In this document: piece by piece, positions 1 through 64,000 of the stretch
Numbering within the stretch: the first letter of the stretch is position 1
How the letters are laid out: every line of letters begins with the position of its first letter
Assembly (NCBI GenBank): GCA_024372495.1
Contig: CP099977.1
Coordinates: forward strand, 2,914,001 to 2,978,000
Direction of reading: 5' to 3'
Length of the DNA: 64,000 nucleotides
From: Pseudarthrobacter sp. Fe7
Lineage (GTDB): Bacteria; Actinomycetota; Actinomycetes; Actinomycetales; Micrococcaceae
Position numbers and translations under genes: made by a program
The notes under the pieces: generated by a model
The model's input: the letters and a program-made list of their open reading frames with translations, nothing else
What the model was told of the DNA's origin: nothing
Database searches by the model: none

Positions 1-125
1 ATCTTCCTGCTTACGATGAGACCGAAATCACGCGGTGCGGCGCAGGTGGAACAGTGCGCCCCGCAGCCCGCGTCGGGTGCAGGAGCCCTTCCTGTCACCA
101 TTCAATGAAGAAGGTGGACATCGTC
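1..125. other. Leader upstream of catA, no confident gene
   Basis: The first 125 bases hold no start-to-stop gene I can support. An open frame runs in from the left edge and joins the catA frame without a stop, so this may be the 3' end of a preceding gene or untranslated leader. The catA ribosome binding site (AGAAGGTGG) lies at its right end. Confidence 0.4.
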
Positions 126-1007
126 ATGACCCAAACCCCAACCGACAGCCGCACGCAAAACGAAGGCACCGCCGTCGAAGCAGGCACCAAGGCAACCGAG
201 CGGTTCGCCACGTCGGGCAAGCTCTCCAAGGTGGAAGTGTCCAAGGAACGGGTGAGCCTGCTGGCCGGCGCGCTGATCAAGGCCGCCAACGACATCGTCG
301 TGGAACACCAGGTCACCTATGAGGAGTACAACGCGCTCAAAGCATGGCTCATCAAGGTGGGCACGGACGGTGAATGGCCACTGTTCCTCGACGTCTGGCT
401 TGAGCACACTGTGGAGGACGTCAACTCCCAAGACCGTCCCGGCACCGTGGGCACCATCGAGGGCCCTTACTACGTCCCCAATTCCCCGGAACTTCAGACG
501 CCCGCCACCGTGGAAATGCGCGACGGCGAAGAGGGCACCCCGCTGCGCTTCAGCGGCCAGTTCACCGACACCGACGGCAACCCCATCCAGGGTGCCGAGG
601 TGGAGATCTGGCACGCAGACGCCGCCGGTTTCTACTCCCAGTACGCGCCTGGCATGCCCGAGTGGCTCTTCCGGGCCACCGTCAAGGCCTCGGACGACGG
701 CCGGTTCGAAATCAATACAATGCGTCCGGCGCCCTACCAGATTCCCACGGACGGGGCCTGCGGGCAGCTGATCAGCGCCGCGGGCTGGCACGCGTGGCGT
801 CCGGCGCACATCCATATCAAGGTGTCCGCACCCGGCTATGAGCCTGTCACGCAGCAGCTGTACTTCCCCGGCGACCCCCACAACGCAGACGACATCGCCT
901 CGGCCGTGAAGCCTGAACTGATGCTGGACCCCCGACCCCGTACCGATGGAAAGGGCGAGGAAGTAGTTTATGACTACGTCCTGGCGAAGCAGGGCCAGAA
1001 GAAGTAG
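126..1007 (+). CDS. catA: Catechol 1,2-dioxygenase
   Basis: This cytosolic non-heme Fe(III) intradiol dioxygenase cleaves catechol to cis,cis-muconate in the ortho branch of the beta-ketoadipate pathway. The 293-residue length is typical. An N-terminal helical linker region (about residues 20-105) precedes the beta-sandwich catalytic domain. The four iron ligands are visible: Tyr170 in GFYSQY, Tyr204 in PAPYQIP, and His228/His230 in RPAHIH. I start at ATG 126 (MTQTP) because AGAAGGTGG sits just upstream; the frame is open further 5' but without a better site. A strong terminator follows at 1036, so catA ends its transcript. The benzoate transporter next door fits a benzoate-to-catechol route. 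Chlorocatechol specificity cannot be excluded. Confidence 0.95.
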   Translation: MTQTPTDSRTQNEGTAVEAGTKATERFATSGKLSKVEVSKERVSLLAGALIKAANDIVVEHQVTYEEYNALKAWLIKVGTDGEWPLFLDVWLEHTVEDVNSQDRPGTVGTIEGPYYVPNSPELQTPATVEMRDGEEGTPLRFSGQFTDTDGNPIQGAEVEIWHADAAGFYSQYAPGMPEWLFRATVKASDDGRFEINTMRPAPYQIPTDGACGQLISAAGWHAWRPAHIHIKVSAPGYEPVTQQLYFPGDPHNADDIASAVKPELMLDPRPRTDGKGEEVVYDYVLAKQGQKK

Positions 1008-1035
1008 CACGCAAACTGGGAGATACCCCCGCACG

Positions 1036-1076
1036 GGAGGCGCTCCGGAGCTGATGCTTCGGAGCGCCTCCGGTTT
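1036..1076 (+). terminator. Rho-independent terminator after catA
   Basis: A perfect 12-bp stem (GGAGGCGCTCCG at 1036-1047 with its complement at 1060-1071) closes a 12-nt loop and is followed by GGTTTTT. It sits 29 bp after the catA stop and separates it from the BenE gene. Confidence 0.9.
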
Positions 1077-1099
1077 TTCCGCCCCAGCCAGGAGCCCCG

Positions 1100-2390
1100 A
1101 TGAGCCGTCCCCGCCACCGCCCGACCGCCAGTTCCGTCGAGCCAGCCCCGCCGGCGCCGGAACCCTTGCTGGAACGTCCGGGGGTCCGGCCCGCAGGCCC
1201 CCGCCGGGTTCTTCGCGACCTGGGCCTGTCCTACGTCTCCAACGGAGCAATCGGGCTCATTTTCGCGGCATCAGGCCCCATAGCCGTCACCCTTGCCGTA
1301 GGGACTGCGGGCGGCCTGACCCAGGGCCAGCTGTCATCCTGGATTTTTGGCATTCTCTTTTCCGGCGGGGCAGCGACCCTGCTGATGTCGCTCATTTACC
1401 GGCAGCCCCTTGGCTTCGCCTGGTCCATTCCCGGCACGGTGCTCCTGGGACCTTCCCTCCAGCACCTGACCTTCCCTGAAGTCGTGGGGGCCTTCTTCAC
1501 GTCCGGCGTCCTGATTCTCGCTTTGGGCGCCACCGGGGTGGTGCGCAAAGCCATGGGGCTGGTACCCATGCCCATCGTGATGGCCATGGTGGCCGCGGTG
1601 TTCCTGAAGTTCGGCACAGACATCGTCGCCTCCACCCAGGACAACCCGGCGGTGGCTGTTCCGATGGTGGCCGCGTTCCTGATCCTTACTGCGGTGCCCA
1701 TGCTTGGCAGGTTCCTGCCGCCGGTCCTGGGCACCCTCGTGGCAGGCTGCATTGCCGTGGCGGCCAGCGGCCAGTTCCTTCTCCCGCAACGCGGGCCGCT
1801 CCTGGCCACGCCGGTTTTCACCGCCCCGGAATTCACCTGGGCCGCCCAGGCTCGAACTGGTGGTTCCCCTGGCCCTGACTGTTTTGTTCGTTCAAAACGG
1901 CCAAGGCATCGCCGTCCTCCGGGCCGCAGGCCATAATCCGCCGGTCAATGTCTTCGCCGTCGTTTCCGGCGCCTTCTCTGTGCTGAACGCCGGCTTTGGC
2001 GCCGTCTCGGCCTGCGTTACGGGCCCCACCAACGCCCTTTTGACGTCGTCGGGGACCCGCCAGCGCCACTATACCGCCGCGGTAGCCTACGGGCTCCTGG
2101 CCCTGGCGTTCGCAGCCCTTGCTCCCACATTGACCCGGCTGATGCTGGCCACACCCAAAGAGTTTGTGCTTGCCCTGGGCGGCATAGCGATGCTGCGGGC
2201 CCTCCAGCAAGCCTTCGTCACCGCCTTCGCAACCGACTTCACGCTGGGTTCGCTGGTGACGTTCGTGGTTACCATCTCGGGCATGAACCTCTTTAACATC
2301 CATGCAGCTTTCTGGGGCTTGGTGATTGGCTACGGGGTGTCCCGCCTGCTGGAGCGTGGGGACCATCTCTCGATCTCCGGGGTGGTTTAG
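1100..2390 (+). CDS. benE: BenE-family benzoate/H+ symporter, frameshift near 1850
   Basis: This is a multi-spanning inner-membrane protein of the BenE family, which imports benzoate with protons. The first frame (1100-1936) carries about 250 residues with repeated hydrophobic segments; the second (1704-2390) carries the conserved C-terminal half, including the segment VQNGQGIAV and the final NIHAAFWG region. The family sequence continues only if one base is removed at 1849/1850: the read has CAGGCTCGA where CAGCTCGA restores AAQ-LELVV. Corrected length is about 429 residues. It lies 93 bp after catA and its terminator, so it needs its own promoter. The same AGGCTC insertion breaks other genes in this window, so I favour a sequence error over a true pseudogene. 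Confidence 0.85.
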
Positions 2391-2568
2391 TCAGCTGGCT
2401 GCTCCTCGTACGGGACCCGGTGGCATCGTCCACCCACCTGAAGAATCTGCACCAGCGCCCCTCGCCGACATGGCAGTCCCTCGTGGAGCAGAAGGGGACT
2501 CATGGAGTAACTGACGCCTCCGCGACAAGGCCACCATAACGGATTGGTCACGAACGCTCTCGCAAAGG

Positions 2569-2624
2569 TTGACAGCGCTGTCAGTAAGCGAGTTAGATCA
2601 CATTCATGAATGACAGCGCTGTCG
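2569..2624 (+). promoter_or_regulatory. Promoter and twin operators of the galactoside operon
   Basis: A perfect 14-bp palindrome TGACAGCGCTGTCA lies at 2570-2583 and a second copy (13 of 14 identical) at 2611-2624, 41 bp apart. The first overlaps a consensus -35 TTGACA at 2569-2574; TTAGAT at 2593-2598 (18-bp spacer) is a plausible -10. That would place the transcript start at or next to ATG 2606, so the mRNA may be leaderless. The second copy is inside the reading frame, encoding Asp-Ser-Ala-Val at codons 3-6. The CG-centred palindrome is typical of LacI-family operators, so I infer autorepression by the adjacent regulator. Confidence 0.75.
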
Positions 2625-3661
2625 AGGCATCGTCCAAAGAGACGTCGAAACAGGGGTTGCCCAGGCTTGCCGACGTCGCAGCTCATGCCGGGGTTTCGTC
2701 CAAGACGGTGTCCCGCGTCGTAAACAACGAAGCGAATGTGCGGCCCCAAGTCCGGGCACAGGTCCTTCGATCGGTGGCGGCTTTGGGTTATCGCCCAAAC
2801 GCAGCCGCTCGTGCCCTGGTTACACAACGGACCCATCAGATCGGACTCATCGCAACCGCGAGCTCGCTTTACGGTCCGACGGCGGGGTTGTTCAGCCTGG
2901 AGCAGGCCGCCTGGAAGGCTGGCTACGGTCTGACACTCACCACCGTCCAAGAGGCATCTGAGGCGCAACTTGGAGAAGCCATCCACTACCTGATGGTCCG
3001 CGGCGTTGAGGGAGTGATCGTTTCTGGCGTGGCGGGAGTTCTCCATCTCGGAACGTCCACCCTGGCTGACATGCCCCTGGTCAGCACCAGCCCCATCACG
3101 ACCGAGTCGGCAAAGCACGTGTTAGTCGACTCGGATCAGGTGGCAGGCACGAGAGCTGCCGTGCGTCATCTGTACAATTCCGGGCATCGTCTGATCGCGC
3201 ACCTCGCCGGTCCGCTGGGGTGGGACTCGGCTGCCCGTCGTCGAGATGGCTGGCGACTGGAGCTGGAGGACCTGGGCCTGCACCCCGGACCCCTTCTTGA
3301 AGGTGACTGGTCGCCCAGATCGGGGTATGAAGCGGCCCTGACCCTCGATCGAACAGCAGCGACAGCCATCGTTGTCGCCAATGACCACATGGCGATGGGC
3401 GCCATCCGGGCCTTTACGGAGAAGGGCCTCCATATCCCTGACGATATGTCAGTAGTGGGCTTCGACGACGTTCCCGAGGCTGCCTATCAGATAGTTCCCC
3501 TTACAACGGTCCGCCAAGACTTTTCCTCCGTCGCAGAACGTTCCGTCCACGAACTTATTCAGCTGATTGAGGGACGCCCGGCGGAAGAGACATGCATTCA
3601 TCTTCCTACTGAGCTGATCGTGCGGGCATCCACCGCACGTTGCTTCGGCAACCCGAACTGA
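2606..3661 (+). CDS. LacI-family regulator of a GH42 operon
   Basis: This 351-residue cytosolic repressor has an N-terminal helix-turn-helix (about residues 18-65, with LADVAAHAG and VSSKTVSRVVNN) followed by a periplasmic-binding-protein-like sugar sensor. The usual C-terminal motifs VVANDHMAMGA and SVVGFDDVPEA are present. Length is normal. ATG 2606 lacks a clear ribosome binding site, which agrees with a leaderless start. Two operators flank and overlap the start codon. The binding protein, two permeases and GH42 enzyme follow on the same strand, so its inducer is probably a galactoside or a product of it. The exact sugar is not readable from sequence. Confidence 0.9.
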   Translation: MNDSAVEASSKETSKQGLPRLADVAAHAGVSSKTVSRVVNNEANVRPQVRAQVLRSVAALGYRPNAAARALVTQRTHQIGLIATASSLYGPTAGLFSLEQAAWKAGYGLTLTTVQEASEAQLGEAIHYLMVRGVEGVIVSGVAGVLHLGTSTLADMPLVSTSPITTESAKHVLVDSDQVAGTRAAVRHLYNSGHRLIAHLAGPLGWDSAARRRDGWRLELEDLGLHPGPLLEGDWSPRSGYEAALTLDRTAATAIVVANDHMAMGAIRAFTEKGLHIPDDMSVVGFDDVPEAAYQIVPLTTVRQDFSSVAERSVHELIQLIEGRPAEETCIHLPTELIVRASTARCFGNPN

Positions 3662-3680
3662 CAGATCAGCTTCTACAACT

Positions 3681-3738
3681 CCCGTAAGAACGAACATCAC
3701 CCACGTTCCCCGGCGCAGCGGCGCACCGGTCTTACGGG
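3681..3738 (+). promoter_or_regulatory. Intercistronic inverted repeat between lacI and the binding-protein gene
   Basis: A perfect 9-bp inverted repeat, CCCGTAAGA at 3681-3689 and TCTTACGGG at 3730-3738, encloses 40 bases in the 121-bp gap. No T-run follows, and no operator like those at 2570 and 2611 is present. An mRNA processing or stability hairpin that lets the binding protein exceed the regulator is possible; this is inference. Confidence 0.4.
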
Positions 3739-3782
3739 CAAATTGCCGCACCCACATTAACTCCCATCCGAAAGCAGAAGCC

Positions 3783-5153
3783 ATGTCACGAGATATTTCA
3801 CGTCGCTCCATCCTGGCCGCCTTCCCTTTGGCTGCCCTCAGTGTTAGCGCTCTCACCGCTTGCGGAGGCGGGACGTCTTCCGCATCTGGCGGTCCCTCCT
3901 CCCCCGTCTCCCAAGCTGACATCGATTCCGCGATGAAAAAGGACACCAAGCTGACCTTCTGGACATGGGTACCCGACATCCAGAAAGAAGTCGACCTGTT
4001 CCAGGCGAAGTACCCTGCCATGAAAGTCGAGGTCGTGAACGTCGGCCAGGGCGGTGCCCACTACCAGAAGCTGCGGGCGGCTATCCAGGCCGGCAAGGGA
4101 GCGCCCGACGTCGTGCAGATGGAGTTCGACAAACTGCCTTCCTTTACGCTGACCGACAACCTCCTTGACCTCACCCCGTACGGCATCGGCGACCTGAAGC
4201 CCGATTACCCGGGCTGGGTGTGGGACGGCGTGACGCCAGGTGGCAAGGGAATTTTCGGCGTTCCCCAGGACACAGGCCCCATGGGGATGCTGTACCGCGA
4301 GGACCTGTTCACGGCCGCGGGCATCACCGCTCCCAAGACGTGGGATGAGTTCGCAGCCGCAGTGTCGACGTACCGCGGAAAGAATTCGTCCAGCATGCTC
4401 GTTAACTGGGCCCCCAGCTCCGAGGCGAACATGCTGGGTCTCTTCTGGCAGGCCGGCGGCCGGCCCTTCTCCTACGACGGAACTAGGAACGTCAAGATCA
4501 ACCTCACCGGAGACGCGGCCTGCAAAAAGGTCACCTCGTTTTGGAACGATCTCTTTCGGTCCCGGAACATCGGTAACGAGCCCGACTTCGCCGACGCCTG
4601 GTACCAAGGATTGAACAACGGAAAGTACGCGGCATGGCTGACCGGCGCTTGGGGCCCGGTCTTTCTACAGGGAACGGCCAAGAGTACGGCGGGCAAATGG
4701 CGTGCGGCACCACTGCCCCAGTGGGATTCCTCCAAGCCGGCAAGCGGCAACTACGGCGGTTCCACCGACGCCGTACTGAAGTCAAGTGAGAACCCCATTG
4801 CCGCGGCAATGCTGGCTCGGTTCGTAAACACCGATGACAAGGCAGCGCTGACCCTGGCCAACGAACAGTTCCTCTTCCCACCGTCGACGAAAACCCTGAA
4901 GAACCCCGCCTTCGCCGACGCCGCAGCCAGCTTCTACGGAGGCCAGAAGGTAAACCAGCAGTTCACCGACATCGCCTCGACTGTCCAGGAGGGCTTCCAG
5001 TTCCTGCCCTTCAACGACTACGCCGCAAGCAGCTACGACAAGACCATGGGCAAAGCCATCGGCGACCGCAGTGACCTCAACGCCGCATTGTCCGCCTGGC
5101 AGGATGACCTGGTGCAGTACGCCAAGGGACAGGGCTTCACCGTTGCAAGCTGA
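3783..5153 (+). CDS. ABC sugar-binding lipoprotein (CUT1 type)
   Basis: This 456-residue extracytoplasmic solute-binding protein (family 1) captures sugar for the two permeases that follow. The N-terminus carries an SRRS twin-arginine-like motif at residues 6-9, a hydrophobic core, and the lipobox LTAC, so it should be a lipid-anchored protein, possibly exported by Tat. The body has family-1 features such as the early segment FWTWVPD and a repeated Trp-rich C-terminal half. The ribosome binding site is weak (AAAGCAG). No ATPase gene is present in the operon, as usual for CUT1 systems that share an MsiK-type ATPase. The GH42 gene downstream suggests a galactoside ligand. Confidence 0.9.
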   Translation: MSRDISRRSILAAFPLAALSVSALTACGGGTSSASGGPSSPVSQADIDSAMKKDTKLTFWTWVPDIQKEVDLFQAKYPAMKVEVVNVGQGGAHYQKLRAAIQAGKGAPDVVQMEFDKLPSFTLTDNLLDLTPYGIGDLKPDYPGWVWDGVTPGGKGIFGVPQDTGPMGMLYREDLFTAAGITAPKTWDEFAAAVSTYRGKNSSSMLVNWAPSSEANMLGLFWQAGGRPFSYDGTRNVKINLTGDAACKKVTSFWNDLFRSRNIGNEPDFADAWYQGLNNGKYAAWLTGAWGPVFLQGTAKSTAGKWRAAPLPQWDSSKPASGNYGGSTDAVLKSSENPIAAAMLARFVNTDDKAALTLANEQFLFPPSTKTLKNPAFADAAASFYGGQKVNQQFTDIASTVQEGFQFLPFNDYAASSYDKTMGKAIGDRSDLNAALSAWQDDLVQYAKGQGFTVAS

Positions 5154-6081
5154 CACTTCCTCCCGGCAAGCCCACCGGACGCCGCCCAAGAGGGCAGCGA
5201 ACATCGCGCGGCGGCGACAATACGTGGCGGCCTATGCATTGTCCATGCCGTTCATGGTCGCCTTCGCGTTGATGATCGCCGTACCTCTCGTCTACGCAGG
5301 CTATCTCTCCCTCTTCAAGAAGCAGCTGATCGGCGGCGTCTCGTTTGTCGGCATGGACAACTACGCGCGCGCCCTGACCGACCCGTCCTTCCTCGGCGGT
5401 GTCGGACGCATGGCCCTGTTCCTTGTCATACAGGTTCCGGTCATGCTTGGCCTGTCCCTGCTTTTCGCCCTCATCCTGGACAGCGGGATGCTGAGGCTGC
5501 AAAAGTTCATCCGTCTCGGGGTGTTTTTGCCGTACGCGATCCCCAGCGTGATCGCCACCCTAATGTGGGGATACCTGTACGGGAAAGACTTCGGACCGTT
5601 CGCACAACTGGCCAAGTCGCTGGGGCTTCCGGCACCCGACTTCCTCGCCGGGGGCAACGTCCTCTTCTCGATCATGAACATTGTGACCTGGGGATTCGTC
5701 GGCTACAACATGATCGTCATGTACGCGGCCCTCAGGTCCATACCCGCCGAACTGTACGAGGCGGCACGGGTCGACGGGGCCGGCGAATGGAGAGTTGCCT
5801 GGTCCATCAAGATACCCGCTATCAAAGGCGCCTTGCTGCTGACCACGATCTTCTCCGTCATCGGATCGTTCCAGCTCTTCAACGAACCAAACCTCCTGCG
5901 CGTCATCGCCCCGGCAGCCATTGGCCAGGACTACACGCCGAACATGTATGCCTTCCAACTTTCCTTCGTCAACCAGGACGCCAACTACGCCGCGGCCATT
6001 GCCTTCCTCCTCGGGATAGTCATCATGGCCGTCAGCTATGGCGTCCAGCTGACCACGAACAGAAAGGAGAAGGCATCATGA
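5143..6081 (+). CDS. ABC sugar permease, MalF type
   Basis: This is an inner-membrane permease of the binding-protein-dependent sugar family with six main hydrophobic segments. The EAA loop that contacts the ATPase is clear (ELYEAARVDGAG followed by IKIPA). I choose TTG 5143, which overlaps the end of the binding-protein gene by 11 bp, because AGGG lies 8 bp upstream and the protein then starts with a short charged tail ending in RRRQY before the first membrane segment. ATG codons further in would cut that segment. The gene ends in an ATGA overlap with the second permease, indicating translational coupling. About 312 residues. Confidence 0.88.
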   Translation: MQADTSSRQAHRTPPKRAANIARRRQYVAAYALSMPFMVAFALMIAVPLVYAGYLSLFKKQLIGGVSFVGMDNYARALTDPSFLGGVGRMALFLVIQVPVMLGLSLLFALILDSGMLRLQKFIRLGVFLPYAIPSVIATLMWGYLYGKDFGPFAQLAKSLGLPAPDFLAGGNVLFSIMNIVTWGFVGYNMIVMYAALRSIPAELYEAARVDGAGEWRVAWSIKIPAIKGALLLTTIFSVIGSFQLFNEPNLLRVIAPAAIGQDYTPNMYAFQLSFVNQDANYAAAIAFLLGIVIMAVSYGVQLTTNRKEKAS

Positions 6082-6986
6082 CCGCCACAGTAGCTGACCG
6101 CCTCGCAGCAGGAAGCCAGACCACGGCGCCACCCCGACGCAAACGATCGGGCCGCAGCACGCTCCTCACCGTAGTCATGCTGCTGTGCCTGGTCTACTTC
6201 CTCCTGCCTATCTTCTGGCTCATCGTTGCCTCAACCAAGGCGAACGAGGATTTGTTCAACAGCTTCGGCCTCTGGTTCTCGAACATGAACCTGGCCCAGA
6301 ACCTGAACAACGTCTTCACGTTCCAGAACGGCGTCTTCATCCATTGGATGGTCAACAGCCTCATCTACGCCGTCGTCAGCGGCCTGGGCGCATCAGCACT
6401 GGCCACCGCCGCCGGCTATGCCTTCGCCAAATACAGATTCCCTGGTGGGAACGCAATGTTCACCGTAGTACTCGGCGCTGTGATGATCCCTATGACGGCC
6501 CTGGCCATCCCCACCTATCTGCTCTTCGCTGGCGCGAACCTGACCAACACTCCCTGGGCAGTGATCCTGCCCTCGTTGGTGAGCCCGTTCGGCGTGTACC
6601 TCATGAGGGTCTACGCCGCCGACGCAGTCCCGGACTCGCTTATCGAAGCGGCCCGCGTGGACGGAGCCAGCGAAATGCGGATCTTCTTCCAGATCGTTCT
6701 CCGGCTCCTCGTACCCGGCTCGATCACGGTGCTGCTCTTCGCACTCGTCGCGTCCTGGAACAACTACTTTTTGCCCCTGATCATGCTCAACAGCCCTGAA
6801 CTGTTCCCTCTTCCGGTCGGCCTTGCCCAATGGCAGGCAGCATCGGCCGCAGGTTCCGGATCCCAGGCACTGTTCTCCACCGTCATCACGGGGTCACTGG
6901 TCTCCGTACTCCCCCTCATGGCCGCGTTCCTGTTCCTTCAGCGCTACTGGCAGTCCGGTCTCGGCACCGGTGCGGTCAAAGCCTGA
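6078..6986 (+). CDS. ABC sugar permease, MalG type
   Basis: This 302-residue inner-membrane permease is the partner of the preceding one. Six membrane segments are visible, and the EAA loop reads SLIEAARVDGAS. The start ATG 6078 overlaps the previous stop (ATGA) and has a near-perfect AAAGGAGAAGG ribosome binding site 5 bp upstream. The open frame extends far upstream but only as a shadow of the first permease. The GH42 gene begins 32 bp after its stop, so all four structural genes appear co-transcribed. Confidence 0.92.
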   Translation: MTATVADRLAAGSQTTAPPRRKRSGRSTLLTVVMLLCLVYFLLPIFWLIVASTKANEDLFNSFGLWFSNMNLAQNLNNVFTFQNGVFIHWMVNSLIYAVVSGLGASALATAAGYAFAKYRFPGGNAMFTVVLGAVMIPMTALAIPTYLLFAGANLTNTPWAVILPSLVSPFGVYLMRVYAADAVPDSLIEAARVDGASEMRIFFQIVLRLLVPGSITVLLFALVASWNNYFLPLIMLNSPELFPLPVGLAQWQAASAAGSGSQALFSTVITGSLVSVLPLMAAFLFLQRYWQSGLGTGAVKA

Positions 6987-7018
6987 TCCAATCCTTACCC
7001 CGACGAAAGTAAGAATCC

Positions 7019-9140
7019 ATGTCTGAACGACCCCGTAAAGTGCTCTTCGGCGCCGCCTACTACCACGAATACCAGCCCTCTCCCCGCCTTGAGCTGGACC
7101 TGGATCTCATGGCCGCGGCCAACATGACCGTCATCCGCGTTGGCGAGTCCACGTGGTCCCAATGGGAGCCCGAAGACGGCAAATATGATCTGGAATGGAT
7201 GACCCCGGTCCTGGACGGGGCCCACGAACGTGGCATCTCCGTGATCCTGGGCACCCCGACCTATGCCATTCCGATGTGGCTGGCCCGCCGCTACCCGGAA
7301 ATCGCAGGTGAGCCGAAGACCGGCCAGCCACTGGGATGGGGAGCCCGGCAGGAAGTGGACTACACCCACGCAGCCTTCAAATTCCACGCCGAGCGCATCA
7401 TCCGCAAAATCGTCCAACGCTTCGCGACGCATCCGGCTGTGATCGGCTACCAAGTCGATAACGAACCGGGCCTGCTCGCTTTCCATAACCGTGGCGTCTT
7501 CCAACGCTTCACGGACGAACTCCGGCACCAGTACGGAACGGTGGAGAACCTCAATAGGGAATGGGGACTGGTCTACTGGTCCCATCAGCTCTCCACCTGG
7601 GCGGACCTATGGACACCGGACAACAATGCCCAGCCGCAGTACGACCTCGCCTGGCGGCGGTTCCAAGCCCGGCTCACCACCGAATTCCTTCAATGGCAGG
7701 CCGCCATCGTCAGGGAATACTCCACCCCCGAGCAATTCGTCACCACCTGCATCGCCTACGACCGGCCCTCACAGCACGACCAGGACATGACCCGGGATTT
7801 CGACGTCACCGCAGGCAACCCCTACTACGCCATGCAGGACGCTTTCGCCATCCCGCCGTCGAACAGTACACCCCAGGGGTGGGCGACCAGCGGCGCCTGG
7901 ACGCTCTTCCAAAGCGGTGACCGCATGTACTCATCCAAACAGGGCCCTTTCCTGGTCACCGAAACCAACGCTGGCGCCATCGGCGGGTCAGCCATGCAGT
8001 ACCCGGCCTTCGATGGGCAGTGGCGGCAGGCCGCGTACGCTTTCATCTCCCGCGGCGCTGAGATGATCGAATACTGGCATTGGGCCACCAACCATTACGG
8101 CACAGAAACCTACTGGGTCGGTGTCCTCCCGCACGACCAGAAGCCCGGACGCGTCTACCAGGAATTGGCGCAGCTGGGAGCGGAACTCAAGACGGCCGAC
8201 GAGGCACTGGTTGGCCTGACCCCGGACGCGAGCATAGGGATGATCTACTCCAATGATTCCAAGTGGGGCTTGGCCGGCCAGCCATGCTTTCTGGCCGAAG
8301 CTCCGATGACAGGAGACGAACGGTCCTACCAGAAGATTTTCGAGGCCTTTTACCAGGGAGCCTTCCGGGCAGCTGCACCTGTCCGGATTCTCCATGACCG
8401 GCAACTCACCGGCAGCGAGGACCAGAACCTCGACCCTGCCCAGGTGGCCAAGGAACTGCCGGTCCTGATTGCCGCAGGCCTGTACATAGCCGACGACAAG
8501 CTACTCGACTGGCTGCGGGCCTACGCGGAAGCCGGCGGACACCTCGTGCTGGGCATGCGCACTGCATACGCGGACTATGAGGCGCGGGCCCGACCCGACA
8601 TCAAACCTTCCCGTCTCGCCGAACAAGCAGGGGTCAGCTACCAGGAATTCTCGCAGGCTCGCGGACCCGCTTGAACTGAAGGCAGCAGGTGGATTCCAGC
8701 TTTCCCCTGGAAGCCTCGCCACCCGATGGGTCGACTACCTCGAGCAGCACGACGGCACCGCCCTTGCCGGCTACGTCCACCCCCAGTTCGGCCGCTACCC
8801 CGCCATCACCACGACCGCGGCGGGTGCCGGCAGGATCACCACGATCGGCACGCTTCCAAATACCGACCTGGCAGCAGACCTGATTCGCTGGCTGGCTCCG
8901 GTCAACAACGCTGGCTGGGAAGACCTGCCCGGGACCGTCACGATCCACTCAGCGACAAGTGCCGACGGTCGCCGTCTACACTTCGTGCACAACTGGGGGT
9001 GGGAACCCGTCACGATAGCCGCACCGGCTTCCGTGGACGACCTCCTGGACCCCGAGCAGAACAATCTTTCCAAAATTGAGCTCGTAGCCTGGGACGTGCG
9101 AGTCCTCATCGAAACTTCCAGGCAGGAAGCCACCAGCTGA
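7019..9140 (+). CDS. GH42 beta-galactosidase, frameshift near 8656
   Basis: This cytosolic family-42 glycoside hydrolase should hydrolyse imported beta-galactosides. The TIM-barrel domain carries the acid/base Glu149 in YQVDNEPG and the nucleophile Glu315 in LVTETNAGA. There is no signal peptide, which matches use after import. The catalytic and trimerisation domains sit in the first frame (7019-8674); the C-terminal beta domain continues in another frame (ending at 9140). Removing one G at 8656/8657 (CAGGCTCG to CAGCTCG) joins SQ-LADPLELK and gives about 706 residues, normal for GH42. The identical motif change occurs in other broken genes here, so a consensus error is likely. The gene ends the LacI operon. 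Confidence 0.88.
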
Positions 9141-9320
9141 CTGGCTGGAGCACGGGGAGGAGGGCCGGGCTCTCGTTGGACGGGGCGAATCAAAGACTCG
9201 CAACGGCAAGGATGTGCGCCGGCAGCTCCACCCTGGAAGTGTTATGAACCGTCGCGTGGCTCCCATCCGCGTACGACCGTTTTACGCCCGCTCTCCATCA
9301 AGAACTCACACGGAGATCAA

Positions 9321-9830
9321 TTGCAAATTACCGCACGCATGGCAGATGTCGCAGTGGCAGCAGGCGTCTCAGTGGCGACCGTTTCTAATGTCCTCAACCA
9401 GCCGGACATTGTCGCTCCCCGTACACGCGAGAAAGTAAGAGAGGCAATACGCGCCCTGCAATACACGCCGGTCGCGCAGGTGGCCCGTCCTCCGGAAAAA
9501 AACCAGCGGACGTGCCAGCCCAAACCGAACTCCGCCCCGGCGAACGAGTGGGGAAGGCACAACTTTTCAAAAACGAAACCGGCCGCTCACATCAACCCAT
9601 ATTTCACTGCCGATCAGGCTGCCCAGGTCCGTGCGGCACTTCAGGCCGCCGGGCCGGGGGAAGGCTATGCCTCGCTCTCTGATCTAGTGGTTGCCGCGAC
9701 GATGGAGGAAGTCAAGCGACTGCAACGCAAGTACAACGAGGGGCGGACTTGGCCCGGAATACCTGCAGGGAAGATCCGGCGGGGACGGCCCACCCTCGGT
9801 GAAGCCACGACGCGCAAGGAGTCACTGTGA
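9321..9830 (+). CDS. LacI-type HTH fused to a ribbon-helix-helix, partition-like domain
   Basis: This 169-residue protein begins with a LacI-family DNA-binding head (ADVAVAAGVS, VATVSNVLNQP, then the hinge-side helix to about residue 52). Instead of a sugar-binding domain it has a basic linker and a C-terminal part (about residues 90-165) with LSDLVVAATMEEVKRLQ, then KYNEGR and a GRPTLG tail. That ending resembles the small ParB/ParG-like ribbon-helix-helix proteins of actinobacterial plasmids. TTG 9321 has GGAG 5 bp upstream; ATG 9339 is an alternative start. The next ORF overlaps by GTGA. A regulatory or partition role is inferred from domains only. Confidence 0.7.
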   Translation: MQITARMADVAVAAGVSVATVSNVLNQPDIVAPRTREKVREAIRALQYTPVAQVARPPEKNQRTCQPKPNSAPANEWGRHNFSKTKPAAHINPYFTADQAAQVRAALQAAGPGEGYASLSDLVVAATMEEVKRLQRKYNEGRTWPGIPAGKIRRGRPTLGEATTRKESL

Positions 9831-10144
9831 CCCTGCAAAACACTCAAAAGACAAATGCCCCTCATCTGCGGAAAGACGGCCGATCCACAGCCACGAGTGC
9901 GGACAGCACCGGTCTCGCTGCCAAGGCTGGCGCCGCCAAGCGAGGTTTGTGGCCGTCTGCACCAAACCAGTCCACCCTCTGGGTTGGCGCGGAGCGGCTG
10001 TCGGGGTTGCGATGGGGATTCGTCAGAAGGACCGCCCCCAGGTCAGCAGCCCAGACGCCGCGTGCAGCTCTGGTGATGCATGGCTTGGCCGCCGACAAAG
10101 AGGAGCTTGCCGCTTGCGTGTATGGTCACGTCGTCTGGAAGTAG
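9827..10144 (+). CDS. Small basic hypothetical protein coupled to the HTH-RHH gene
   Basis: This 105-residue ORF starts at GTG 9827 inside a GTGA overlap with the previous gene, which is the main support for it. The product is rich in Arg, Lys, Ala and Ser with no membrane segment, signal peptide or recognised motif. It overlaps the 3' end of the convergent CHY zinc-finger gene by 19 bp. It could be a real coupled partner, a frameshift-scrambled product, or chance reading. I do not recognise it. Confidence 0.35.
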   Translation: MTLQNTQKTNAPHLRKDGRSTATSADSTGLAAKAGAAKRGLWPSAPNQSTLWVGAERLSGLRWGFVRRTAPRSAAQTPRAALVMHGLAADKEELAACVYGHVVWK

Positions 10145-10440
10145 AGGTGGGTGTGGGCGGCACACCGTTCGTTAAGGCGAACACCGCAGCTAGGGCACAG
10201 TGTGGTTGCCAGGTAAGAGTGGACAGACATTTCGCAGTCGCATACACCGCACAGGACTGTTGGCTCCGCCCACTGGCTTCTGGGCCATGTTTGGAGTTCG
10301 TGATCTGACTCCTCCTCGTGACAGAGATGACAGGGATAGTACCGAAGACAACACCTGAACTTTATGGCTATCACGTCTTTTTCGGTGTGGTAGTGAATGC
10401 AGCGGGTTTGGTCGTCCACGGTTCTGCCGAAGATCCTCAT
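10126..10440 (-). CDS. CHY-type zinc finger protein
   Basis: This 104-residue soluble protein carries a CHY zinc-finger pattern. The sequence CIHYHTEKDVIAIKF opens the domain, followed by CCLRYYPCHLCHEE, then CGVCDCEM and CPSCGVRLN, giving the Cys/His pairs expected for three zinc sites in the family. Known relatives include yeast Hot13, linked to redox or zinc handling, and bacterial copies of unknown job. It begins in an ATGA overlap with bioY, so the two are translationally coupled. The pairing might mean control or assembly of the transporter, but that is inference. Confidence 0.85.
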   Translation of the reverse strand: MRIFGRTVDDQTRCIHYHTEKDVIAIKFRCCLRYYPCHLCHEEESDHELQTWPRSQWAEPTVLCGVCDCEMSVHSYLATTLCPSCGVRLNERCAAHTHLYFQTT

Positions 10441-11099
10441 GGCTGTGATCTGCCTGCTCGCTTCACGCGGCGCACAAGGACATCCGGAAAGGCCCGGTGC
10501 GCGGCCACCGCCGCAACAGCTGCCACGGCGTCCTTCGCGATATCGCCCGGATAGAAGACAACGTCAGTCGCGATGGCAGCCTGCCACGAGAGCTTGAGGT
10601 TCACCATCATCCCGAGCACGCCTGGCATGTGCGAGGCGATCACGGTAACCACGATCGCAGCGAGGAAGAACCAGAGGCCGCGCCGCTTCGCCGGGAGACG
10701 CCGGATGATCTGCTCCGCGGCAATACCGACGAGCAGGGCGGCTAGGAAGAAACCCACGATGTAACCCGCAGATCCTCCCACGAGGACCGACAGCCCTGCC
10801 CGGCCGCCCGAGAAAATCGGCAGCCCCGCGAACGCAAGAAGAAGATACAGTGCAACCGCGGCGGGGGCGCGGGAACCGCCGAGCACGAGGCCGGTCAGCA
10901 TGACAGCGAGGGTCTGCAGCGTGATGGGCACCCCGAAGCTGCCGACGGGGATGCCAGGGACGATCGCCGAGACCGCGATGATGGCAGCGAAGACAGATAC
11001 CAAAGCCAGCGACTGCGCGTCCCACAACCGGCCGGACGCCCGGGGGCTGGTCTCGGCCGGGCAGTGGGCTGCTGGCGTCGGGGTCGTCGGGTGGGCCAT
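10437..11099 (-). CDS. bioY: BioY biotin transporter substrate-binding (S) component
   Basis: This 220-residue integral membrane protein of the BioY family binds and imports biotin, alone or with ECF energy-coupling proteins. About six hydrophobic segments are seen, with the family pattern VGSFGVPITLQTL near residue 54 and GGSAGYIVGF near residue 108. A hydrophilic N-terminal tail of about 30 residues precedes the first segment. No bioM/bioN genes are nearby, so either a shared ECF module or solo transport is needed. The downstream CHY zinc-finger gene overlaps it. The start at 11099 has AGGAGG just upstream on the minus strand. Confidence 0.93.
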   Translation of the reverse strand: MAHPTTPTPAAHCPAETSPRASGRLWDAQSLALVSVFAAIIAVSAIVPGIPVGSFGVPITLQTLAVMLTGLVLGGSRAPAAVALYLLLAFAGLPIFSGGRAGLSVLVGGSAGYIVGFFLAALLVGIAAEQIIRRLPAKRRGLWFFLAAIVVTVIASHMPGVLGMMVNLKLSWQAAIATDVVFYPGDIAKDAVAAVAAVAAHRAFPDVLVRRVKRAGRSQP

Positions 11100-11195
11100 G
11101 GTTCCTCCTGGTGGACTGGGGCGGCGTTCTCCTGAAGAAGGCTACGCATCCCCATCCCCGGCCGTTTTGTAGAAAACCCACCAGCATGCAAGGAG

Positions 11196-11330
11196 ATGCT
11201 TATTAACGCAGCCCTCCACAACAGCAGCGGCTACCAAAGCGACTTCATCTTCATCGCCAGCGCATGGCTGTTCGGCTCCGTGGCCCTGGCCATCTTCGGC
11301 CCCGCACCCGGCACGCACGCCTCGCACTGA
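11196..11330 (+). CDS. Small single-span membrane peptide, unusual start
   Basis: A 44-residue ORF with strong GC3 coding character contains one hydrophobic segment (FIFIASAWLFGSVALAIFG). The ribosome binding site AGGAG directly abuts ATG 11196, leaving no spacer; the ATT codon at 11202 would have a normal 6-nt spacer, so a non-ATG start is possible. It is divergent from bioY. I do not recognise a family. Small membrane peptides of this size are often missed, and the codon pattern argues against chance, but no homology is visible. Confidence 0.45.
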   Translation: MLINAALHNSSGYQSDFIFIASAWLFGSVALAIFGPAPGTHASH

Positions 11331-11549
11331 CCGGCGCAAACCCCGCCGCCGGCCTCTCAGACGAACCGGCGGCGGTCACCGCGAACGCCAAGGGCCAGCA
11401 CAACTAGCTCGGCAGGCCGCCGCTGCGCGTTGCCAGTGGCACCTACCCTTAAGAACCTGTCAACAGTAAAAGCGCCCGAAGGCCGGTATTTTTGGAGGCT
11501 GCCGGGTTGCCGGCGAACGGAAGCAATCGCCTTCCAGCCTGACAAACGG

Positions 11550-11580
11550 GGCGGGTGTCCCGTCTGGGGGGACACCCGCC
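11550..11580 (-). terminator. Hairpin terminator downstream of the ABM-like gene
   Basis: A perfect 12-bp stem (GGCGGGTGTCCC at 11550-11561 and its complement at 11569-11580) with a 7-nt loop lies 12 bp beyond the stop of the minus-strand gene. On that strand it is followed only by CCGTTTGTC, so the T-tract is weak. Confidence 0.7.
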
Positions 11581-11592
11581 AGACCATCTCAC

Positions 11593-11856
11593 CTACTCGA
11601 AGAATTCAATCCGCGGTTCGCCTTGGACGCCGCCGCGCTGCAGCGCCTCCCGAAGGTCTTCCCTGGCGAAGAAAGCCCGCGCAGCATCCACACTGTTGAA
11701 ATGATGGATGACCAGGACATTGTCCGGGTCATCTGCCATCCTGTGCACCGATTCTTCGGTGACGCCGCCCTCCTTTTGCATGTCGGCGACTGAGTCGTAA
11801 ACCTTCCGCCACGCGTCGTAGTCCGCCACCCGGTGCAGGATTAGTGACAAAGCCAT
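11593..11856 (-). CDS. Small dimeric alpha-beta barrel protein (ABM/cyclase-like)
   Basis: This 87-residue protein matches the ferredoxin-like dimeric alpha-beta barrel fold used by antibiotic-biosynthesis monooxygenases and related small enzymes: HRVADYDAWRKVYDS, then VHRMADDPDNVLVIHHF, then a helix SVDAARAFFA and a final strand. I start at ATG 11856 (MALSL) because GGAG lies 7 bp upstream; an earlier ATG adds six residues without support. It stands alone with its own terminator. The reaction, if any, is unknown; stress or heme-related roles are seen in relatives. Confidence 0.7.
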   Translation of the reverse strand: MALSLILHRVADYDAWRKVYDSVADMQKEGGVTEESVHRMADDPDNVLVIHHFNSVDAARAFFAREDLREALQRGGVQGEPRIEFFE

Positions 11857-12216
11857 GATGTTGCTCCTTCTCATCTACTGCTTCTGCCATCCAAAGGAAC
11901 GGGGCAGGTTTGTCCCGCTCATGGCCGTGATACTCCTGGCCCCTATCACCTGTCAATGGACTATCCGGGCAGGTAGCACCCCGGATCCGGTCCGGATCCC
12001 CACGTACTCCTCGACCCCGTCGGCTTCTTCTTCCGGCCGAACAGTCCCGTCGGAGGATCCGGTTCGCGCAGAACTAACTGCTCAGCTCCGATGCGGGCGA
12101 CTGTCGGCAACCGCAAGAATCCCCCATTTATTTGCAGAACGGCGGCAGATCTTATCCCCGAGTGACTTCAAGTCAGTTCGATGCATCGAGGCAGTGCCGG
12201 CTCCTAGGATGAACGG
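11857..12216. other. Intergenic, no gene seen
   Basis: These 360 bases separate two divergent genes. I see no ORF with coding bias, no clear hairpin terminator and no RNA gene. The region must carry promoters for both neighbours; an AGGA ribosome binding site for the plus-strand gene is at its right end. Confidence 0.5.
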
Positions 12217-13142
12217 GTGGACCTTTCCCATCTGGGTGCGCCGAACGGGCCGATGATTCGCGTACACGGCGGGTATGCCAACCGGATGTACCGGCTCGAC
12301 ACGGATCAGGGGTCGTTCGCGGTAAAGGAAATAAACCTCGACGACCGAAGCTGGACGTACCGCATCGAGGACGTATTCAGGTTTGAACAGGCGGCCTTCG
12401 CTGCAGGCATTCCCATGCCAGAGCCGATCTCGGCCAGCCAGTCCACGCTCGTTCACCGTTGGGTCGAAGGCGAGAAGGTGCCCGAAGCGCCCGTATCGGC
12501 GGCGTACGCGTTTGAGATCGGCGAGATCCTGGCGCGCATCCACGCACTCGACGTCGCGTGGCCCCATGCGCCGGTCGAGGACCCGACGTCGAAGGACTGG
12601 TCCGAGCTCGCCGCACGGGCGGCGGAAACCGGACAGCCATGGGCTGAGGAGCTCACTACTCACGTCGAGACGTTCCTCAAGATTGCCCACTTCGTCGACA
12701 CCTGCGAACGGCCAGGCCCCGCCGTGCTGACCCACAGGGACATCCACCCGTGGAACCTCCTCGCCCAGGAGGGCCGGCCGGTGGTGCTCGACTGGGAACT
12801 CTCGGGGATGCTCGACCTGTCCAGTGAGCTCGGCTCGACCGCGCTGAGCCTCGCGAAGAAGCCCGGCTTCGATGACATCAAGCCCGCCATTTTCCGTTCG
12901 GTCCTCGAGGGCTATGTCAAAGGTGGCGGAGTGCTGCCGCCGTCAGGTCAAGCTGGTTTGTGTTCATGATCGGCGGCTGGCTGGGGCACACAAGGTGGAA
13001 CATCCTCCTGTTCCTTGCCGGTGTCGAGACGAGCACCGGACCTGACCTCGCGCTGTCGCACGAATCTGTGCGCAACGGGCTGCGCGGCCTTCCCGACCTG
13101 TTCGGCCGACTTCCGCAGCTTGAGGCGCTGGTGCGACAGTGA
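12217..13142 (+). CDS. Aminoglycoside phosphotransferase (APH)-family kinase, frameshift near 12950
   Basis: This soluble kinase-fold protein has the APH catalytic motif LTHRDIHPWNLL (about residue 172) and the DFG-equivalent VVLDWELSG. A Gly-rich nucleotide loop is near HGGYANRMY. Starts at GTG 12217 with AGGA 8 bp upstream. The first frame ends after residue 250, and the natural C-terminus continues in another frame (WFVFMIGGWLGHT through PQLEALVRQ, to 13142). One base is missing around 12946-12951. Corrected length is about 308 residues. Substrates of such proteins range from antibiotics to sugars and choline; this one cannot be assigned. Confidence 0.82.
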
Positions 13143-13605
13143 TCTGCGTGGGTGCTTGCACGCGGCATAAGGTGCGCTCCCGGTTCCACTCGCGACGTCG
13201 TTATATGACCTTTCCGAACTGTGGGCGTTCGAAGCACCGCGGGGTGGAGCGAGGGCCTCGGGGCCGCCAGTCCACAGAATGTCAGTTAGGCCCTCTATCC
13301 AGGAAACGCCGTCGTTCAAGGTGGAGAGAAACCGGCTTGGCGGACCCTTATGTCTGATACGTCTGGCCGCGGGCGGAATCTGGGTGTCGGACGAAGAACT
13401 CAGGGGTCGAAGAGGGATCGTCATGATGCAAGCGTTGTTTGGGGTGTGCGGCTCTGCTCCGCGCAAGGACCGGGCCTGTCATGAGTTCAGCGTCCCAAGG
13501 GTTATCCGGACTGGTGACGGGACTGTGTGGCGGCTCCGATGATGTTCGGGTCTAAAGTTCACTAAGAGGACGCTTATGAGAACCGCTGAGCGCTCAGAAG
13601 GAGAC
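13143..13605. other. Intergenic, no gene seen
   Basis: No ORF with convincing codon bias on either strand. The right end holds the AAGGAG ribosome binding site of the next gene (13598-13603). Confidence 0.45.
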
Positions 13606-13608
13606 ATG

Positions 13609-13998
13609 ATGACTGACACCGATAAGAACCGGCCGGACATCTTTACGCGTTTCACCACTAGAACGGCGAAAGTCCTCGGCCACGCCTGGGTATTTGTCGT
13701 GGCTGTTGCCGTATTGATTATCTGGGCCTTGACCGGGCCACTGCTCGGATTTTCGGACACGTGGCAGCTGGTCATCAATACCAGCACGACAATCGTGACA
13801 TTCCTGATGGTGTTCATCATCCAGAACACCCAAAACAGGGACACCGCAGCCCTGCACGTGAAACTCGATGCCCTGATGCTCGAGCTCAAGATCAGCAACG
13901 CGAAACTGTATGAGGCCGAAGAGGAAGGCGAGAAAGAAATAGAGCGACAGCGCCGCCGGATCGAGGAAGCCGCCGAAGAAGGCAACTCACCCCGATGA
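13609..13998 (+). CDS. Low-affinity iron permease (FET4-like) family protein
   Basis: This roughly 129-residue membrane protein has the family's two adjacent hydrophobic helices (HAWVFVVAVAVLIIWALTG and TTIVTFLMVFIIQNTQNRDT), the latter ending in the typical QNTQNRD motif. A charged C-terminal coiled coil (KLDALMLELKISNAKLYE onward, Glu/Lys/Arg rich) follows. Two adjacent ATGs occur at 13606 and 13609; the second is 5 bp from AAGGAG and is preferred. Bacterial members are named after yeast Fet4 but transport has rarely been shown, so metal import is only suggested. No metal regulator is adjacent. Confidence 0.85.
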   Translation: MTDTDKNRPDIFTRFTTRTAKVLGHAWVFVVAVAVLIIWALTGPLLGFSDTWQLVINTSTTIVTFLMVFIIQNTQNRDTAALHVKLDALMLELKISNAKLYEAEEEGEKEIERQRRRIEEAAEEGNSPR

Positions 13999-14353
13999 CG
14001 GCTTGCGGACTGTGACGAACCAGCCGCGAGAAGTTCCTGAACCTATTGGATGGAGCCTCATTCCTTCGCGGCGCGATCAGTCCTACGCCACATCAGCATT
14101 TCCGGCCGGCTCGCCACAAGCGCCGCCCCGGTCAAAGGTCCCCCGGTCCTTTGCCGCTGCAGTGCAGCCATGTTCTGTCTTCTGCGGGGGGAACGCGGAC
14201 TGATCACGAATCCGGGCCAGCCTGCTGAACGAGTATCCCGGTCGGCGACGTTAAGGGGCGCACCCATTTGGAGCCCACCGCACCAAAGAATGTTGGCCAA
14301 AGGATTCGGTGACCTGCGGCTATGCCGCCCGGCAGAGTTCGGCGTGGTGTGGG
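13999..14353. other. Convergent intergenic region, no gene seen
   Basis: This stretch lies between the iron-permease-like gene and the 3' end of a minus-strand membrane gene. ORFs here lack coding bias and recognised motifs. I see no perfect terminator hairpin. Confidence 0.4.
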
Positions 14354-14989
14354 TTAGTGGTGGTGGCTGGCCGGAGGGTTCAACTTCGGCGTGGTGTTGA
14401 CGTGTTCTCCGTGTGGGACGGCATGCTGGCCGGCGGCGGTCGCAGCGAGTCCGGGGCTGGCGATGGCGGCGACAGCGACGGCGCCGGCAAAGGTGGCCAT
14501 CAGCAGGGGGCCAGCAGCCGGACGTCTCTTGTCCGGGCGGCTTTGACGTGCCAGCCACCCCACGCAAGCGAGGAGGATCAATTCCAGCGCTGCGGCGCTC
14601 AGCGCAGCCCCGTCCAAGGAACGCGCGGATTCTCCGGCCCACCAGATACCGTGGGCGACCGATGCCAGGTGCAGGAACACAGCGACCGGGGCGACCCGGA
14701 GGATCACCCACGGCCAAGCCGGGGCGCCGTGGCGCAGACAACGCACCGCCCATCCGATCAGTGCCGTACCCCAGAGCCCGGCAATGATTGTTCCAGTCAA
14801 TGCCCAGGGACTTGCGGTGGCCGTGGTGAGCAGGGTGGAACAGATCCCGAAGCTGACGGTTGCGGCGCCCAGGCCGGCGAACGCGGAATAGACCACGACG
14901 GCCTCGGGCAGAAGGCCACCGCGGCCCGGGGCTGCATCCCGGTGAGCTCTGACCCCGACCGATGCCCCCGCCGCGGCGGCGGGGTTCAT
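14354..14989 (-). CDS. Multi-spanning membrane protein with His-rich tail
   Basis: This 211-residue hypothetical protein has five or six hydrophobic segments, starting at VVVYSAFAGLGAATVSFG, and a C-terminal tail with scattered His and a terminal HHH. The start ATG 14989 overlaps the stop of the preceding DUF4383 gene (ATGA), so they form a two-gene operon. A final segment (PLLMATFAGAVAVAAIASPG) precedes the His-rich end, which could bind metal, but that is speculation. I do not recognise a characterised family. Confidence 0.65.
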   Translation of the reverse strand: MNPAAAAGASVGVRAHRDAAPGRGGLLPEAVVVYSAFAGLGAATVSFGICSTLLTTATASPWALTGTIIAGLWGTALIGWAVRCLRHGAPAWPWVILRVAPVAVFLHLASVAHGIWWAGESARSLDGAALSAAALELILLACVGWLARQSRPDKRRPAAGPLLMATFAGAVAVAAIASPGLAATAAGQHAVPHGEHVNTTPKLNPPASHHH

Positions 14990-15408
14990 ACCTCGTTCAC
15001 CCGGACGGTTGGGCGGCGGATGACGGTCTTGTCCTGGGAGAGTCCGACACCGAGCAGGAGGACAGCGCTGGCCAGGTGCAGCACATTGTCCGCGCCATTG
15101 AGGGCGATGATGTTCACCGCGCTGTCCAGCAGGAACAAGCCTACGATTCCGACCAGGAGATACACGGCCCCGACCGCAGTGTTCACCGACCGCGCCAGCG
15201 GGACGGACTTCAAGCCGGAGACCAGCAACGCGGCGCCGATGGCAAGGTGAATGACGTTATGTAGAGGGTTCACCGCGAAGATGATCAGGTCCGCCCCTTC
15301 GGTGGCGAAGAACCCGATCCCGGAGGTAACGGCGAAACCGGCAATGCCAACCAGGAGATACACGGCACCGAAAACGGTACCCAAGAGCCTGTTGGGAGAT
15401 GTACGCAT
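14986..15408 (-). CDS. DUF4383 membrane protein
   Basis: This 140-residue protein has four membrane segments arranged as a tandem pair, each ending in the DUF4383 signature: NPLHNVIHLAIGAALL and GADNVLHLASAVLLL. I start at ATG 15408 (MRTSPN); the longer open frame upstream has no better start. It is translationally coupled to the downstream membrane gene. DUF4383 proteins are common in actinobacteria and have no assigned function. Confidence 0.85.
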   Translation of the reverse strand: MRTSPNRLLGTVFGAVYLLVGIAGFAVTSGIGFFATEGADLIIFAVNPLHNVIHLAIGAALLVSGLKSVPLARSVNTAVGAVYLLVGIVGLFLLDSAVNIIALNGADNVLHLASAVLLLGVGLSQDKTVIRRPTVRVNEV

Positions 15409-15684
15409 GAGTAACCAAACCCTTCCAAAACGTGGACCCTGGCGAGGATACGAAACCAAGGGCCCGCTGGATCGGACTCCCGGACGGGAACCCTGACCAT
15501 GATTCGTCGTCCCAGGCTCCCCGGATGGGCCCGGGCGCCCGGCCGAGAACCCATCGCCGGGTTCAGGTGTCAGGCCCTTGCCGCTTCCGGCCGGGGGATG
15601 ACCCGTCCGGGGAGGCATCGGGGACGAATCACCACTTGCAGGGGCGATAACGTATCGGCCAGAACCATTTGGAAAGGTGCTCTC

Positions 15685-16320
15685 GTGACGGGACCAGGAA
15701 CCCAGGTGCCACCATCGCCCACACGCCGCCCTCTTATGACAGTGGTAGCGGCAGTTTCGATGCTGGTCCTTGCAGGATGCAGTGCCGGTCCGGGTAACCC
15801 CGTGCCCGGTCCGGGTACGTCGGCAGCGGCCTCAGCCGTGGCAGCTTCCCCTACAGCTTCGCCGCCGGCCGATATTCCGGCTGCGGACGCTGGTGGGCCT
15901 TCGGCGGCGGCGTTGATGGTATGCGGGGCAGAAACCCAGGGCAACATCGGCCGGATCCTGGCGCTCTCCACCGTTCCCGGGACCACGGCGTCCTGGGCCG
16001 ACAAAATTTACACCTGCACCTACGCGCTCCCCGCAGGGTCCCTCGTGCTCTCGGTCAAAGAAGCCGCCGAGCCTGATGCTGCCCGTGCCGATTTCCATGA
16101 CCTCCAGCGGACCACGCCTGGGTCCGCCCCGATCGAAGGATTGGCGAACCTCGGGTTTCCGGCGTTCCAAACCCCCGCCTCCGCCGTTTTCACAAAAGAC
16201 AACTTTGTGTTGACCGTGGACGCGGCTGCCCTGCCGGAAATCCTGGGACCCAATCAGGTCACCCGCGCCGCCTTCGCGTACCAGGTCGCCACTACGGTAC
16301 TTGCGTGCTGGTCCGAATAA
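15685..16320 (+). CDS. Secreted lipoprotein of unknown function
   Basis: This 211-residue product starts at GTG 15685 with GGAAAGG 7 bp upstream. A basic N-region (TRRP), a hydrophobic core and the lipobox LAGC show lipid anchoring. A Pro/Ala/Ser-rich linker (about 40 residues) leads to a folded part with three Cys (MVCGAE, IYTCTY, LACWSE), which could form disulfides outside the cell. It heads a set of four same-strand genes for exported proteins. I do not recognise the domain. Confidence 0.72.
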   Translation: MTGPGTQVPPSPTRRPLMTVVAAVSMLVLAGCSAGPGNPVPGPGTSAAASAVAASPTASPPADIPAADAGGPSAAALMVCGAETQGNIGRILALSTVPGTTASWADKIYTCTYALPAGSLVLSVKEAAEPDAARADFHDLQRTTPGSAPIEGLANLGFPAFQTPASAVFTKDNFVLTVDAAALPEILGPNQVTRAAFAYQVATTVLACWSE

Positions 16321-16446
16321 CACCTCGTTCCCCGGCAGGAAACCCATGTCCAACGCTTGGGGACAGGGCAAATTCGGGTGCCGATGAGAATCCGAAAAGA
16401 TTTTCCTGGTTGTGACCCGTCCGTGATCTGGAGCACAACGAAGTAC

Positions 16447-16473
16447 TGACGTCACAGTCATGGGCGCGCCCAT
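16447..16473 (+). promoter_or_regulatory. Two adjacent palindromes upstream of the CHRD gene
   Basis: TGACGTCA (16447-16454) and ATGGGCGCGCCCAT (16460-16473, perfect 14 bp) lie in tandem 37-63 bp before the CHRD start codon. Their position suits regulator binding near the promoter. The protein that would bind is unknown. Confidence 0.35.
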
Positions 16474-16509
16474 CAGGGGAGTGTTCATTGTCAATGGAGG
16501 AAATACGTC

Positions 16510-17259
16510 ATGAAGAAATCCGCTTTCCTGATTGCCCCGGCCCTTGCCCTGGGCGCCCTCGCGCTCGCCACCAGCCCCGCCCTCGCCGCGGACAGCACGA
16601 ACTACCAGGCAAACCTCGCTGCTATCAACGGCAGCAACGCCTCCGGAACCGTCATGGTCACCGTCAACGGTGACCAGGCAACGGTCACGGAGAAGGTCTC
16701 CGGGCTTGCCGCCATGTTCAATGGCAGCCCCTACCCGCACGTCCAACACATCCATATCGGCGCGAAGGGCACCTGCCCTGACATGTCCGCCGATACCAGC
16801 AAGGACGGCGTGATCAGCACCACCGAAGGCGCCCCCTTCTACGGTGGGATCGGCGCCACCTTGTCCACCACCGGTGACACCAGTCCCGCCGCCGGGACTG
16901 ATCTGAAAGTCGCAGGCATGGGCGCCTCCTACACTTATCAGCGGACCTTCGCCCTTGATGCCAAGACCGCCGATTCACTCAAGGCCGGTACCGCCGTCGT
17001 CGTCGTCCATGGCCTGGACCCGGCAACGCTGCCTGCCGCGGCGCAGAAGGAACCCAGCGACCTCGTCCCGTCCCTGCCCCTGGCGGCGACCTCACCGGCC
17101 CTGTGCGGGACCCTGACGGCAATGCCCGCCGGCGCGCCCGGCACCGGCCTGGCCACCCCCACCCCGGCCGGCCCTGACCTGGGCCTGCTCGCGGCCGGCG
17201 GCGGCCTCGTCCTGGCAGCCGGAGGAGCCTACGCACTCCGCAAGAAGATCGCAGCCTAA
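16510..17259 (+). CDS. Secreted CHRD-domain protein with C-terminal anchor
   Basis: This 249-residue exported protein has an N-terminal signal peptide ending near ALAADS. The body matches the CHRD domain seen in bacterial surface proteins: YPHVQHIHIGAKGTCP in the middle and VVVVHGLDP near residue 160. A Pro/Gly-rich stretch then leads to a hydrophobic segment (LGLLAAGGGLVLAAGGAYAL) and a basic tail RKK, the layout of a sortase-type wall anchor, although no LPxTG is present; LATPTPAG is the nearest candidate. GGAGG lies upstream of ATG. A sortase gene starts 35 bp downstream, so I infer an enzyme-substrate pair. Confidence 0.82.
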   Translation: MKKSAFLIAPALALGALALATSPALAADSTNYQANLAAINGSNASGTVMVTVNGDQATVTEKVSGLAAMFNGSPYPHVQHIHIGAKGTCPDMSADTSKDGVISTTEGAPFYGGIGATLSTTGDTSPAAGTDLKVAGMGASYTYQRTFALDAKTADSLKAGTAVVVVHGLDPATLPAAAQKEPSDLVPSLPLAATSPALCGTLTAMPAGAPGTGLATPTPAGPDLGLLAAGGGLVLAAGGAYALRKKIAA

Positions 17260-17294
17260 GGTCTCAGGAAGCGAGAGAGAGATTCAGGGACCTG

Positions 17295-17993
17295 ATGGGA
17301 ACTGAGAACAGCAGCCGCCGCGGACGCCTCATCGCGTGCGCGGCGGCCGCCGTGCTCCTGGCCGGCGGCATCACCACTATCGGCTTTGGACTGCACGCCC
17401 AGTCCCCAGCACCAGCGCCAGCCAGCAGTCTGGCAGCCGCGGCGCCAACCCCTGACTCAGCTGTTCCGACCCCAACAGCGGTGCAGGCGACCAGGGACCC
17501 GGCAGCGACCGCTTCCACCCAGCCGACGGTGCTCCCTGCGTCGCCGGAAGCCGCGCTACCCGCCTCCGTCCCGGTACGCGTCCAGGTCCCTTCGATCGGG
17601 GTTGATGCAGGCTTGATCCCGCTGGGTAAGCAGGCGAACGGCGAAATCGAAACCCCTTCCGGTGAACCCGGCTCACCCGGTGGCTGGTACCAGGACTCGC
17701 CGACTCCCGGCCAAACAGGATCCGCAGTCATCCTCGGCCACGTCAACGCCACCAACAGCGATATCGGGCTGTTCTACCGGCTTCACGAACTCGCCCCAGG
17801 CCAGGCAATCACCGTTACCCGCGCCGACCACACCGCTGCGGTCTTCACCGTGTACAAAGTCAATGTGTACCACAAGGCCACCTTCCCCACGATCGAGGTC
17901 TATCAGAACGCGGACCGCCCCGAAGTCCGGCTGATCACCTGCGGCGGCTACAACCCCGCCACCAGGGAATACCTGGACAACACCGTCGTCTAG
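17295..17993 (+). CDS. Class F sortase
   Basis: This 232-residue membrane-anchored transpeptidase has an N-terminal hydrophobic anchor (residues 12-33), a Pro/Ala/Thr-rich stalk (to about 90), and the sortase beta-barrel. Catalytic residues are visible as His149 in ILGHVN and Cys216 in LITCGG; the Arg is probably Arg224 in ATREYLDN. Length and motifs fit actinobacterial class F sortases, which have broad or poorly known sorting signals. It directly follows the CHRD-domain gene, whose C-terminus looks like an anchor. It ends at NTVV, a few residues shorter than many relatives. Confidence 0.87.
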   Translation: MGTENSSRRGRLIACAAAAVLLAGGITTIGFGLHAQSPAPAPASSLAAAAPTPDSAVPTPTAVQATRDPAATASTQPTVLPASPEAALPASVPVRVQVPSIGVDAGLIPLGKQANGEIETPSGEPGSPGGWYQDSPTPGQTGSAVILGHVNATNSDIGLFYRLHELAPGQAITVTRADHTAAVFTVYKVNVYHKATFPTIEVYQNADRPEVRLITCGGYNPATREYLDNTVV

Positions 17994-18081
17994 GCCCACC
18001 TGATCTCCAGCCACCCCGCCTAAACCCGGCAGCCAGACACTCATCCCCGATGCTCCCGCCGGCTCCCCGGAAGAGAACACC

Positions 18082-18543
18082 ATGAAAACCAAAACCAACC
18101 CCCCACGCCTCGCTATGGCCCTGATCGGTACGGCCACCCTTATTGCAGCCAGCGCCTGCAGTGCCGCCGGAGGCGCCAACCCATCCCCGTTCTCTCCGAT
18201 GGCAACGGGCTCATCATCCGGCCCCATGAATGACGCCATGGGAGCTTCGCCGATGGCATCAACCACGGCAGGCTCCGCCGGGTCTTCCGGGAAGGCTGCT
18301 GACCTGACCATCCACATCAAGTCCTTCGCCTTCACCGGATCCGAGAGCGTCCCGGCAGGGGCGAGCGTGACCGTAATGAACATGGACTCCGAAGCGCACA
18401 CCGTAACGGCCGACGACGGATCATTCGATGTCGTTATCAGGGCAGGCACGAGCACTACATTCACCGCCCCTGCCAAGGCAGGCACATACACCTACCACTG
18501 CACCTACCACTCCAACATGCACGGGACCCTGAACGTTAAATGA
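18082..18543 (+). CDS. Cupredoxin-domain lipoprotein
   Basis: This 153-residue secreted blue-copper-type protein has a signal peptide with lipobox ASAC (Cys26), a Ser/Met-rich linker with several Met residues that may help copper capture, and one cupredoxin domain. The type-1 copper ligands are His106 (SEAHTV), Cys140, His143 and Met146 (in YHCTYHSNMHG). It should act as an electron carrier or copper-binding protein on the outer face of the membrane. It lies 88 bp after the sortase gene on the same strand. No dedicated redox partner is nearby. Confidence 0.88.
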   Translation: MKTKTNPPRLAMALIGTATLIAASACSAAGGANPSPFSPMATGSSSGPMNDAMGASPMASTTAGSAGSSGKAADLTIHIKSFAFTGSESVPAGASVTVMNMDSEAHTVTADDGSFDVVIRAGTSTTFTAPAKAGTYTYHCTYHSNMHGTLNVK

Positions 18544-19169
18544 GCCGGAAGCCGTCCCCTTCCACTAGCAAAGACACCGGAATATCGAGCCACTGCCCTG
18601 TCAAAAAATGAAGCGTGCGTTGGGAAGCAGCACCTCTTCGGTCTGGAAAAGCCACGTCGCAGGTTCCAATTGGAGCCGGGACAAACACGGCCAAGCAACG
18701 GATGGGCAAATTCACCGGGCACGGCACCGGAACACGGTCGGCCAATCCAGACCGGATCACCTGACCGCGGCATCGGGCTCGAGGCCAAACCTCATGGCGT
18801 CCGAACCCCATGGCCTGCCGCCAGCGGCTAACATCAGGGCGTGAGTTGCTGCACAGCCTCGCAGTGCATGCCCTGCTACTTGCGACCTGAGCGCTCGTGC
18901 CGTGGGAGCGCGTGCCTGCACGGCCCGTGCTCATTATTCCTACCCTGGACTGCCTGGAGGTTGGATTCGCCCGCGGCGCCGCGGACGAGTACCCATCTGT
19001 CCTGGGCTTCCTCTATGTGCGGCGAGTGTTTTACAAGGACCTTCCGATACGGGCATCATGCCCTTCCGATGGATCGGCATCCAGCGTCCGGCGCGACCAG
19101 CTGATCTGGTCCGGCAGCGGAACAGGGCAGAGGGCCTACTCCGCGACCTCCCGGCTGATCCGGACTCCC
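18544..19169. other. No intact gene, decayed DNA
   Basis: This region shows short overlapping frames with weak bias and no full domain. It leads into the histidine-kinase remnant and may contain further scrambled parts of the same gene. Confidence 0.4.
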
Positions 19170-19490
19170 GAGGCGAACACCGCGAAGCGGTCACCGGGTT
19201 CAAGCTCGAGCTCACCGTCGCCAAACGCAACGCCGAACGGCTCCTGAACTTCGTGGGCGACCTGCTCACCAGTGCTTTGGGCGCTTTGACCATTGAACCC
19301 CCGCATGCGGACCTGACCGAAGCAGTCCGTCACAGCGTCCAGGGGCCACCGGCGGCATCACTCTGGACTGCTCCCCCACCCGACCGCTACGGGTTACTTC
19401 CATCCTGAGCGCCTCGGGCAGGCGGTCGACAACCTCGTTGCCAACGCCATCAAATACATACCGCGCGGCGGCACTGCCACCACCGAAGTG
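19170..19490 (+). pseudogene. Histidine kinase remnant (HisKA end and N-box)
   Basis: In one frame the helix after the phospho-acceptor region reads RNAERLLNFVGDLL, followed by LTIEPPHADLTEAVRHSV; in another frame ERLGQAVDNLVANAIKY gives the N-box of the ATPase domain. These are the usual order and spacing in sensor kinases. The phospho-acceptor His motif, the G-boxes and the sensor part are absent or unreadable, and several frame changes are needed. It is a broken fragment with no response regulator nearby. Confidence 0.6.
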
Positions 19491-19510
19491 AGCGCAAAGG
19501 GGAACGCCGT

Positions 19511-19714
19511 TTGCAGCAAGCAGGCCGTGGGGCCTTCGTCCAGGTCCTGCTCAGCGGCCTGATCTTCGGAGCCCTCCACCTTCATGCCTTTGCCGAACCT
19601 GAAGCCGCCCTGATGGCCCAAATGGCCACCACGGTGCTCGGCTGGATGCTGGCCGGACTGTACCTCCTATCCGGACGGCAGCCTTTGGCAGTCCTTTTGT
19701 GCCATGGCTATTGA
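19511..19714 (+). pseudogene. Possible CPBP intramembrane protease fragment
   Basis: A 67-residue frame contains a membrane segment LSGLIFGALHLHAF resembling the second conserved FxxxH motif of CPBP (CAAX-processing-like) proteases, then another hydrophobic helix (TTVLGWMLAGLYLLSG). The first motif (EExxxR) and the rest of the protein are missing. It starts at a TTG without a clear ribosome binding site. It is best read as a remnant. Confidence 0.4.
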
Positions 19715-19948
19715 TGCCGTTCTGGAGCCGGCGCTGCTGTTGAGCTTCACCCACTGACCGCGCCCTGGCCGTCTAACGGTCGTTACCCACGTATGGTGTT
19801 GTCCGTTCGGCAGCAGAAGAAACCCTTCTTGTCCGTTTGTAGACGCGGGGACCGCCCCCGAGGTAGATTGACCTCGAATCAGCTCCAGCGTCAGGGCACA
19901 CCCCGGCCGGTCTGCGCCACCGGGACCGCAAAACATCCGGGGGACACG

Positions 19949-20062
19949 ATGACCGCACCGGTCCAGTCTGAGGAAAGCCACGCTTTCGTCCAAGGAACGC
20001 AACAAAGGCCCACCCGGGCACTCTTCGCCTGGGCGGCGGCCACGTGGGTGATGCCCCGATGA
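19949..20062 (+). CDS. 37-residue leader ORF coupled to the STAS-like gene
   Basis: A short ORF starts at ATG 19949 after GGGGGAC and ends in an ATGA overlap with the next gene. The product has no recognised motif. The overlap suggests translational coupling or a leader-peptide role; it may also be chance. Confidence 0.35.
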   Translation: MTAPVQSEESHAFVQGTQQRPTRALFAWAAATWVMPR

Positions 20063-20493
20063 ACGTGACAATCCAATCCGATCGCGAAGGAATTGTCAGG
20101 ATCACACTCCTCCCCGGATCCCTGATTACGGCGGCGGACGGAATCTCAGTGCGTGAGCGATTCCTGGCCCTGACCGGCGGCGCCGGCTGCCCTGTCCTGC
20201 TGGAAATCACGGGTGTTCAGTCCGTTAGCCGCGAGGCATTCCGCTTCCTCAGCGAGGCGGTCACCGTCACCGCCTTCGCGATCCTGGGCTGCACCGAAGT
20301 GGACCGTGTTATCGCCCACGGCCGGCGGGGACTACCGGAACCGCAGTGCCCGAGCCGGTACTTCAGCGACGAAATAGAGGCCCTGGCCTGGCTGCGGGGA
20401 TCCGGCGCTTGTGAACCCGAAGGGTGTTTGACTGACCATGTGTGCCGAGGTAGCGGAAGCAGCGGCCCCGCTGCAATCGTACTGCCCCGATGA
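20059..20493 (+). CDS. STAS/SpoIIAA-like small protein
   Basis: The first about 120 residues form an alpha/beta domain like the STAS-type or DUF7793-like regulators common in Arthrobacter: LPGSLITAADGISVRERF, then GCPVLLEITGVQSVSREAFRF, then the end YFSDEIEALAWLRG. Such proteins are stand-alone with unknown targets. The last about 25 residues (after CEPEGC) look unlike the family, so a 3' frameshift is possible. ATG 20059 overlaps the stop of a 37-residue leader ORF. Confidence 0.6.
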   Translation: MNVTIQSDREGIVRITLLPGSLITAADGISVRERFLALTGGAGCPVLLEITGVQSVSREAFRFLSEAVTVTAFAILGCTEVDRVIAHGRRGLPEPQCPSRYFSDEIEALAWLRGSGACEPEGCLTDHVCRGSGSSGPAAIVLPR

Positions 20494-20757
20494 CGGCGGC
20501 CCGGAGTTGTTGGTTGCCCGGCATGGCTCGCAGCCGATTGCTTCCAGACTGAACTCGCCGCCGAACTTTCCGGTCTTGAGAACGCCACGACCATCGTTCT
20601 GGCCGGCGCGCAGTACCGCACCGCACCTGACGGTGCCGCAGGGCGTACGGTTCGTGCCGAGACGGACGTCCAGCGCATTCTTCCTTCGTTAAGCTCCCAT
20701 CGGCCTCTTGCTTGCCTTGCCTTCACCGGCCCGTCCCGGCCCGACGTGAAACTGGTC
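20494..20757 (+). pseudogene. Decayed coding remnant before the phosphatase gene
   Basis: No intact gene. One plus-strand frame reads CFQTELAAELSGLE then ATTIVLAGAQYRT with good codon bias, and looks like the C-terminal part of a small cytosolic protein, but its start and frame are lost. I cannot name the family. The region also holds the upstream sequence of the next gene. Confidence 0.35.
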
Positions 20758-20759
20758 GC

Positions 20760-22389
20760 ATGACTGACGACAAAGAAATATTCAGGTCCGGGTTCTCACG
20801 CCGCGGGTTTTTCGGCACCGCCGCAGTAGCGGGCATAACAGCCGCCTGGGCATCAGCCACTCCGGCCTCGGCCGATGACGGGGCAAAGCTGCCTTCCTCA
20901 GCGGGCGATCCACTGACCACCCCGGTAGTGAACGGGCTGCACCTGCAGTTCGGGGCCGATGCCTCCAGCGAAGTCGTCGTCTCATGGCATACCTTGCAGC
21001 CGGTCAAGAACGCGCGGGCAATGCTGGGTGAAACCGACGGAAGCTACGGCCGGAGCGAGGAGGCCGTGGAAACCAGCTACGTGGACGCCAAATCCGGGCA
21101 AAAGGTCTACGCCTACCACGCCAAACTGACCGGGCTCGCCCCGGCCCACGACTACATCTACGCGGCGATTCACGAAGGCGCGCAGGCGGAGTTCGGTTCC
21201 TTCCGGACCGGCCCGCGAGGACGCGGAAAGATCACCTTCACCAGCTTCGGCGACCAGGGCACCCCCACCCTTGGAAAAAAGCCACCAGTGCCAATGGTGG
21301 ACAGCAATGGGTCAACGACAACCTGGGCTCCCCCGCGGCCGGCGACATGCCGGCCGGAGTCGAACGCGTCCAACCACTCTTCCACCTCTTCAACGGGGAC
21401 CTCTGCTACGCCAACCTCTCCGAGAACAGGGTCCGGACCTGGACGGACTTCTGGGACAACAACTCGCGCAGCGCCCGCCACCGGCCCTGGATGCCCGCAG
21501 CCGGGAACCACGAGAATGAGCTCGGTAACGGAGCCATCGGATACGCGGCTTATCAGACCTACTTCTCCGTTCCCCCTCAACCCGGGCAAACAGATGTCAC
21601 CCGAGGCCTCTGGTACTCATTTACAGCGGGTTCGGTCCGGATCATCAGCCTGGCCAACGACGACGTCTGCTACCAGGACGGCGGCAACAGCTACGTTCGG
21701 GGTTACTCCCAGGGCGCCCAAAAGGCCTGGCTGGAGAAGGAGCTTAACGCAGCCCGGTCAGACAAGAACATCGACTGGGTCATTGTCTGCATGCACCAGG
21801 TGGTAATCAGCACCGCCGGGTCCTTCAACGGCGCCGACCTTGGCATCCGGCAGGAGTGGGTGCCCCTCTTCGACAAGTACGGGGTCGACCTCGTCGTGTG
21901 CGGTCACGAGCACCACTACGAACGCTCCCACCCCATCCGCGGCCAACAGGCCAACGCAACACTGACCCCCATTCCGGCCGATACACGCAAGGACGTCATC
22001 GACACCACTAAAGGCACAGTCCACATGGTCCTGGGAGGGGGCGGAACGTCCGTAACCTCGAACCAACTGTTTTACACCCCTCCCGCGTGCCGGGTCATCA
22101 CTGCCGTGGGAGCACCGGATCCCACGACCCATAAGCGGCCACCGGTCTACGTCCAGGAGGACGCCCCGTGGTCAGCGCAGCGCGACGCCGCGAACTCCTA
22201 CGGTTTCGCATCCTTCAGCGTTGACCCCGGCACCGAACCGGGGGGAACAACGAAAATCGAGGTGACCTATTACAACGTCACCGGACCCCAAGGGCGCTCG
22301 CGTCCTTCGAAACCTTCACCCTCCAGCGGCCCCGCTCGGATGCAAGACAGAAGAACGGAACCGAGGACAAGAACAAGGATCAAGGCTAA
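20760..22389 (+). CDS. Tat-exported purple-acid-type metallophosphatase, two frameshifts
   Basis: This secreted phosphoesterase has a Tat signal (SRRGFFGTAAVAG), an N-terminal fibronectin-like domain (HLQFGADASSEVVVSWHT), and a metallophosphatase domain. Metal-site motifs are FGDQGT, NGDLCYAN, GNHENE and GHEHHYERSHP, the last typical of purple acid phosphatases. The chain crosses three frames. One A is missing from the run at 21275-21280 (restoring GKK-ATSANGG), and one G from the run at 22292-22294 (restoring PQG-ALASFETF), after which it ends at 22389. Corrected length is about 543 residues. It would release phosphate from organic esters outside the cell, and a phosphate-linked import operon follows. 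Confidence 0.85.
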
Positions 22390-22427
22390 GACCTGCAGCC
22401 CCTGCAGATTTTAAGATCAACCGGCTT

Positions 22428-22459
22428 GGGCCGGGCAACCTGCAGTGGTTGCCCGGCCC
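22428..22459 (+). terminator. Terminator after the phosphatase gene
   Basis: A perfect 13-bp stem (GGGCCGGGCAACC at 22428-22440 with its complement at 22447-22459) with a 6-nt loop lies 38 bp after the corrected stop. No T-run follows, so it may need help from Rho or act as a stem alone. Confidence 0.7.
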
Positions 22460-22671
22460 TGGCCGTTTCCATCGGTCCAAGTGAGCCGTCCATCGCTCCC
22501 GCACCCTACAAAAAGAACCCGATTCTTCCGATCGTTAGGGGCCTGGCCGGGTCCAGGGTCAGCGGCGCGAAGCAGTCATCTGCTAAATGCCGGAGCCCGA
22601 CATGGACTTCAGCGCGGGCCGCTTTCGGCGTACTTGTCCGCATGTCCTGACTATTGCACAAATTACCTTTT

Positions 22672-22695
22672 CGGTTCACTACCGGTTCATGTCCA
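22672..22695 (+). promoter_or_regulatory. PHO-box-like direct repeat
   Basis: The heptamer CGGTTCA occurs at 22672-22678 and 22683-22689, exactly 11 bp apart. Read as 11-mers starting at GTTCA, the two units agree at about 8-9 of 11 positions with the PhoP box known in Streptomyces (paired 11-nt units starting GTTCA). It lies about 80-100 bp before the binding-protein start. I infer phosphate-starvation control of the operon; no phoP/phoR gene is in the window. Confidence 0.6.
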
Positions 22696-22774
22696 ATGCC
22701 CTGTCCAGTCACGTTGCGGCGGGAGCCTTGTCCGTGCATTTGGGGACTTTTCGAGACAACATGAAGGAACACCC

Positions 22775-23934
22775 ATGACCAACCGCTTCCTAGCCGCGGC
22801 CGCCGTCGCCGTGTTTGCAGCTACCGCTGTGACCGGCTGCGCGCAAAGCAGTACCGCACCAGCCCAAAACAATGGCGCCGGCGACTCACCCGACAAGACG
22901 GTCACCGTGCTTATCAGCGGCGACACCAACGTCCAGAACCTGTGGGAAAAAGCCTCGTCCCCGCGTTCGAAAAGGCCAACCCTGGCTACGACGTGAAGGT
23001 CACGCTGGATCTGCACGGCGAGCACGATGCCCAGACCCTGGCAAAACTGACCAGTGCCACGGAACAGAACAAGGAACCTGATTTTGACCTGGTGGATGGC
23101 GGTTTCGTCTCCAAGGCCTCCGCAGCCAACCTGCTGACCCCTGTGAGCCCCCAGACGATTTCGGCCCTAAACGATGTCCCGCAGGACGTCATCAAAGCCG
23201 GTGGCACGGGTGGCATCCCCTACCGCGGCTCCGCGGTGCTTCTGGCATACGACACCAAGACAGTCGCTACCGCGCCGAAGACCCTTGATGAGTTGCTCGC
23301 CTGGATCAAGGCAAACCCGGGCAAGTTCACCTACAACTCGCCCAAGTCCGGAGGATCCGGAGGGGCTTTCGTTGCCACGGTTTTGGACAAGTTCGTCCCG
23401 GCCGACGCCCGAGCCAAGATGGCTGTCGGCTACGAGAAGGACCTGGAGTCTTACTGGGACCAAGGCTTCGCGGCGCTCAAGGACCTCAACTCGTCCGTCT
23501 TCCAGGGCGGCGTCTACCCCAACGGCAACAAGCAGACCCTTGACCTGCTCGCAACTGGGCAGATCTCCATGGCTCCGGTATGGTCTGACCAGTTCACTAC
23601 CGGCTTGACCAACGGCCAGATTCCTCCCTCCGTTAAGGCCACGCAGATCAGCAACCCGTCCTTCACCGGCGGTGCTGCATATCTCGGCATTCCCAAGTCT
23701 TCACCACGCCAGGAGGCGGCACTGAAGCTTGCCAACTTCGTCCTGACGCCGGACGCGCAGTCCATGATCATCACGGACATGTCCGGCTTCCCGGCCATCA
23801 GCCTGGACAAGCTGCCGGCAGATGTGAAGGAGAAGTTCAAGGACGCAGACACAAACAACCTGCGTAAGGGCTACTTCGACCAGATGGGCAAGGATCTTAA
23901 CAACTTGTGGGACCAGAAGGTTCCCGGCCAGTGA
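22775..23934 (+). CDS. ABC solute-binding lipoprotein, frameshift in A-run
   Basis: This extracytoplasmic binding protein has a signal peptide with lipobox VTGC, then a type-II binding fold of the family-1 or iron/polyamine/organophosphate cluster: KTVTVLISGDTNVQNLWEK, later FVPADARAKMAVGY and WSDQFTTGLTNG. AAGGAAC precedes ATG 22775. The frame breaks in the A-run 22947-22951: one more A joins LWEK-SLVPAFEKANPG and gives about 386 residues. The next gene overlaps by GTGA. Ligand is unknown, but the upstream PHO-box-like repeat and the downstream diesterase/phosphatase fusion suggest a phosphate-containing organic compound. Confidence 0.85.
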
Positions 23935-24892
23935 CAACCACGCTGCACAAGTCGGCGGAACTGGAAGCGCCAGTTCCGCCGATTCGCGGCGGGGGTCGCA
24001 GGCGTCCCGGCCAGCGTGCCGTCGGGTTGTTCATGGCCCTCCCCCTATCCTGCTGATCGCGCTCTTCGTCGGCTTCCCCATCGTGCTCGCCTTCGGCTTC
24101 AGTATCGGCCTGACGGGAGGGTTGAACCACACAATTGCAACGATCGCCCAAAACGTGCACGAGGCCGACGCCTGGTGGGGAACCCTGGCGGCATACCAGG
24201 AAATGTTCACCAACAAGCGTTTCCTCGGAGACCTTGTCGTCACCGTCATTGTGACGCTGGTGAGCACGTTAACCGTCCTCTTCCTGGCCTTGGGGATTGG
24301 GCTCTACCTCAAGCTCAAGGGTGGCCGAATGGCCCGCCTGCTCTCCGGCCTTGCGATAGTGCCGCTCTTCATCCCGGTGGTTATTGCCTCCTGGGCAATC
24401 CTGACCTTCTATTCCGGTACGGGTTTCCTGCGAAGCGCCTTCGCGCTCTTCGGGCTCGATTTCCCGGTTTGGGCCTTCACCATGGTCACGGTCATCATCG
24501 GCTCGGTGTGGACTTCGCTGCCGTTCGCAGTGCTCATGATCTCCTCAGGGCTGCAGTCCGTGCCGAAGGCCATGATCGAAGCAGCCCGGGACGCCGGTGC
24601 CGGCTCCTTGCGCACGATCGTTTCGGTGATCGTCCCCATGGCCGCTGTTCCGATCATCATCGCGACGACGTTTACTGCAATCGGAATAGTTGGTTCGTTT
24701 ACGGTCCCTTACTTCACAGGGCCCAATTCGCCGAACATGCTGGGAGTGGACATGTCCAACTACTTCTCGTCCTTCAACCAGCCGCAGCAGTCTGCCGTCA
24801 TGGCCTTCACGGTGTTCCTGATTGCCTCCGGAATCGCCGCGCTTTATGTGTGGGCAAACTTCCGTTCCGCCAAGGAACAGGGGAAAGCCTGA
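23931..24892 (+). CDS. ABC permease 1, frameshift in C-run
   Basis: This inner-membrane permease pairs with the one following. It starts at GTG 23931 in a GTGA overlap with the binding-protein gene. The first 38 codons (a basic tail with GGGRRRPGQR, then GLFMALP) are in one frame; the rest (PILLIALFVGFPIVL onward) in another. Adding one C to the run 24041-24045 rejoins MALP-PILLIAL. Six hydrophobic segments and the EAA loop MIEAARDAGAG are present. About 320 residues. It ends in a TGATG overlap with permease 2. Confidence 0.85.
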
Positions 24893-25758
24893 TGGTCACC
24901 ACTACTTCCCGCACCCGGCCCGCGGCCGGCGCCGGCCGGCCGCTCTCGCCTGGATCGATTGTCCAGAGTGCCCTGGTGGCCCTGTTCGTGGTCTTCATGG
25001 TGGTCTTCATCCTGGGCCCACTACTCTGGCTGGGCGTTCGGGCGTTCGCCGGAACCTGGACGTTCCCCAACCTCCTTCCCGATGATTGGACGCTGCGCTG
25101 GTGGCAGGTTGTCATAAGCGACCACGCACTCGGCGTCGCGGTGCAGAACTCCCTGTTCTTTGCTCCCCTGACGGTGCTGGTTTCTGCGATCATTTGCCTG
25201 CCCGCGGCCTACGCGTTTGCCCGCTTTGATTTTCCCGGACGGCGGTTCTTCCTAATCAGCCTGTTCGCGACGAATGCCTTCCCCAAGATGGGATTGTTCG
25301 TGACCCTCGCAGCGCTGTTCTACGCGTTGAACCTGATGAACAGCGTGCTGGGAATCCTGGTGGTGCATGTGTTGGGAACCGTGGTCTTCATGACCTGGAT
25401 CCCCGCGGCAGCGTTCTCTGCCGTCCCGCGCAACCTGGAGGAAGCAGCCCGCGACGCCGGTGCGTCCAAGCTGCGCGTGTTCGCTTCAGTGACGCTCCCC
25501 ATGGCGTTGCCCGGGATCATCGTCGCCGCAGTGATGTCCTTCCTGGCGTCCTTCGACGAAGCGCAAGGAACGTACTTGGTGGGTGCACCGGACTTCATGA
25601 CCATGCCCACCCAGATGTACAGCCTGGTGCTGAACTACCCCACGCAAGTGGCGGCCGTTTTCTCCATTCTGCTGGCCATCCCTTCCGTAGCCCTCATGCT
25701 CGCGGCGCACAAACATATCCTCGGCGGCCAGCTTGCCGAGGGCTTCCAGATCAAATAG
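24892..25758 (+). CDS. ABC permease 2
   Basis: This 288-residue membrane protein is the second permease of the importer. Six membrane segments are seen, with the EAA loop NLEEAARDAGAS about residue 185. ATG 24892 shares its A with the previous stop (TGATG). The pair resembles the spermidine/iron/2-aminoethylphosphonate permease type rather than the sugar pair at 5-7 kb. The ATPase gene follows 31 bp later. Confidence 0.9.
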   Translation: MVTTTSRTRPAAGAGRPLSPGSIVQSALVALFVVFMVVFILGPLLWLGVRAFAGTWTFPNLLPDDWTLRWWQVVISDHALGVAVQNSLFFAPLTVLVSAIICLPAAYAFARFDFPGRRFFLISLFATNAFPKMGLFVTLAALFYALNLMNSVLGILVVHVLGTVVFMTWIPAAAFSAVPRNLEEAARDAGASKLRVFASVTLPMALPGIIVAAVMSFLASFDEAQGTYLVGAPDFMTMPTQMYSLVLNYPTQVAAVFSILLAIPSVALMLAAHKHILGGQLAEGFQIK

Positions 25759-25789
25759 CGCCCTGCGCTCAACGTCAGACAGAGACCCC

Positions 25790-26866
25790 ATGACAATTCA
25801 TGAACCATTGACTGAACAGCCGGCCAGCACCACCGGGCCGGGCGCCGAGGCTGGCGGTGGACTGAACATCCGCGGCCTCCACAAGATCCTCGGCGGCCGC
25901 ACGATCATCGACAACCTGGACCTGGCAGTCAACGAGGGCGAACTCGTGTCCTTGCTGGGGCCCTCCGGCTGCGGCAAGACCACTACCCTGCGGATGATCG
26001 CCGGCTTCCTGGAACCCGACTCCGGGTCCATCGAGGTGGAAGGCCAGGAAGTGTCCCACCTGGGCGCGGAGAACCGTCCCAGCGCGATGGTGTTCCAGAA
26101 CTACGCCCTGTGGCCCCACATGACAGTGGCCAGGAACATCGGCTTCCCGCTGAAGTTGCGCAAGATGTCCAAGGTCGAGATCAAGGATCGCGTAGAAGCC
26201 GTCCTCGAACTGGTCAGCCTCCTGCACCACAAGGATTCCAAGCCGGCGCGCATTTCCGGCGGGGAGCAGCAGCGTGTGGCACTGGCCCGCGCGCTGGTCC
26301 AGGAGCCGAAGCTCCTTCTCCTCGACGAGCCGCTGAGCAACCTGGACGCAAAACTGCGTGTCAAAGTGCGCGAAGACATCCGCAAGATCCAGCAGGAACT
26401 GGGCATCACCACGGTTATCGTCACGCACGACCAGGAAGAGGCGATGTCCATGTCGGACCGCATTGCCGTCATGAATGCGGGGAGAATCGAGCAATACAGC
26501 ACCCCGGCGGCCCTCTACGCCCGACCGGAAACAGAATTTGTGGCCACGTTTATCGGCAGTATGAACCGGGTTGAAGGCTCGCTCAACAACGGACTTATCA
26601 CGGCGGGCCCGGATATTCTCGGCATCCGGCCCGAGGACGTCATCCTGCATGACGTGCCCTTCGATGGGGCAATCCCCGCCACCGTTGAAAGGGTTGTCCC
26701 ACGAGGTCACTTCCAGGAAGTGTACTTGCACAGACCCGACGCCCGGCTCCGCAGCTTCGTCACCGGCGAGTTCATGGAGCCAGGCCAGCAGACCTTCGCG
26801 GAGATACGAAAGGCGATGACCTTCCGGGACGGACGACTCGTAGCAGAGGCAGGTGCTGCACGTTGA
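25790..26866 (+). CDS. ABC importer ATPase
   Basis: This 358-residue cytosolic ATPase drives the importer. Walker A is GPSGCGKT (57-64), the Q-loop is VFQNYALWPH, the signature is ISGGEQQRVAL (Glu in place of the more usual Gln at the fourth position), and Walker B is LLLLDEPLSNLD, with the switch His in VTHDQEEAMS. A C-terminal regulatory domain of about 110 residues follows (GIRPEDVILHD), as in CUT1, polyamine and glycerol-phosphate systems. ATG 25790 has a weak GAGA site upstream. Its stop overlaps the next start (TTGA). Confidence 0.94.
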   Translation: MTIHEPLTEQPASTTGPGAEAGGGLNIRGLHKILGGRTIIDNLDLAVNEGELVSLLGPSGCGKTTTLRMIAGFLEPDSGSIEVEGQEVSHLGAENRPSAMVFQNYALWPHMTVARNIGFPLKLRKMSKVEIKDRVEAVLELVSLLHHKDSKPARISGGEQQRVALARALVQEPKLLLLDEPLSNLDAKLRVKVREDIRKIQQELGITTVIVTHDQEEAMSMSDRIAVMNAGRIEQYSTPAALYARPETEFVATFIGSMNRVEGSLNNGLITAGPDILGIRPEDVILHDVPFDGAIPATVERVVPRGHFQEVYLHRPDARLRSFVTGEFMEPGQQTFAEIRKAMTFRDGRLVAEAGAAR

Positions 26867-28414
26867 GGCGCTTCGCATCCACCGAAAAGACGCATGCAAC
26901 CGCCCACCGTGGTGACTCCAGCAAATACCTGGAAAACACCCTGCCCGCCATCGCCTCAGCGATCCACGCCGGCGCGGACCTCGTGGAAGTGGACGTCCGG
27001 GTCACGAAGGACGGGCAAGTGATCCTTCTCCATGATGCTTCCCTGTTGAGGATCTGGGGCCTGGACTGTAACGCCGCAGACGCCGACTACGACCGGATCG
27101 GCCGACTGGGCACTGGGGAGGAGCGGATCCCGCTGCTCTCCGAAGCCCTCGACCTTTTCCGCGGCAGCCCGGCCAAACTGCTCATCGACATGGACGAGCC
27201 CGGCCCTGCTGAGGCCGCTGCCGCCGTCGTACGCCAAAGCGGCGTGGCAGTGTCCTGGTGCGGGAACCTGGACGGAATGCGGACCATCCGCGCGCTGGAC
27301 CAGGATGCCCGGATCTGGCTGCCGTGGAACAAAAGGGTCGCCCCGCCCGAAGACCTGCTGGCCGAACTGAATCCCGAATTCGTCAACTCCGAATACGTGC
27401 TTCTCAACAAGGAGATGGTGGACAACATTCACTCAGCGGGGGCGAAGGTTTCCTGCTGGACGGTGGATGACGCGGAGTCCATGCGCTGGGCGTTGGGACT
27501 TGGCGCGGATTCGATCACGAGCAACAAGCTGGATCTGCTGCAGAGGGTGATAGCCGAAGATCCCGAAGCATGGGCTTCGGCGCAGGCGCCCACGGCGCTG
27601 GCCGGGGAGGAGATCCTCGAGGCGCGAAAGGTCGCCCTCGAACTTGCCGAGTGGGCCGTCGAGTACATGCACGACGCCGATCGGGGCCAGGTCTCCACCA
27701 AGGCGCACCCTGCTGATCTGGTCACGGAAGTGGATGTCGCCGTCGAGCGCTATGTCCGCGAAGTTATTGCCGCCCGACTTCCCGGCCACACCGTGGTTGG
27801 CGAGGAAATGGGCGGACTCGCCGTGCCCGGCGCACCATGTTGGTACCTTGATCCCGTGGACGGAACCACCAACTACGTGAACCACATTCCCTGGACGGCG
27901 TTCTCGCTTGCCTTAGCGGTGGACCACAAGCCCGCGGTAGCCGTCGTCGCAGACCCCTGGCGCGGTGAGATCTTCGAAGCCGTAGCTGGTGCCGGTGCCC
28001 GATTGAACGGGCGTTCCCTATCGCTATCGCAGGCAAAGAACCCGGGACCTGCGAGCCTTGCTGGAACGGTGGTGGCCACGGAGCCTGGCTGGACACCTGC
28101 CATGGCCGGGAATGCTGGAACTGCTCGCTGCCCTCGGCAGGCAGCACAGCATCATGCGGATCATGGGATCAGCAACCATGACTGTCGTCGGAATCGCCGC
28201 CGGACGTGGCGCGGGTGCGATCATCGGCAGCTTCAGCCCGATCGACCACCTGGCGGCCACGCTCATAGTCCAAGAAGCCGGAGGCGTCGTTTTGAATTCC
28301 GACGGCGAAACTGACACCTTCCCGGAACAAGGCGGAGTGCTTGCCGCCCGCCCGGAGCACTCTCCCGAACTTTTTCGGCTATGGAAACAAGCGTATGCAG
28401 ACGCCCGCAGCTGA
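26863..28414 (+). CDS. Glycerophosphodiesterase-inositol monophosphatase fusion, frameshift near 28101
   Basis: One polypeptide carries two enzymes. Residues 1-230 are a GDPD-type phosphodiesterase: HRG at 15-17, ENT at 24-26, Glu42/Asp44 and HD at 57-58 form the metal and acid/base sites. Residues about 250-515 are an inositol-monophosphatase-family domain: GEE at 313, DPVDGTTN at 330-337, and later SPIDHLAATLIVQEAGG. It starts at TTG 26863 overlapping the ATPase stop. One extra base around 28101-28110 shifts the last 100 residues to another frame ending at 28414. I infer stepwise diester cleavage and dephosphorylation of an imported compound such as a glycerophospho-inositol; substrate is unproven. 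Confidence 0.82.
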
Positions 28415-29254
28415 GGACACGAGCCCGCACGTCGAAGCAATCTTCAATCTTGACCGGCGAAGCAAATTCGAACTCGTCAGCGAGATCCATCTTGGCTTTC
28501 CGACCCACCACCCCCAGGGCATGGCCTTCGCCAACGGACTTACGTTCCTATCGTCCGTGGAGATTCTTCGCGCACCGCGTCCCTCGCCCGATCCAGCACT
28601 GCGTAGCCGCGGCCAGGGAAAGGGGCACGTTTTCGTCATTGGAACGGGGGGCGACATGATCCATGACCTGGACCTCGGCGAGGACTCCCTCTACCACCCC
28701 GGCGGCATCGACTTCGACGGCGACCACGTATGGGTCTCGGCAGCGGAATACCGGGCCGGAGGCTCGAGCATCATTTACACGGTTGATCCGGACACTTTTG
28801 AGGTGCAAGAGCGCTTCCGCGTCGATGACCATATCGGGTGGGTACTCCGCGACCCAAGCGCGGACCTCGTCTTCGGTGGAAGCTGGGGTTCCCGGCATCT
28901 CTACACGTGGGATACGGGCGGCCGCCTCGTGGACAAGTGGGAGAACCCTGGCCACTTCGTTGACTACCAGGATGCCCAGTTCCTGCAACCAGGGCTTCTG
29001 CTGTGCAGCGGGATCTCCCTGCTGCCGCAAAACGACGGAACGGCTTTTGAACTCGGCGGACTGGCCCTCGTGGAGCCACACGAGCACAACATCAGAAAGG
29101 ACGTTCCCATCAACGTCTTCAGCCCCGCCGGCCACGTCATCACCCGCAACCCGATGACGATTTCGGCCGATGACTCCGGGCTGCTGTTCCATACGGCGCC
29201 AGACGATGGCCAAGACACGGGGGAACTCGAATCTTCAGCTACCGAATTACGTAA
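28395..29254 (+). CDS. DUF6454-like protein, frameshift near 29228
   Basis: This soluble protein of about 287 residues starts at ATG 28395, 20 bp inside the end of the fusion gene, with GGAAA upstream. It looks like a beta-propeller or SMP-30-like fold: repeated blades with GGIDFDGDHVWVS, DHIGWVLRD, FVDYQDAQF. I assign it tentatively to DUF6454. The frame runs past the natural end; adding one C at 29228 gives a natural ending RIFSYRIT and stop at 29252-29254. No signal peptide. Its place as the last gene of the importer operon suggests a cytosolic role in the same pathway, but no activity is known to me. Confidence 0.7.
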
Positions 29255-29456
29255 CTTTCAAGACCGGGAAATGCCCGATCAGGCGGCCCGCGTGAATGGC
29301 GGCCGACCGCATTTGCTTCACCCGTCAAGGCGGCCACCAAGTCTGGACCCCCTCCCCGGGATTGCAGGATTTCTATTTACCACTGGCGGCAGACGGCCAG
29401 GAGCGTGGACGAACCGGCGTGGACCTACCACTGTGGATGAACCACACCAAAAACCA
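29255..29456. other. Intergenic, no supported gene
   Basis: About 200 bases between the corrected DUF6454-like stop and the permease promoter. A plus-strand frame stays open here but lacks a start or known motif. No clear terminator hairpin is visible. Confidence 0.4.
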
Positions 29457-29552
29457 TTGACCGCAGTGTGATGTGGGGCATAGTATTCAAGTCACGCCAC
29501 TCACTTTCCATGTAGCGGAAACTCTCTTCCACTCTTGTTGTAGACAAAGGAG
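29457..29552 (+). promoter_or_regulatory. Promoter and probable GntR operator of the glycolate operon
   Basis: TTGACC (29457-29462) and TAGTAT (29481-29486) with an 18-bp spacer form a good sigma-70-type promoter. Further down, TTGT and ACAA at 29535-29538 and 29544-29547, separated by 5 bp, resemble operators of the LldR/GlcC branch of FadR-type GntR regulators, and abut the ribosome binding site GGAG (29549-29552). Binding there could block transcription or translation. The candidate regulator is encoded at the other end of the operon. Confidence 0.55.
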
Positions 29553-29558
29553 TCTCTT

Positions 29559-31304
29559 GTGACTGCGTTCCAACAGATCGTCGACCCTCTGGGGTCCCTC
29601 GCCCTGGGGGCGGTTTTAGCAGCCCTTCCGCTCATCCTTCTGTTTATCCTGCTCGGCGTCTTCAAGGCCAAAGCCTGGAAGGCGGCCGTTGCCAGCCTCG
29701 TCCTCTCCATCGTGCTGGCTGTCACCGTATGGCGAATGCCTGCCGGCCAGGCCATAAGCGCGACCGCCGAAGGTGCTTTCTATGGCTTCTTCCCAATTCT
29801 GTGGATCCTGATCAATGCCCTTTGGGTCTACAGGCTGACAACTGAAACCCGGTGGTTTGGCGTGCTCGGCGCGACAATCCGGTCCGTTTCAAGTGACCTT
29901 CGCATCCTGACAATCCTGATCGCTTTCTGCTTCGGGGCGCTTCTGGAGGCACTGGCAGGGTTCGGCGCACCGGTGGCGATCACTTCGGGCATGCTGATCG
30001 CAGCGGGCATGAAGCCCCTCAAATCCGCAGCGGTCTCGCTCCTGGCCAACACCGCCCCCGTTGCTTTCGGCGCCATGGGTTCTCCCGTTATTGCCCTCAG
30101 CGGCGTCACCGGCATTCCGCTGGCAACCGTTTCGTCCATGGCCGGCCGGCAGACTCCGTTCCTGGCGCTCATTGTCCCGCTCCTGCTGGTGTTCATCGTG
30201 GACGGCAAACGCGGCGTCCGCCAGACGTGGCCCGCCGCGATTGTCGGGGGAACAGTATTCGCCATTGTTCAGTTCCTCACCTCGAACTTCTTCACCGTCG
30301 AACTCACGGACGTCCTGGCCGGAATCTTTGCCATCGCAGCTGTCCTGCTGCTGCTTCGGGTGTGGAAGCCCGCCCAGACGATGACGGCCGATTCTGCGGC
30401 CGTGGAGGAGGGACCCGAATCCATCACGCTGGGCGCCGAGAGGGCCGCCGTGGCCGGACGGGCAGGATCGTCAGCGGCCGACGGCGGAATGGCCGGCGGA
30501 ACGGGACGGCAAGTCCAGCAGCCTCAAGGGTCAGCCAGGGAACAGGGTGTTTCAACCCGCCCCCTACCCCGGGAGATCTGGATGGCGATAGCACCCTACC
30601 TCATCATCATCGCCGTCTTCTCCGTCTCCCAGATACCGGCAGTCAAGTCCTGGCTCACTGCCGCCGGCGGCTTTTCGTTCAGCTGGCCCGGGCTCGACGT
30701 CCTCGGAGAGAATGGCAAGCCGGTCTCATCGCAAACCATGCGCTTCGACCACCTCAAGGCCACCGGAACGCTCCTGCTCATCTCCGGTCTTTTCACGCTC
30801 GCCCTATACCGGATTCGATTCGGTGATGGCGTGAGGATCTACATCAAGACGCTGGCGATGCTCCGTTGGACCATCCTGACCGTATGCTCCGTGCTGGCCC
30901 TTTCGTTCGTCATGAACCTCTCGGGTGAAACCGCAACCCTCGGCGTCGCCCTCGCCTCGACTGGCGGGCTCTTCGCCGTGCTCTCTCCAGTCCTGGGCTG
31001 GGTTGGCGTTGCGCTCACCGGCTCGGACACTTCGTCGAACTCGCTGTTCGGCCAGCTCCAAGTGACTGCTGCCTCGCATGCCGGCCTTTCGCCGGTGCTG
31101 ATGGCCGCCACCAACTCCTCCGCCGGCGTCCTGGGCAAGATGCTCTCCCTGCAGAACCTGGCCGTGGCCGCGGCCGCCGTCGGGATCGAAGGGCTCGAAA
31201 GCACCCTGTTCCGCCGGCTTTTGGGCTGGAGCATCGGCCTGCTGGCACTCCTTACCATCCTTGTCCTGCTCCAGACCAACGTCCTCGCGTGGATGGTGCC
31301 GTAA
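29559..31304 (+). CDS. Lactate/glycolate permease (LctP family)
   Basis: This 581-residue proton-coupled 2-hydroxycarboxylate permease has about 12-14 membrane segments. Family marks include EALAGFGAPVAITSG and LLANTAPVAFGAMGSP in the first half and TGSDTSSNSLFGQLQ in the second. A Gly/Ala/Gln-rich cytosolic loop (about residues 280-335) is longer than in E. coli LldP. GTG 29559 follows GGAG by 6 bp. Co-location with glcD and malate synthase G argues for glycolate as the main substrate. Confidence 0.92.
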   Translation: MTAFQQIVDPLGSLALGAVLAALPLILLFILLGVFKAKAWKAAVASLVLSIVLAVTVWRMPAGQAISATAEGAFYGFFPILWILINALWVYRLTTETRWFGVLGATIRSVSSDLRILTILIAFCFGALLEALAGFGAPVAITSGMLIAAGMKPLKSAAVSLLANTAPVAFGAMGSPVIALSGVTGIPLATVSSMAGRQTPFLALIVPLLLVFIVDGKRGVRQTWPAAIVGGTVFAIVQFLTSNFFTVELTDVLAGIFAIAAVLLLLRVWKPAQTMTADSAAVEEGPESITLGAERAAVAGRAGSSAADGGMAGGTGRQVQQPQGSAREQGVSTRPLPREIWMAIAPYLIIIAVFSVSQIPAVKSWLTAAGGFSFSWPGLDVLGENGKPVSSQTMRFDHLKATGTLLLISGLFTLALYRIRFGDGVRIYIKTLAMLRWTILTVCSVLALSFVMNLSGETATLGVALASTGGLFAVLSPVLGWVGVALTGSDTSSNSLFGQLQVTAASHAGLSPVLMAATNSSAGVLGKMLSLQNLAVAAAAVGIEGLESTLFRRLLGWSIGLLALLTILVLLQTNVLAWMVP

Positions 31305-31355
31305 GCAGGCGCACGGCACCAATTCCACCCCTGCATAACGACCGGAAGGCCCATC

Positions 31356-32756
31356 ATGACCGTCAAGACAGCCTCGACCCCCGCTCCGCACGCAGCAGCC
31401 ACCCCCTCGCCCGCTGCTGCCGTCCTGGCAGCGCATCCACGGGCCACCACGGACGCCGACACCCGCCAAGCCGCGGCCACCGACCGCTCCGGCTACGTCC
31501 CCGCCACAATGCCGGACGGGGTGGTCATCGCCCAAAGCGTTGACGACGTCGTCGAATTGCTGCGCCTGGCACAAGCCGGCCACGTTCCCGTCGTCCCACG
31601 CGGAGCAGGCACCGGCCTGGCTGCCGGGGCCAGCGCCCATGAGGGTCAGATCGTGCTCGACGTCTCCCGCATGAACCGTATTCTGTCCATCGATCCTGTG
31701 GAGATGATCGCCGTCGTCGAACCCGGCGTGCTCAACGCCGAGGTCAATGCCGCTGCGGCCCGGCACGGGCTCTTCTACGCCCCCGATCCCGCGAGCACCG
31801 CAATATGCTCGATTGGCGGGAACGTTGCCACGAACGCCGGGGGCATGTGGTGCGCAAAGTACGGGGTCACCCGCGAATCGGTACTCGGGTTGACCATTGT
31901 CCTGGCCGACGGGCGCATCCTGCGCACGGGCAGGAGGACGATCAAGGGCGTCACCGGCTACGACCTCAACGCTCTCTTCATCGGTTCCGAGGGAACCCTG
32001 GGTGTGGTGGTTGAGGCCACGCTTCGCCTGCGGCCGAAACCCGTGCGGACGGAGACCCTTGCAGCCTACTTCACCGATATCGAGGCAGCTGGCCGGGCCG
32101 CCTCCGCAATCACTGCTGCACGCATCCAGCCCTCGATCCTGGAACTGATGGACGGGCCCACCCTTGAAGCCGTCGACCAGGCTGAGGGCACCAGGCACCG
32201 CGAGCTCGGCGGGGCTTTCCTCCTTGCCCAGACAGACGGCTACGGCGCCCACCTCGAACTCGACGAGATCGCCCAGGCCATCAGCCCATACGCCACGTCG
32301 GTCCACCGTGCCGCCGATGCCAGTGAGGCAGACGCGCTGGTCAAGGCCCGGCGCGACGCCATCCCGGCCCTGGAAAGACTGGGCCGGGTCTCGATAGGTG
32401 ACATCGCCGTCCCGCGCAACCGGCTCGCCGAGGCCTTCGCCGGACTCGAGGACATAGCGTCCCGAAGGGGTGTCCGGATCTTCAGCGTTGCCCACGCAGC
32501 TGACGGGAATCTGCACCCCATGCTCGTCGTCGATCCTCAAGAGTCCATCACCGATGGCCCGGCGAAGGCCGCGCTCGGGGACATGTTCCATCTGGCCCAG
32601 CGCCTCGACGGCACCCTTACCGGTGAACACGGCGTAGGACTGCTGAAACGGGAATGGGTTGGCGAGGAAGTCGGCGAGACCTCCCGGTCGATCCAGCAGG
32701 CAATCAAAAACGTCATCGACCCGACAGGGATACTCAACCCCGGCAAAGCCATCTGA
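31356..32756 (+). CDS. glcD: Glycolate oxidase/FAD-linked dehydrogenase subunit GlcD
   Basis: This 466-residue flavoprotein of the VAO/PCMH fold oxidises 2-hydroxy acids, here probably glycolate to glyoxylate. FAD-binding segments are VVPRGAGTGLAAGA, CSIGGNVATNAGG and FIGSEGTLGVV; the C-terminal cap ends with LTGEHGVGLLKREW. GlcE and GlcF subunits, usual in the enterobacterial enzyme, are absent from this operon, so GlcD may act alone or with partners elsewhere. A D-lactate dehydrogenase is the main alternative. It lies 51 bp after the permease gene. Confidence 0.88.
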   Translation: MTVKTASTPAPHAAATPSPAAAVLAAHPRATTDADTRQAAATDRSGYVPATMPDGVVIAQSVDDVVELLRLAQAGHVPVVPRGAGTGLAAGASAHEGQIVLDVSRMNRILSIDPVEMIAVVEPGVLNAEVNAAAARHGLFYAPDPASTAICSIGGNVATNAGGMWCAKYGVTRESVLGLTIVLADGRILRTGRRTIKGVTGYDLNALFIGSEGTLGVVVEATLRLRPKPVRTETLAAYFTDIEAAGRAASAITAARIQPSILELMDGPTLEAVDQAEGTRHRELGGAFLLAQTDGYGAHLELDEIAQAISPYATSVHRAADASEADALVKARRDAIPALERLGRVSIGDIAVPRNRLAEAFAGLEDIASRRGVRIFSVAHAADGNLHPMLVVDPQESITDGPAKAALGDMFHLAQRLDGTLTGEHGVGLLKREWVGEEVGETSRSIQQAIKNVIDPTGILNPGKAI

Positions 32757-32833
32757 AACGGGGTAGTCGTGAACACCTAGGTTCAACACGGAAATTTCTT
32801 TAACACCGAACACCTTTATTAGGAGCAAGAAGT

Positions 32834-35017
32834 ATGTCGTCGCACGTGAAGACAAACGGACTCAGTGTCGCGGAAGGCCTTTATGCCTTCGTCCGGGATG
32901 AGGCACTCCCCGGCACCGGGATCGAGCAGGAAGCCTTCTGGGCTGGGGCAGCAGCGCTCATCAACGAATTTTCCCCACAGGTGCGGGAATTGCTGGCAAC
33001 CCGTGACCGGTTGCAGGAGCAGATCGACGAGTTTCACCGCTCCCACGCAGGCCCCGGCGATCCCGAGGCGTACGAGGCCTTCCTTCGTTCCATTGGCTAC
33101 CTGGCCGACGAGCCGGGAGACTTCAGAATCACCACGGAGCGCGTCGATCCGGAAATCGCCACAGTATCCGGTCCCCGCCTGGTCGTGCCGCTGTTGAACG
33201 CCCGCTTCGCCACCAATGCGGCCAACGCCCGTTGGGGTTCACTCTATGACGCGCTCTACGGGACAGATGTGATCGATGAGGCGGAAGGGCGTGAGCGCAG
33301 CGGCACCTACAACCCCATCCGGGGTGCTGCCGTCGTGGCCATCGGCCGGCAGTTCCTCGACGAACATATGCCTTTAGCGTCCGGCTCCCACGCGGACGTA
33401 ACGGCCTACCGCGTGGTCGACGGCGCCTTGGTTGCCGATAATGCCATGGGCACCACCGGCCTCACCGAACCTTCCCAGTTCGCAGGCTACCGGGGCACCG
33501 CGGTGGAACCGGACGCCGTGCTGCTGGTGCACCACGGCCTGCACGCTGAAATCCAGATCGACCGGAACCATCCCATTGGAGCCGGTGACCAGGCAGGCGT
33601 GAAGGACATTGTCCTGGAGTCGGCGGTCACCACGATCATGGACCTCGAGGACTCGGTGGCGGCAGTGGATGCCGAGGACAAGGTGGCAGGCTACCGGAAC
33701 TGGCTCCAGCTCATGCAGGGAACGTTGACGGCTGAGGTCGAGAAGGGCGGCAAGAGCTTCGCACGCAAGCTTAATTCCGACCGCGTCTACACAGCCCCCG
33801 GTGGATCAGAGCTGACGCTGCCGGGCCGCTCCCTGCTGCTTATCCGCCAGGTGGGCCATCTGATGACCAGCGGCGCCGTCCTCGACGCGGCCGGTAACCC
33901 CGTGCCCGAGGAGATCCTTGACGCTCTCTTCACCGGCCTTGGCTCGGTGCACGACCTGCGCGGACCCCATGCGGGGAACAACTCCCGGACCGGGTCGGTC
34001 TATATCGTCAAACCCAAGATGCACGGGCCCCAAGAGGTAGCCGTGGCCTGTGCCCTGCTCGCGGGCGTGGAATCCGTCCTGGGCCTTGACCCGCTGACCC
34101 TCAAGATCGGGATCATGGATGAAGAGCGCCGCACCTCCGCGAACCTCAAGGCGTGCATTTGGGAGGCACGCGACCGGGTGGCGTTCATAAACACCGGATT
34201 CCTCGACCGCACCGGAGACGAGATCCACACCTCAATGTTCGCCGGACCGATGGTCCGCAAGGCCGACATGCGCTCCACCAGCTGGATCAAAGCCTACGAA
34301 GACGCCAACGTAGACATCGGACTCGAGTGCGGTTTCGCAGGGCGGGCCCAGATCGGCAAGGGCATGTGGGCTGCGCCGGACAACCTGGCTGACATGCTTG
34401 AGCAAAAAGTCGCCCACCCCCTTGCCGGCGCCGACTGCGCCTGGGTCCCATCCCCGACCGCCGCGACCCTGCACGCCATCCACTACCACCAGGTCGACGT
34501 GGATGCCCAGCAGGCGCAGCTGGGACAGGCACGCCGCTCAACCCTTCAGCAGCTGCTCACCATTCCCGTGGGACAGCCTGCGGACTGGGACGCAGAATCC
34601 CGGCGCAACGAACTGGACAACAACATCCAGAGCACACTCGGCTACGTCGTGCGCTGGGTCAACGCCGGCGTCGGCTGCTCCAAGGTCCCCGACATTCACG
34701 GCACGGCGTTGATGGAGGACCGCGCCACCTGCCGGATCAGCTCCCAGCACACCTCCAACTGGCTCCTCCACGGCGTCATCACACATGAACAAGTGGAGGA
34801 TTCCCTGCGCCGCATGGCCGAGGTGGTGGACGCACAAAATGCCGGTGACCCGGATTATCTGCCATTATCGCCGTCATTCGACACCGAAGCTTTCCAGGCT
34901 GCACGCGAGCTCGCACTCCAGGGGGTTGACCAGCCCTCCGGCTACACCGAGCCAATCCTCCACCGGCGCCGGGAAGCGCAAAAACACACCACCGACCTTG
35001 CCAGGAGCGCATCATGA
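32834..35017 (+). CDS. glcB: Malate synthase G
   Basis: This 727-residue cytosolic enzyme condenses glyoxylate with acetyl-CoA to give malate, the second step after glycolate oxidation. The length and motifs fit isoform [43 protein letters not shown] and the C-terminal [20 protein letters not shown] lies before ATG 32834. It ends in an ATGA overlap with the GlcG gene. Isoform G in this operon supports growth on glycolate or related two-carbon acids. Confidence 0.95.
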
Positions 35018-35442
35018 GCCTGAATCTCGACACCGCCCAGTCCATCATCGCCGAGGCACTCGCTGCAGCACACCAGCACGGCTTCAAGCCGCTGACCGTC
35101 GTCGTGCTCGACGCGGGAGGGCACGTTATTGCCGCCGCCCGGCAGGACGGCGCTTCGAACAACCGCTTCGATATCGCCAACGGCAAGGCGTACGGGGCCC
35201 TGGCCCTCGGCATGGGCTCGCGGGCCCTCATGGAACGGGCCGAGCAGCAGGCCTACTTCATTGCGGCCGCAGCTGCTGCCATCGGCGGACGTCTCATCCC
35301 GGTCCCCGGCGGAGTGCTCGTCCGCGGCAGCGACGGCACGATCCAGGGCGCCGTGGGCATCAGCGGCGACACCTCCGACAACGATGAGACCGCAGCATCC
35401 AAGGCGATCCAGGCTGCAGGGCTCACAGCACAAGTGTCCTAG
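35014..35442 (+). CDS. glcG: GlcG/HbpS-family protein
   Basis: This 142-residue small protein belongs to the GlcG/HbpS family, often coded with glycolate genes and in some cases heme-binding. Typical features are [22 protein letters not shown] and the C-terminal [14 protein letters not shown] with the family's glycine-rich ligand loop. There is no signal peptide, so it is cytosolic here. It is translationally coupled to malate synthase (ATGA). Its job in glycolate use is not established. Confidence 0.9.
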
Positions 35443-35464
35443 GGCGAACCGTCTACCCAGCGCT

Positions 35465-35498
35465 TCCAGCCGCCGGAGAAAAACCTCCGGCGGCTGGA
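35465..35498. terminator. Bidirectional terminator between glcG and gntR
   Basis: A 13-14 bp stem (CCAGCCGCCGGAG at 35466-35478 with its complement at 35485-35497) with loop AAAAAC lies between convergent genes. No long T-run on either side. Confidence 0.75.
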
Positions 35499-35510
35499 GC
35501 GTCTCCGGGC

Positions 35511-36216
35511 TCACAGGGCCTGACCGTAGAACCAGTCGATATGTTCACGGACGAGATGGGCTGACAGAGCCCCGTCCCGTGCCTCAACAGCATCGAAAAT
35601 ACCGTGGTGGTGCGCCCGAAGGACATGGACCACTTCCTCCCACGACCCCTGCCGGGCCGCAGCCTCGCTGATGTAATCGCGGATCGCCTCGCGCATTGAC
35701 TCCATCATCGTGCTCACGACGACGTTGCCTGCCAATGCGCTCAGGGCGACATGGAACTGGGCGTCCAGGAGGGTGAAAATTTCAGAAGGCAGCCCCTCAT
35801 CGTCCATCGCCTTGAGCAGCAGGCGCGCATCATCGAGCCTGCTCAGGCGTCCACGAAACGGCCGCGGCATGCTCCAACGCCCACGTCTCAGTCATGATCC
35901 GCGCTTCCACGATGTCCTTGAGGGGCAGCTGCTGGCTCGCAACATGCATGCGCAGGGCTCCGCCCAGGGCATGCGATGGGTTCGAGACCACAACAGTGCC
36001 TGAGTTTGGTCCCGACCCCGTCGAGGAACGGACAACACCCATCACCTCAAGGGACCGGATAGCGTTCCGCACGGACGCCCGGGAAATGCCGAACTGCTCC
36101 GCAAGGGCCCGTTCCCCAGGCAGCCTGTCACCGATCTTGATCTCCCCTGAGCGAAGGCTCTCCTCCACGTGGCGCAGTACAGCGTCGTGCACCCGGACCG
36201 CGCCAAATTCAGTCAT
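35511..36216 (-). CDS. FadR-type GntR regulator, frameshift near 35838
   Basis: This DNA-binding regulator probably controls the glycolate operon. The N-terminal winged helix is clear (RLPGERALAEQFGISRASVRNAIRSL), followed by an FCD effector domain with helices ending in HHHGIFDAVEARDG. The two halves are in different frames. Removing one base at 35838/35839 (minus strand CAGGCTCGAT to CAGCTCGAT) joins TPEQ-LDDARLLLKAM, giving about 235 residues, normal for the family. I start at ATG 36216 (MTEFG). It is convergent with glcG. Effector likely a 2-hydroxy acid. Confidence 0.83.
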
Positions 36217-36455
36217 AGAACCATCATGCCGCAGCAAGTTGCTCCTCGGAGGACGTTCGCATTGCCACAGGCACCAAAGGCCTCCGTGTACCGCAGTCCC
36301 ACGCCCTCAAGTTCAGGATCGGGCACCCTGCTCCGAACTACATTCTCGCCCTTGCAAACGCTAACCCGCGTTAATGTCCGCACTCTTTCAATTGGGCGGA
36401 ATCAAAACCCGCTGAAGCTGACCGAATCTCCCTTAGCGGCTTGAGAAGCAGTTGC

Positions 36456-36498
36456 CCAGGTGCCTGAGCCCTGTACAGTACTGCGCTCAGGCACCTGG
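36456..36498. terminator. Hairpin between gntR and the aldo-keto reductase gene
   Basis: A perfect 13-bp inverted repeat (CCAGGTGCCTGAG at 36456-36468, complement at 36486-36498) with a 17-nt loop that itself contains CTGTACAG. It lies downstream of the minus-strand aldo-keto reductase gene and upstream of gntR. Confidence 0.6.
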
Positions 36499-36552
36499 CG
36501 GCTTTAGCCCTCCTTTACGTGGGCCCTCTCATTTCTGGCGTCGGTTGAGGTT

Positions 36553-37584
36553 TTACCTGCCGCCTTCGATTTTGCGGCTGCGCTGGGTTTGGGCCATCGG
36601 ACCGTATGGGTAGACGCCCACGCGGGGTTGGCTGGTCTGGGTGAGCCGGAGCGTTTCCTCGGGGGTGAGTTCCAGGTCTGCTGCGGCAAGGTTGTCCGCC
36701 AGCTGTTCGGTGGTGCGGGCGCCGAGGATCACGGATGTCACGCCCGGCCGGTCCACGAGCCATGCCAGCGCCACTTGGGAGGCGCTCGCCCCATGATCCG
36801 CGGCGATCTTTTCCAGTGTTTCAATGATCTCCCAGGTGTGGGGGTCATCGTTGCGGGCCTGCCATGCCTCCATGCCGCGTTCGGGGTTTTCACCCAAACG
36901 GGTGGCACCTGTTGGCGGCTCGTCACGCTTGTATTTACCGGAGAGCCATCCGCCGCCCAGTGGCGACCACGGCAGCAGGCCGATGTTCGCGTCCTGGGAG
37001 GCCGGGACAATCTCGGATTCGATTTCCCGGACCAGCAGGCTGTACTGCGGCTGCAGAGTAACGGGGGCGCTCCAGCCGTGGGCCTTGGCAATGTGGACCG
37101 CTTTAGTCAGTTGCCATCCGAGGAAGTTGGAAAAGCCGTAGTAGGCGATCTTGCCGTTGCTGACGGAGTCGTGCAGGAACCTGAGCGTTTCTTCCAGCGG
37201 TGTGATGGGGTCCCATGCGTGCATCTGGTAGAGGTCGATCTGTTCCACTCCGAGGCGGCGGAGGGAATCATCCAAAGCCCGGGTGAGGTGGCGGCGGGAG
37301 GTGCCGACGTCGTTCGGGGCCCCACCCATGGGGAAGCGGCCCTTGGTGGCGAGCACCACCCGGTCCCTGGCTTCTGGCCGCTGGGCGAGCCAGCGACCGA
37401 TGATCTCCTCCGATACCCCGGCGCTGTAAACATCTGCGGTGTCGATGAAGTTACCGCCTGCCTCAACATAGCCGTCAAGGATGGCGTGGGATGTTTCCTC
37501 GGTGGCTTCGGCCCCGAACGTCATGGTTCCCAGCGCGTAGTTGGAAACCACGGCGCCGCTGTTGCCCAGTGTGCGGTACTGCAT
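36553..37584 (-). CDS. Aldo-keto reductase
   Basis: This 343-residue NADPH-dependent oxidoreductase has the (beta/alpha)8 aldo-keto reductase fold. Catalytic residues fall in FIDTADVYSAG (Asp/Tyr), VVLATKGRF (Lys) and LYQMHAWDP (His); the cofactor site includes GARTTEQLADNL. Two ATGs overlap at 37587 and 37584; GAGGA is 5 bp before the second, which I choose. The start sits 8 bp after the epimerase stop, so the two form an operon. Substrate probably a sugar-derived carbonyl, not determinable. Confidence 0.92.
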   Translation of the reverse strand: MQYRTLGNSGAVVSNYALGTMTFGAEATEETSHAILDGYVEAGGNFIDTADVYSAGVSEEIIGRWLAQRPEARDRVVLATKGRFPMGGAPNDVGTSRRHLTRALDDSLRRLGVEQIDLYQMHAWDPITPLEETLRFLHDSVSNGKIAYYGFSNFLGWQLTKAVHIAKAHGWSAPVTLQPQYSLLVREIESEIVPASQDANIGLLPWSPLGGGWLSGKYKRDEPPTGATRLGENPERGMEAWQARNDDPHTWEIIETLEKIAADHGASASQVALAWLVDRPGVTSVILGARTTEQLADNLAAADLELTPEETLRLTQTSQPRVGVYPYGPMAQTQRSRKIEGGR

Positions 37585-37592
37585 CATGTTCC

Positions 37593-38456
37593 TCAGTTCT
37601 TGGTCGGGTTGGTGCGGCTGGTGCGCCAGGTGTGTTTCGGTTCGAAGCCCAGCAGCCGCCGGGCCTTGTCGATGGAGAGCATGGTCTCGTGTTCGTCCAG
37701 GTCCTTGACCACTTCCACGTTCGGGAATACCTCGGCCGCCAGGGCGGCACTGGGTCGGCTCATCACCGTGTCCGCGTTGGCGATGATGAATGCCTCGAAC
37801 CCCGGTTGGCCGTTCTCCAGCGCCCGGAGCACAGCCTGCGCGCCGTCCCGGCCATCGATGTAACCCCAGAGGTTCCACTTGCGCAGCATGGCGTCGGAGT
37901 CGAAGGAGGGAAAGGCTTCGTAGTCTTCCGGATCCATGACGTTGGAGAACCGCAGCCCAACAATGCTCAGCTCCGGGTCCCAGCGCGTCAACTCGATGGC
38001 CATCTGCTCCTCCAGATGCTTCACGAGCGAATACGTGCTTTCCGGCCGGGCCGGGTACTCCTCGTCCACCGGGATATAGGGCGGGTCAACGTCGAACGGC
38101 AAGCCCAGCACCGTCTCACTGGAGGCGTACACCACCTTCTTGATCCCGGCCCGGCGGGCCGCCTGAAACACGTTGTACGTCGAGAGCATGTTGTTCTCGA
38201 ACGTCGCGGAGTCAGGCAGGATACCCGGGGCGGGGATCGCGCCCAGGTGGACGACAGCGTCAAAGCCCGTGTGCCGGTCGTCCAAGCCCAGAAACACGTC
38301 CAGGACTTGCCCGTAGTTCCGCAGGTCCACCACCACAAGACCGGGGCTTCGCTCACCTGCCCGGTCCAGGTTCAGCACCCAGTGCCCCTCCTCCGTGAGG
38401 CGCCGCACCACATGCCGGCCCAGCTTGCCGCTTCCACCAGTCACCGCAATTCTCAT
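37593..38456 (-). CDS. NAD(P)-dependent epimerase/dehydratase (extended SDR)
   Basis: This 287-residue extended short-chain dehydrogenase has the Rossmann motif TGGSGKLG at its N-terminus and the catalytic YSLVK (with upstream Ser in YASSETVLG). I start at ATG 38456 (MRIAV), 7 bp after GGGAGC. The C-terminal part carries AQAVLRALENG and a substrate-site region. It is the first gene of an operon with the aldo-keto reductase. Roles include UDP-sugar epimerases and uronate dehydrogenases; the latter is plausible given the short size, but unproven. Confidence 0.9.
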   Translation of the reverse strand: MRIAVTGGSGKLGRHVVRRLTEEGHWVLNLDRAGERSPGLVVVDLRNYGQVLDVFLGLDDRHTGFDAVVHLGAIPAPGILPDSATFENNMLSTYNVFQAARRAGIKKVVYASSETVLGLPFDVDPPYIPVDEEYPARPESTYSLVKHLEEQMAIELTRWDPELSIVGLRFSNVMDPEDYEAFPSFDSDAMLRKWNLWGYIDGRDGAQAVLRALENGQPGFEAFIIANADTVMSRPSAALAAEVFPNVEVVKDLDEHETMLSIDKARRLLGFEPKHTWRTSRTNPTKN

Positions 38457-38675
38457 TAACGCTCCCTCAACATCGTTCGACTGTTCCCACCCACGCGCAG
38501 GCGCAAAGCACGCCGCGAGCGACACTGGCCAGGCCGATCGGGCCTGCCATCTCCAACCAACCTAGACCGGAAGCCGTCCCTGGCGCGTGGCCCTTCCAGT
38601 CCTAGGACTGGCAGACACACCAGCGGTCAAACGTGTTCTGACTTCCAGGACACGCGGCACGTCGTGCAGCCTCGC

Positions 38676-39132
38676 TTATGGGCTGATAGTCAGGGGTACG
38701 GTCCTCGCTGCGCAGGTTCTGGCCAAGCCTGACGGATGGGCGACGCGGTTGTTCCTGCCTGTGTCGTCACAGCAGTCAACCCCGTAGGGGTAAGCCTCGG
38801 CGGCGGCCTCCCAAACTGGTAAATGAAACCGCCAGCGTCGTTCATCGGCGCAGTCGCCATGATGACTTTCCGGCCCAGAGCGCGCTCTCTGTGATCTGGA
38901 CCAGGGCGTGTTGTCCGTAGCGGGGATTGCAGTCCGCGTCGGCCGCATGGACAGTCACTGTCCCCCCGGGCTTCGCCGCTGCCGGGTTCACGGAACAGAC
39001 CGGCGGGAAGCAGGGCGGCTCATCCCGTGTGGAGGGTTCCGCTGCGCAGCCGGAAGAGGCCAGCAACGCAAGCGCACCTGCGATTCCATACAGCCGCCCA
39101 CGGCCTGGCATCCTTGCCACAGGGAGCCTCAT
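38676..39132 (-). CDS. Secreted lipoprotein, two frameshifts
   Basis: The N-terminus is a signal peptide with lipobox SSGC, and the mature part begins with a Pro/Cys-rich segment (PPCFPPVCS) and a strand GTVTVHAADADCNPRYG. The natural C-terminus continues in two other frames: ATAPMNDAGGFIYQF, then EAYPYGVDCCDDTGRNN, ending CAARTVPLTISP at 38676. One base is missing at the T-run 38868-38870 and one at the C-run 38810-38812. The corrected product is about 152 residues, with several Cys suited to disulfides outside the cell. Function unknown. Confidence 0.6.
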
Positions 39133-39251
39133 GAGCCAACTGTGGCGTCTTGATCCTTAAGGCGTCTTGACCCTCAAAAGGTATCCATCTGCAAGACATC
39201 GTCGCCATATCCATGTTCTCGCACAGTAGAGCCCGAACCTAGACTTCTGGC

Positions 39252-39749
39252 ATGAGAACCAGTTGGGGCGTCCCGGTCACTGTCTTGATGCTTGGGGTCA
39301 TGCTGCCTGCAACAGGGTGCCGTGTCATCTGTCCCGCGACGGGGTGGGCCAGCATTATCACCGTCAACGTCGAAGGCGCGGCGGCCGCCGTGGATGAGGT
39401 GCAGCTGTGCAGCGACCACGGATGCTCCCACCGGCTGCCTGATTACGGGCCAGCGGTTCCCACAAAGTCCGTGCAGCCCGGCGCAAAGGTGTCAGACACA
39501 CCAGCCCCCTTCATCCCTGCTACTCCCCCGGTAGCCTTCCTTGCCACAAGGACCGGCATTGACACTTGGTCATTCAGCATCTCCCAGCCAGGTTTGCCGG
39601 AGTATGTGACAGTTCGGGCGCTGGCGCCGGACAGGAGCCTACTGGCCGACCAACAGAACCACCTCACCTGGACAAGGGTCGGCAGGTCGGAGCAGTGCGG
39701 CGGACCGGTCACAACTCCCCCGATCACGCTCAGGGTTGACTCAAAGTAG
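39252..39749 (+). CDS. Secreted lipoprotein-like hypothetical protein
   Basis: This 165-residue protein has a signal peptide with a lipobox-like PATGC at residues 19-23 and a mature domain with repeated Cys (VQLCSDHGCS, EQCGGP), which points to an exported disulfide-bonded protein. The last strand TPPITLRVDSK is immunoglobulin-like. It is divergent from another lipoprotein gene across 119 bp. I do not recognise a characterised family. Confidence 0.65.
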   Translation: MRTSWGVPVTVLMLGVMLPATGCRVICPATGWASIITVNVEGAAAAVDEVQLCSDHGCSHRLPDYGPAVPTKSVQPGAKVSDTPAPFIPATPPVAFLATRTGIDTWSFSISQPGLPEYVTVRALAPDRSLLADQQNHLTWTRVGRSEQCGGPVTTPPITLRVDSK

Positions 39750-39786
39750 CTGCCGGTCAGCCGACGCCCCGGCAGCGACCTAACTC

Positions 39787-39912
39787 CTAGCCCCGCTGGC
39801 CCCGCTGCCGGCGGCCGCGGGCCCATACGACTCCGGCGATACCTGCCTGGGCCAGCGGGAAGGAGATAACGGCGGCCAGGACCAGACGGCCACTGCCAAG
39901 GAGAGTGCGCAT
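39787..39912 (-). CDS. Small membrane peptide (41 residues)
   Basis: A short ORF encodes one hydrophobic helix (LVLAAVISFPLAQAGIAGVVW) between a short N-terminus and a strongly basic tail (RGRRQRGQRG). ATG 39912 is preceded by GGAT on the minus strand. Coding bias is fair. It may be a small membrane protein or chance; no relative is recognised. Confidence 0.35.
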   Translation of the reverse strand: MRTLLGSGRLVLAAVISFPLAQAGIAGVVWARGRRQRGQRG

Positions 39913-40543
39913 CCGGCGAAGATGCAGAGGCTGCCATTCCAGGACTCTTCCTGCCCGGCCGGAGACTGCAGCCAGATGTGCCACCCGGCGCGGGTGGACG
40001 CCTACGGTAGTTCTACTTCATGCCTACTGCTGTTCCACTGCTCGGGAGCGGCGTAGCTCCTGACCAGTGCTACTCCAGGCTTTCGAACACCAGCGTCGCC
40101 TGGATACGGTCGCCGCCACCAAGCCCCTTGTTCCCGCTGCTGGAAGCATGAACAGCTCCTTCCCAATAACTGGCAACTTGCCGGCGATGGTACTGGATGG
40201 CCACTGAACCTTCCCCGAGGAATTGCCGATACGGTCGGATGACACTGCCGTGGACCGTCTACGAAAAGACCACAAGATTCTGACACAAAGAACATTTGTA
40301 ACCCCGCCAGGAGGCACGTACATGCCCTCTTGACCAGGTGTAGGCAGCGACCGGCATCGGTGAGGTCCGCCGGGACTACGTCCGTGGTAGCTTATCCAAC
40401 ATCAACGGAATCTCGTCTGCCTGCGGCGCAGTGACAGTGGGATCGCCCGTGTCGCCATGCGGACGCCCACAAGAGGCTGATCTTCACATAGCGTGAGGGC
40501 AGGGGTTGCAGCTGCGCCCGGGACTTCAAGGCGGAGGACGAAC
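39913..40543. other. Intergenic, no gene seen
   Basis: More than 600 bases without a convincing ORF on either strand. Frames here lack GC3 bias and motifs. The GGAGG ribosome binding site of the next gene is at the right end (40533-40537). Confidence 0.45.
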
Positions 40544-41518
40544 ATGGATTACATCAAGCTCGGCAACACGGGCATGGACATCTCGCCGCTGGCACTGGGA
40601 TGTATGACGTATGGGGATCCCGCGCGGGGTCCCCATCCGTGGACGCTTCCTGAAAGTGAGAGCCGGCCGCTGATCCGCCAAGCCGTGGATGCCGGCATCA
40701 ATTTCTTCGACACCGCGAACGTCTACTCCAACGGCTCCAGCGAGGAGATCGTAGGCAGCGCGCTGGCCGAGTTCACCCGCCGCGAGGAAATCGTGATCGC
40801 CACAAAGGTCCACGGCGTGATGCGACCCGGCCCGAACGGAAGGGGACTTTCGCGGAAGGCCATTTTCGCGGAGCTCAACGCCAGCCTCACCCGGTTGGGG
40901 ACGGACTATGTGGATCTGTACCAGATTCACCGTTGGGATCCCGCCACACCCATCGAGGAAACGCTTGAAGCCCTGCACGACGTCGTCAAGGCCGGCAAAG
41001 TGCGGTACATCGGGGCCTCCTCGATGGCCGCATGGCAGTTCAGTAAGGCCCTGTACCTGCAGCAGATCAATGGTTGGGTCCGGTTTGTGACGATGCAGGA
41101 CCACTACAACCTCGTATACCGGGAGGAGGAACGCGAAATGTTCCCCCTCTGCGCCGACCAAAAGATCGGGGTCCTGCCCTGGAGTCCCCTGGCCCGGGGC
41201 AAACTGACCCGGGATTGGGACGAGAGGACGAACCGTTCGGAGAAGGACGAGTTCGGCAAGACGCTCTACAGTGCCGAGAGCGGCGACCGGGCGGTCGCCG
41301 ACGCCGTGCGCGTTATCGCCGAACGCCGAGGCGTGCCGCGCGCCCAAGTGGCCCTGGCCTGGGTCCGCTCCAACAGCGTGGTCAGCGCGCCCATTGTCGG
41401 TGCGAGCAAGCCACAACATCTCCACGACGCCCTGAGCTCTCTCGAGCTAACGCTCACCCCGGAGGAAAAGACAGAACTGGAAAATCCGTACGTCCCGCAC
41501 GAAATCGCGGGATACTGA
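40544..41518 (+). CDS. Aldo-keto reductase
   Basis: This 324-residue (beta/alpha)8 oxidoreductase shows the catalytic set FFDTANVYSNG (Asp/Tyr), IVIATKVHG (Lys) and LYQIHRWDP (His), with the cofactor motif GASKPQHLHDAL near the end. ATG 40544 follows CGGAGGACGAAC. It is a paralogue of the enzyme at 36.5-37.6 kb but clearly diverged. The TenA-like gene starts 75 bp after its stop with its own strong ribosome binding site. Confidence 0.92.
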   Translation: MDYIKLGNTGMDISPLALGCMTYGDPARGPHPWTLPESESRPLIRQAVDAGINFFDTANVYSNGSSEEIVGSALAEFTRREEIVIATKVHGVMRPGPNGRGLSRKAIFAELNASLTRLGTDYVDLYQIHRWDPATPIEETLEALHDVVKAGKVRYIGASSMAAWQFSKALYLQQINGWVRFVTMQDHYNLVYREEEREMFPLCADQKIGVLPWSPLARGKLTRDWDERTNRSEKDEFGKTLYSAESGDRAVADAVRVIAERRGVPRAQVALAWVRSNSVVSAPIVGASKPQHLHDALSSLELTLTPEEKTELENPYVPHEIAGY

Positions 41519-41593
41519 TCCCCCGGTAAACCAACCCGCCTCGGCTCGGCATTCCAACGAATGCCGAGCCCTGGTTATCTAGGAGGAAACACC

Positions 41594-42247
41594 ATGGGCT
41601 TTGCCGAAGAGCTAAGAAACAGCTGCGCCGAGGACTGGGACGCCGCCGTCGGGCACGGATTCGTTAACCGGCTGCTGGTCGGCAGCCTCCGGGATTCCGT
41701 GCTGCGGCACTACCTGATATAGGATTACCAGTTCTGCGATGCCTTTGTTGCCCTGCTGGGGCAGGCTGTGGCCTCCGCCCCGTCGCTGTCGTCCAGGCTC
41801 GTGTTCGCCAAAGTCTCGGGGTCCTTCGCATCGGACGAAAACAGCTATTTCCAGGATTGTTTCGAGGAACTGGCCGTCCCCGAAGCGGAGCGCGACAACC
41901 CCGAGCTGACGGTCGCCACCCGCGACTTCGACGGCTTGATGCGCCGCGCTCTGAACACCCGCACCTACCCCGACATTGTTGCGGTGCTGCTGGCGGCCGA
42001 GTGGTTGTATCGCGACTGGGCGGCGCGTGCCGGCGGCCCGGACTCCTGGCCGGCGGCGCCCAAGCACGCCGAATGGATCCGGCTGCACAACAACCCGGAG
42101 TACAACGGCTGGGTGGCCTGGCTGCGGGAGGAGTTCAACGCCGTCGAGCCCGCCGACGCGGTGATCCGTACACGCGTCGCGGCCACCTTCACAGAAGCTG
42201 TCCGGCTCGAGCGCGCGTTCTTCGATTCGGCGATAGCGGCAGGCTGA
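41594..42247 (+). pseudogene. tenA: TenA/thiaminase-II family gene with in-frame amber codon
   Basis: The ORF starts at ATG 41594 behind an excellent AGGAGG and encodes a TenA-family protein, which in bacteria hydrolyses aminopyrimidine thiamine breakdown products. The frame is intact for 217 codons except for TAG at 41720-41722, replacing the conserved Gln in the family segment YLIQDYQF. Downstream features (KVSGSFASDENSYFQ, then WLREEFNAVEP) remain in frame. A single C-to-T change explains it. It may be inactive, an error in the read, or need suppression. A re-start at a later GTG would lose the first membrane-facing helices of the fold. Confidence 0.8.
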
Positions 42248-42639
42248 CCGGGCCGCCAGGGTAGGGTTTCGGTCCCGCCAGCCGCCCGTCGCCACAACAT
42301 TCAGCGCTGGGAGGATGACGTTCACTCCAGTGGAGCTGTGTGGCGTTCACATCTGTCCGTTCCTCCGCCCAAGACCGGTATCAATCGGCTGGAACATGCA
42401 CACGGCTTCGAAGCCCTGCCATTCCAGAAGTGGTGATTCTTGTCCCCCAAAGCGAGGCAATATGCACCAGTGACAGGCCAAGAGATCTTCCCTACCGCCA
42501 GCGACGACAGCGAGAGGCCCGGATATCCAGCCTCCGAGCACTCCAGGTTGACGGAAGCCCCATTATCGGCTTTCACCTGGAAGGGTCTGCATAGCTGGCT
42601 TGACCAGGTTCGGGGAACCCGTAGAGCCTCGGCCGGGTT

Positions 42640-42818
42640 GTCCACATGAATCTTCAGCGACTTGTGTCGCTCCGGCCGCCACACAGGACGGTGACGCCCG
42701 CTGGTCAGGCGGATCTGTTTGGTCACCGCGGCCAGGGCCACGCGCTGGGTGTCGTCCGTGGCGGCGGTACTGTCCGCGTGCAGGTGTCCTCCCCGAAGGT
42801 GTAGATGCCAAGTTCCAT
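42640..42818 (-). pseudogene. LLM-class flavin oxidoreductase remnant
   Basis: A minus-strand fragment begins with ATG 42818 and MELGIYTFGE, the typical opening of luciferase-like monooxygenases, and in a shifted frame continues with RVALAAVTKQIRLTS then VTVL. The region between these blocks is much shorter than in the family, and nothing downstream reads through. It is a deleted and frameshifted relic. No intact copy is present in the window. Confidence 0.55.
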
Positions 42819-43156
42819 GGGACCGTCTTCGACCGTTCTTGGCCGTGCTGTTTTGTCGCAGTGGGTCTGGGTTCACTGAGCTGTGAGAAAGCCTCCAACG
42901 CGGGGCTTGACTCCGGCGGCCAGCAGCGTGACGGATTCGAGGACGTGTTCGTGCGGCAAGCCGCCAATGTCCCTTTGCCTCTGAGTTCAATGCGGACACG
43001 GCCAAGGCTCACGGCTTCTGGTCCTGAGGTCCGGCTCTGCCGTCAGTAGCATCGGTTCGGCAGCAACCGCAGAGGGTCTTGAAAACCTCTTCCTGAGCCT
43101 GCCTACTGGAGGGGTAGTCGTATAGAACGGCTGCAGCACCAAAGGGAGGGAGCACC

Positions 43157-43330
43157 ATGGGAGCGGGAGACAAAATTCGCAACGCGGCCGAGAAGGCAAC
43201 AGGCAAGGCCAAGGAAGCTACCGGCGCAGCAACGGGCAACGAAAGCCTGCGGGCTGAGGGCGAGGCAGAGCAAGCCAAGGGTGATCTGAAGCAGGCCGGC
43301 GAAAAGGTCAAGGACGCCTTCAAACACTGA
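43157..43330 (+). CDS. CsbD-family stress protein
   Basis: This 57-residue Lys/Ala/Glu-rich protein matches CsbD: KIRNAAEKATGKAKEATG, then AEGEAEQAKGDLKQAGEKVKDAF. GGGAGGGAGC precedes ATG 43157. CsbD proteins are abundant under general stress in many bacteria, with no defined biochemical role. The gene stands alone. Confidence 0.93.
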   Translation: MGAGDKIRNAAEKATGKAKEATGAATGNESLRAEGEAEQAKGDLKQAGEKVKDAFKH

Positions 43331-43561
43331 CGGCATCTCGCAAAGGCACGCTCGTGCAGGGCGTGCCTCTTGCGTGCCTCGGCAGGGCCCGCGCGGCATT
43401 ACTCCTGCTCAAACGGACGCCCCGGTTAAGGACCTCTTGCTGGCCGTTTGTGTGATTAATTACGTTCCCGGCGTGGTCGCTGAAACTCTCAGGTGAACGT
43501 GGAAACCTTGACGATGAAGCGCCAGAGGGCCGGTCTCATCACAAGGTAACGGACCTGTTCC
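43331..43561. other. Intergenic, no gene seen
   Basis: Short spacer between csbD-like and the next membrane gene. No convincing hairpin with T-run or ORF is visible. Confidence 0.4.
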
Positions 43562-44455
43562 ATGGCGCGGACATTTGACACAGACACAAGCCCGGGAACC
43601 ATGATCACCACTGACGACAGCTCCGAAAGCAAAACAGAGAACGAACCCCAACCCAAACGGGGGCTTGACCTGAGCCCGACCCAGGTCATCGCCGGCGGCG
43701 GCGCAGCGGCCGTAGCCTCCGTCATTGGTGGACACCTTGGACTTGGCGGGACCGTCATTGGCGCGTTCATCCTTAGCGTCATTACCGCCGTCGCCGTGCC
43801 GCTGTTCCGCACGTCCCTGGAGAAAAGTCACGAGCATCTCATGCGGGTGGTACCCCGCCGCAGCCCAGAAACGGCCAGGAACACCCAGCAGCAGCTGGCC
43901 ACAGCCACGGCCACGGCCACGGCCAGTATCAGCCGGGCCACTTCCGGAAAGGTCTCCGCGGTCCCCATGCCGGCGGATCGAGCCGATACACCTGTGGCCA
44001 CAAAGCCGCGCAAGCCCCTGCCCAGCCGGGCTCGGATGGCGATCGGGGCAGCCATCATCTTCGTGATTGGCCTGGGCTCCGTTGTCGGCGTCCAGGCTGC
44101 TACCGGAACTACCCTGTCAAAAGGCACCGCCACCCTTCAAACGGGCATCTCACAGGTGGCGTCAAATGGGGCGAACACGCCGAACATCCCGGCAACTGAG
44201 CCGCAGCCCAGCACCAAAGCGGTGGCCCCCAGCATTACGCCGACCGACGGGGCAACCAGTCCAGCACCGGAAAGCACTGCAATAGCGACCGCCACGAGCA
44301 AGGCAAGCCCAAAGCAGACCACGCCTGCCGGTAAAGCCACGGCCCAACCCACGCAGGCCGTACCAACACCCGGCCCAAGCAGCGCCGCACGCGGGCCTGG
44401 TGGTCAGGCCGACCCGGGCACCACCGTGGCCACCACTGCCCCCGCAGCCAGGTAG
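43562..44455 (+). CDS. Two-span membrane protein with Ser/Thr/Pro-rich external tail
   Basis: This 297-residue hypothetical protein has an acidic N-terminus, a Gly/Ala-rich hydrophobic stretch (VIAGGGAAAVASVIGG through FILSVITAVAVPLF), a cytosolic loop, a second membrane helix (AIGAAIIFVIGLGSVVGVQA) and a long Ala/Thr/Pro/Ser tail, probably outside. The loop contains an Ala-Thr repeat encoded by the hexamer GCCACG at 43904-43926, a slippage-prone tract. ATG 43562 or ATG 43601 (after GGGAA) may be the start. I do not recognise a family. Confidence 0.6.
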   Translation: MARTFDTDTSPGTMITTDDSSESKTENEPQPKRGLDLSPTQVIAGGGAAAVASVIGGHLGLGGTVIGAFILSVITAVAVPLFRTSLEKSHEHLMRVVPRRSPETARNTQQQLATATATATASISRATSGKVSAVPMPADRADTPVATKPRKPLPSRARMAIGAAIIFVIGLGSVVGVQAATGTTLSKGTATLQTGISQVASNGANTPNIPATEPQPSTKAVAPSITPTDGATSPAPESTAIATATSKASPKQTTPAGKATAQPTQAVPTPGPSSAARGPGGQADPGTTVATTAPAAR

Positions 44456-44692
44456 GCCACAACCCGGCACCGGAGTACCTATGACCGCTTGTCGCCTCTC
44501 TTGCCCAGCTGGCACCTACTGTTTAGCGTGATTTTCGTACCGATCTGACCAGAGTCAATCGTTCATTTCCGCACCCAGTCCACCGCTAGCGGGGGTGGGC
44601 CCAACCATAGGCGTTCCGTACCTATACAGGATTTCTCGGTACTGCCAAAATAAGTTGCCTCATTCCCAAATCGGTTTGGTGCGGAGGATGCC

Positions 44693-45178
44693 ATGCAGGA
44701 AGACCCAGCAACCCGTCAGCAGCTTTCTGAGCTCATTGAGAAGCGCCGATCCAATATCAGAACCTTCCTCCAACACGCCCGGCCCCGCCGGAACAGGCTG
44801 ACCAACATGAGTGTCATAGGAAGCGCCCTGGCGGCAGCACTTACGGTCGGGCCAGCGGCAGGGGGTACCAAGTTCACAGAGGGTGTCCAAGCACTTCTGT
44901 CTTTGAACGACGACTCAACCGTGTGGCGCGTTCTGTGCCTGGTAGCCGTACTTTGTTCTCTGACGGCGGCCGTGGCGACGGGTCTGTCCAACTCCCATGA
45001 CCTCGCCTCCCGAGTCAGTGCCGCGGAAGCCTGCAATGCCGAATTGGAGGGTCTCGAGGGAGCGTTGACTTTTGGCCACCTTCATCTCGAAGACGCGGTC
45101 CGGCTCTATCAGCAGTATGTAGCCAAAGTCGCTTTTGTTGACGACACTGTCACCCCTTCGTCGACCAGAATTGTCTGA
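44693..45178 (+). CDS. 2TM membrane protein, SLATT-like topology
   Basis: This 161-residue protein has a charged N-terminal helix (LSELIEKRRSNIRTFLQ), two membrane helices (about residues 39-57 and 80-100) and a C-terminal helical part (LASRVSAAEACNAELEGLEGAL). This helix/2TM/helix layout resembles SLATT-type proteins, which in some immune systems form pores. No sensor or nucleotidyltransferase is adjacent, so that link is weak. GCGGAGG precedes ATG 44693. An insertion sequence starts 170 bp downstream. Confidence 0.55.
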   Translation: MQEDPATRQQLSELIEKRRSNIRTFLQHARPRRNRLTNMSVIGSALAAALTVGPAAGGTKFTEGVQALLSLNDDSTVWRVLCLVAVLCSLTAAVATGLSNSHDLASRVSAAEACNAELEGLEGALTFGHLHLEDAVRLYQQYVAKVAFVDDTVTPSSTRIV

Positions 45179-45348
45179 GTTATTTCCGGAGTCCGCGTCA
45201 CCCCGTCACCGCGATACGTCTACGCCTCTCAACCTATGGCAGCGTGACGTTGGGGTGGAGAGTCCCTGGAAAAGACCCGGCGACCTTGGCGGCGCTGGTG
45301 GTGATGTGTCTCCAGTGGGCGTGGAAATTGAAGCGCTGGCAGTTACCT

Positions 45349-46745
45349 GTTGCCTCATTGCAATACCTCCGGGAGGACTAATACGTTGCCTCAAATGAAA
45401 ACCTCCGCTTACGCTGGTCGTTGCCCCGGTGGAAAAGCTTCGGACGCCTAAGGGTTCCAGGCCCGGTTACTGGTCTGATCGGTGCTGGTTTTTTGGCCAG
45501 TGCAAGGGTTTCCAGTTCGGCTGTGAGAGCCAGGATCTGGCGTGACAAGGCTCCGGGTTTGATGCGTTTGAAGGCTGCGTTCATCCGGATGACCAGGCTC
45601 TTACGCATTCGGGGGTGCCGTATCGCGCGCTGGTGCGGTGTGGCCGGTGTGTCGTGTTTCTTGCTGACCTTCGCGCCATAGCGTTGCTTGGAAACTAGCT
45701 TCTGCTGGGGCAGCAGGTAGTTGGTGAAGACCCGGTCCAGATCCCATATCTCGTTGAGCTTTCCCAGCTCTCCAGCGGTGTCGTAGCGCAGATAGCCGAC
45801 CAGTTCACGGACCCGGGCCCAGTTCTTTTGCTCCACGTGGGCGCCGTCGTTCTTGTTTCCCGGCCGAGAGCGGGTGAAGGTGATCTGCTGTGCGTGGCAG
45901 TATGCCAGCAGGTGCTCGTTGATGAACTCAGAGCCGTTGTCCGAGTCGATGCCCAGGATCGGGAACGGGAACACTGCGGTCACGTATTCGAGGGCTTCGA
46001 AGACCCATTTGGCGGCCTTGTTCCGAACGGATCGGTTCACGGTCCATCCTGTGCAGATGTCGGTCACGGTGAGCGTGAAACAGAACTCTCCGAAGCTGTT
46101 GCCGCCCTCGTGGCCGACCAGGTCAATCTCGACAAATCCCGGCACGGCGTCGTCCCATTCTGCCCAGGTGTGGACCGGGATCTGGGACTTGAGCAGGGTG
46201 CCCGGCTTTGTGTGGGACCGTCCCCGCAGCGTCAGCCCGGCCCGTTCCCTGGCGAGTTTCCGGTCGACGGTCGCCGCGCTCATCCGCATCAGCATCGCTG
46301 CCTGTTCATCGCTGATGTCCAACTCCTTGTCCCGGCGCAGCAGCGGCACCAGAACCGGCAGCATCGGCGCCAGAAGCTTGCCGGCGGGGGCGCGCAGGAC
46401 TGCCCAGCACTTGATCAGCGGATCCAGCAGATCAGGGCCGTACACCGGCGTCCTGCCCGGTCGGGGTTTGACGGCTTTCAGGACCAGCGCGTCCCGCAAC
46501 GCCGCCCGGGCATAGTCCCGGTGCCAGCCGGTCAAATCAACCAATTCGTCTAGAATCCGGGACTTCCCTGCACGATCGGCACCCCGGTAGGAGAGGGCTT
46601 TCTTCTTCGTCACAGCTTGCCGCTGGGCTCCATGAAAACGGGCATAACCTGAACCCGCTGCCAACACCCTTCACCACGCCGCCCAGGCGGAGGTCTTCAA
46701 ATGAGGCAACGAATCCGGCTACGCGGAGGTTTTCAATGAGTCAAC
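45349..46745 (-). mobile_element. Intact DDE-type insertion sequence with doubled terminal repeats
   Basis: About 1.4 kb element carrying one transposase. Each end has two copies of a roughly 22-bp repeat (TTGCCTCA...CCTCCGC type): left at 45350-45370 and 45386-45408, right (inverted) at 46687-46709 and 46723-46744. On both sides the copies are exactly 36 bp apart. Clear target duplications are not visible. The right end lies 75 bp before the native start of the membrane hydrolase gene. Confidence 0.85.
45378..46667 (-). CDS. Integrase-core (rve) transposase
   Basis: This 429-residue DDE transposase has an N-terminal helix-turn-helix region (KSRILDELVDLTGWHRDYARAAL) and a retroviral-integrase-like core. 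The catalytic acids are seen in EIDLVGHEGGN, GIDSDNGSEFIN and GAHVEQKNW (D, D, E). A basic C-terminal arm follows. It starts at GTG 46667 and fills most of the element. It looks intact, so the element may be active. The family is IS481-like or an unclassified (ISNCY) group; I cannot fix it from sequence alone. Confidence 0.9.
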   Translation of the reverse strand: MLAAGSGYARFHGAQRQAVTKKKALSYRGADRAGKSRILDELVDLTGWHRDYARAALRDALVLKAVKPRPGRTPVYGPDLLDPLIKCWAVLRAPAGKLLAPMLPVLVPLLRRDKELDISDEQAAMLMRMSAATVDRKLARERAGLTLRGRSHTKPGTLLKSQIPVHTWAEWDDAVPGFVEIDLVGHEGGNSFGEFCFTLTVTDICTGWTVNRSVRNKAAKWVFEALEYVTAVFPFPILGIDSDNGSEFINEHLLAYCHAQQITFTRSRPGNKNDGAHVEQKNWARVRELVGYLRYDTAGELGKLNEIWDLDRVFTNYLLPQQKLVSKQRYGAKVSKKHDTPATPHQRAIRHPRMRKSLVIRMNAAFKRIKPGALSRQILALTAELETLALAKKPAPIRPVTGPGTLRRPKLFHRGNDQRKRRFSFEATY

Positions 46746-46819
46746 GCGAGTTATGGACTTTTACAATAAAGAGTCGTACTGTGGCGCGCACAAGCTGGGG
46801 AAGCCGCCAAGGAGGGGGC

Positions 46820-49581
46820 ATGTCCTCAGCATTGGAAGTTCTCGAGCTTCGCGTTCACGGCGTCCGCAATACTCCTCCCTACGAGATGTTGGGAGTCGAG
46901 CCGGCCGATGTGGTGCCGGCGGACCATGTCGGCATCAAACTCGTTGACAACCTGGCCGGTTTCTACAAGGTCAGGCAGCCCCTCTCAGAGACGTCATCGA
47001 CGCCGGATTCAAAAACCCGGCTGGAGGCATACAGCTGGGGCAAGCTGGACCGCTTCGCACCGAACGGGTTTCTGGGCAAGAGTGTCCGGGCCCTCTATAA
47101 CGTTGGATGGTTCTTGATTGCCCCATTCGGTTTCGCGAACGCCGCCTACTGGGCTCGTGTCCTCAAAGCTGATGACCGACGCGGCGACGGAGTCGACCCG
47201 GGGACAGGCGCCGCACTCGTACGTCTATTCAGTCTGCTGTTGACGCTTTTGCTGGCCACTGCCATCGCCACGACCGCCATGGACTTTATCGCCGTTCAGT
47301 GCTTTCACGTCAACGCAAGCGGGCAACCGCAGGTGTGCGATGCCTTGCCGCACTGGTTCGATGGTCTTCGAGGCCTGGTTCGGGGGCAACGACTTGCCGC
47401 AGTCTCGCCCTTCCCGATCGTCGCCGTGGCGCTCCTTGCCGCCCTCAGTTTGTCCAGCGATGTTCGTTTTCGCACCCGGTTCACGGATCAGAAACGAGTC
47501 CAGGGCCGTTCCCCTGTTCCAAAAAAGCGAGACCGCCGCAACATTGAAAACAGGTTGAGGAGCAGCGCAGTCCTCGCCGCACCGCGGTTGTGGATCCGGC
47601 GGGTCAACTCGCCGACAGGAGTGGCGCACATTGCCGCCAGTGTCCTGCTGGTGACTTTCCTGCTCGCTGCAGACCTCAGGGAAGGTTCGAAGGACGACGC
47701 CGGCACCGCCACCACCTTAGTGGCAATTTCGTGTCTGCTCCTGGCAGCCGTGGCAGGCTCTGTCATGTACTGGGGATCAGAGAGCGTCCGTGCACCCTTC
47801 GGAGCCGGGTTTTCCCGCATGGCGTGGGCCGTAATCCTTCTTCTTTCCAGCTTCGCCGTCTACCTTGGCACGGTCGTAGTGGTCTGCCGCGCTACCAGTG
47901 CGGACCAATCGGCTCCCTTCACGGTGGCCCAGCTGGTGCCGACCGTGCTGGTTGCCCTCCTGGCGATACTCGCGACGTCGGGATCCCTTATGCGCCTGGC
48001 CCCGAACGCCGCCGTCTTCTGGGGAACCCTCCTGTGGTGTTGCGCCCTCATCGGCATCCTCATCATTATTAGCCGCTGGAGTTCAGCACCAGTGTCCGTG
48101 AGCGCCGCCTTCGGGATATGCGCGGTCTGCCTGCTGGCTGTGGCGGTTTCCCTCATGAATCAGCGTGACAGGGCGCCCGTACGGCCTCTGGGCCGACAGG
48201 CTGAAGCATGGCATGGCCTGGCCCCCGCCGTGATGATGTACCTGAGCCTCCTGCTCGGTGCCTTCTACTCAAGCGCCATCGTCGTCGGTGTGGGCAACTG
48301 GCTACAGGCTGGCGGCCTCCTGTGGCAACAGGACCCCACCCATCCACTCTTCCGCACCCTACTTAAGGACGATGCGTCCGCCATCACAATCCCCTTCCTC
48401 TACTGGGCAGCGGGCGGAGTCATGGTGGTCCTGGTCCTCGCAGCCGTTGTCATCCTGGGCGCGCTCATGCTCTGCAGCCTTTGGATCGGTCAAGGAGTCA
48501 CAAATCCCTCGATCGATGACAGCGAACTGGCCTACAAGTCAGAGATTATGACCGTCCGCCGCAGAAGCGCCTTACTACAACGCGGTGAACGCGTGGTGGA
48601 GCTTGCAGCAGGAGCGACGATGGTGGGAGTCCTCCTGGTCCTGACTTTGACTATCCTCCATGAGGATGGCGCCGGCCACCAGTGGCTCCAGCACCTGTGG
48701 CTCTGGAACGCACTCTCCCCTGCAGGCACCGGGGTGGCCACAAGCGCGTTGACGGCCGCCGGGGTGTTGATTGTTGGCGTGGCAATTTCCAGCGCCGCCG
48801 TCGGAACAGGCAGGCCGCTTGGGCTGCTCTGGGACCTGGTGGCCTGGCTGCCGCGGGCCGGACACCCTTTTGGCCCCGCATGCTACTCCGAACGCGTAGT
48901 TCCCGAACTTGCCAACCGGATGCTCCAATGGCTCACCGACCAGGAGAAGGTAGATGATCCGGCAGTACTCGATCGGGTGGAGCCCGCGCGCCGCATCCTC
49001 CTGGCCACACACAGCCTGGGGGCCGTCCTAGGCATCGCCGCGCTGTATCACCTGGCCGCCATGGTCCAACACAGGGAGCTCGAAACCGCAGCGAAAGACA
49101 CAGATGCCGAAGCCGCCAAGAAAAAGTCAGAGAACTCTTGTCCAGGATCAGATTGCTTACTTTCGGTGTTCAACTCCGCCCATACTTCGGCAGGTTCTTC
49201 CCCGACCTGTGGGGACCGGCTGTCCTCGGAACCCCGGGCATACAGGGACCACGGTATTTGGGGAGCGACCCGTGGAAAGGCCGCTTTCTGCCCCCGCCGC
49301 CGCTACCGTCCGAGAGCCAGCTTGCGGGTCTCTTGAGTGCAGGGGCAGCGGGACCAGGAGTCTGGCTGAATATTTGGCGGCGGACGGATTACCTCGGCTT
49401 CCCTGTCTACTCCTATCCGGGCGACACTTCAAACGAGAATGCGCTGGACGGCGCTGCCCTTGAGATAGAGCCCGACTCTTATCAGGCGCTGGTCGCCACC
49501 CACGGAAACTACTTCAAGACCGGCCGATACGCTCTCGCCCGGGAGAGTTTGCTGATGGAGTGGGAACTCCCGCAAAGCTGA
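46820..49581 (+). CDS. Large membrane protein with alpha/beta-hydrolase motifs, frameshift in A-run
   Basis: This roughly 920-residue protein opens with LRVHGVRNTPPYEMLG, the start of an alpha/beta-hydrolase-like fold found in actinobacterial integral membrane proteins, then has about 12 membrane helices and near the end a lipase-like nucleophile elbow THSLGAVLG. The start ATG 46820 has AAGGAGGGGG just upstream; the open frame further 5' runs into the insertion-sequence end. The C-terminal about 150 residues (KVRELLSRIRLLTFGVQ onward) are in another frame; one A added to the run 49121-49125 restores it. A terminator follows. Function unknown, perhaps lipid-active. Confidence 0.78.
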
Positions 49582-49646
49582 CAACCCCTGAAAATGTAAG
49601 GAATGCGAAGTAGTTCGAAGGCAGTAACACCTGGTCCGCAACCCAC

Positions 49647-49677
49647 AGTGTGGACAGTAATGTCCACACTCTTTTTT
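49647..49677 (+). terminator. Strong rho-independent terminator
   Basis: A perfect 10-bp stem (AGTGTGGACA at 49647-49656, complement at 49661-49670) with loop GTAA is followed by CTTTTTT. It ends the membrane hydrolase transcript. Confidence 0.95.
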
Positions 49678-49960
49678 GCCCTTTCGACGCCTGATCGCCT
49701 CGGGAAATCTAGAGGGTAATGAACGCCCATTCCAAAGAGAAGCCACTACAGATGACGGAATCACCATTATCGGCTCCTTGACGGAGAAGCCAGGAAGAGC
49801 CCTGCTTTCGCCGGACATAGATGAGTCGCGGCACCCTCGGCACCCCGGGGCCGGACAATCTACCACCGGAGCGCCACTCTTCGTGATCTTCGTCCGTACC
49901 CCTGGCCGGTGTTGAAAGACCGGCTGTCGAGGACGCTGCTTGGTGGCAACGCCATTACCG
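49678..49960. other. Convergent intergenic region, no gene seen
   Basis: Between the terminator and the 3' end of the GH91 gene. A 79-codon plus-strand frame has no coding bias or ribosome binding site. Confidence 0.45.
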
Positions 49961-51321
49961 CTAAGCGTCCAGCCCGGGCTGGACGCCGACTCCGGGCGTT
50001 GCCCTGACGGCGTTGGCTGCCCGGTCCGCGATCACCTGGGCTTCGGTTCCGGAGTCAAGGACCGTGTTGCGGGCTGATGCGGCATCGACGTGGACAGCAG
50101 TAACGGTGAGGCCGTCTGCAGCGCCAGTGGTGAGCAGGGCGTCCACCTGAGCCTCGAAGCAGGAGTCACTCGACGTGGCATTTACGTCCAGGGCCACTAC
50201 GTGGTTGTTGGAGACGAAGTTGCCGGACCCCTCGGAAAGCCGGATGATGACCGGCGTGGCACCTTCTGGCCGGATCGTCTGCGAGTTGATGACCTCGGAG
50301 AAGTGGTTGCCGATGACCGAGTTGTTGTTTCCGCTGACGCTGAGCAGTCCGTGCAGGTCATCCAGCCCGTTGCCGATCCCCAAGAACGGTGTCCAAGGCT
50401 CAGTGTCCCGCAGGAAGTGATTAGTGGCCACCAAATTTTCGGAACTGTTGGCCGCCAAGACCACCATCCCGGGATAGAACGAATGAAGGCGGTTGTTGCT
50501 GACGCTTGACCGCGATACACCCTCGAGGTGCACACTGCTCGCTCCCCGGGGAAAGACGTTGTTGGCAGTAATCAAGAGTCCGCCATGGTTCTGTGCGTAG
50601 ATCGAGTGGCCCTTGAAGCCTGCCCCGATCAGGTTGTCGGTGATCTTTGAGGCCTGTCCCCACCCGCGCAGGCTCGATGCAACTGCCGCACTCGGCGATG
50701 AAGTTGTCATGGATGGACAGCGCGTCCGCGTTATTGATGGTCAGTGCGTTTTCCAGGTACACGAACCCCATGCCGTTGATGCGGAAGGAGTCGTTGGGGG
50801 TGGCCACGAAGATGCCGGTCTTGCCGTTAACATAGGTGTTTTCCGGATCCAGCTCCGAACCGTCCGGGACGAAGTGCAGTCCGTCGATGCAGAAGTTGGC
50901 GAATTCCACGGAGCTTATTCGGGGGCTGCCGCTCCGCTCGATGTAGAAAGCGGCTCCTCGGGCTTCCTCCCCGTTGGGGTCGACGGGAATGACGTTGATG
51001 ATCCGGCTGCCTCCGGGCCACAGCTCATGCAGGTCAGGCCATTCTTCGCGGGGAACGTTGAACCGGATGCTCGACGACGTGAAGCCGTGCCCCGCACCCT
51101 GGATCCGCAGGAAGCTGATATCGATCACCACCTGCGTCCGCAGGTTGTAGTCCCCGGGAGGCAGGTAAATCACCGCTCCCGGCTTTCCGCCGTTGTCCAC
51201 ATCATTAGCCGACTGGCGTTCCTTGATGTCAGCTGATGATGCTGTTGATGACTTCCCCGACGTCCTTGGCCGGGTTGCCGACGGGCCAGGCCGTCACGTC
51301 GTAGTAGTTGTTGCTGGGCAT
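49961..51321 (-). CDS. GH91 inulin fructotransferase-family enzyme, two frameshifts
   Basis: This right-handed beta-helix protein of about 450 residues belongs to GH91, which converts inulin to difructose anhydrides or, in relatives, hydrolyses them. Family-specific parts are VDNGGKPGAVIYLPPGDYNL, GFTSSSIRFN, FIAECGSCIEL, GFKGHSIYAQNHGG and GNGLDDLHGLL. ATG 51321 (MPSNNYYDVTAWPVG) has GAAGAAG upstream and gives no signal peptide. Two extra bases break the frame: a T at 51234 on the plus strand, and a G at 50671/50672 (CAGGCTCGAT for CAGCTCGAT). It is the last gene of a fructan operon. Lack of export suggests an intracellular role, for example on an imported difructose anhydride; product type is open. 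Confidence 0.82.
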
Positions 51322-51359
51322 GGCTTCTTCCCTTGGTGTTCTCGCTGCTTCTTGTGTTC

Positions 51360-52311
51360 TCACTGGTGCGCCGGCCGCTGTTCCGGGACGACTGATTGCA
51401 GTTCCTCTAAAGTTGGCGGCGGGGCGCCGGGGCGACTGACCGTGATCGCCGCTGCTTTGGATGCCATCCGGCCGAGTGCTTCCAGCACCGACGGCGCCAG
51501 ACCGTCCGCCCCGCGCATGAGGAGTCCGTAGATCAGGGCGGACATATAGGAGTCTCCCGCCCCGATGGTATCGGCAACGGCCGCCCGGACGGGGGGAACA
51601 ACCACCTGGGTGTCCTGGGTCGACAGCATGGACCCGTCTGCTCCCCTCGTGATGGCTACAAGCCCGGCGCCCAAGCGAAGGATGTGGCGTGTAATCTTCT
51701 CAAGCGGCTGCTGCGGATAGAGCCAGTGGGCGTCCTCGTCGCTGAGCTTGACCACCTCGGTGAACGGGATGAGTTCCTCAAATATGGTCTTGGCCTCGAA
51801 CTGGCTGCCGAGCAGGGCAGGGCGGATGTTGGGATCATAGGTGACCAGGCAGCGTTCGTGTGACCGCTCGAGGAGCCTCGCGTACTGCTGCCGCTCCCGG
51901 TGCCAGGAAGGTGGCGATCGAGCCGGTGTGCAGGACCTTGGGCAGGGTAGCCGGCGCCGTCCCCGGGAGGTCCCACCGGATGTCGAAGTCGTAATGGGCT
52001 GAACCGTCCGGCGCCAGGACCGCGGTGGCGGTCGCGGTGGCACCCGGCCGCCTGGAACCAGGCAGGAGTCCAACGCCGGCGCTTCGAAGGTGATCCTGGA
52101 TGACGGCTGCGTAATGGTCGCCGCCGATCGAAGTCAGAAGTGCGGTACTCACTCCCAGCCGGCCGAGTCCGTAGGCGACATTTGTCGGCGATCCGCCCGG
52201 GTGCTCAGCCGTGCCCCGGGGAGACACGACAATGTCGACCAGCGCTTCGCCGACGACAATCACATCGGCGCCCGTTCGAAGGTCGCCGCGGAGGTGCTGG
52301 GCTGTTAACAT
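51360..52311 (-). CDS. PfkB-family fructokinase, frameshift near 51876
   Basis: This cytosolic sugar kinase of about 317 residues should phosphorylate fructose from the GH32/GH91 steps. The N-terminal signature GGSPTNVAYGLGRLG and the C-terminal catalytic TIGAGDSYMSALIYG are both present. The halves lie in different frames; removing one base at 51876/51877 (minus strand GAGGCTCCT to GAGCTCCT) joins AAVRE-LLERSHER. ATG 52311 follows AAAGG. It sits between GH32 (13 bp upstream) and GH91 (38 bp downstream) on the same strand. Confidence 0.85.
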
Positions 52312-52324
52312 TCTGGACCTTTCC

Positions 52325-53905
52325 CTAGGTAAGTGTTGAGACCGCGAGCTTCAGCACCGTTGCCGGGCCTCCTTCGGCGGACAGCCAAGTCTGAAGGTGT
52401 CCCGCTTCAGGGAAGACAAGGTCGGTCAGGACCACCGTGCCGTCCTGTGCAAAGACCTCAACGGAGCAAGCGTCGACGACGATCAGCAGCTTGAGGACGC
52501 CGTGTTCAAGGACCAGCGGGGCTGATTCGACTGAAGCGAACTTTGTGTGGAAGCCGGTGTCCCCTGAGTGCCGGCGGTCAAGGCTGAGCTCTGCGCGGGC
52601 CGTGTAGTAGCTGAGGACGGCGCCATGGGCCGCGTCGCTGCTGCCGAAGATCCGCAGGTCGATACGGTCAGCGCCGCCGGGGCTGATGAGGATCTCGATG
52701 ACCTGGGCGGCGCCGGGGACCGAATCCGGCAGCCGCAAAGCCTCTCCGTTCAACTCGCTCAAACCCATGCTCATCAGCTCGGCGTCGGCGTCAAGGCCTG
52801 CTCCTTCCCCGGGGCGTGCCAGGACCGGCTGCTGGGCCAGGCGGGCTGCGCCGTTGACCGCGGTGAGGCGGACTTCGCGGGCCAGGGTCATCGAGGAGCG
52901 CCAGGGGGCGGTGGGCAGTTCGTTGGCGTAGTCCCAGTTGTTCATCCAGCCGATTATGATGCGCCGGCCGTCCGGGGCTTCGCTGAAGGATACGGAGGCG
53001 TAGCAGTCGCGGCCCCAGTCAAGCCACTGGCACTGCCGCAGTGCCGCGTCCGAGGCGGAAGCGTCGAGGGAACTGACCCCTGTCGGTGCTGCGAGGGAAC
53101 CTGCGTCCGGAACGAAACGGACGCCGTCGAAATGCCCCACGAAGTACTGGCCGCCAGAACCTCCCGCCACCGCGCCGGGATTGACGTTCACGATCAGGAC
53201 CCACTTGGTGTTGTCCGGGTCCCCGTCCACCGAAAGTGGAAATAGGTCGGGGCACTCCCATTCGCCGGCGTCCGCGTTGGCCGGCCCGAACTCGCTCAGG
53301 AAGTCCCAGGATTTGAGGTCTTCGGAACGGTAAAGAACCACCTTCTGGTGCTGCGCTTCGACGGCAACCATGACCCAGCAGGCACCCTGCTCCCCTTGGT
53401 AGCGGAAGACTTTGGGGTCACGGAAATGCGCGGAGTCGCGTGTGAGGACAGGGTTTTCGTCGTACCTCCGCCACGTCATGCCCGCGTCCGTACTGTAAGC
53501 CAGCGACTGGGCCTGCGTTCCGTTGTATTCCGATGCTGCCTTGTAGGCGCTGGTATAGATGGCCACCAGGGCCGGGGCCGCCGTCGTGCCGAAACCGGAA
53601 GTGTTGCCACGGTCCACCACCACGCTGCCCGAGAAGATGTCCTCCGCCTCATCGCAGGCGATGGCGACACGATGCTCCGTCCAGTGCATCAGGTCCCTTG
53701 ACGTGGCATGGCCCCACGACATATTGCCCCAGGCGCTGCCAAACGGGTTGTTCTGGAAGAAGAGGTGGTACAGGCCGTCGTGGAACACCAGTCCGTTCGG
53801 ATCGTTCAGCCAGGTGTTCCGTGCCGTGAAGTGGATTGCTGGACGGAACCTGCTAGTTCCCGCCGGAGGTGTTCCCGGGCGCGGAGCATCAAGGAAGGTA
53901 GACAT
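52325..53905 (-). CDS. GH32 beta-fructosidase
   Basis: This 526-residue glycoside hydrolase family 32 enzyme releases fructose from sucrose, inulo-oligosaccharides or levan-type chains. The five-bladed propeller carries the nucleophile in WLNDPNG (about residue 34), the stabiliser in FRDPKVF, and the acid/base in WECPDLFPL. The C-terminal beta-sandwich is complete. No signal peptide is present, so it works in the cytosol on imported sugars. The gene is intact and sits directly upstream of the kinase. Confidence 0.93.
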   Translation of the reverse strand: MSTFLDAPRPGTPPAGTSRFRPAIHFTARNTWLNDPNGLVFHDGLYHLFFQNNPFGSAWGNMSWGHATSRDLMHWTEHRVAIACDEAEDIFSGSVVVDRGNTSGFGTTAAPALVAIYTSAYKAASEYNGTQAQSLAYSTDAGMTWRRYDENPVLTRDSAHFRDPKVFRYQGEQGACWVMVAVEAQHQKVVLYRSEDLKSWDFLSEFGPANADAGEWECPDLFPLSVDGDPDNTKWVLIVNVNPGAVAGGSGGQYFVGHFDGVRFVPDAGSLAAPTGVSSLDASASDAALRQCQWLDWGRDCYASVSFSEAPDGRRIIIGWMNNWDYANELPTAPWRSSMTLAREVRLTAVNGAARLAQQPVLARPGEGAGLDADAELMSMGLSELNGEALRLPDSVPGAAQVIEILISPGGADRIDLRIFGSSDAAHGAVLSYYTARAELSLDRRHSGDTGFHTKFASVESAPLVLEHGVLKLLIVVDACSVEVFAQDGTVVLTDLVFPEAGHLQTWLSAEGGPATVLKLAVSTLT

Positions 53906-53943
53906 GTTGGTGCGGTCCTCTGGAAAGTGGAGGGTTAGGCTGC

Positions 53944-54987
53944 TCAGTGGCGTGGGGCCGCGATGGACTCGCGGCGCACCAGCGGGCAGCCCAGGATGGT
54001 CGGGTGCAGTGCCATGAGGGAAAGGTCGGTCTTGCCCTCGACGGCGTCAATCAGGTGTTCGGTGGCCCAGGCACCCATCTCGTAATGGGGCAGGGCAACG
54101 GTGGTGAGGCCCGGGTGGAGGTTGGCGGCGATCAGTTCCTGGTCGTCAAAGCCCACAACGGAAAGATCGGCGGGGATGGAGAGTCCCAGTTCCGTCGCGG
54201 CCCGATATGCGCCCATCGCCATCCGGTCGTTGTAGCAGAAGAGCCCGGTGGGCCGGTCCCCGCGTGACAGGATCCGCAGGGCAGCCTCATAGCCGCCCTG
54301 CACCTCGGAGACTTCCGACTCCACAGGTGCCGCACCGCCGTCGAGCCCCGCCTCTGTCAGGGCTGCCCGGAATGCCTGGAGCCGCTGCCGGGTGGCGGGG
54401 ACCTCATCGGTGTTGTTAATGAAGCCCACCCGGGTGTGGCCTGCTTGGAGGAGCGCCTCCACAGCCGCCCGCGCCCCGCCTTCCTCGTCCGGAATGACGG
54501 CGGTGATGTTTCCGTCCGTGGCCACCGAGTCCACCAGGATGGAGGGCACGCTGCCCAGGTTGGCGGGCAGCTTCACGGTGCGGTGGTACATAGTGGCGTA
54601 GAGGATCCCGTCAACCCGGCGCTCCAGGAGAGCCTCGATATCCGCCTGCCGGGACTCAAGGCTGGCCGAACCTGAAGTGTTGATGATTACGAGGTTGTAG
54701 CCCCTGGCCTTGGCGGCCTCATCGGCACCCAGGATAATCCGACCCGCATGAGGGGTGGTGGCGATGTCCTCGCTGACCAAACCCAGCATGCCGGTACGCT
54801 GGGTGCGAAGGGCCTGGGCAAGGCGGTTGGGGCCATACCCCAACTGCTCCGCCACCGACCTGACCTTGTTCCGGGTTTCGGGGCTGATCCGGGCATAAGA
54901 AACCTCATTGAGGACGTGGGAAACGGTCGTCACGGACACGCCGGCGGCGACGGCCACATCCTTGATTCCAATATTCCTGTTACTCAT
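53944..54987 (-). CDS. LacI-family regulator of the fructan operon
   Basis: This 347-residue repressor has an N-terminal helix-turn-helix (IKDVAVAAGVSVTTVSHVLNE) and a sugar-binding domain with FCYNDRMAMGAYRA and SVVGFDDQELIA. It lies within the operon between the permease and GH32. I find no CG-centred palindrome in the short gaps around it, so its operators probably lay upstream of the lost first genes. Effector likely fructose-derived. Confidence 0.9.
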   Translation of the reverse strand: MSNRNIGIKDVAVAAGVSVTTVSHVLNEVSYARISPETRNKVRSVAEQLGYGPNRLAQALRTQRTGMLGLVSEDIATTPHAGRIILGADEAAKARGYNLVIINTSGSASLESRQADIEALLERRVDGILYATMYHRTVKLPANLGSVPSILVDSVATDGNITAVIPDEEGGARAAVEALLQAGHTRVGFINNTDEVPATRQRLQAFRAALTEAGLDGGAAPVESEVSEVQGGYEAALRILSRGDRPTGLFCYNDRMAMGAYRAATELGLSIPADLSVVGFDDQELIAANLHPGLTTVALPHYEMGAWATEHLIDAVEGKTDLSLMALHPTILGCPLVRRESIAAPRH

Positions 54988-55055
54988 CTGCGTCCCACGT
55001 CCTTATGGTTGGTGATGCCCCTGGGGTTACCAGAAGGCTACTCGGTACTGGTGGT

Positions 55056-56081
55056 CTATCCCTTGACGGCGCCGAGTGTCATGCCCGCGACGATCTTGCG
55101 CTGCAAGAAAAGGGTGAGGAGGATGACCGGGATGGAGTAGACGGCCGCCAGTGCTGTCATGGATCCCCAGTCCAGGCCGAACTGGGTCTGGAAGTTCGCA
55201 ATGACCACGGGTGTGGTCTGGGACCGGACAGCGGTCATCAGCAACGCGAAGAGGAATTCGTTCCAGGAGGCCAGGAAGGCGAAGATCGCGGTGACGGCAA
55301 TGCCGCCGGACACCACCGGGATCACCACCCGCCACAGGGCCCCCAGCCTGCTGCAACCGTCCACCGTTGCGGCCTCTTCCAGGTCTTTCGGCACGGCCTC
55401 GAAGAAGCTGGACATCAGCCAGATCGAAAGGGGCAGTGAGATGGTGGTGTGAGCGATGGACAGGGCAATGGGAGTATCGGCCAGACCAACGGAGGCCATC
55501 ATCGATGCCAACGGAATGCCGATGGCAACGGGCGGAACCATGCGGGTCACCAGGGCGGCCATGATAAAGATCCTGCCGCTGCGGGTCTTGTACCGGGTAA
55601 TACCGTAGGCCGCGGGCACGGACAGGACAAGGGAAAGGACCGTGCTGATGACTGCCGTCTGAATGCTGTTAATGAATGAGGCCGGTACACCGCTGCGGCC
55701 CAGTGCATTGGCATAGTTCTCCAGCGTCCATTCCCGGGGCAGGATCGTGGGCGGAACGGCGATGGTGTCGATGGGTGTCTTGAACGACGTGAACAGCAGG
55801 TAGAGGAACGGGAAGCCGTAAAGGACAAGCGATGCAGCAAGCAGGATCCACAGGATGGTTCTGGTGCTGCGCTTTCCGGCCTCAAGTCCTTCCCGGTTGA
55901 CGCCCCGGCGCTTGCGTCCAGCGCCTGCAGGAGCCGGCGTCTTCATGGTCTGCCCCGTCCGGGGCCGGCCGGGCAGCGTTCTCTCCGGCGCCTGCGCGTT
56001 CCGGTGTGCCGCGCCTGCGACCCGTGGTTCGGCAGGAACGATTGCCATACTGCCATGATCGTTGGCTTCTGCGATGCTCAT
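55056..56081 (-). CDS. ABC sugar permease, MalG type
   Basis: This permease of up to 341 residues has a long polar N-terminal tail (about 75 residues, rich in Arg/Pro/Ala) and six membrane segments, with the EAA loop DLEEAATVDGCS. The start ATG 56081 shares a base with the stop of the upstream permease (TGATG), although an internal ATG at 55946 (MKTPAPAG) could also serve. The partner permease upstream is truncated, so the transporter is probably not functional as it stands. Confidence 0.88.
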   Translation of the reverse strand: MSIAEANDHGSMAIVPAEPRVAGAAHRNAQAPERTLPGRPRTGQTMKTPAPAGAGRKRRGVNREGLEAGKRSTRTILWILLAASLVLYGFPFLYLLFTSFKTPIDTIAVPPTILPREWTLENYANALGRSGVPASFINSIQTAVISTVLSLVLSVPAAYGITRYKTRSGRIFIMAALVTRMVPPVAIGIPLASMMASVGLADTPIALSIAHTTISLPLSIWLMSSFFEAVPKDLEEAATVDGCSRLGALWRVVIPVVSGGIAVTAIFAFLASWNEFLFALLMTAVRSQTTPVVIANFQTQFGLDWGSMTALAAVYSIPVILLTLFLQRKIVAGMTLGAVKG

Positions 56082-56610
56082 CAGGTGTCCTTTCCTGGCC
56101 GCCAGATCGTGGTGACTGCGACGAAGGCTATGGCGAGCATGGCCAACAGATAGATGGTGCCCATGGCGCTTGCAAGCCCGGGGTCACCGAAGCGGATCAT
56201 GGTCCGGTAAACGAGCAGGCTCATGGTTTCGGATGCGGATTGGGGCCCCCGTTTGTCTGGATAAGGATGGTGTCAAAAGCCCTCGCTGCGTCGATACCGC
56301 GGACGACGAGCGCGACGGCGATGACCGGGCGAAGCAGCGGGAGGATGATGCGGAACAGAAGTGATGGCGCCCGGGCGCCATCGAGCCTGGCCGCTTCGAT
56401 GAGATCCCCCGGGATGTTCTGCAGCCCGGCGAAGAGCACCAGACACATGAACGACGTGGTCAGCCAGATGTCCGGGACAGCGACGGAGAACAGCACGATG
56501 TCAGGGTTCGAGAGCCAGCCGATCTGATTTGGGTTCTGCAGGATGCCCGCTTCGTTCAGCAATGTGCCGAGCAGCCCGAAGTTGTCGATCATAAGGGTCC
56601 CCATCTGCAC
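56081..56610 (-). pseudogene. ABC sugar permease, MalF type, 5'-truncated and frameshifted
   Basis: Only the C-terminal 170-180 residues remain, starting near QMGTLMIDNFG and including the EAA loop LIEAARLDGARAP. A frameshift in the G-run 56242-56245 (plus strand) interrupts NGGP-QSASETMSLLVYRT; with one more base the chain ends at 56081 in WRPGKDT. The first about 120 residues, the promoter and any binding-protein gene are replaced by unrelated DNA. The truncation lies next to an ISL3 remnant. Confidence 0.8.
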
Positions 56611-56619
56611 CCCGCCGAC

Positions 56620-56838
56620 GAGGACTTGTTGTATGACTTTTATGCGGTGGACTCGGACGCCTACGACGGCAGCGAAAGTACGGCACAGCCCGACCCCACC
56701 GCTGATAACCCGCTGCCTGTGGCCCGGACACGGGCGCCCGGTAGCGACCCTAAGAGACTCCTCACCGTCCGTCCGCCCAAGGCCCAACACCCCGGCGAAA
56801 TCATCCTCAACTCTGACACGGCTGACGACCAGAGCTGA
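56620..56838 (+). other. Foreign C-terminal coding fragment
   Basis: A plus-strand frame reading LYDFYAVDSDAYDGSE to the end ILNSDTADDQS and a stop at 56838 has good codon bias but no start, and lies between the truncated permease and the transposase remnant. It looks like the tail of an unrelated gene brought in by the same rearrangement. I cannot name it. Confidence 0.4.
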
Positions 56839-56869
56839 ACAGAAATCCACCCCCGATTCATCGATGCAA

Positions 56870-57590
56870 AAGGGTTGTCACGTTTGCGGTGCAACTGTTG
56901 CGCAGACTCTTTTGCCGAGCCGCGGGAACGAGGGCCACCGCCAGGAACGGGGTGTTCGATCGCGGTGTTGTTGGCTTCCACTTTCGCGGTTGTCGCACCA
57001 ATGACGATGAGGACTTCGAACTCTTTCCACCACCGGCAGACCGTCCGCCCGAGCCGGTTGGTTTCGGGCTGCGCGGCTCGCGCCACCAGTGTCTGAAGCC
57101 GATCTTTCGCGGCGGCCGCATCGGCGAGGGAACCGGTGGCCAGCATGGCCCGTAGCTGTTCTTTGACCAGCCAGGCCGCCTGCAGTTTCCCGGTGGCATC
57201 GTCGCTTGTGAACACGGTGCTGAGCCTGTCCCGTGCCCGGTCCGAGAGTGTGTCCCCGGCTCGCAGGAGCAGCCTCCGGCTGGCCCAGACCGGGTCGATG
57301 GAGCGCCCCCGCCGGCCGTGGACCTGTTGGGTGAGGCCCTGCCGGACTTCGGTGAGCATGTCGTTTCCGAGCTTGACCAGGTGGAACGCGTCGACTGAAA
57401 CAGCGGTGCGTGGCAGCCACATCCGCAGGGCCTTGCGGATGTGGCTGACGGGTCGGTGGCAACGACCTGCACGCCCAGGCGCCATTAAAGCGGGCGGGCG
57501 AACAGCCAGTCCCCGACACGCCGCGGGTGCCCGCCAAGCCGGAGGAAAGTCGAGTGGATCGAAGCCCCGCGTGTTGTGACATCCAACGTC
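56870..57590 (-). mobile_element. ISL3-family transposase remnant
   Basis: The minus strand encodes a decayed ISL3-type transposase: VSVDAFHLVKLGNDMLTEVRQ (second catalytic Asp region), TEVRQGLTQQ, then WWKEFEVLIVIGATTAKVEANNTAIEH with the terminal acidic region. The N-terminal third is missing and frames shift several times. I find no clear terminal repeats. Its insertion or later deletion explains the loss of the 5' end of the fructan transporter genes. Confidence 0.7.
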
Positions 57591-57632
57591 TGTGGTCAAG
57601 ACAGCTGCCTTGCTATACGGCCAGTCTTCAAG

Positions 57633-59098
57633 TCAATTTTTTATGCGCCGACCAGATTTGAACCGGCGATGCCCGAGGGCACTGATTTGCAGTCTGCCGT
57701 GCTGATCCGTCCGGCTGGTCCGCCACGTGCGGGGGTTCTGAATGCCGACTGCGGAGACCGCGCCCCCGAGAATGAGCAGCGCCGCTGTCACCGTCAATAC
57801 CCGGCGAAATCCCCCAGATCAAGCTTGCCGCCCACGATAAGGCCGACCAGGGCGATGCCGATCAGACCCGCCACCCGGCTGACGGCATTATTCACAGCCG
57901 ATCCGATTCCGGCCTGCTGTTCGGAAACCGACCCGAGTATGGCTGCGGTCAGCGGTGCGACGGTCGCCGCCAGCCCCGCAGCGAACAGCAGCACCCCCGG
58001 CAACAGTTGCGTCAGATAGTTGACTGGTATTTCCGCAGCGAGCATCAGCAGGTAGCCACCTCCGGCCAAGGCCGGCCCCACCGCCATGAACCACCGCGGG
58101 CCGAACCGTCCGGCCAGCGTTCCGAACCACGACGCCAGCAGGATATTCACGATGCTGACCGGAAGCAACGCCAAGGCGGCAAACGTCGCAGGAAAACCAG
58201 CCACCTGCTGCAGGAAGAGCACGATGATAAACCCCCCGATCGACAACGCCGCATAGATAAAGGCGGTAGCCACGTTACCGACGGCAAAGTTGCGAACATC
58301 GAAAAGAGTGAGCGGCAGGAGAGGCTGTTGCACTGACCGCTCCCACCACAGGAAACCGCAGAGGCACAAGACACCGAAAATCGCAGGCACCAGAACGAGT
58401 GGGCTCCCCCAGCCATAGTTACCCTGTTCAATCAGGCCGTAGACCGCCCCCGCCAACCCCAGCACACAGAGCACAGCGCCAGGGACATCGATTCGCACCC
58501 CTTCAACGCGCACATCCCTGACACGCAAAACAATCAGGAGGTGCAAAGTCAGGGCAATCGGCAGGACATTGATGCCAAACACCCACCGCCAGCCCACCGA
58601 ATCGACAAACAAGCCCCCCAGCAGTGGGCCAGCAATGAACGCCACGGTTGTCCCGGCAGTCCACTGGCCGATCGCCTTCGCCCGGGACACCCCCTCGAAG
58701 GTTGAGGTGATCAGAGCGAGGGAACTGGGCACCAGCAGGGCCCCCGCCACTCCCTGGAGGGCCCTGGCCAGGACCAGCACCTCCGCCGTCGGTGCCAGCG
58801 CACACATCACAGATGTCGCACCAAAACCCAGCAAGCCCGCACGGAGAACGAACACGCGGCCCAACAAATCCGAAAGCGAACCCGCGACCAGGATCAACGA
58901 CCCGAGGGTAATCAGATACGCATCGACAACCCATTGCTGGGTCCTCAGGCCGCCGCCCAACTCACGGGAAATCGCCGGCAGCGCCACATTAATGACACTG
59001 GAGTCCAAGAACGACACAAACGAAGCCAGAATAGCGATCCAAAGCACGAGCCTCTGCATACGCGCCGCCGATTGGGAAATCACCCTCTCAGTAAACAC
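57633..59098 (-). CDS. EmrB/QacA-type MFS exporter, frameshift at C-run near 57801
   Basis: This 14-span major-facilitator exporter of the DHA2 group has motif A-like LSDLLGRVFVLRAG and the motif-C-like region ALQGVAGALLVPSSLAL. N-terminal candidates are GTG 59098, GTG 59083 and ATG 59059; I choose the first because it leaves a normal short tail before the first helix (LVLWIAILASFVSFLD). The read frame stops at 57794, but one more base in the run 57800-57802 restores the last helix (VLTVTAALLILGGAVSAVGI), then stops at 57633. It follows the rhodanese gene by about 70 bp. Substrate probably a drug or toxic metabolite. Confidence 0.83.
57643..57700 (-). other. tRNA-3'-half-like segment
   Basis: On the minus strand the segment has a T-arm (GCCGG-TTCAAAT-CTGGT), an acceptor-like CGGCGCA, a class-II-like variable hairpin (TGCC-CTCG-GGCA) and an anticodon-like loop CTGCAAA. 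The D-arm and 5' acceptor strand do not pair properly. It may be an integration scar of a tRNA 3' end, or coding DNA of the MFS C-terminus that resembles one by chance. Confidence 0.3.
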
Positions 59099-59168
59099 CC
59101 GACCGCCCGGCACAGGTCCCGCGGCTGCGGCTAAATGGCGGTTTGCCCTTCTGTTCCCGCGGATGAGT

Positions 59169-60005
59169 TCAGGTACTGCGTTGTCCTGTGTGTCCGGTAC
59201 GGTGGGGTGTCTCGACTGGGGTGTCGGGGCGAAGGCCCCATTCGGCCCAGGACCCGTCGTAGACCCGTACACGCTCGCGTCCGAGAATTTCGGTGAGCAC
59301 GTACCACGCGGTGGCCGCACGGCCCCCAACGGTACAGTACGTGATCAGTTCGTCCTCTCCTTCGAGCCTCCGGCACGGGCATTGCCCGGCGCAGGCTCCT
59401 CGACCGGGCGGAAAACGCCTTTTTGGTCGTAGAGATCGCCGAACGGCCGGTGGACGACGGTAGGGATGTGCCCGGCGCGGCCTCCTGGTTCCATTCCGCC
59501 CGAGGGCCAGAACCGTTCACCGGCGTACTCGGACTCGGAGCGGACATCCAGAATAGTTGTTCCAGCACGGCCGATGGCTTCCCGCGCGGCCGGCACGTCG
59601 GCGAACAGCCTATGGTTCCGTTCGGGGAGCTGGTACGGCGCCGCCTCCACAGGGATCGATGACGTGCCGTAGGGGTGTCCCTGGGCGCGCCAAGCATGGC
59701 GGGAGCAGTTCAGGATGCGGACATCGGCGTGCCCGTAGAGCTTGAGCAGCCAATAGCCGAGTGCCGGGCGTAGCCGTAGCACACAACCGTCGAGGCCGGG
59801 CCGATGCCGGATCGAGCCAAGAGGTGTTCGATGGATTGCGGCCGACCGGGCGATACCGGTCGTCTTTGAGGTCTGCGTAGACGTTCCACAGGACGGCGCC
59901 GTCGACGTGCCATTGATTGTAGGCGGCCGCGGACACGTCCACTTCGACGACGCGGACCGAAGGATCGTACAGATGATTTGCCAGCCAGATGGGTGCGATG
60001 AGCAT
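59169..60005 (-). CDS. Two-domain rhodanese (sulfurtransferase), four frameshifts
   Basis: The product is a thiosulfate/3-mercaptopyruvate-type sulfurtransferase of about 280 residues with an inactive N-terminal and an active C-terminal rhodanese domain. ATG 60005 begins MLIAPIWLANHLYDP; the second domain carries TILDVRSESEYAG and the active loop CTVGGRA. The chain needs four corrections: one missing base near 59837, one in the C/G run at 59765-59767, and two extra bases at 59394/59395 and 59367/59368, both AGGCTC for AGCTC (restoring VEE-LRRAMPV and PE-LEGEDELITYC). It precedes the MFS gene. The start lies 24 bp from phased SARP-type repeats. Confidence 0.75.
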
Positions 60006-60028
60006 GTCCACAGTCTGCCCGCCTGTCC

Positions 60029-60068
60029 TTGGCCCAAGGTTGGCCCAACGTTGGGCCCACCTTGGCGG
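60029..60068 (+). promoter_or_regulatory. Four 11-bp-phased heptamer repeats, probable SARP operator
   Basis: TTGG occurs at 60029, 60040, 60051 and 60062, an exact 11-bp period. The heptamers are TTGGCCC, TTGGCCC, TTGGGCC and TTGGCGG, each followed by 4 bp. SARP proteins are known to bind such direct heptamers with 4-bp spacers overlapping the -35 region. On the minus strand CAGACT at 60012-60017 could be a -10 placing the transcript start at or near the rhodanese ATG. A SARP gene lies 229 bp to the right. Confidence 0.65.
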
Positions 60069-60296
60069 CGTAGCCTCTCTGCCTATTCCACTTGGATCCA
60101 CCCCAGCAGATCCTCGCGGCTGACGGAACGAAGGAGCGCCGGATGGTCGCTGGCGATGTGGCCGCGGATTGCTCCGATCACTTCCTCGTCAGTATCGCCG
60201 CGGACGACGAACCCGCATTCACATCGGATGAGCTTAGCCACAACGACCTCCCAAAACTAATAGGGCCTTTCCAGCGGCCCATGCGATTATGGTGTC

Positions 60297-61049
60297 ATGA
60301 CCGTGCAGTCAGCGCTGCGCCTGCAGATCTGCGGGCCGCTGGTTGTGGAGCGGGACGGGCTCAGGCTCGATCACGGCCTGCCCGGCCGTCAGGGACGCCT
60401 GCTGTTCACCTACCTCGTCATCAACCGGCACCGTCAGGTAGCCCGCGACGAGCTCATCGACGCCTTATGGCGCTCCCCCGATTCCGCCGGGAACGACGCG
60501 CGCCTCAACCCGTTGATCTCCAAGCTTCGCCACGTCTTAGGTCCGGAGGCCGTGGATGCTCGCGTCACTGTCCAGCTTCACCTCCCCAACGCGTGGATCG
60601 ACCTCGAAGCTGCCATGGAGGCAATTCACCGCGCCGAGTCCGCCGTGGCTCAGAAGGACTGGACTCGTTCCTGGGCGCCGGCCCTGGTCGCCTTGTTCGT
60701 CGCCGAACGCGGATTCCTGCCTGGAGAGGATGCCGATTGGATCGACCAAACCCGCAACCATCTCGCTGAAATCCGGCTCCGATCCCTGGAATGTTACGCC
60801 GCCGCCGAGCTCGGCATCGGCGGCGCTGAACTCGCCGGCGCCATCCGTGCCGCCCGCAGACTCATCTCCCTGGACCCTCTGCACGAAAGCGGCCACCGCT
60901 ACCTGATGCAGGCTCTCGCCGCCCAGGACAACCTGGCCGAGGCGCTGACCGTATACCGCCTGCTGTCCGACCTTCTCCGCGACCAACTTGGCATCTCGCC
61001 CAGCCCCAGGACCCGAGCGCTCTACCAGCAACTCCTCGAACAAACCTGA
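60297..61049 (+). CDS. SARP-type transcriptional activator
   Basis: This 250-residue protein has the SARP layout: an OmpR-like winged helix (residues 8-95, with LLFTYLVINRHRQVARDELIDALW and NPLISKLRHVLG) followed by a bacterial transcriptional activator domain (about 100-248) of helical repeats (SGHRYLMQALAAQDNLAEALTVYRLLSDLL). No NB-ARC or TPR extension is present, so it is a small SARP. It is divergent from the rhodanese-MFS pair. The phased repeats in the intergenic region are a likely target. Such regulators usually activate secondary-metabolite genes, none of which are seen here. Confidence 0.88.
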   Translation: MTVQSALRLQICGPLVVERDGLRLDHGLPGRQGRLLFTYLVINRHRQVARDELIDALWRSPDSAGNDARLNPLISKLRHVLGPEAVDARVTVQLHLPNAWIDLEAAMEAIHRAESAVAQKDWTRSWAPALVALFVAERGFLPGEDADWIDQTRNHLAEIRLRSLECYAAAELGIGGAELAGAIRAARRLISLDPLHESGHRYLMQALAAQDNLAEALTVYRLLSDLLRDQLGISPSPRTRALYQQLLEQT

Positions 61050-61242
61050 CCTCCGGGAAACCCTCCACAACAGGGGGGCGTTCACTGATTACGGCCAAGG
61101 CCAGGAGGAGGGTGCCCCTCGGCGCCGCGTTACCGAGTGCGGCCCACATTGTGACCCAAGGTCCGTCCAGTACCCCCTACAAGGGATCGACAAGTGCCCC
61201 GTTCAGGGATCCTTCACCGGACGCGGAGGATCGACTGCGAGT

Positions 61243-61881
61243 TTACACAGGCCGAGTCTCTCCGGACCAAGCCTGCCCGTCCCAGTAACCAAGGACGCCT
61301 TCCGCTTCCGTGGGGTACCACCCTGCCGCCGGAAGTTGTCCCCGAGCAGGCCGGGATCGGGACCCTGAAGCCAAGCGCCCCGCCTGTCTCTCCTTGATCC
61401 GGCTCGAAACAATATTCCTGGCCTCTTGTACCGACACAGCATTCAGCGTCCACTGCTGCCCATCCCAGTAGCGAGCAGTCCCCCACTGATGCAAGGAACC
61501 ATTACGCTCGTCGTACCAGCCCGGGCGTGGCGTGCCGCCGCTCAGGGCCGCATCAAAGGCCTGACCAAGGCCAACGGTAATGAGCGCTGATGGTTTTGGA
61601 GGTGGCGTCAAGAAGTTGAACCAATACTGGGCCACGAAGGCCTCAGCTTCCTCTTTGCTTTTGCGGCCAGCATGGAACTCCCCGTCCGCCCATTGACAGA
61701 TAGCTGCATAATGATCCGCCATCTTCTGCCGGCGCATCTGATCAAGTTGCGCGGCCGCTAACTCAGCTTGGATTGCCCCCTGCGCCGTTAGCAGCTGTTG
61801 CAGGTGCAGCTGTTGTCGAGACGTGACAAAGGTTCCAACGTTAGCTGCGGTATTGAGGCGGTTGCCCTTCATCTTCCCCAT
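61243..61881 (-). CDS. DUF2510 double-repeat protein
   Basis: This 212-residue protein has an N-terminal helical part (SRQQLHLQQLLTAQGAIQAELAAAQ) and two DUF2510 units, RPGWYDERNGSLHQWG with YWDGQQWT, and AAGWYPTEAEGVLGYWDGQAW. DUF2510 is a short Trp-rich motif frequent in actinobacterial membrane or secreted proteins. This copy has no clear signal peptide or membrane helix. ATG 61881 is preceded by GAAAGG. Function unknown. Confidence 0.82.
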   Translation of the reverse strand: MGKMKGNRLNTAANVGTFVTSRQQLHLQQLLTAQGAIQAELAAAQLDQMRRQKMADHYAAICQWADGEFHAGRKSKEEAEAFVAQYWFNFLTPPPKPSALITVGLGQAFDAALSGGTPRPGWYDERNGSLHQWGTARYWDGQQWTLNAVSVQEARNIVSSRIKERQAGRLASGSRSRPARGQLPAAGWYPTEAEGVLGYWDGQAWSGETRPV

Positions 61882-62139
61882 TAATTGACAACCTTTCGAG
61901 GGAGGTCTTTTGAAAGCCCGTTAAGACTAGGGTCTTTCAAGATGGAGTATATGCCGGGCACCTGAAGCGTGCTTTTCAAGCATCCTCTTACGGCACAGCT
62001 GAATCCCTGGGTGTCATGACCTCACCCTGAACTCGCGCCCGCCCGCCTCCCAAGGGATACGAGACGTCTCCGCCTTCGCCGAAGCAGCGCACTCGGTGCT
62101 GGCTGGAGGAGGTCTCGGCCAGCGTGGCTCCGGCTGCCG
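61882..62139. other. Intergenic, no gene seen
   Basis: The left part holds the ribosome binding site and upstream region of the DUF2510 gene, including TTGACA-like sequence on the plus strand. No ORF with coding bias. Confidence 0.4.
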
Positions 62140-62538
62140 TTAGCCGGTCACTGTGTCGGCGTGCCGGTGGGCGACCTTCCAGGCACCGTCCTCGCGTCGA
62201 TAAATTTGCGTCGCCCGAAGCACGTAGCTGCGGGGTTCGCCATCGACGGAGGCTGAGGTGTGTTCCAGTCCGGCCGTGTAGGCCATGTCACCGACGATGT
62301 TGTAGGACTGCAGCTCGAATCTGTACGAGGTGCAGTTGGAGAACTGCCGGGCAAGGTCGCTGAACAAAGCCTCGAGTTCCTGTTGACCGAAGGCGTTGCG
62401 CCAAGCGCCCAGGACACTGACGGGTTCGCTGCGGGACCACAGTTCCCTGCGCGGGCCCGCATCACCGTTATGCAGAGCAAGTTCCGCATCGTGCAGCTTC
62501 GTCCTCACCCAGTCCAGGAAGTCGGCGCGATCGCTCAT
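62140..62538 (-). CDS. SnoaL/NTF2-like protein
   Basis: This 132-residue cone-shaped alpha+beta protein fits the NTF2-like/SnoaL family: helices in DRADFLDWVRTKLHDAELAL, strands in FELQSYNIVGDMAYTAGLEHTS, and the end ATQIYRREDGAWKVAHRHAD, the classical DUF4440/SnoaL closing segment. I start at ATG 62538 (MSDRAD). Activity may be an isomerase, hydrolase or none; it is alone on its strand here. Confidence 0.82.
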   Translation of the reverse strand: MSDRADFLDWVRTKLHDAELALHNGDAGPRRELWSRSEPVSVLGAWRNAFGQQELEALFSDLARQFSNCTSYRFELQSYNIVGDMAYTAGLEHTSASVDGEPRSYVLRATQIYRREDGAWKVAHRHADTVTG

Positions 62539-62634
62539 GCCACCAGTATGATCCACGCCTGACGAGGAGAACGAGCACCATGCTGTTACTGGGCCTGCCC
62601 AGGAGGAAAGCCCCAACCTACACGCGGGAGGCGA

Positions 62635-62891
62635 TCAGGTCAGGTCTGGTGCGCTGGCAATGATGTAGTCGGCAGCGGCCGGCCCTTTCATCCCGACATG
62701 GTTATGCCGGGGTGCGATCTTATGGGCCTTCAGCGCCTCCAACAGCGCCGCAGGGGGCTGTGGTTCCTCGTTGTTCAGCAGGCACCACTCGTGTAAAGGC
62801 CATACAACTCATCCGGGCCCAGACCCCTGTCCTTGGCGTGTTCTTCATCAAGTGCCTGGGCAAAGAACACCTCAAAGTGCGGATGGCTCAT
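62635..62891 (-). CDS. Small conserved-looking protein, frameshift near 62788
   Basis: A minus-strand gene of about 85 residues starts at ATG 62891 (MSHPHFEVFFAQ, then ALDEEHAKDRGLGPDELYGLYT). One base is missing around 62786-62790; after correction it continues with WCLLNNEEPQPPAALLEAL and HNHVGMKGPAAADYIIAS and stops at 62635. Codon bias is strong throughout and the two frames join cleanly. The missing base may be the C of an AGCTGG. I do not recognise the family; helical, soluble. Confidence 0.55.
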
Positions 62892-63170
62892 CACAACTGC
62901 CTCTCATCAACTCAACACACGCAATGGCCAGGGTCGCGCTCCCACTGCTCCCCTGCTCGCGAATCTACCGCGCAGCTCACCCAGGTTCATACCCCTTGAG
63001 TTGGACCCTTTCAGTCCATCAGGGTCAGTAACGGCTCGCGCCAACGAACGAAAGCGTGAAAGCAGACAGCATTGGGCGGTGGAGGTTCCTGCTATCGAAA
63101 CCAGTCTTGAACCTCTCGGTCGGGCATTTCGGCCTTACCCGGCTCCGTGTCGGCCTGCCATGCTTTCGCT

Positions 63171-63404
63171 ATGCCGTACTTCCTGGAGCACGTGACCGGC
63201 GTCAGTGTCGGACGCGTCGCGATGGAAGGACTGGATATCAGTAACATCCTGTCCAGAGCGAAAGAAGCACTGCGGGGCTTGGACTGCCGCCGCGCGGAGT
63301 TGTTGTATTCCCCGGACCCGGTTCCGGCCTTCGGTAAAGGGAGGCCTCTCGCGGCGTTTACGATAACCGACGGGTGGATCACCGAGGAGGAGCGGCCGGA
63401 GTAA
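63171..63404 (+). CDS. Small hypothetical protein
   Basis: This 77-residue ORF starts at ATG 63171 (MPYFLEHVTGVSVG) or GTG 63147. Content looks like a single alpha/beta domain: LDISNILSRAKEALRGLDCRRAELLYS, then PLAAFTITDGWITEEE. No signal peptide or membrane helix. Coding bias is good. I do not recognise a family. Confidence 0.5.
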   Translation: MPYFLEHVTGVSVGRVAMEGLDISNILSRAKEALRGLDCRRAELLYSPDPVPAFGKGRPLAAFTITDGWITEEERPE

Positions 63405-63754
63405 TCGCTCCGCTTGCCTGACCGGCAAGTTCGGCACGTGATCCCGGCCTCAGGATGGGGCCAGCCCCTTCCGATGCCGCTCGCCCACTAACCCCCGGGG
63501 ATCCGCCCGTCCGGCCCCGCGCCTTGGACGAAGCGCCCGGCCTGGATGCCTGAGCACTGAAGCGGTCCGGCACGTGAACACGCAACCAAGGAAGCGCGCG
63601 GAACGCGCCGCCGTACGGGTGATTCGTAGGAAGCTTTTTACGTGCCTCAAGAGTCACAGGCTGCACACAGCACGATGAAGGTAGTCCGACAGGGTTCCAC
63701 GTGAGCATAAGAACAACTTCGAAAGACGGAGTGGAACCAACAAGGAGACATACC
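63405..63754. other. Intergenic, no gene seen
   Basis: About 350 bases without supported ORFs. An AAGGAG ribosome binding site (63742-63747) for the last gene lies at the right end. Confidence 0.4.
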
Positions 63755-64000
63755 GTGAACCAGATCCGGAAAATCGTGGCAGGCACCAGCCTGATCGGCG
63801 CGCTCATCGGCGGCGGAGCCCTCACCGCCATGGCGTTGCCTGCCAACGCCGCAACCACCCCGTCCCCGTCTGCCAGCTCAACGACATCGGCCGATGCCAA
63901 CCATGGAAACGAAACCGCTCTCACCGGCGACATTGCTTCCAAGGTCAAGGACGCGGTCCTGGCCGCGAACGCCGGGGCAACCGTCGAGAACCTGACGACC
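63755..64000 (+). CDS. Secreted protein, N-terminal part only
   Basis: The gene starts at GTG 63755, 7 bp after AAGGAG, and runs off the window. A signal peptide (IRKIVAGTSLIGALIGGG to ANA) is followed by a Thr/Ser-rich linker and the start of a domain (ALTGDIASKVKDAVLAAN, then GATVENLTT), which resembles the PepSY-like secreted proteins common in this group. At least 82 residues are present. The rest cannot be judged. Confidence 0.75.
   Translation, partial: MNQIRKIVAGTSLIGALIGGGALTAMALPANAATTPSPSASSTTSADANHGNETALTGDIASKVKDAVLAANAGATVENLTT

What the first reader, a model, noticed from the sequence alone, without database searches (positions are those of the whole stretch)
60029..60068. Four TTGG heptamers in exact 11-bp phase between a SARP gene and a rhodanese gene
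TTGG at 60029, 60040, 60051, 60062, with near-identical heptamers and 4-bp spacers, is the pattern SARP activators bind. It ends 24 bp from the rhodanese ATG, with a possible -10 (CAGACT) compatible with a leaderless transcript. The regulator beside it is a small SARP. This suggests control of a sulfurtransferase-exporter pair, not a classical antibiotic cluster.
Basis: partly seen in the sequence, partly recalled or inferred. Interest (0 to 1): 0.7.

Follow-up and report, generated by a model that had tools for sequence, protein, structure and literature searches.

The report
SARP operator array controlling a sulfurtransferase
A row of four evenly spaced short DNA repeats is very probably the docking site through which a small antibiotic-type activator protein (SARP) switches on a sulphur-transfer enzyme, a job outside the antibiotic gene clusters where this activator family is usually studied.

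Summary
In detail: TTGG at 60029, 60040, 60051, 60062, exactly in 11-bp phase. It is a conserved operator, not chance. All eight close orthologous loci (Arthrobacter, Specibacter) keep four repeats: CCAA columns 16 of 16 invariant, spacers 6 of 21. More distant loci keep a looser xCAA array in 11-bp phase. It stays at the promoter of the rhodanese gene, or of a DUF1059-rhodanese operon, in 17 of 19 rhodanese-bearing loci and through four gene orders. In the 21 arrays tabulated the last repeat lies 11 bp from a -10-like hexamer, the AfsR/afs-box register. On the rhodanese strand the repeats are CGCCAAG-type heptamers, close to the PimR/SanG/PolR site CGGCAAG. A genome with a similar rhodanese but no SARP ortholog lacks the array. 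Best reading: the adjacent 250-aa SARP binds the array and activates a leaderless rhodanese transcript. Binding and activation are inferred.

Against: seven of 29 SARP-bearing loci lack an array of three or more. DUF1059 (invariant C-x-C/H-x4-H) is a steadier SARP neighbour than rhodanese.

The parts
60029..60065 (-). SARP-type operator: four CCAA-core repeats in 11-bp phase (TTGG on +), xxCCAAx heptamers with 4-bp spacers on the rhodanese coding strand
60012..60017 (-). -10-like hexamer CAGACT, 11 bp downstream of the last CCAA and 6 nt before the rhodanese ATG
   Evidence: same 11-bp and 6-nt distances in the 9 close rows; [TC]A at that place in 12 of 12 divergent arrays
59184..60005 (-). 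two-domain rhodanese-type sulfurtransferase gene, in three pieces in different frames in this assembly; intact (272-286 aa) in 7 of 8 close orthologous loci
   Evidence: the left end is that of the tblastn match
60083..60241 (-). DUF1059 mini-protein gene (52 aa, GTG start, GGAGG-like sequence before it) between the array and the SARP gene
   Evidence: Pfam PF06348 24.9 bits, cut-off 21.1
60297..61049 (+). small SARP (250 aa): winged-helix DNA-binding domain plus BTAD
   Evidence: Pfam BTAD 79.4 bits; phmmer to EmbR and AfsR; AF2 model pLDDT 93, Foldseek TM 0.80-0.82 to AfsR
60285..60290 (+). possible -10 of the SARP gene (GATTAT), 6 nt before its ATG; it also looks leaderless
   Evidence: sequence; inference

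Best explanation
The four repeats are the operator of the neighbouring small SARP, in the promoter of the rhodanese gene. SARP protomers bind side by side, one per 11-bp unit, over the place where a -35 element would be. The unit nearest the gene ends 6 bp before the -10, so the bound SARP can hold sigma region 4 and RNA polymerase as AfsR does at the afs box. In Arthrobacter this yields a leaderless rhodanese mRNA. Shown here: repeats, phase, spacing to the -10, conservation, co-occurrence with the SARP, and the predicted SARP fold. Inferred: binding, activation rather than repression, the sigma-adaptation step, and the leaderless start. The inducing signal is unknown; a sulphur or thiol-reactive species is a guess from the enzyme and from the C-x-C/H-x4-H DUF1059 neighbour.
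For: Four repeats in 8 of 8 close orthologous loci. CCAA columns invariant 16 of 16, spacer columns 6 of 21 (Fisher p = 6e-6). In 24 loci (222,797 bp) chains of three or more CAA: 21 at period 11 against 0-7 at each of 20 other periods; CCAA chains 15 against 0. [TC]A starts 15 bases after the start of the last repeat core in 12 of 12 divergent arrays and 20 of 21 in all (L034 has GA); other offsets from 4 to 30 reach at most 5 of 12 in the divergent set. Array upstream of the rhodanese or its DUF1059 operon in 17 of 19 rhodanese-bearing loci, window included, in four gene orders. In 395 family genomes the SARP ortholog is in 8 and the rhodanese in 9, which include those 8. The ninth, G243, has no SARP match at the cut-off, none beside the rhodanese, and no array. 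Geometry and heptamer agree with AfsR (PMC10936776 passages) and PimR (PMC3367932 passages).
Against: No binding or expression data. L045 and L046 carry SARP, DUF1059 and a rhodanese of 31-34% identity but no array of three or more; L048, L051, L052, L087 and L090 carry a relative of the SARP without one. In L047, L049 and L050 the array faces away from the SARP gene with no recognised target. At offset 26, 14 of all 21 arrays also show [TC]A, through the start-codon region that the close loci share. The window's own rhodanese frame is broken. The residues matching AfsR T88 and R92 are P72 and K76, so base contacts must differ. Close loci are related, so their counts are not independent, and the offset was read from the same data.
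Confidence: 0.82

Rival explanations
1. The SARP binds the array but represses the rhodanese promoter, relieved by a signal or by DUF1059.
For: The array covers the -35 region, which a repressor could block equally well.
Against: SARPs usually activate from such sites (passages of PMC10936776, PMC3367932, PMC10972967). The 6-bp distance from the last unit to the -10 matches the AfsR activating register.
Confidence: 0.08
2. Another OmpR-type regulator that also reads 11-bp direct repeats, such as PhoP, uses the array.
For: The AfsR site at afsS is also recognised by PhoP (PMC10972967 passage).
Against: The array goes with the SARP ortholog: in the 395 family genomes the 4 with SARPs of at least 84% identity carry the exact array and the 4 with 62-64% a looser one. 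The SARP-less rhodanese genome G243 lacks it there. A core regulator present in all relatives would not be expected to give this pattern.
Confidence: 0.06
3. The TTGG direction is the transcription direction, and the array drives a rightward (antisense or SARP) transcript.
For: TTGG resembles part of a -35 element; in L047 and L049 an array lies upstream of the SARP gene in that orientation.
Against: By eye, the distance from the array to the right-hand gene varies among the close loci and no conserved -10 follows it there, whereas the leftward 11-bp distance is constant.
Confidence: 0.03
4. The feature is a palindromic operator or an RNA hairpin.
For: 16+16 bp inverted repeat, 94% complementary, in the window.
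Against: Absent from the eight close orthologous loci; only a 12-nt overlapping palindrome in L039. No U-run follows, and no Rfam match reaches its threshold in the window.
Confidence: 0.01

Closest known systems
AfsR and the afs box of afsS (Streptomyces coelicolor)
   Same: SARP fold (TM 0.80-0.82); 11-bp direct repeats; last unit 6 bp before the -10 if the -10 is -12 to -7, which I infer (PMC10936776 passages)
   Different: AfsR is a large SARP with NOD and TPR domains; two repeats rather than three to five; another base core; T88 and R92 replaced by P72 and K76; target afsS, not an enzyme gene (the last recalled)
PimR, SanG and PolR operators (SARP-LAL)
   Same: CGGCAAG heptamers, with 4-bp spacers at the main PimR site, on the coding strand of its target; here CGCCAAG-type (PMC3367932 and PMC5930380 passages)
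   Different: Those are SARP-LALs in antifungal or nucleoside clusters; the PimR site lies upstream of the -35, the present array next to the -10; two or three repeats there, four in the close set here
EmbR (Mycobacterium tuberculosis)
   Same: Same winged-helix plus BTAD fold
   Different: EmbR carries an FHA domain (PMC10936776 passage); the protein here ends after BTAD

Membership tests
SARP family (small SARP) | N-terminal OmpR-type winged helix followed by BTAD | tested here: met
   BTAD 79.4 bits (cut-off 22.1); Trans_reg_C 25.6 bits, just under its cut-off 26.2; AF2 pLDDT 93 and Foldseek TM 0.80-0.82 to AfsR
SARP family (small SARP) | No NOD, TPR or LAL part | tested here: met
   250 aa, no other domain above its cut-off
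SARP family (small SARP) | Operator of heptameric direct repeats in 11-bp phase near the -35/-10 of the target | tested here: met
   By sequence and conservation only
SARP family (small SARP) | Binds the repeats and activates transcription | not testable with these tools
   needs EMSA, footprint and in vitro transcription
SARP family (small SARP) | Sits in and controls an antibiotic gene cluster (usual role, not structural definition) | tested here: inconclusive
   Conserved neighbours are rhodanese and DUF1059; the neighbourhood was not screened for biosynthetic genes
PimR-type SARP-LAL operator | CGGCAAG heptamers set upstream of the -35 | tested here: not met
   Core in the close set is CCAA and the array abuts the -10

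The most novel reading that the evidence does not exclude
SARP plus DUF1059 is a regulator-sensor pair: the 52-aa DUF1059 protein, with invariant C7, C9, H28 and H33 (a zinc-finger-like ligand set), senses a metal or reactive sulphur species and gates the SARP. The pair has been re-wired through one portable 11-bp array to different genes: rhodanese, a methyltransferase-like gene, a DUF1059-led operon.
Probability: 0.27. Interest if true: 0.75.

Novelty: new variant of a known kind. Interest (0 to 1): 0.58.

Why it matters
SARPs are known chiefly as switches of antibiotic clusters. Here a small SARP appears dedicated to the promoter of a sulphur-metabolism enzyme, with a fixed register to the -10 kept through several gene orders. 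That gives a natural data set for the SARP base code and for the sigma-adaptation geometry, and it points to a neighbour (DUF1059) of unknown function.

Tried and rejected
Palindrome or hairpin reading: rejected, window only. Exporter as a conserved partner: not supported within the flanks held. Rightward promoter: no constant spacing or -10 by eye. Chance: rejected for this locus, although a bare 4xTTGG does occur by chance at family scale: 4 of the 8 genomes with a match, of 395, have no SARP ortholog at the cut-off, and the reversed control pattern matched in 12 genomes by my count of the table. Plasmid-borne copies: no match in the plasmid collection at E <= 1e-20. Other sites in 15 genomes with a strict pattern: 12 matches in 7 genomes, 10 at SARP loci and 2 strays; 8 genomes, the window's own and G243 among them, had none, so the pattern misses true arrays. 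Neither stray is followed by [TC]A at the array distance. One search used a spacing that I had mis-typed by one base and is not used as evidence. DUF1059 fold search: no match at E <= 0.001. No tRNA and no Rfam match at threshold in the window.

Full report
Observation. Four TTGG tetramers stand at 60029, 60040, 60051 and 60062. The 3-repeat pattern was expected 0.03 times and found twice; in 200 simulated windows the 4-repeat array did not appear. The genome held (4,465,898 bases, 2 contigs) has one such array, and no 3xCCAA array outside it.

Gene anatomy. To the right, on +, is the SARP (60297-61049, 250 aa). Then come the array, a -10-like CAGACT and the rhodanese ATG at 60005. The rhodanese reading is split over three frames in this assembly; the pieces are 87-90% identical to the L035 protein. 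Seven of eight close orthologous loci have it intact, 272-286 aa; L041 is also broken. A completeness of 78.87% in two contigs would fit assembly indels, but this was not tested.

Conservation, close set. A scan of genome contigs with the SARP gave 39 loci. The eight at 80-90% identity (L034-L041, seven Arthrobacter and one Specibacter) keep four repeats in 11-bp phase. Aligned without gaps from the ATG, with the window as ninth row, the 16 CCAA columns are invariant and 6 of 21 spacer columns are (p = 6e-6). In those 9 rows the distance from the last CCAA to the hexamer is 11 bp and from the hexamer to the ATG 6 nt; no ribosome-binding sequence is seen between them. This is leaderless geometry. 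By eye, the distance from the array to the DUF1059 stop varies. The palindrome of the window is absent from the eight.

Conservation, distant set. A chain of at least three CAA in 11-bp phase is present in 22 of 29 SARP-bearing loci plus the window. Those without are L045, L046, L048, L051, L052, L087 and L090. L053-L072, with SARPs of 25-34% identity, were scanned only for 3xTTGG (none) and rhodanese (none). Period 11 stands alone among periods 5-25: 21 chains against at most 7 (24 loci). Twenty-one arrays were tabulated (near-duplicates L050 and L084 left out), counting a unit as xCAA or xCAG. The unit nearest the gene is followed, 11 bp after its core, by a hexamer starting [TC]A in 20 of 21 (L034: GA) and 12 of 12 in the divergent set: TAGAAC, TACAAA, TACAAC, CAGGAT, TAGTCT, CATCAT, CACGCT, TAGCGT. 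The offset was read from the same data; no other offset from 4 to 30 exceeded 5 of 12 in the divergent set, while in the full set offset 26 reached 14 of 21, through the start-codon region that the close loci share.

Gene order. The array stays with the promoter while the genes move: SARP divergent from DUF1059, then array, then rhodanese (window, L034-L041, L083, L084); rhodanese convergent with DUF1059 (L042); rhodanese downstream of the SARP (L043, L085, L086); DUF1059-rhodanese operon with the array before DUF1059 (L044, L088). Of 19 loci with a rhodanese match, window included, 17 have the array; L045 and L046 do not. Outside the close set, L042-L044, L088 and L091 show leaders with GGAGG-like sequences. 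Without a rhodanese match the array precedes a methyltransferase-like gene (L003), a DUF1059-like gene (L091) or an unassigned gene (L089). These three rest on reading translations, not on a family search.

Co-occurrence and negative control. In 395 genomes of the family, the SARP (E <= 1e-25) is in 8 and the rhodanese (E <= 1e-55) in 9, which include those 8 (Fisher 6.6e-16, not corrected for kinship). The ninth, G243, has a 55% identical rhodanese with no significant SARP or DUF1059 match within 1.5 kb and no array. The exact 4xTTGG pattern is in 8 of 395 genomes: the four with SARPs of at least 84% identity, at that locus, and four others without a SARP ortholog. The four genomes with SARPs of 62-64% identity carry the looser array. 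Some G genomes appear to be the same organisms as named L loci (G414 and L036, for example, have the same array and flanking protein stretches), so the sets overlap.

Regulator. The protein matches BTAD (79.4 bits) and, just under its cut-off, Trans_reg_C; phmmer finds EmbR and AfsR over nearly the whole length. The AF2 model (pLDDT 93, 19 sequences) is nearest to AfsR in initiation complexes (TM 0.80-0.82). The AfsR base-contacting residues T88 and R92 (PMC10936776 passages) align with P72 and K76; K76 is at least 90% conserved in an alignment of 23.

Mechanism. In AfsR the two 11-bp repeats span -40 to -19 and the SARP dimer holds sigma R4 over a poor -35. If the -10 is -12 to -7, an xxNCAAx-N4 unit here ends at -19: the same register. 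On the coding strand the units read CGCCAAG and variants, next to CGGCAAG of PimR, SanG and PolR (PMC3367932, PMC5930380 passages). One SARP per unit and activation by sigma adaptation, with further units giving cooperative binding, is the best reading. Binding and activation are inferred.

DUF1059. By tblastn it lies beside the SARP in 21 of 29 loci: all 18 with a rhodanese match and also L003, L087 and L089; L047-L052, L090 and L091 gave no match, though L091 has a DUF1059-like ORF by reading. C7, C9, G10, H28 and H33 are invariant in 14 sequences, including a 29% identical one. The model has two strands and helices (pLDDT 92.6) with no PDB fold match. A metal site is inference.

Literature. 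Searches of the held library for DUF1059 with rhodanese (none), SARP with sulfurtransferase, transcriptional activator and Arthrobacter (none), SARP with its full name and rhodanese (none) and DUF1059 alone (two papers listed, not opened) found no description of this unit. One search (three of four terms, 33 papers, 15 listed) showed no 'rhodanese' in any of the 15 listed. A SARP review, seen only in passages, has no occurrence of 'sulfur' (PMC10972967). Subscription papers are mostly not covered.

Noticed in passing
window 59184-60005 (-): Rhodanese gene spread over three frames in this assembly; L041 also carries a broken copy, seven other close loci intact ones. Genome completeness is 78.87% in two contigs.
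   Followed up: partly
window 60083-60241 (-): DUF1059 mini-protein with invariant C-x-C ... H-x4-H; beside the SARP in 21 of 29 loci by tblastn.
   Followed up: partly
window 56221-57599: Fragments that read like a transposase (my reading of the translations, no family search) beside a truncated ABC-permease-like frame.
   Followed up: no
L045:2681-4087: Protein with rhodanese and metallo-beta-lactamase domains (Pfam), perhaps persulfide-dioxygenase-like, near a SARP-DUF1059-rhodanese locus; hints at sulphur metabolism.
   Followed up: no
L047:5931, L049:5952: Array upstream of a SARP gene in Solirubrobacter (in L047 a 1187-aa frame), facing away from it, with a CATCAT hexamer at the same 11-bp distance and no recognised target gene.
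   Followed up: no
L003, L087, L090: Methyltransferase-like genes (by reading translations) lie beside relatives of this SARP where no rhodanese match was found.
   Followed up: no
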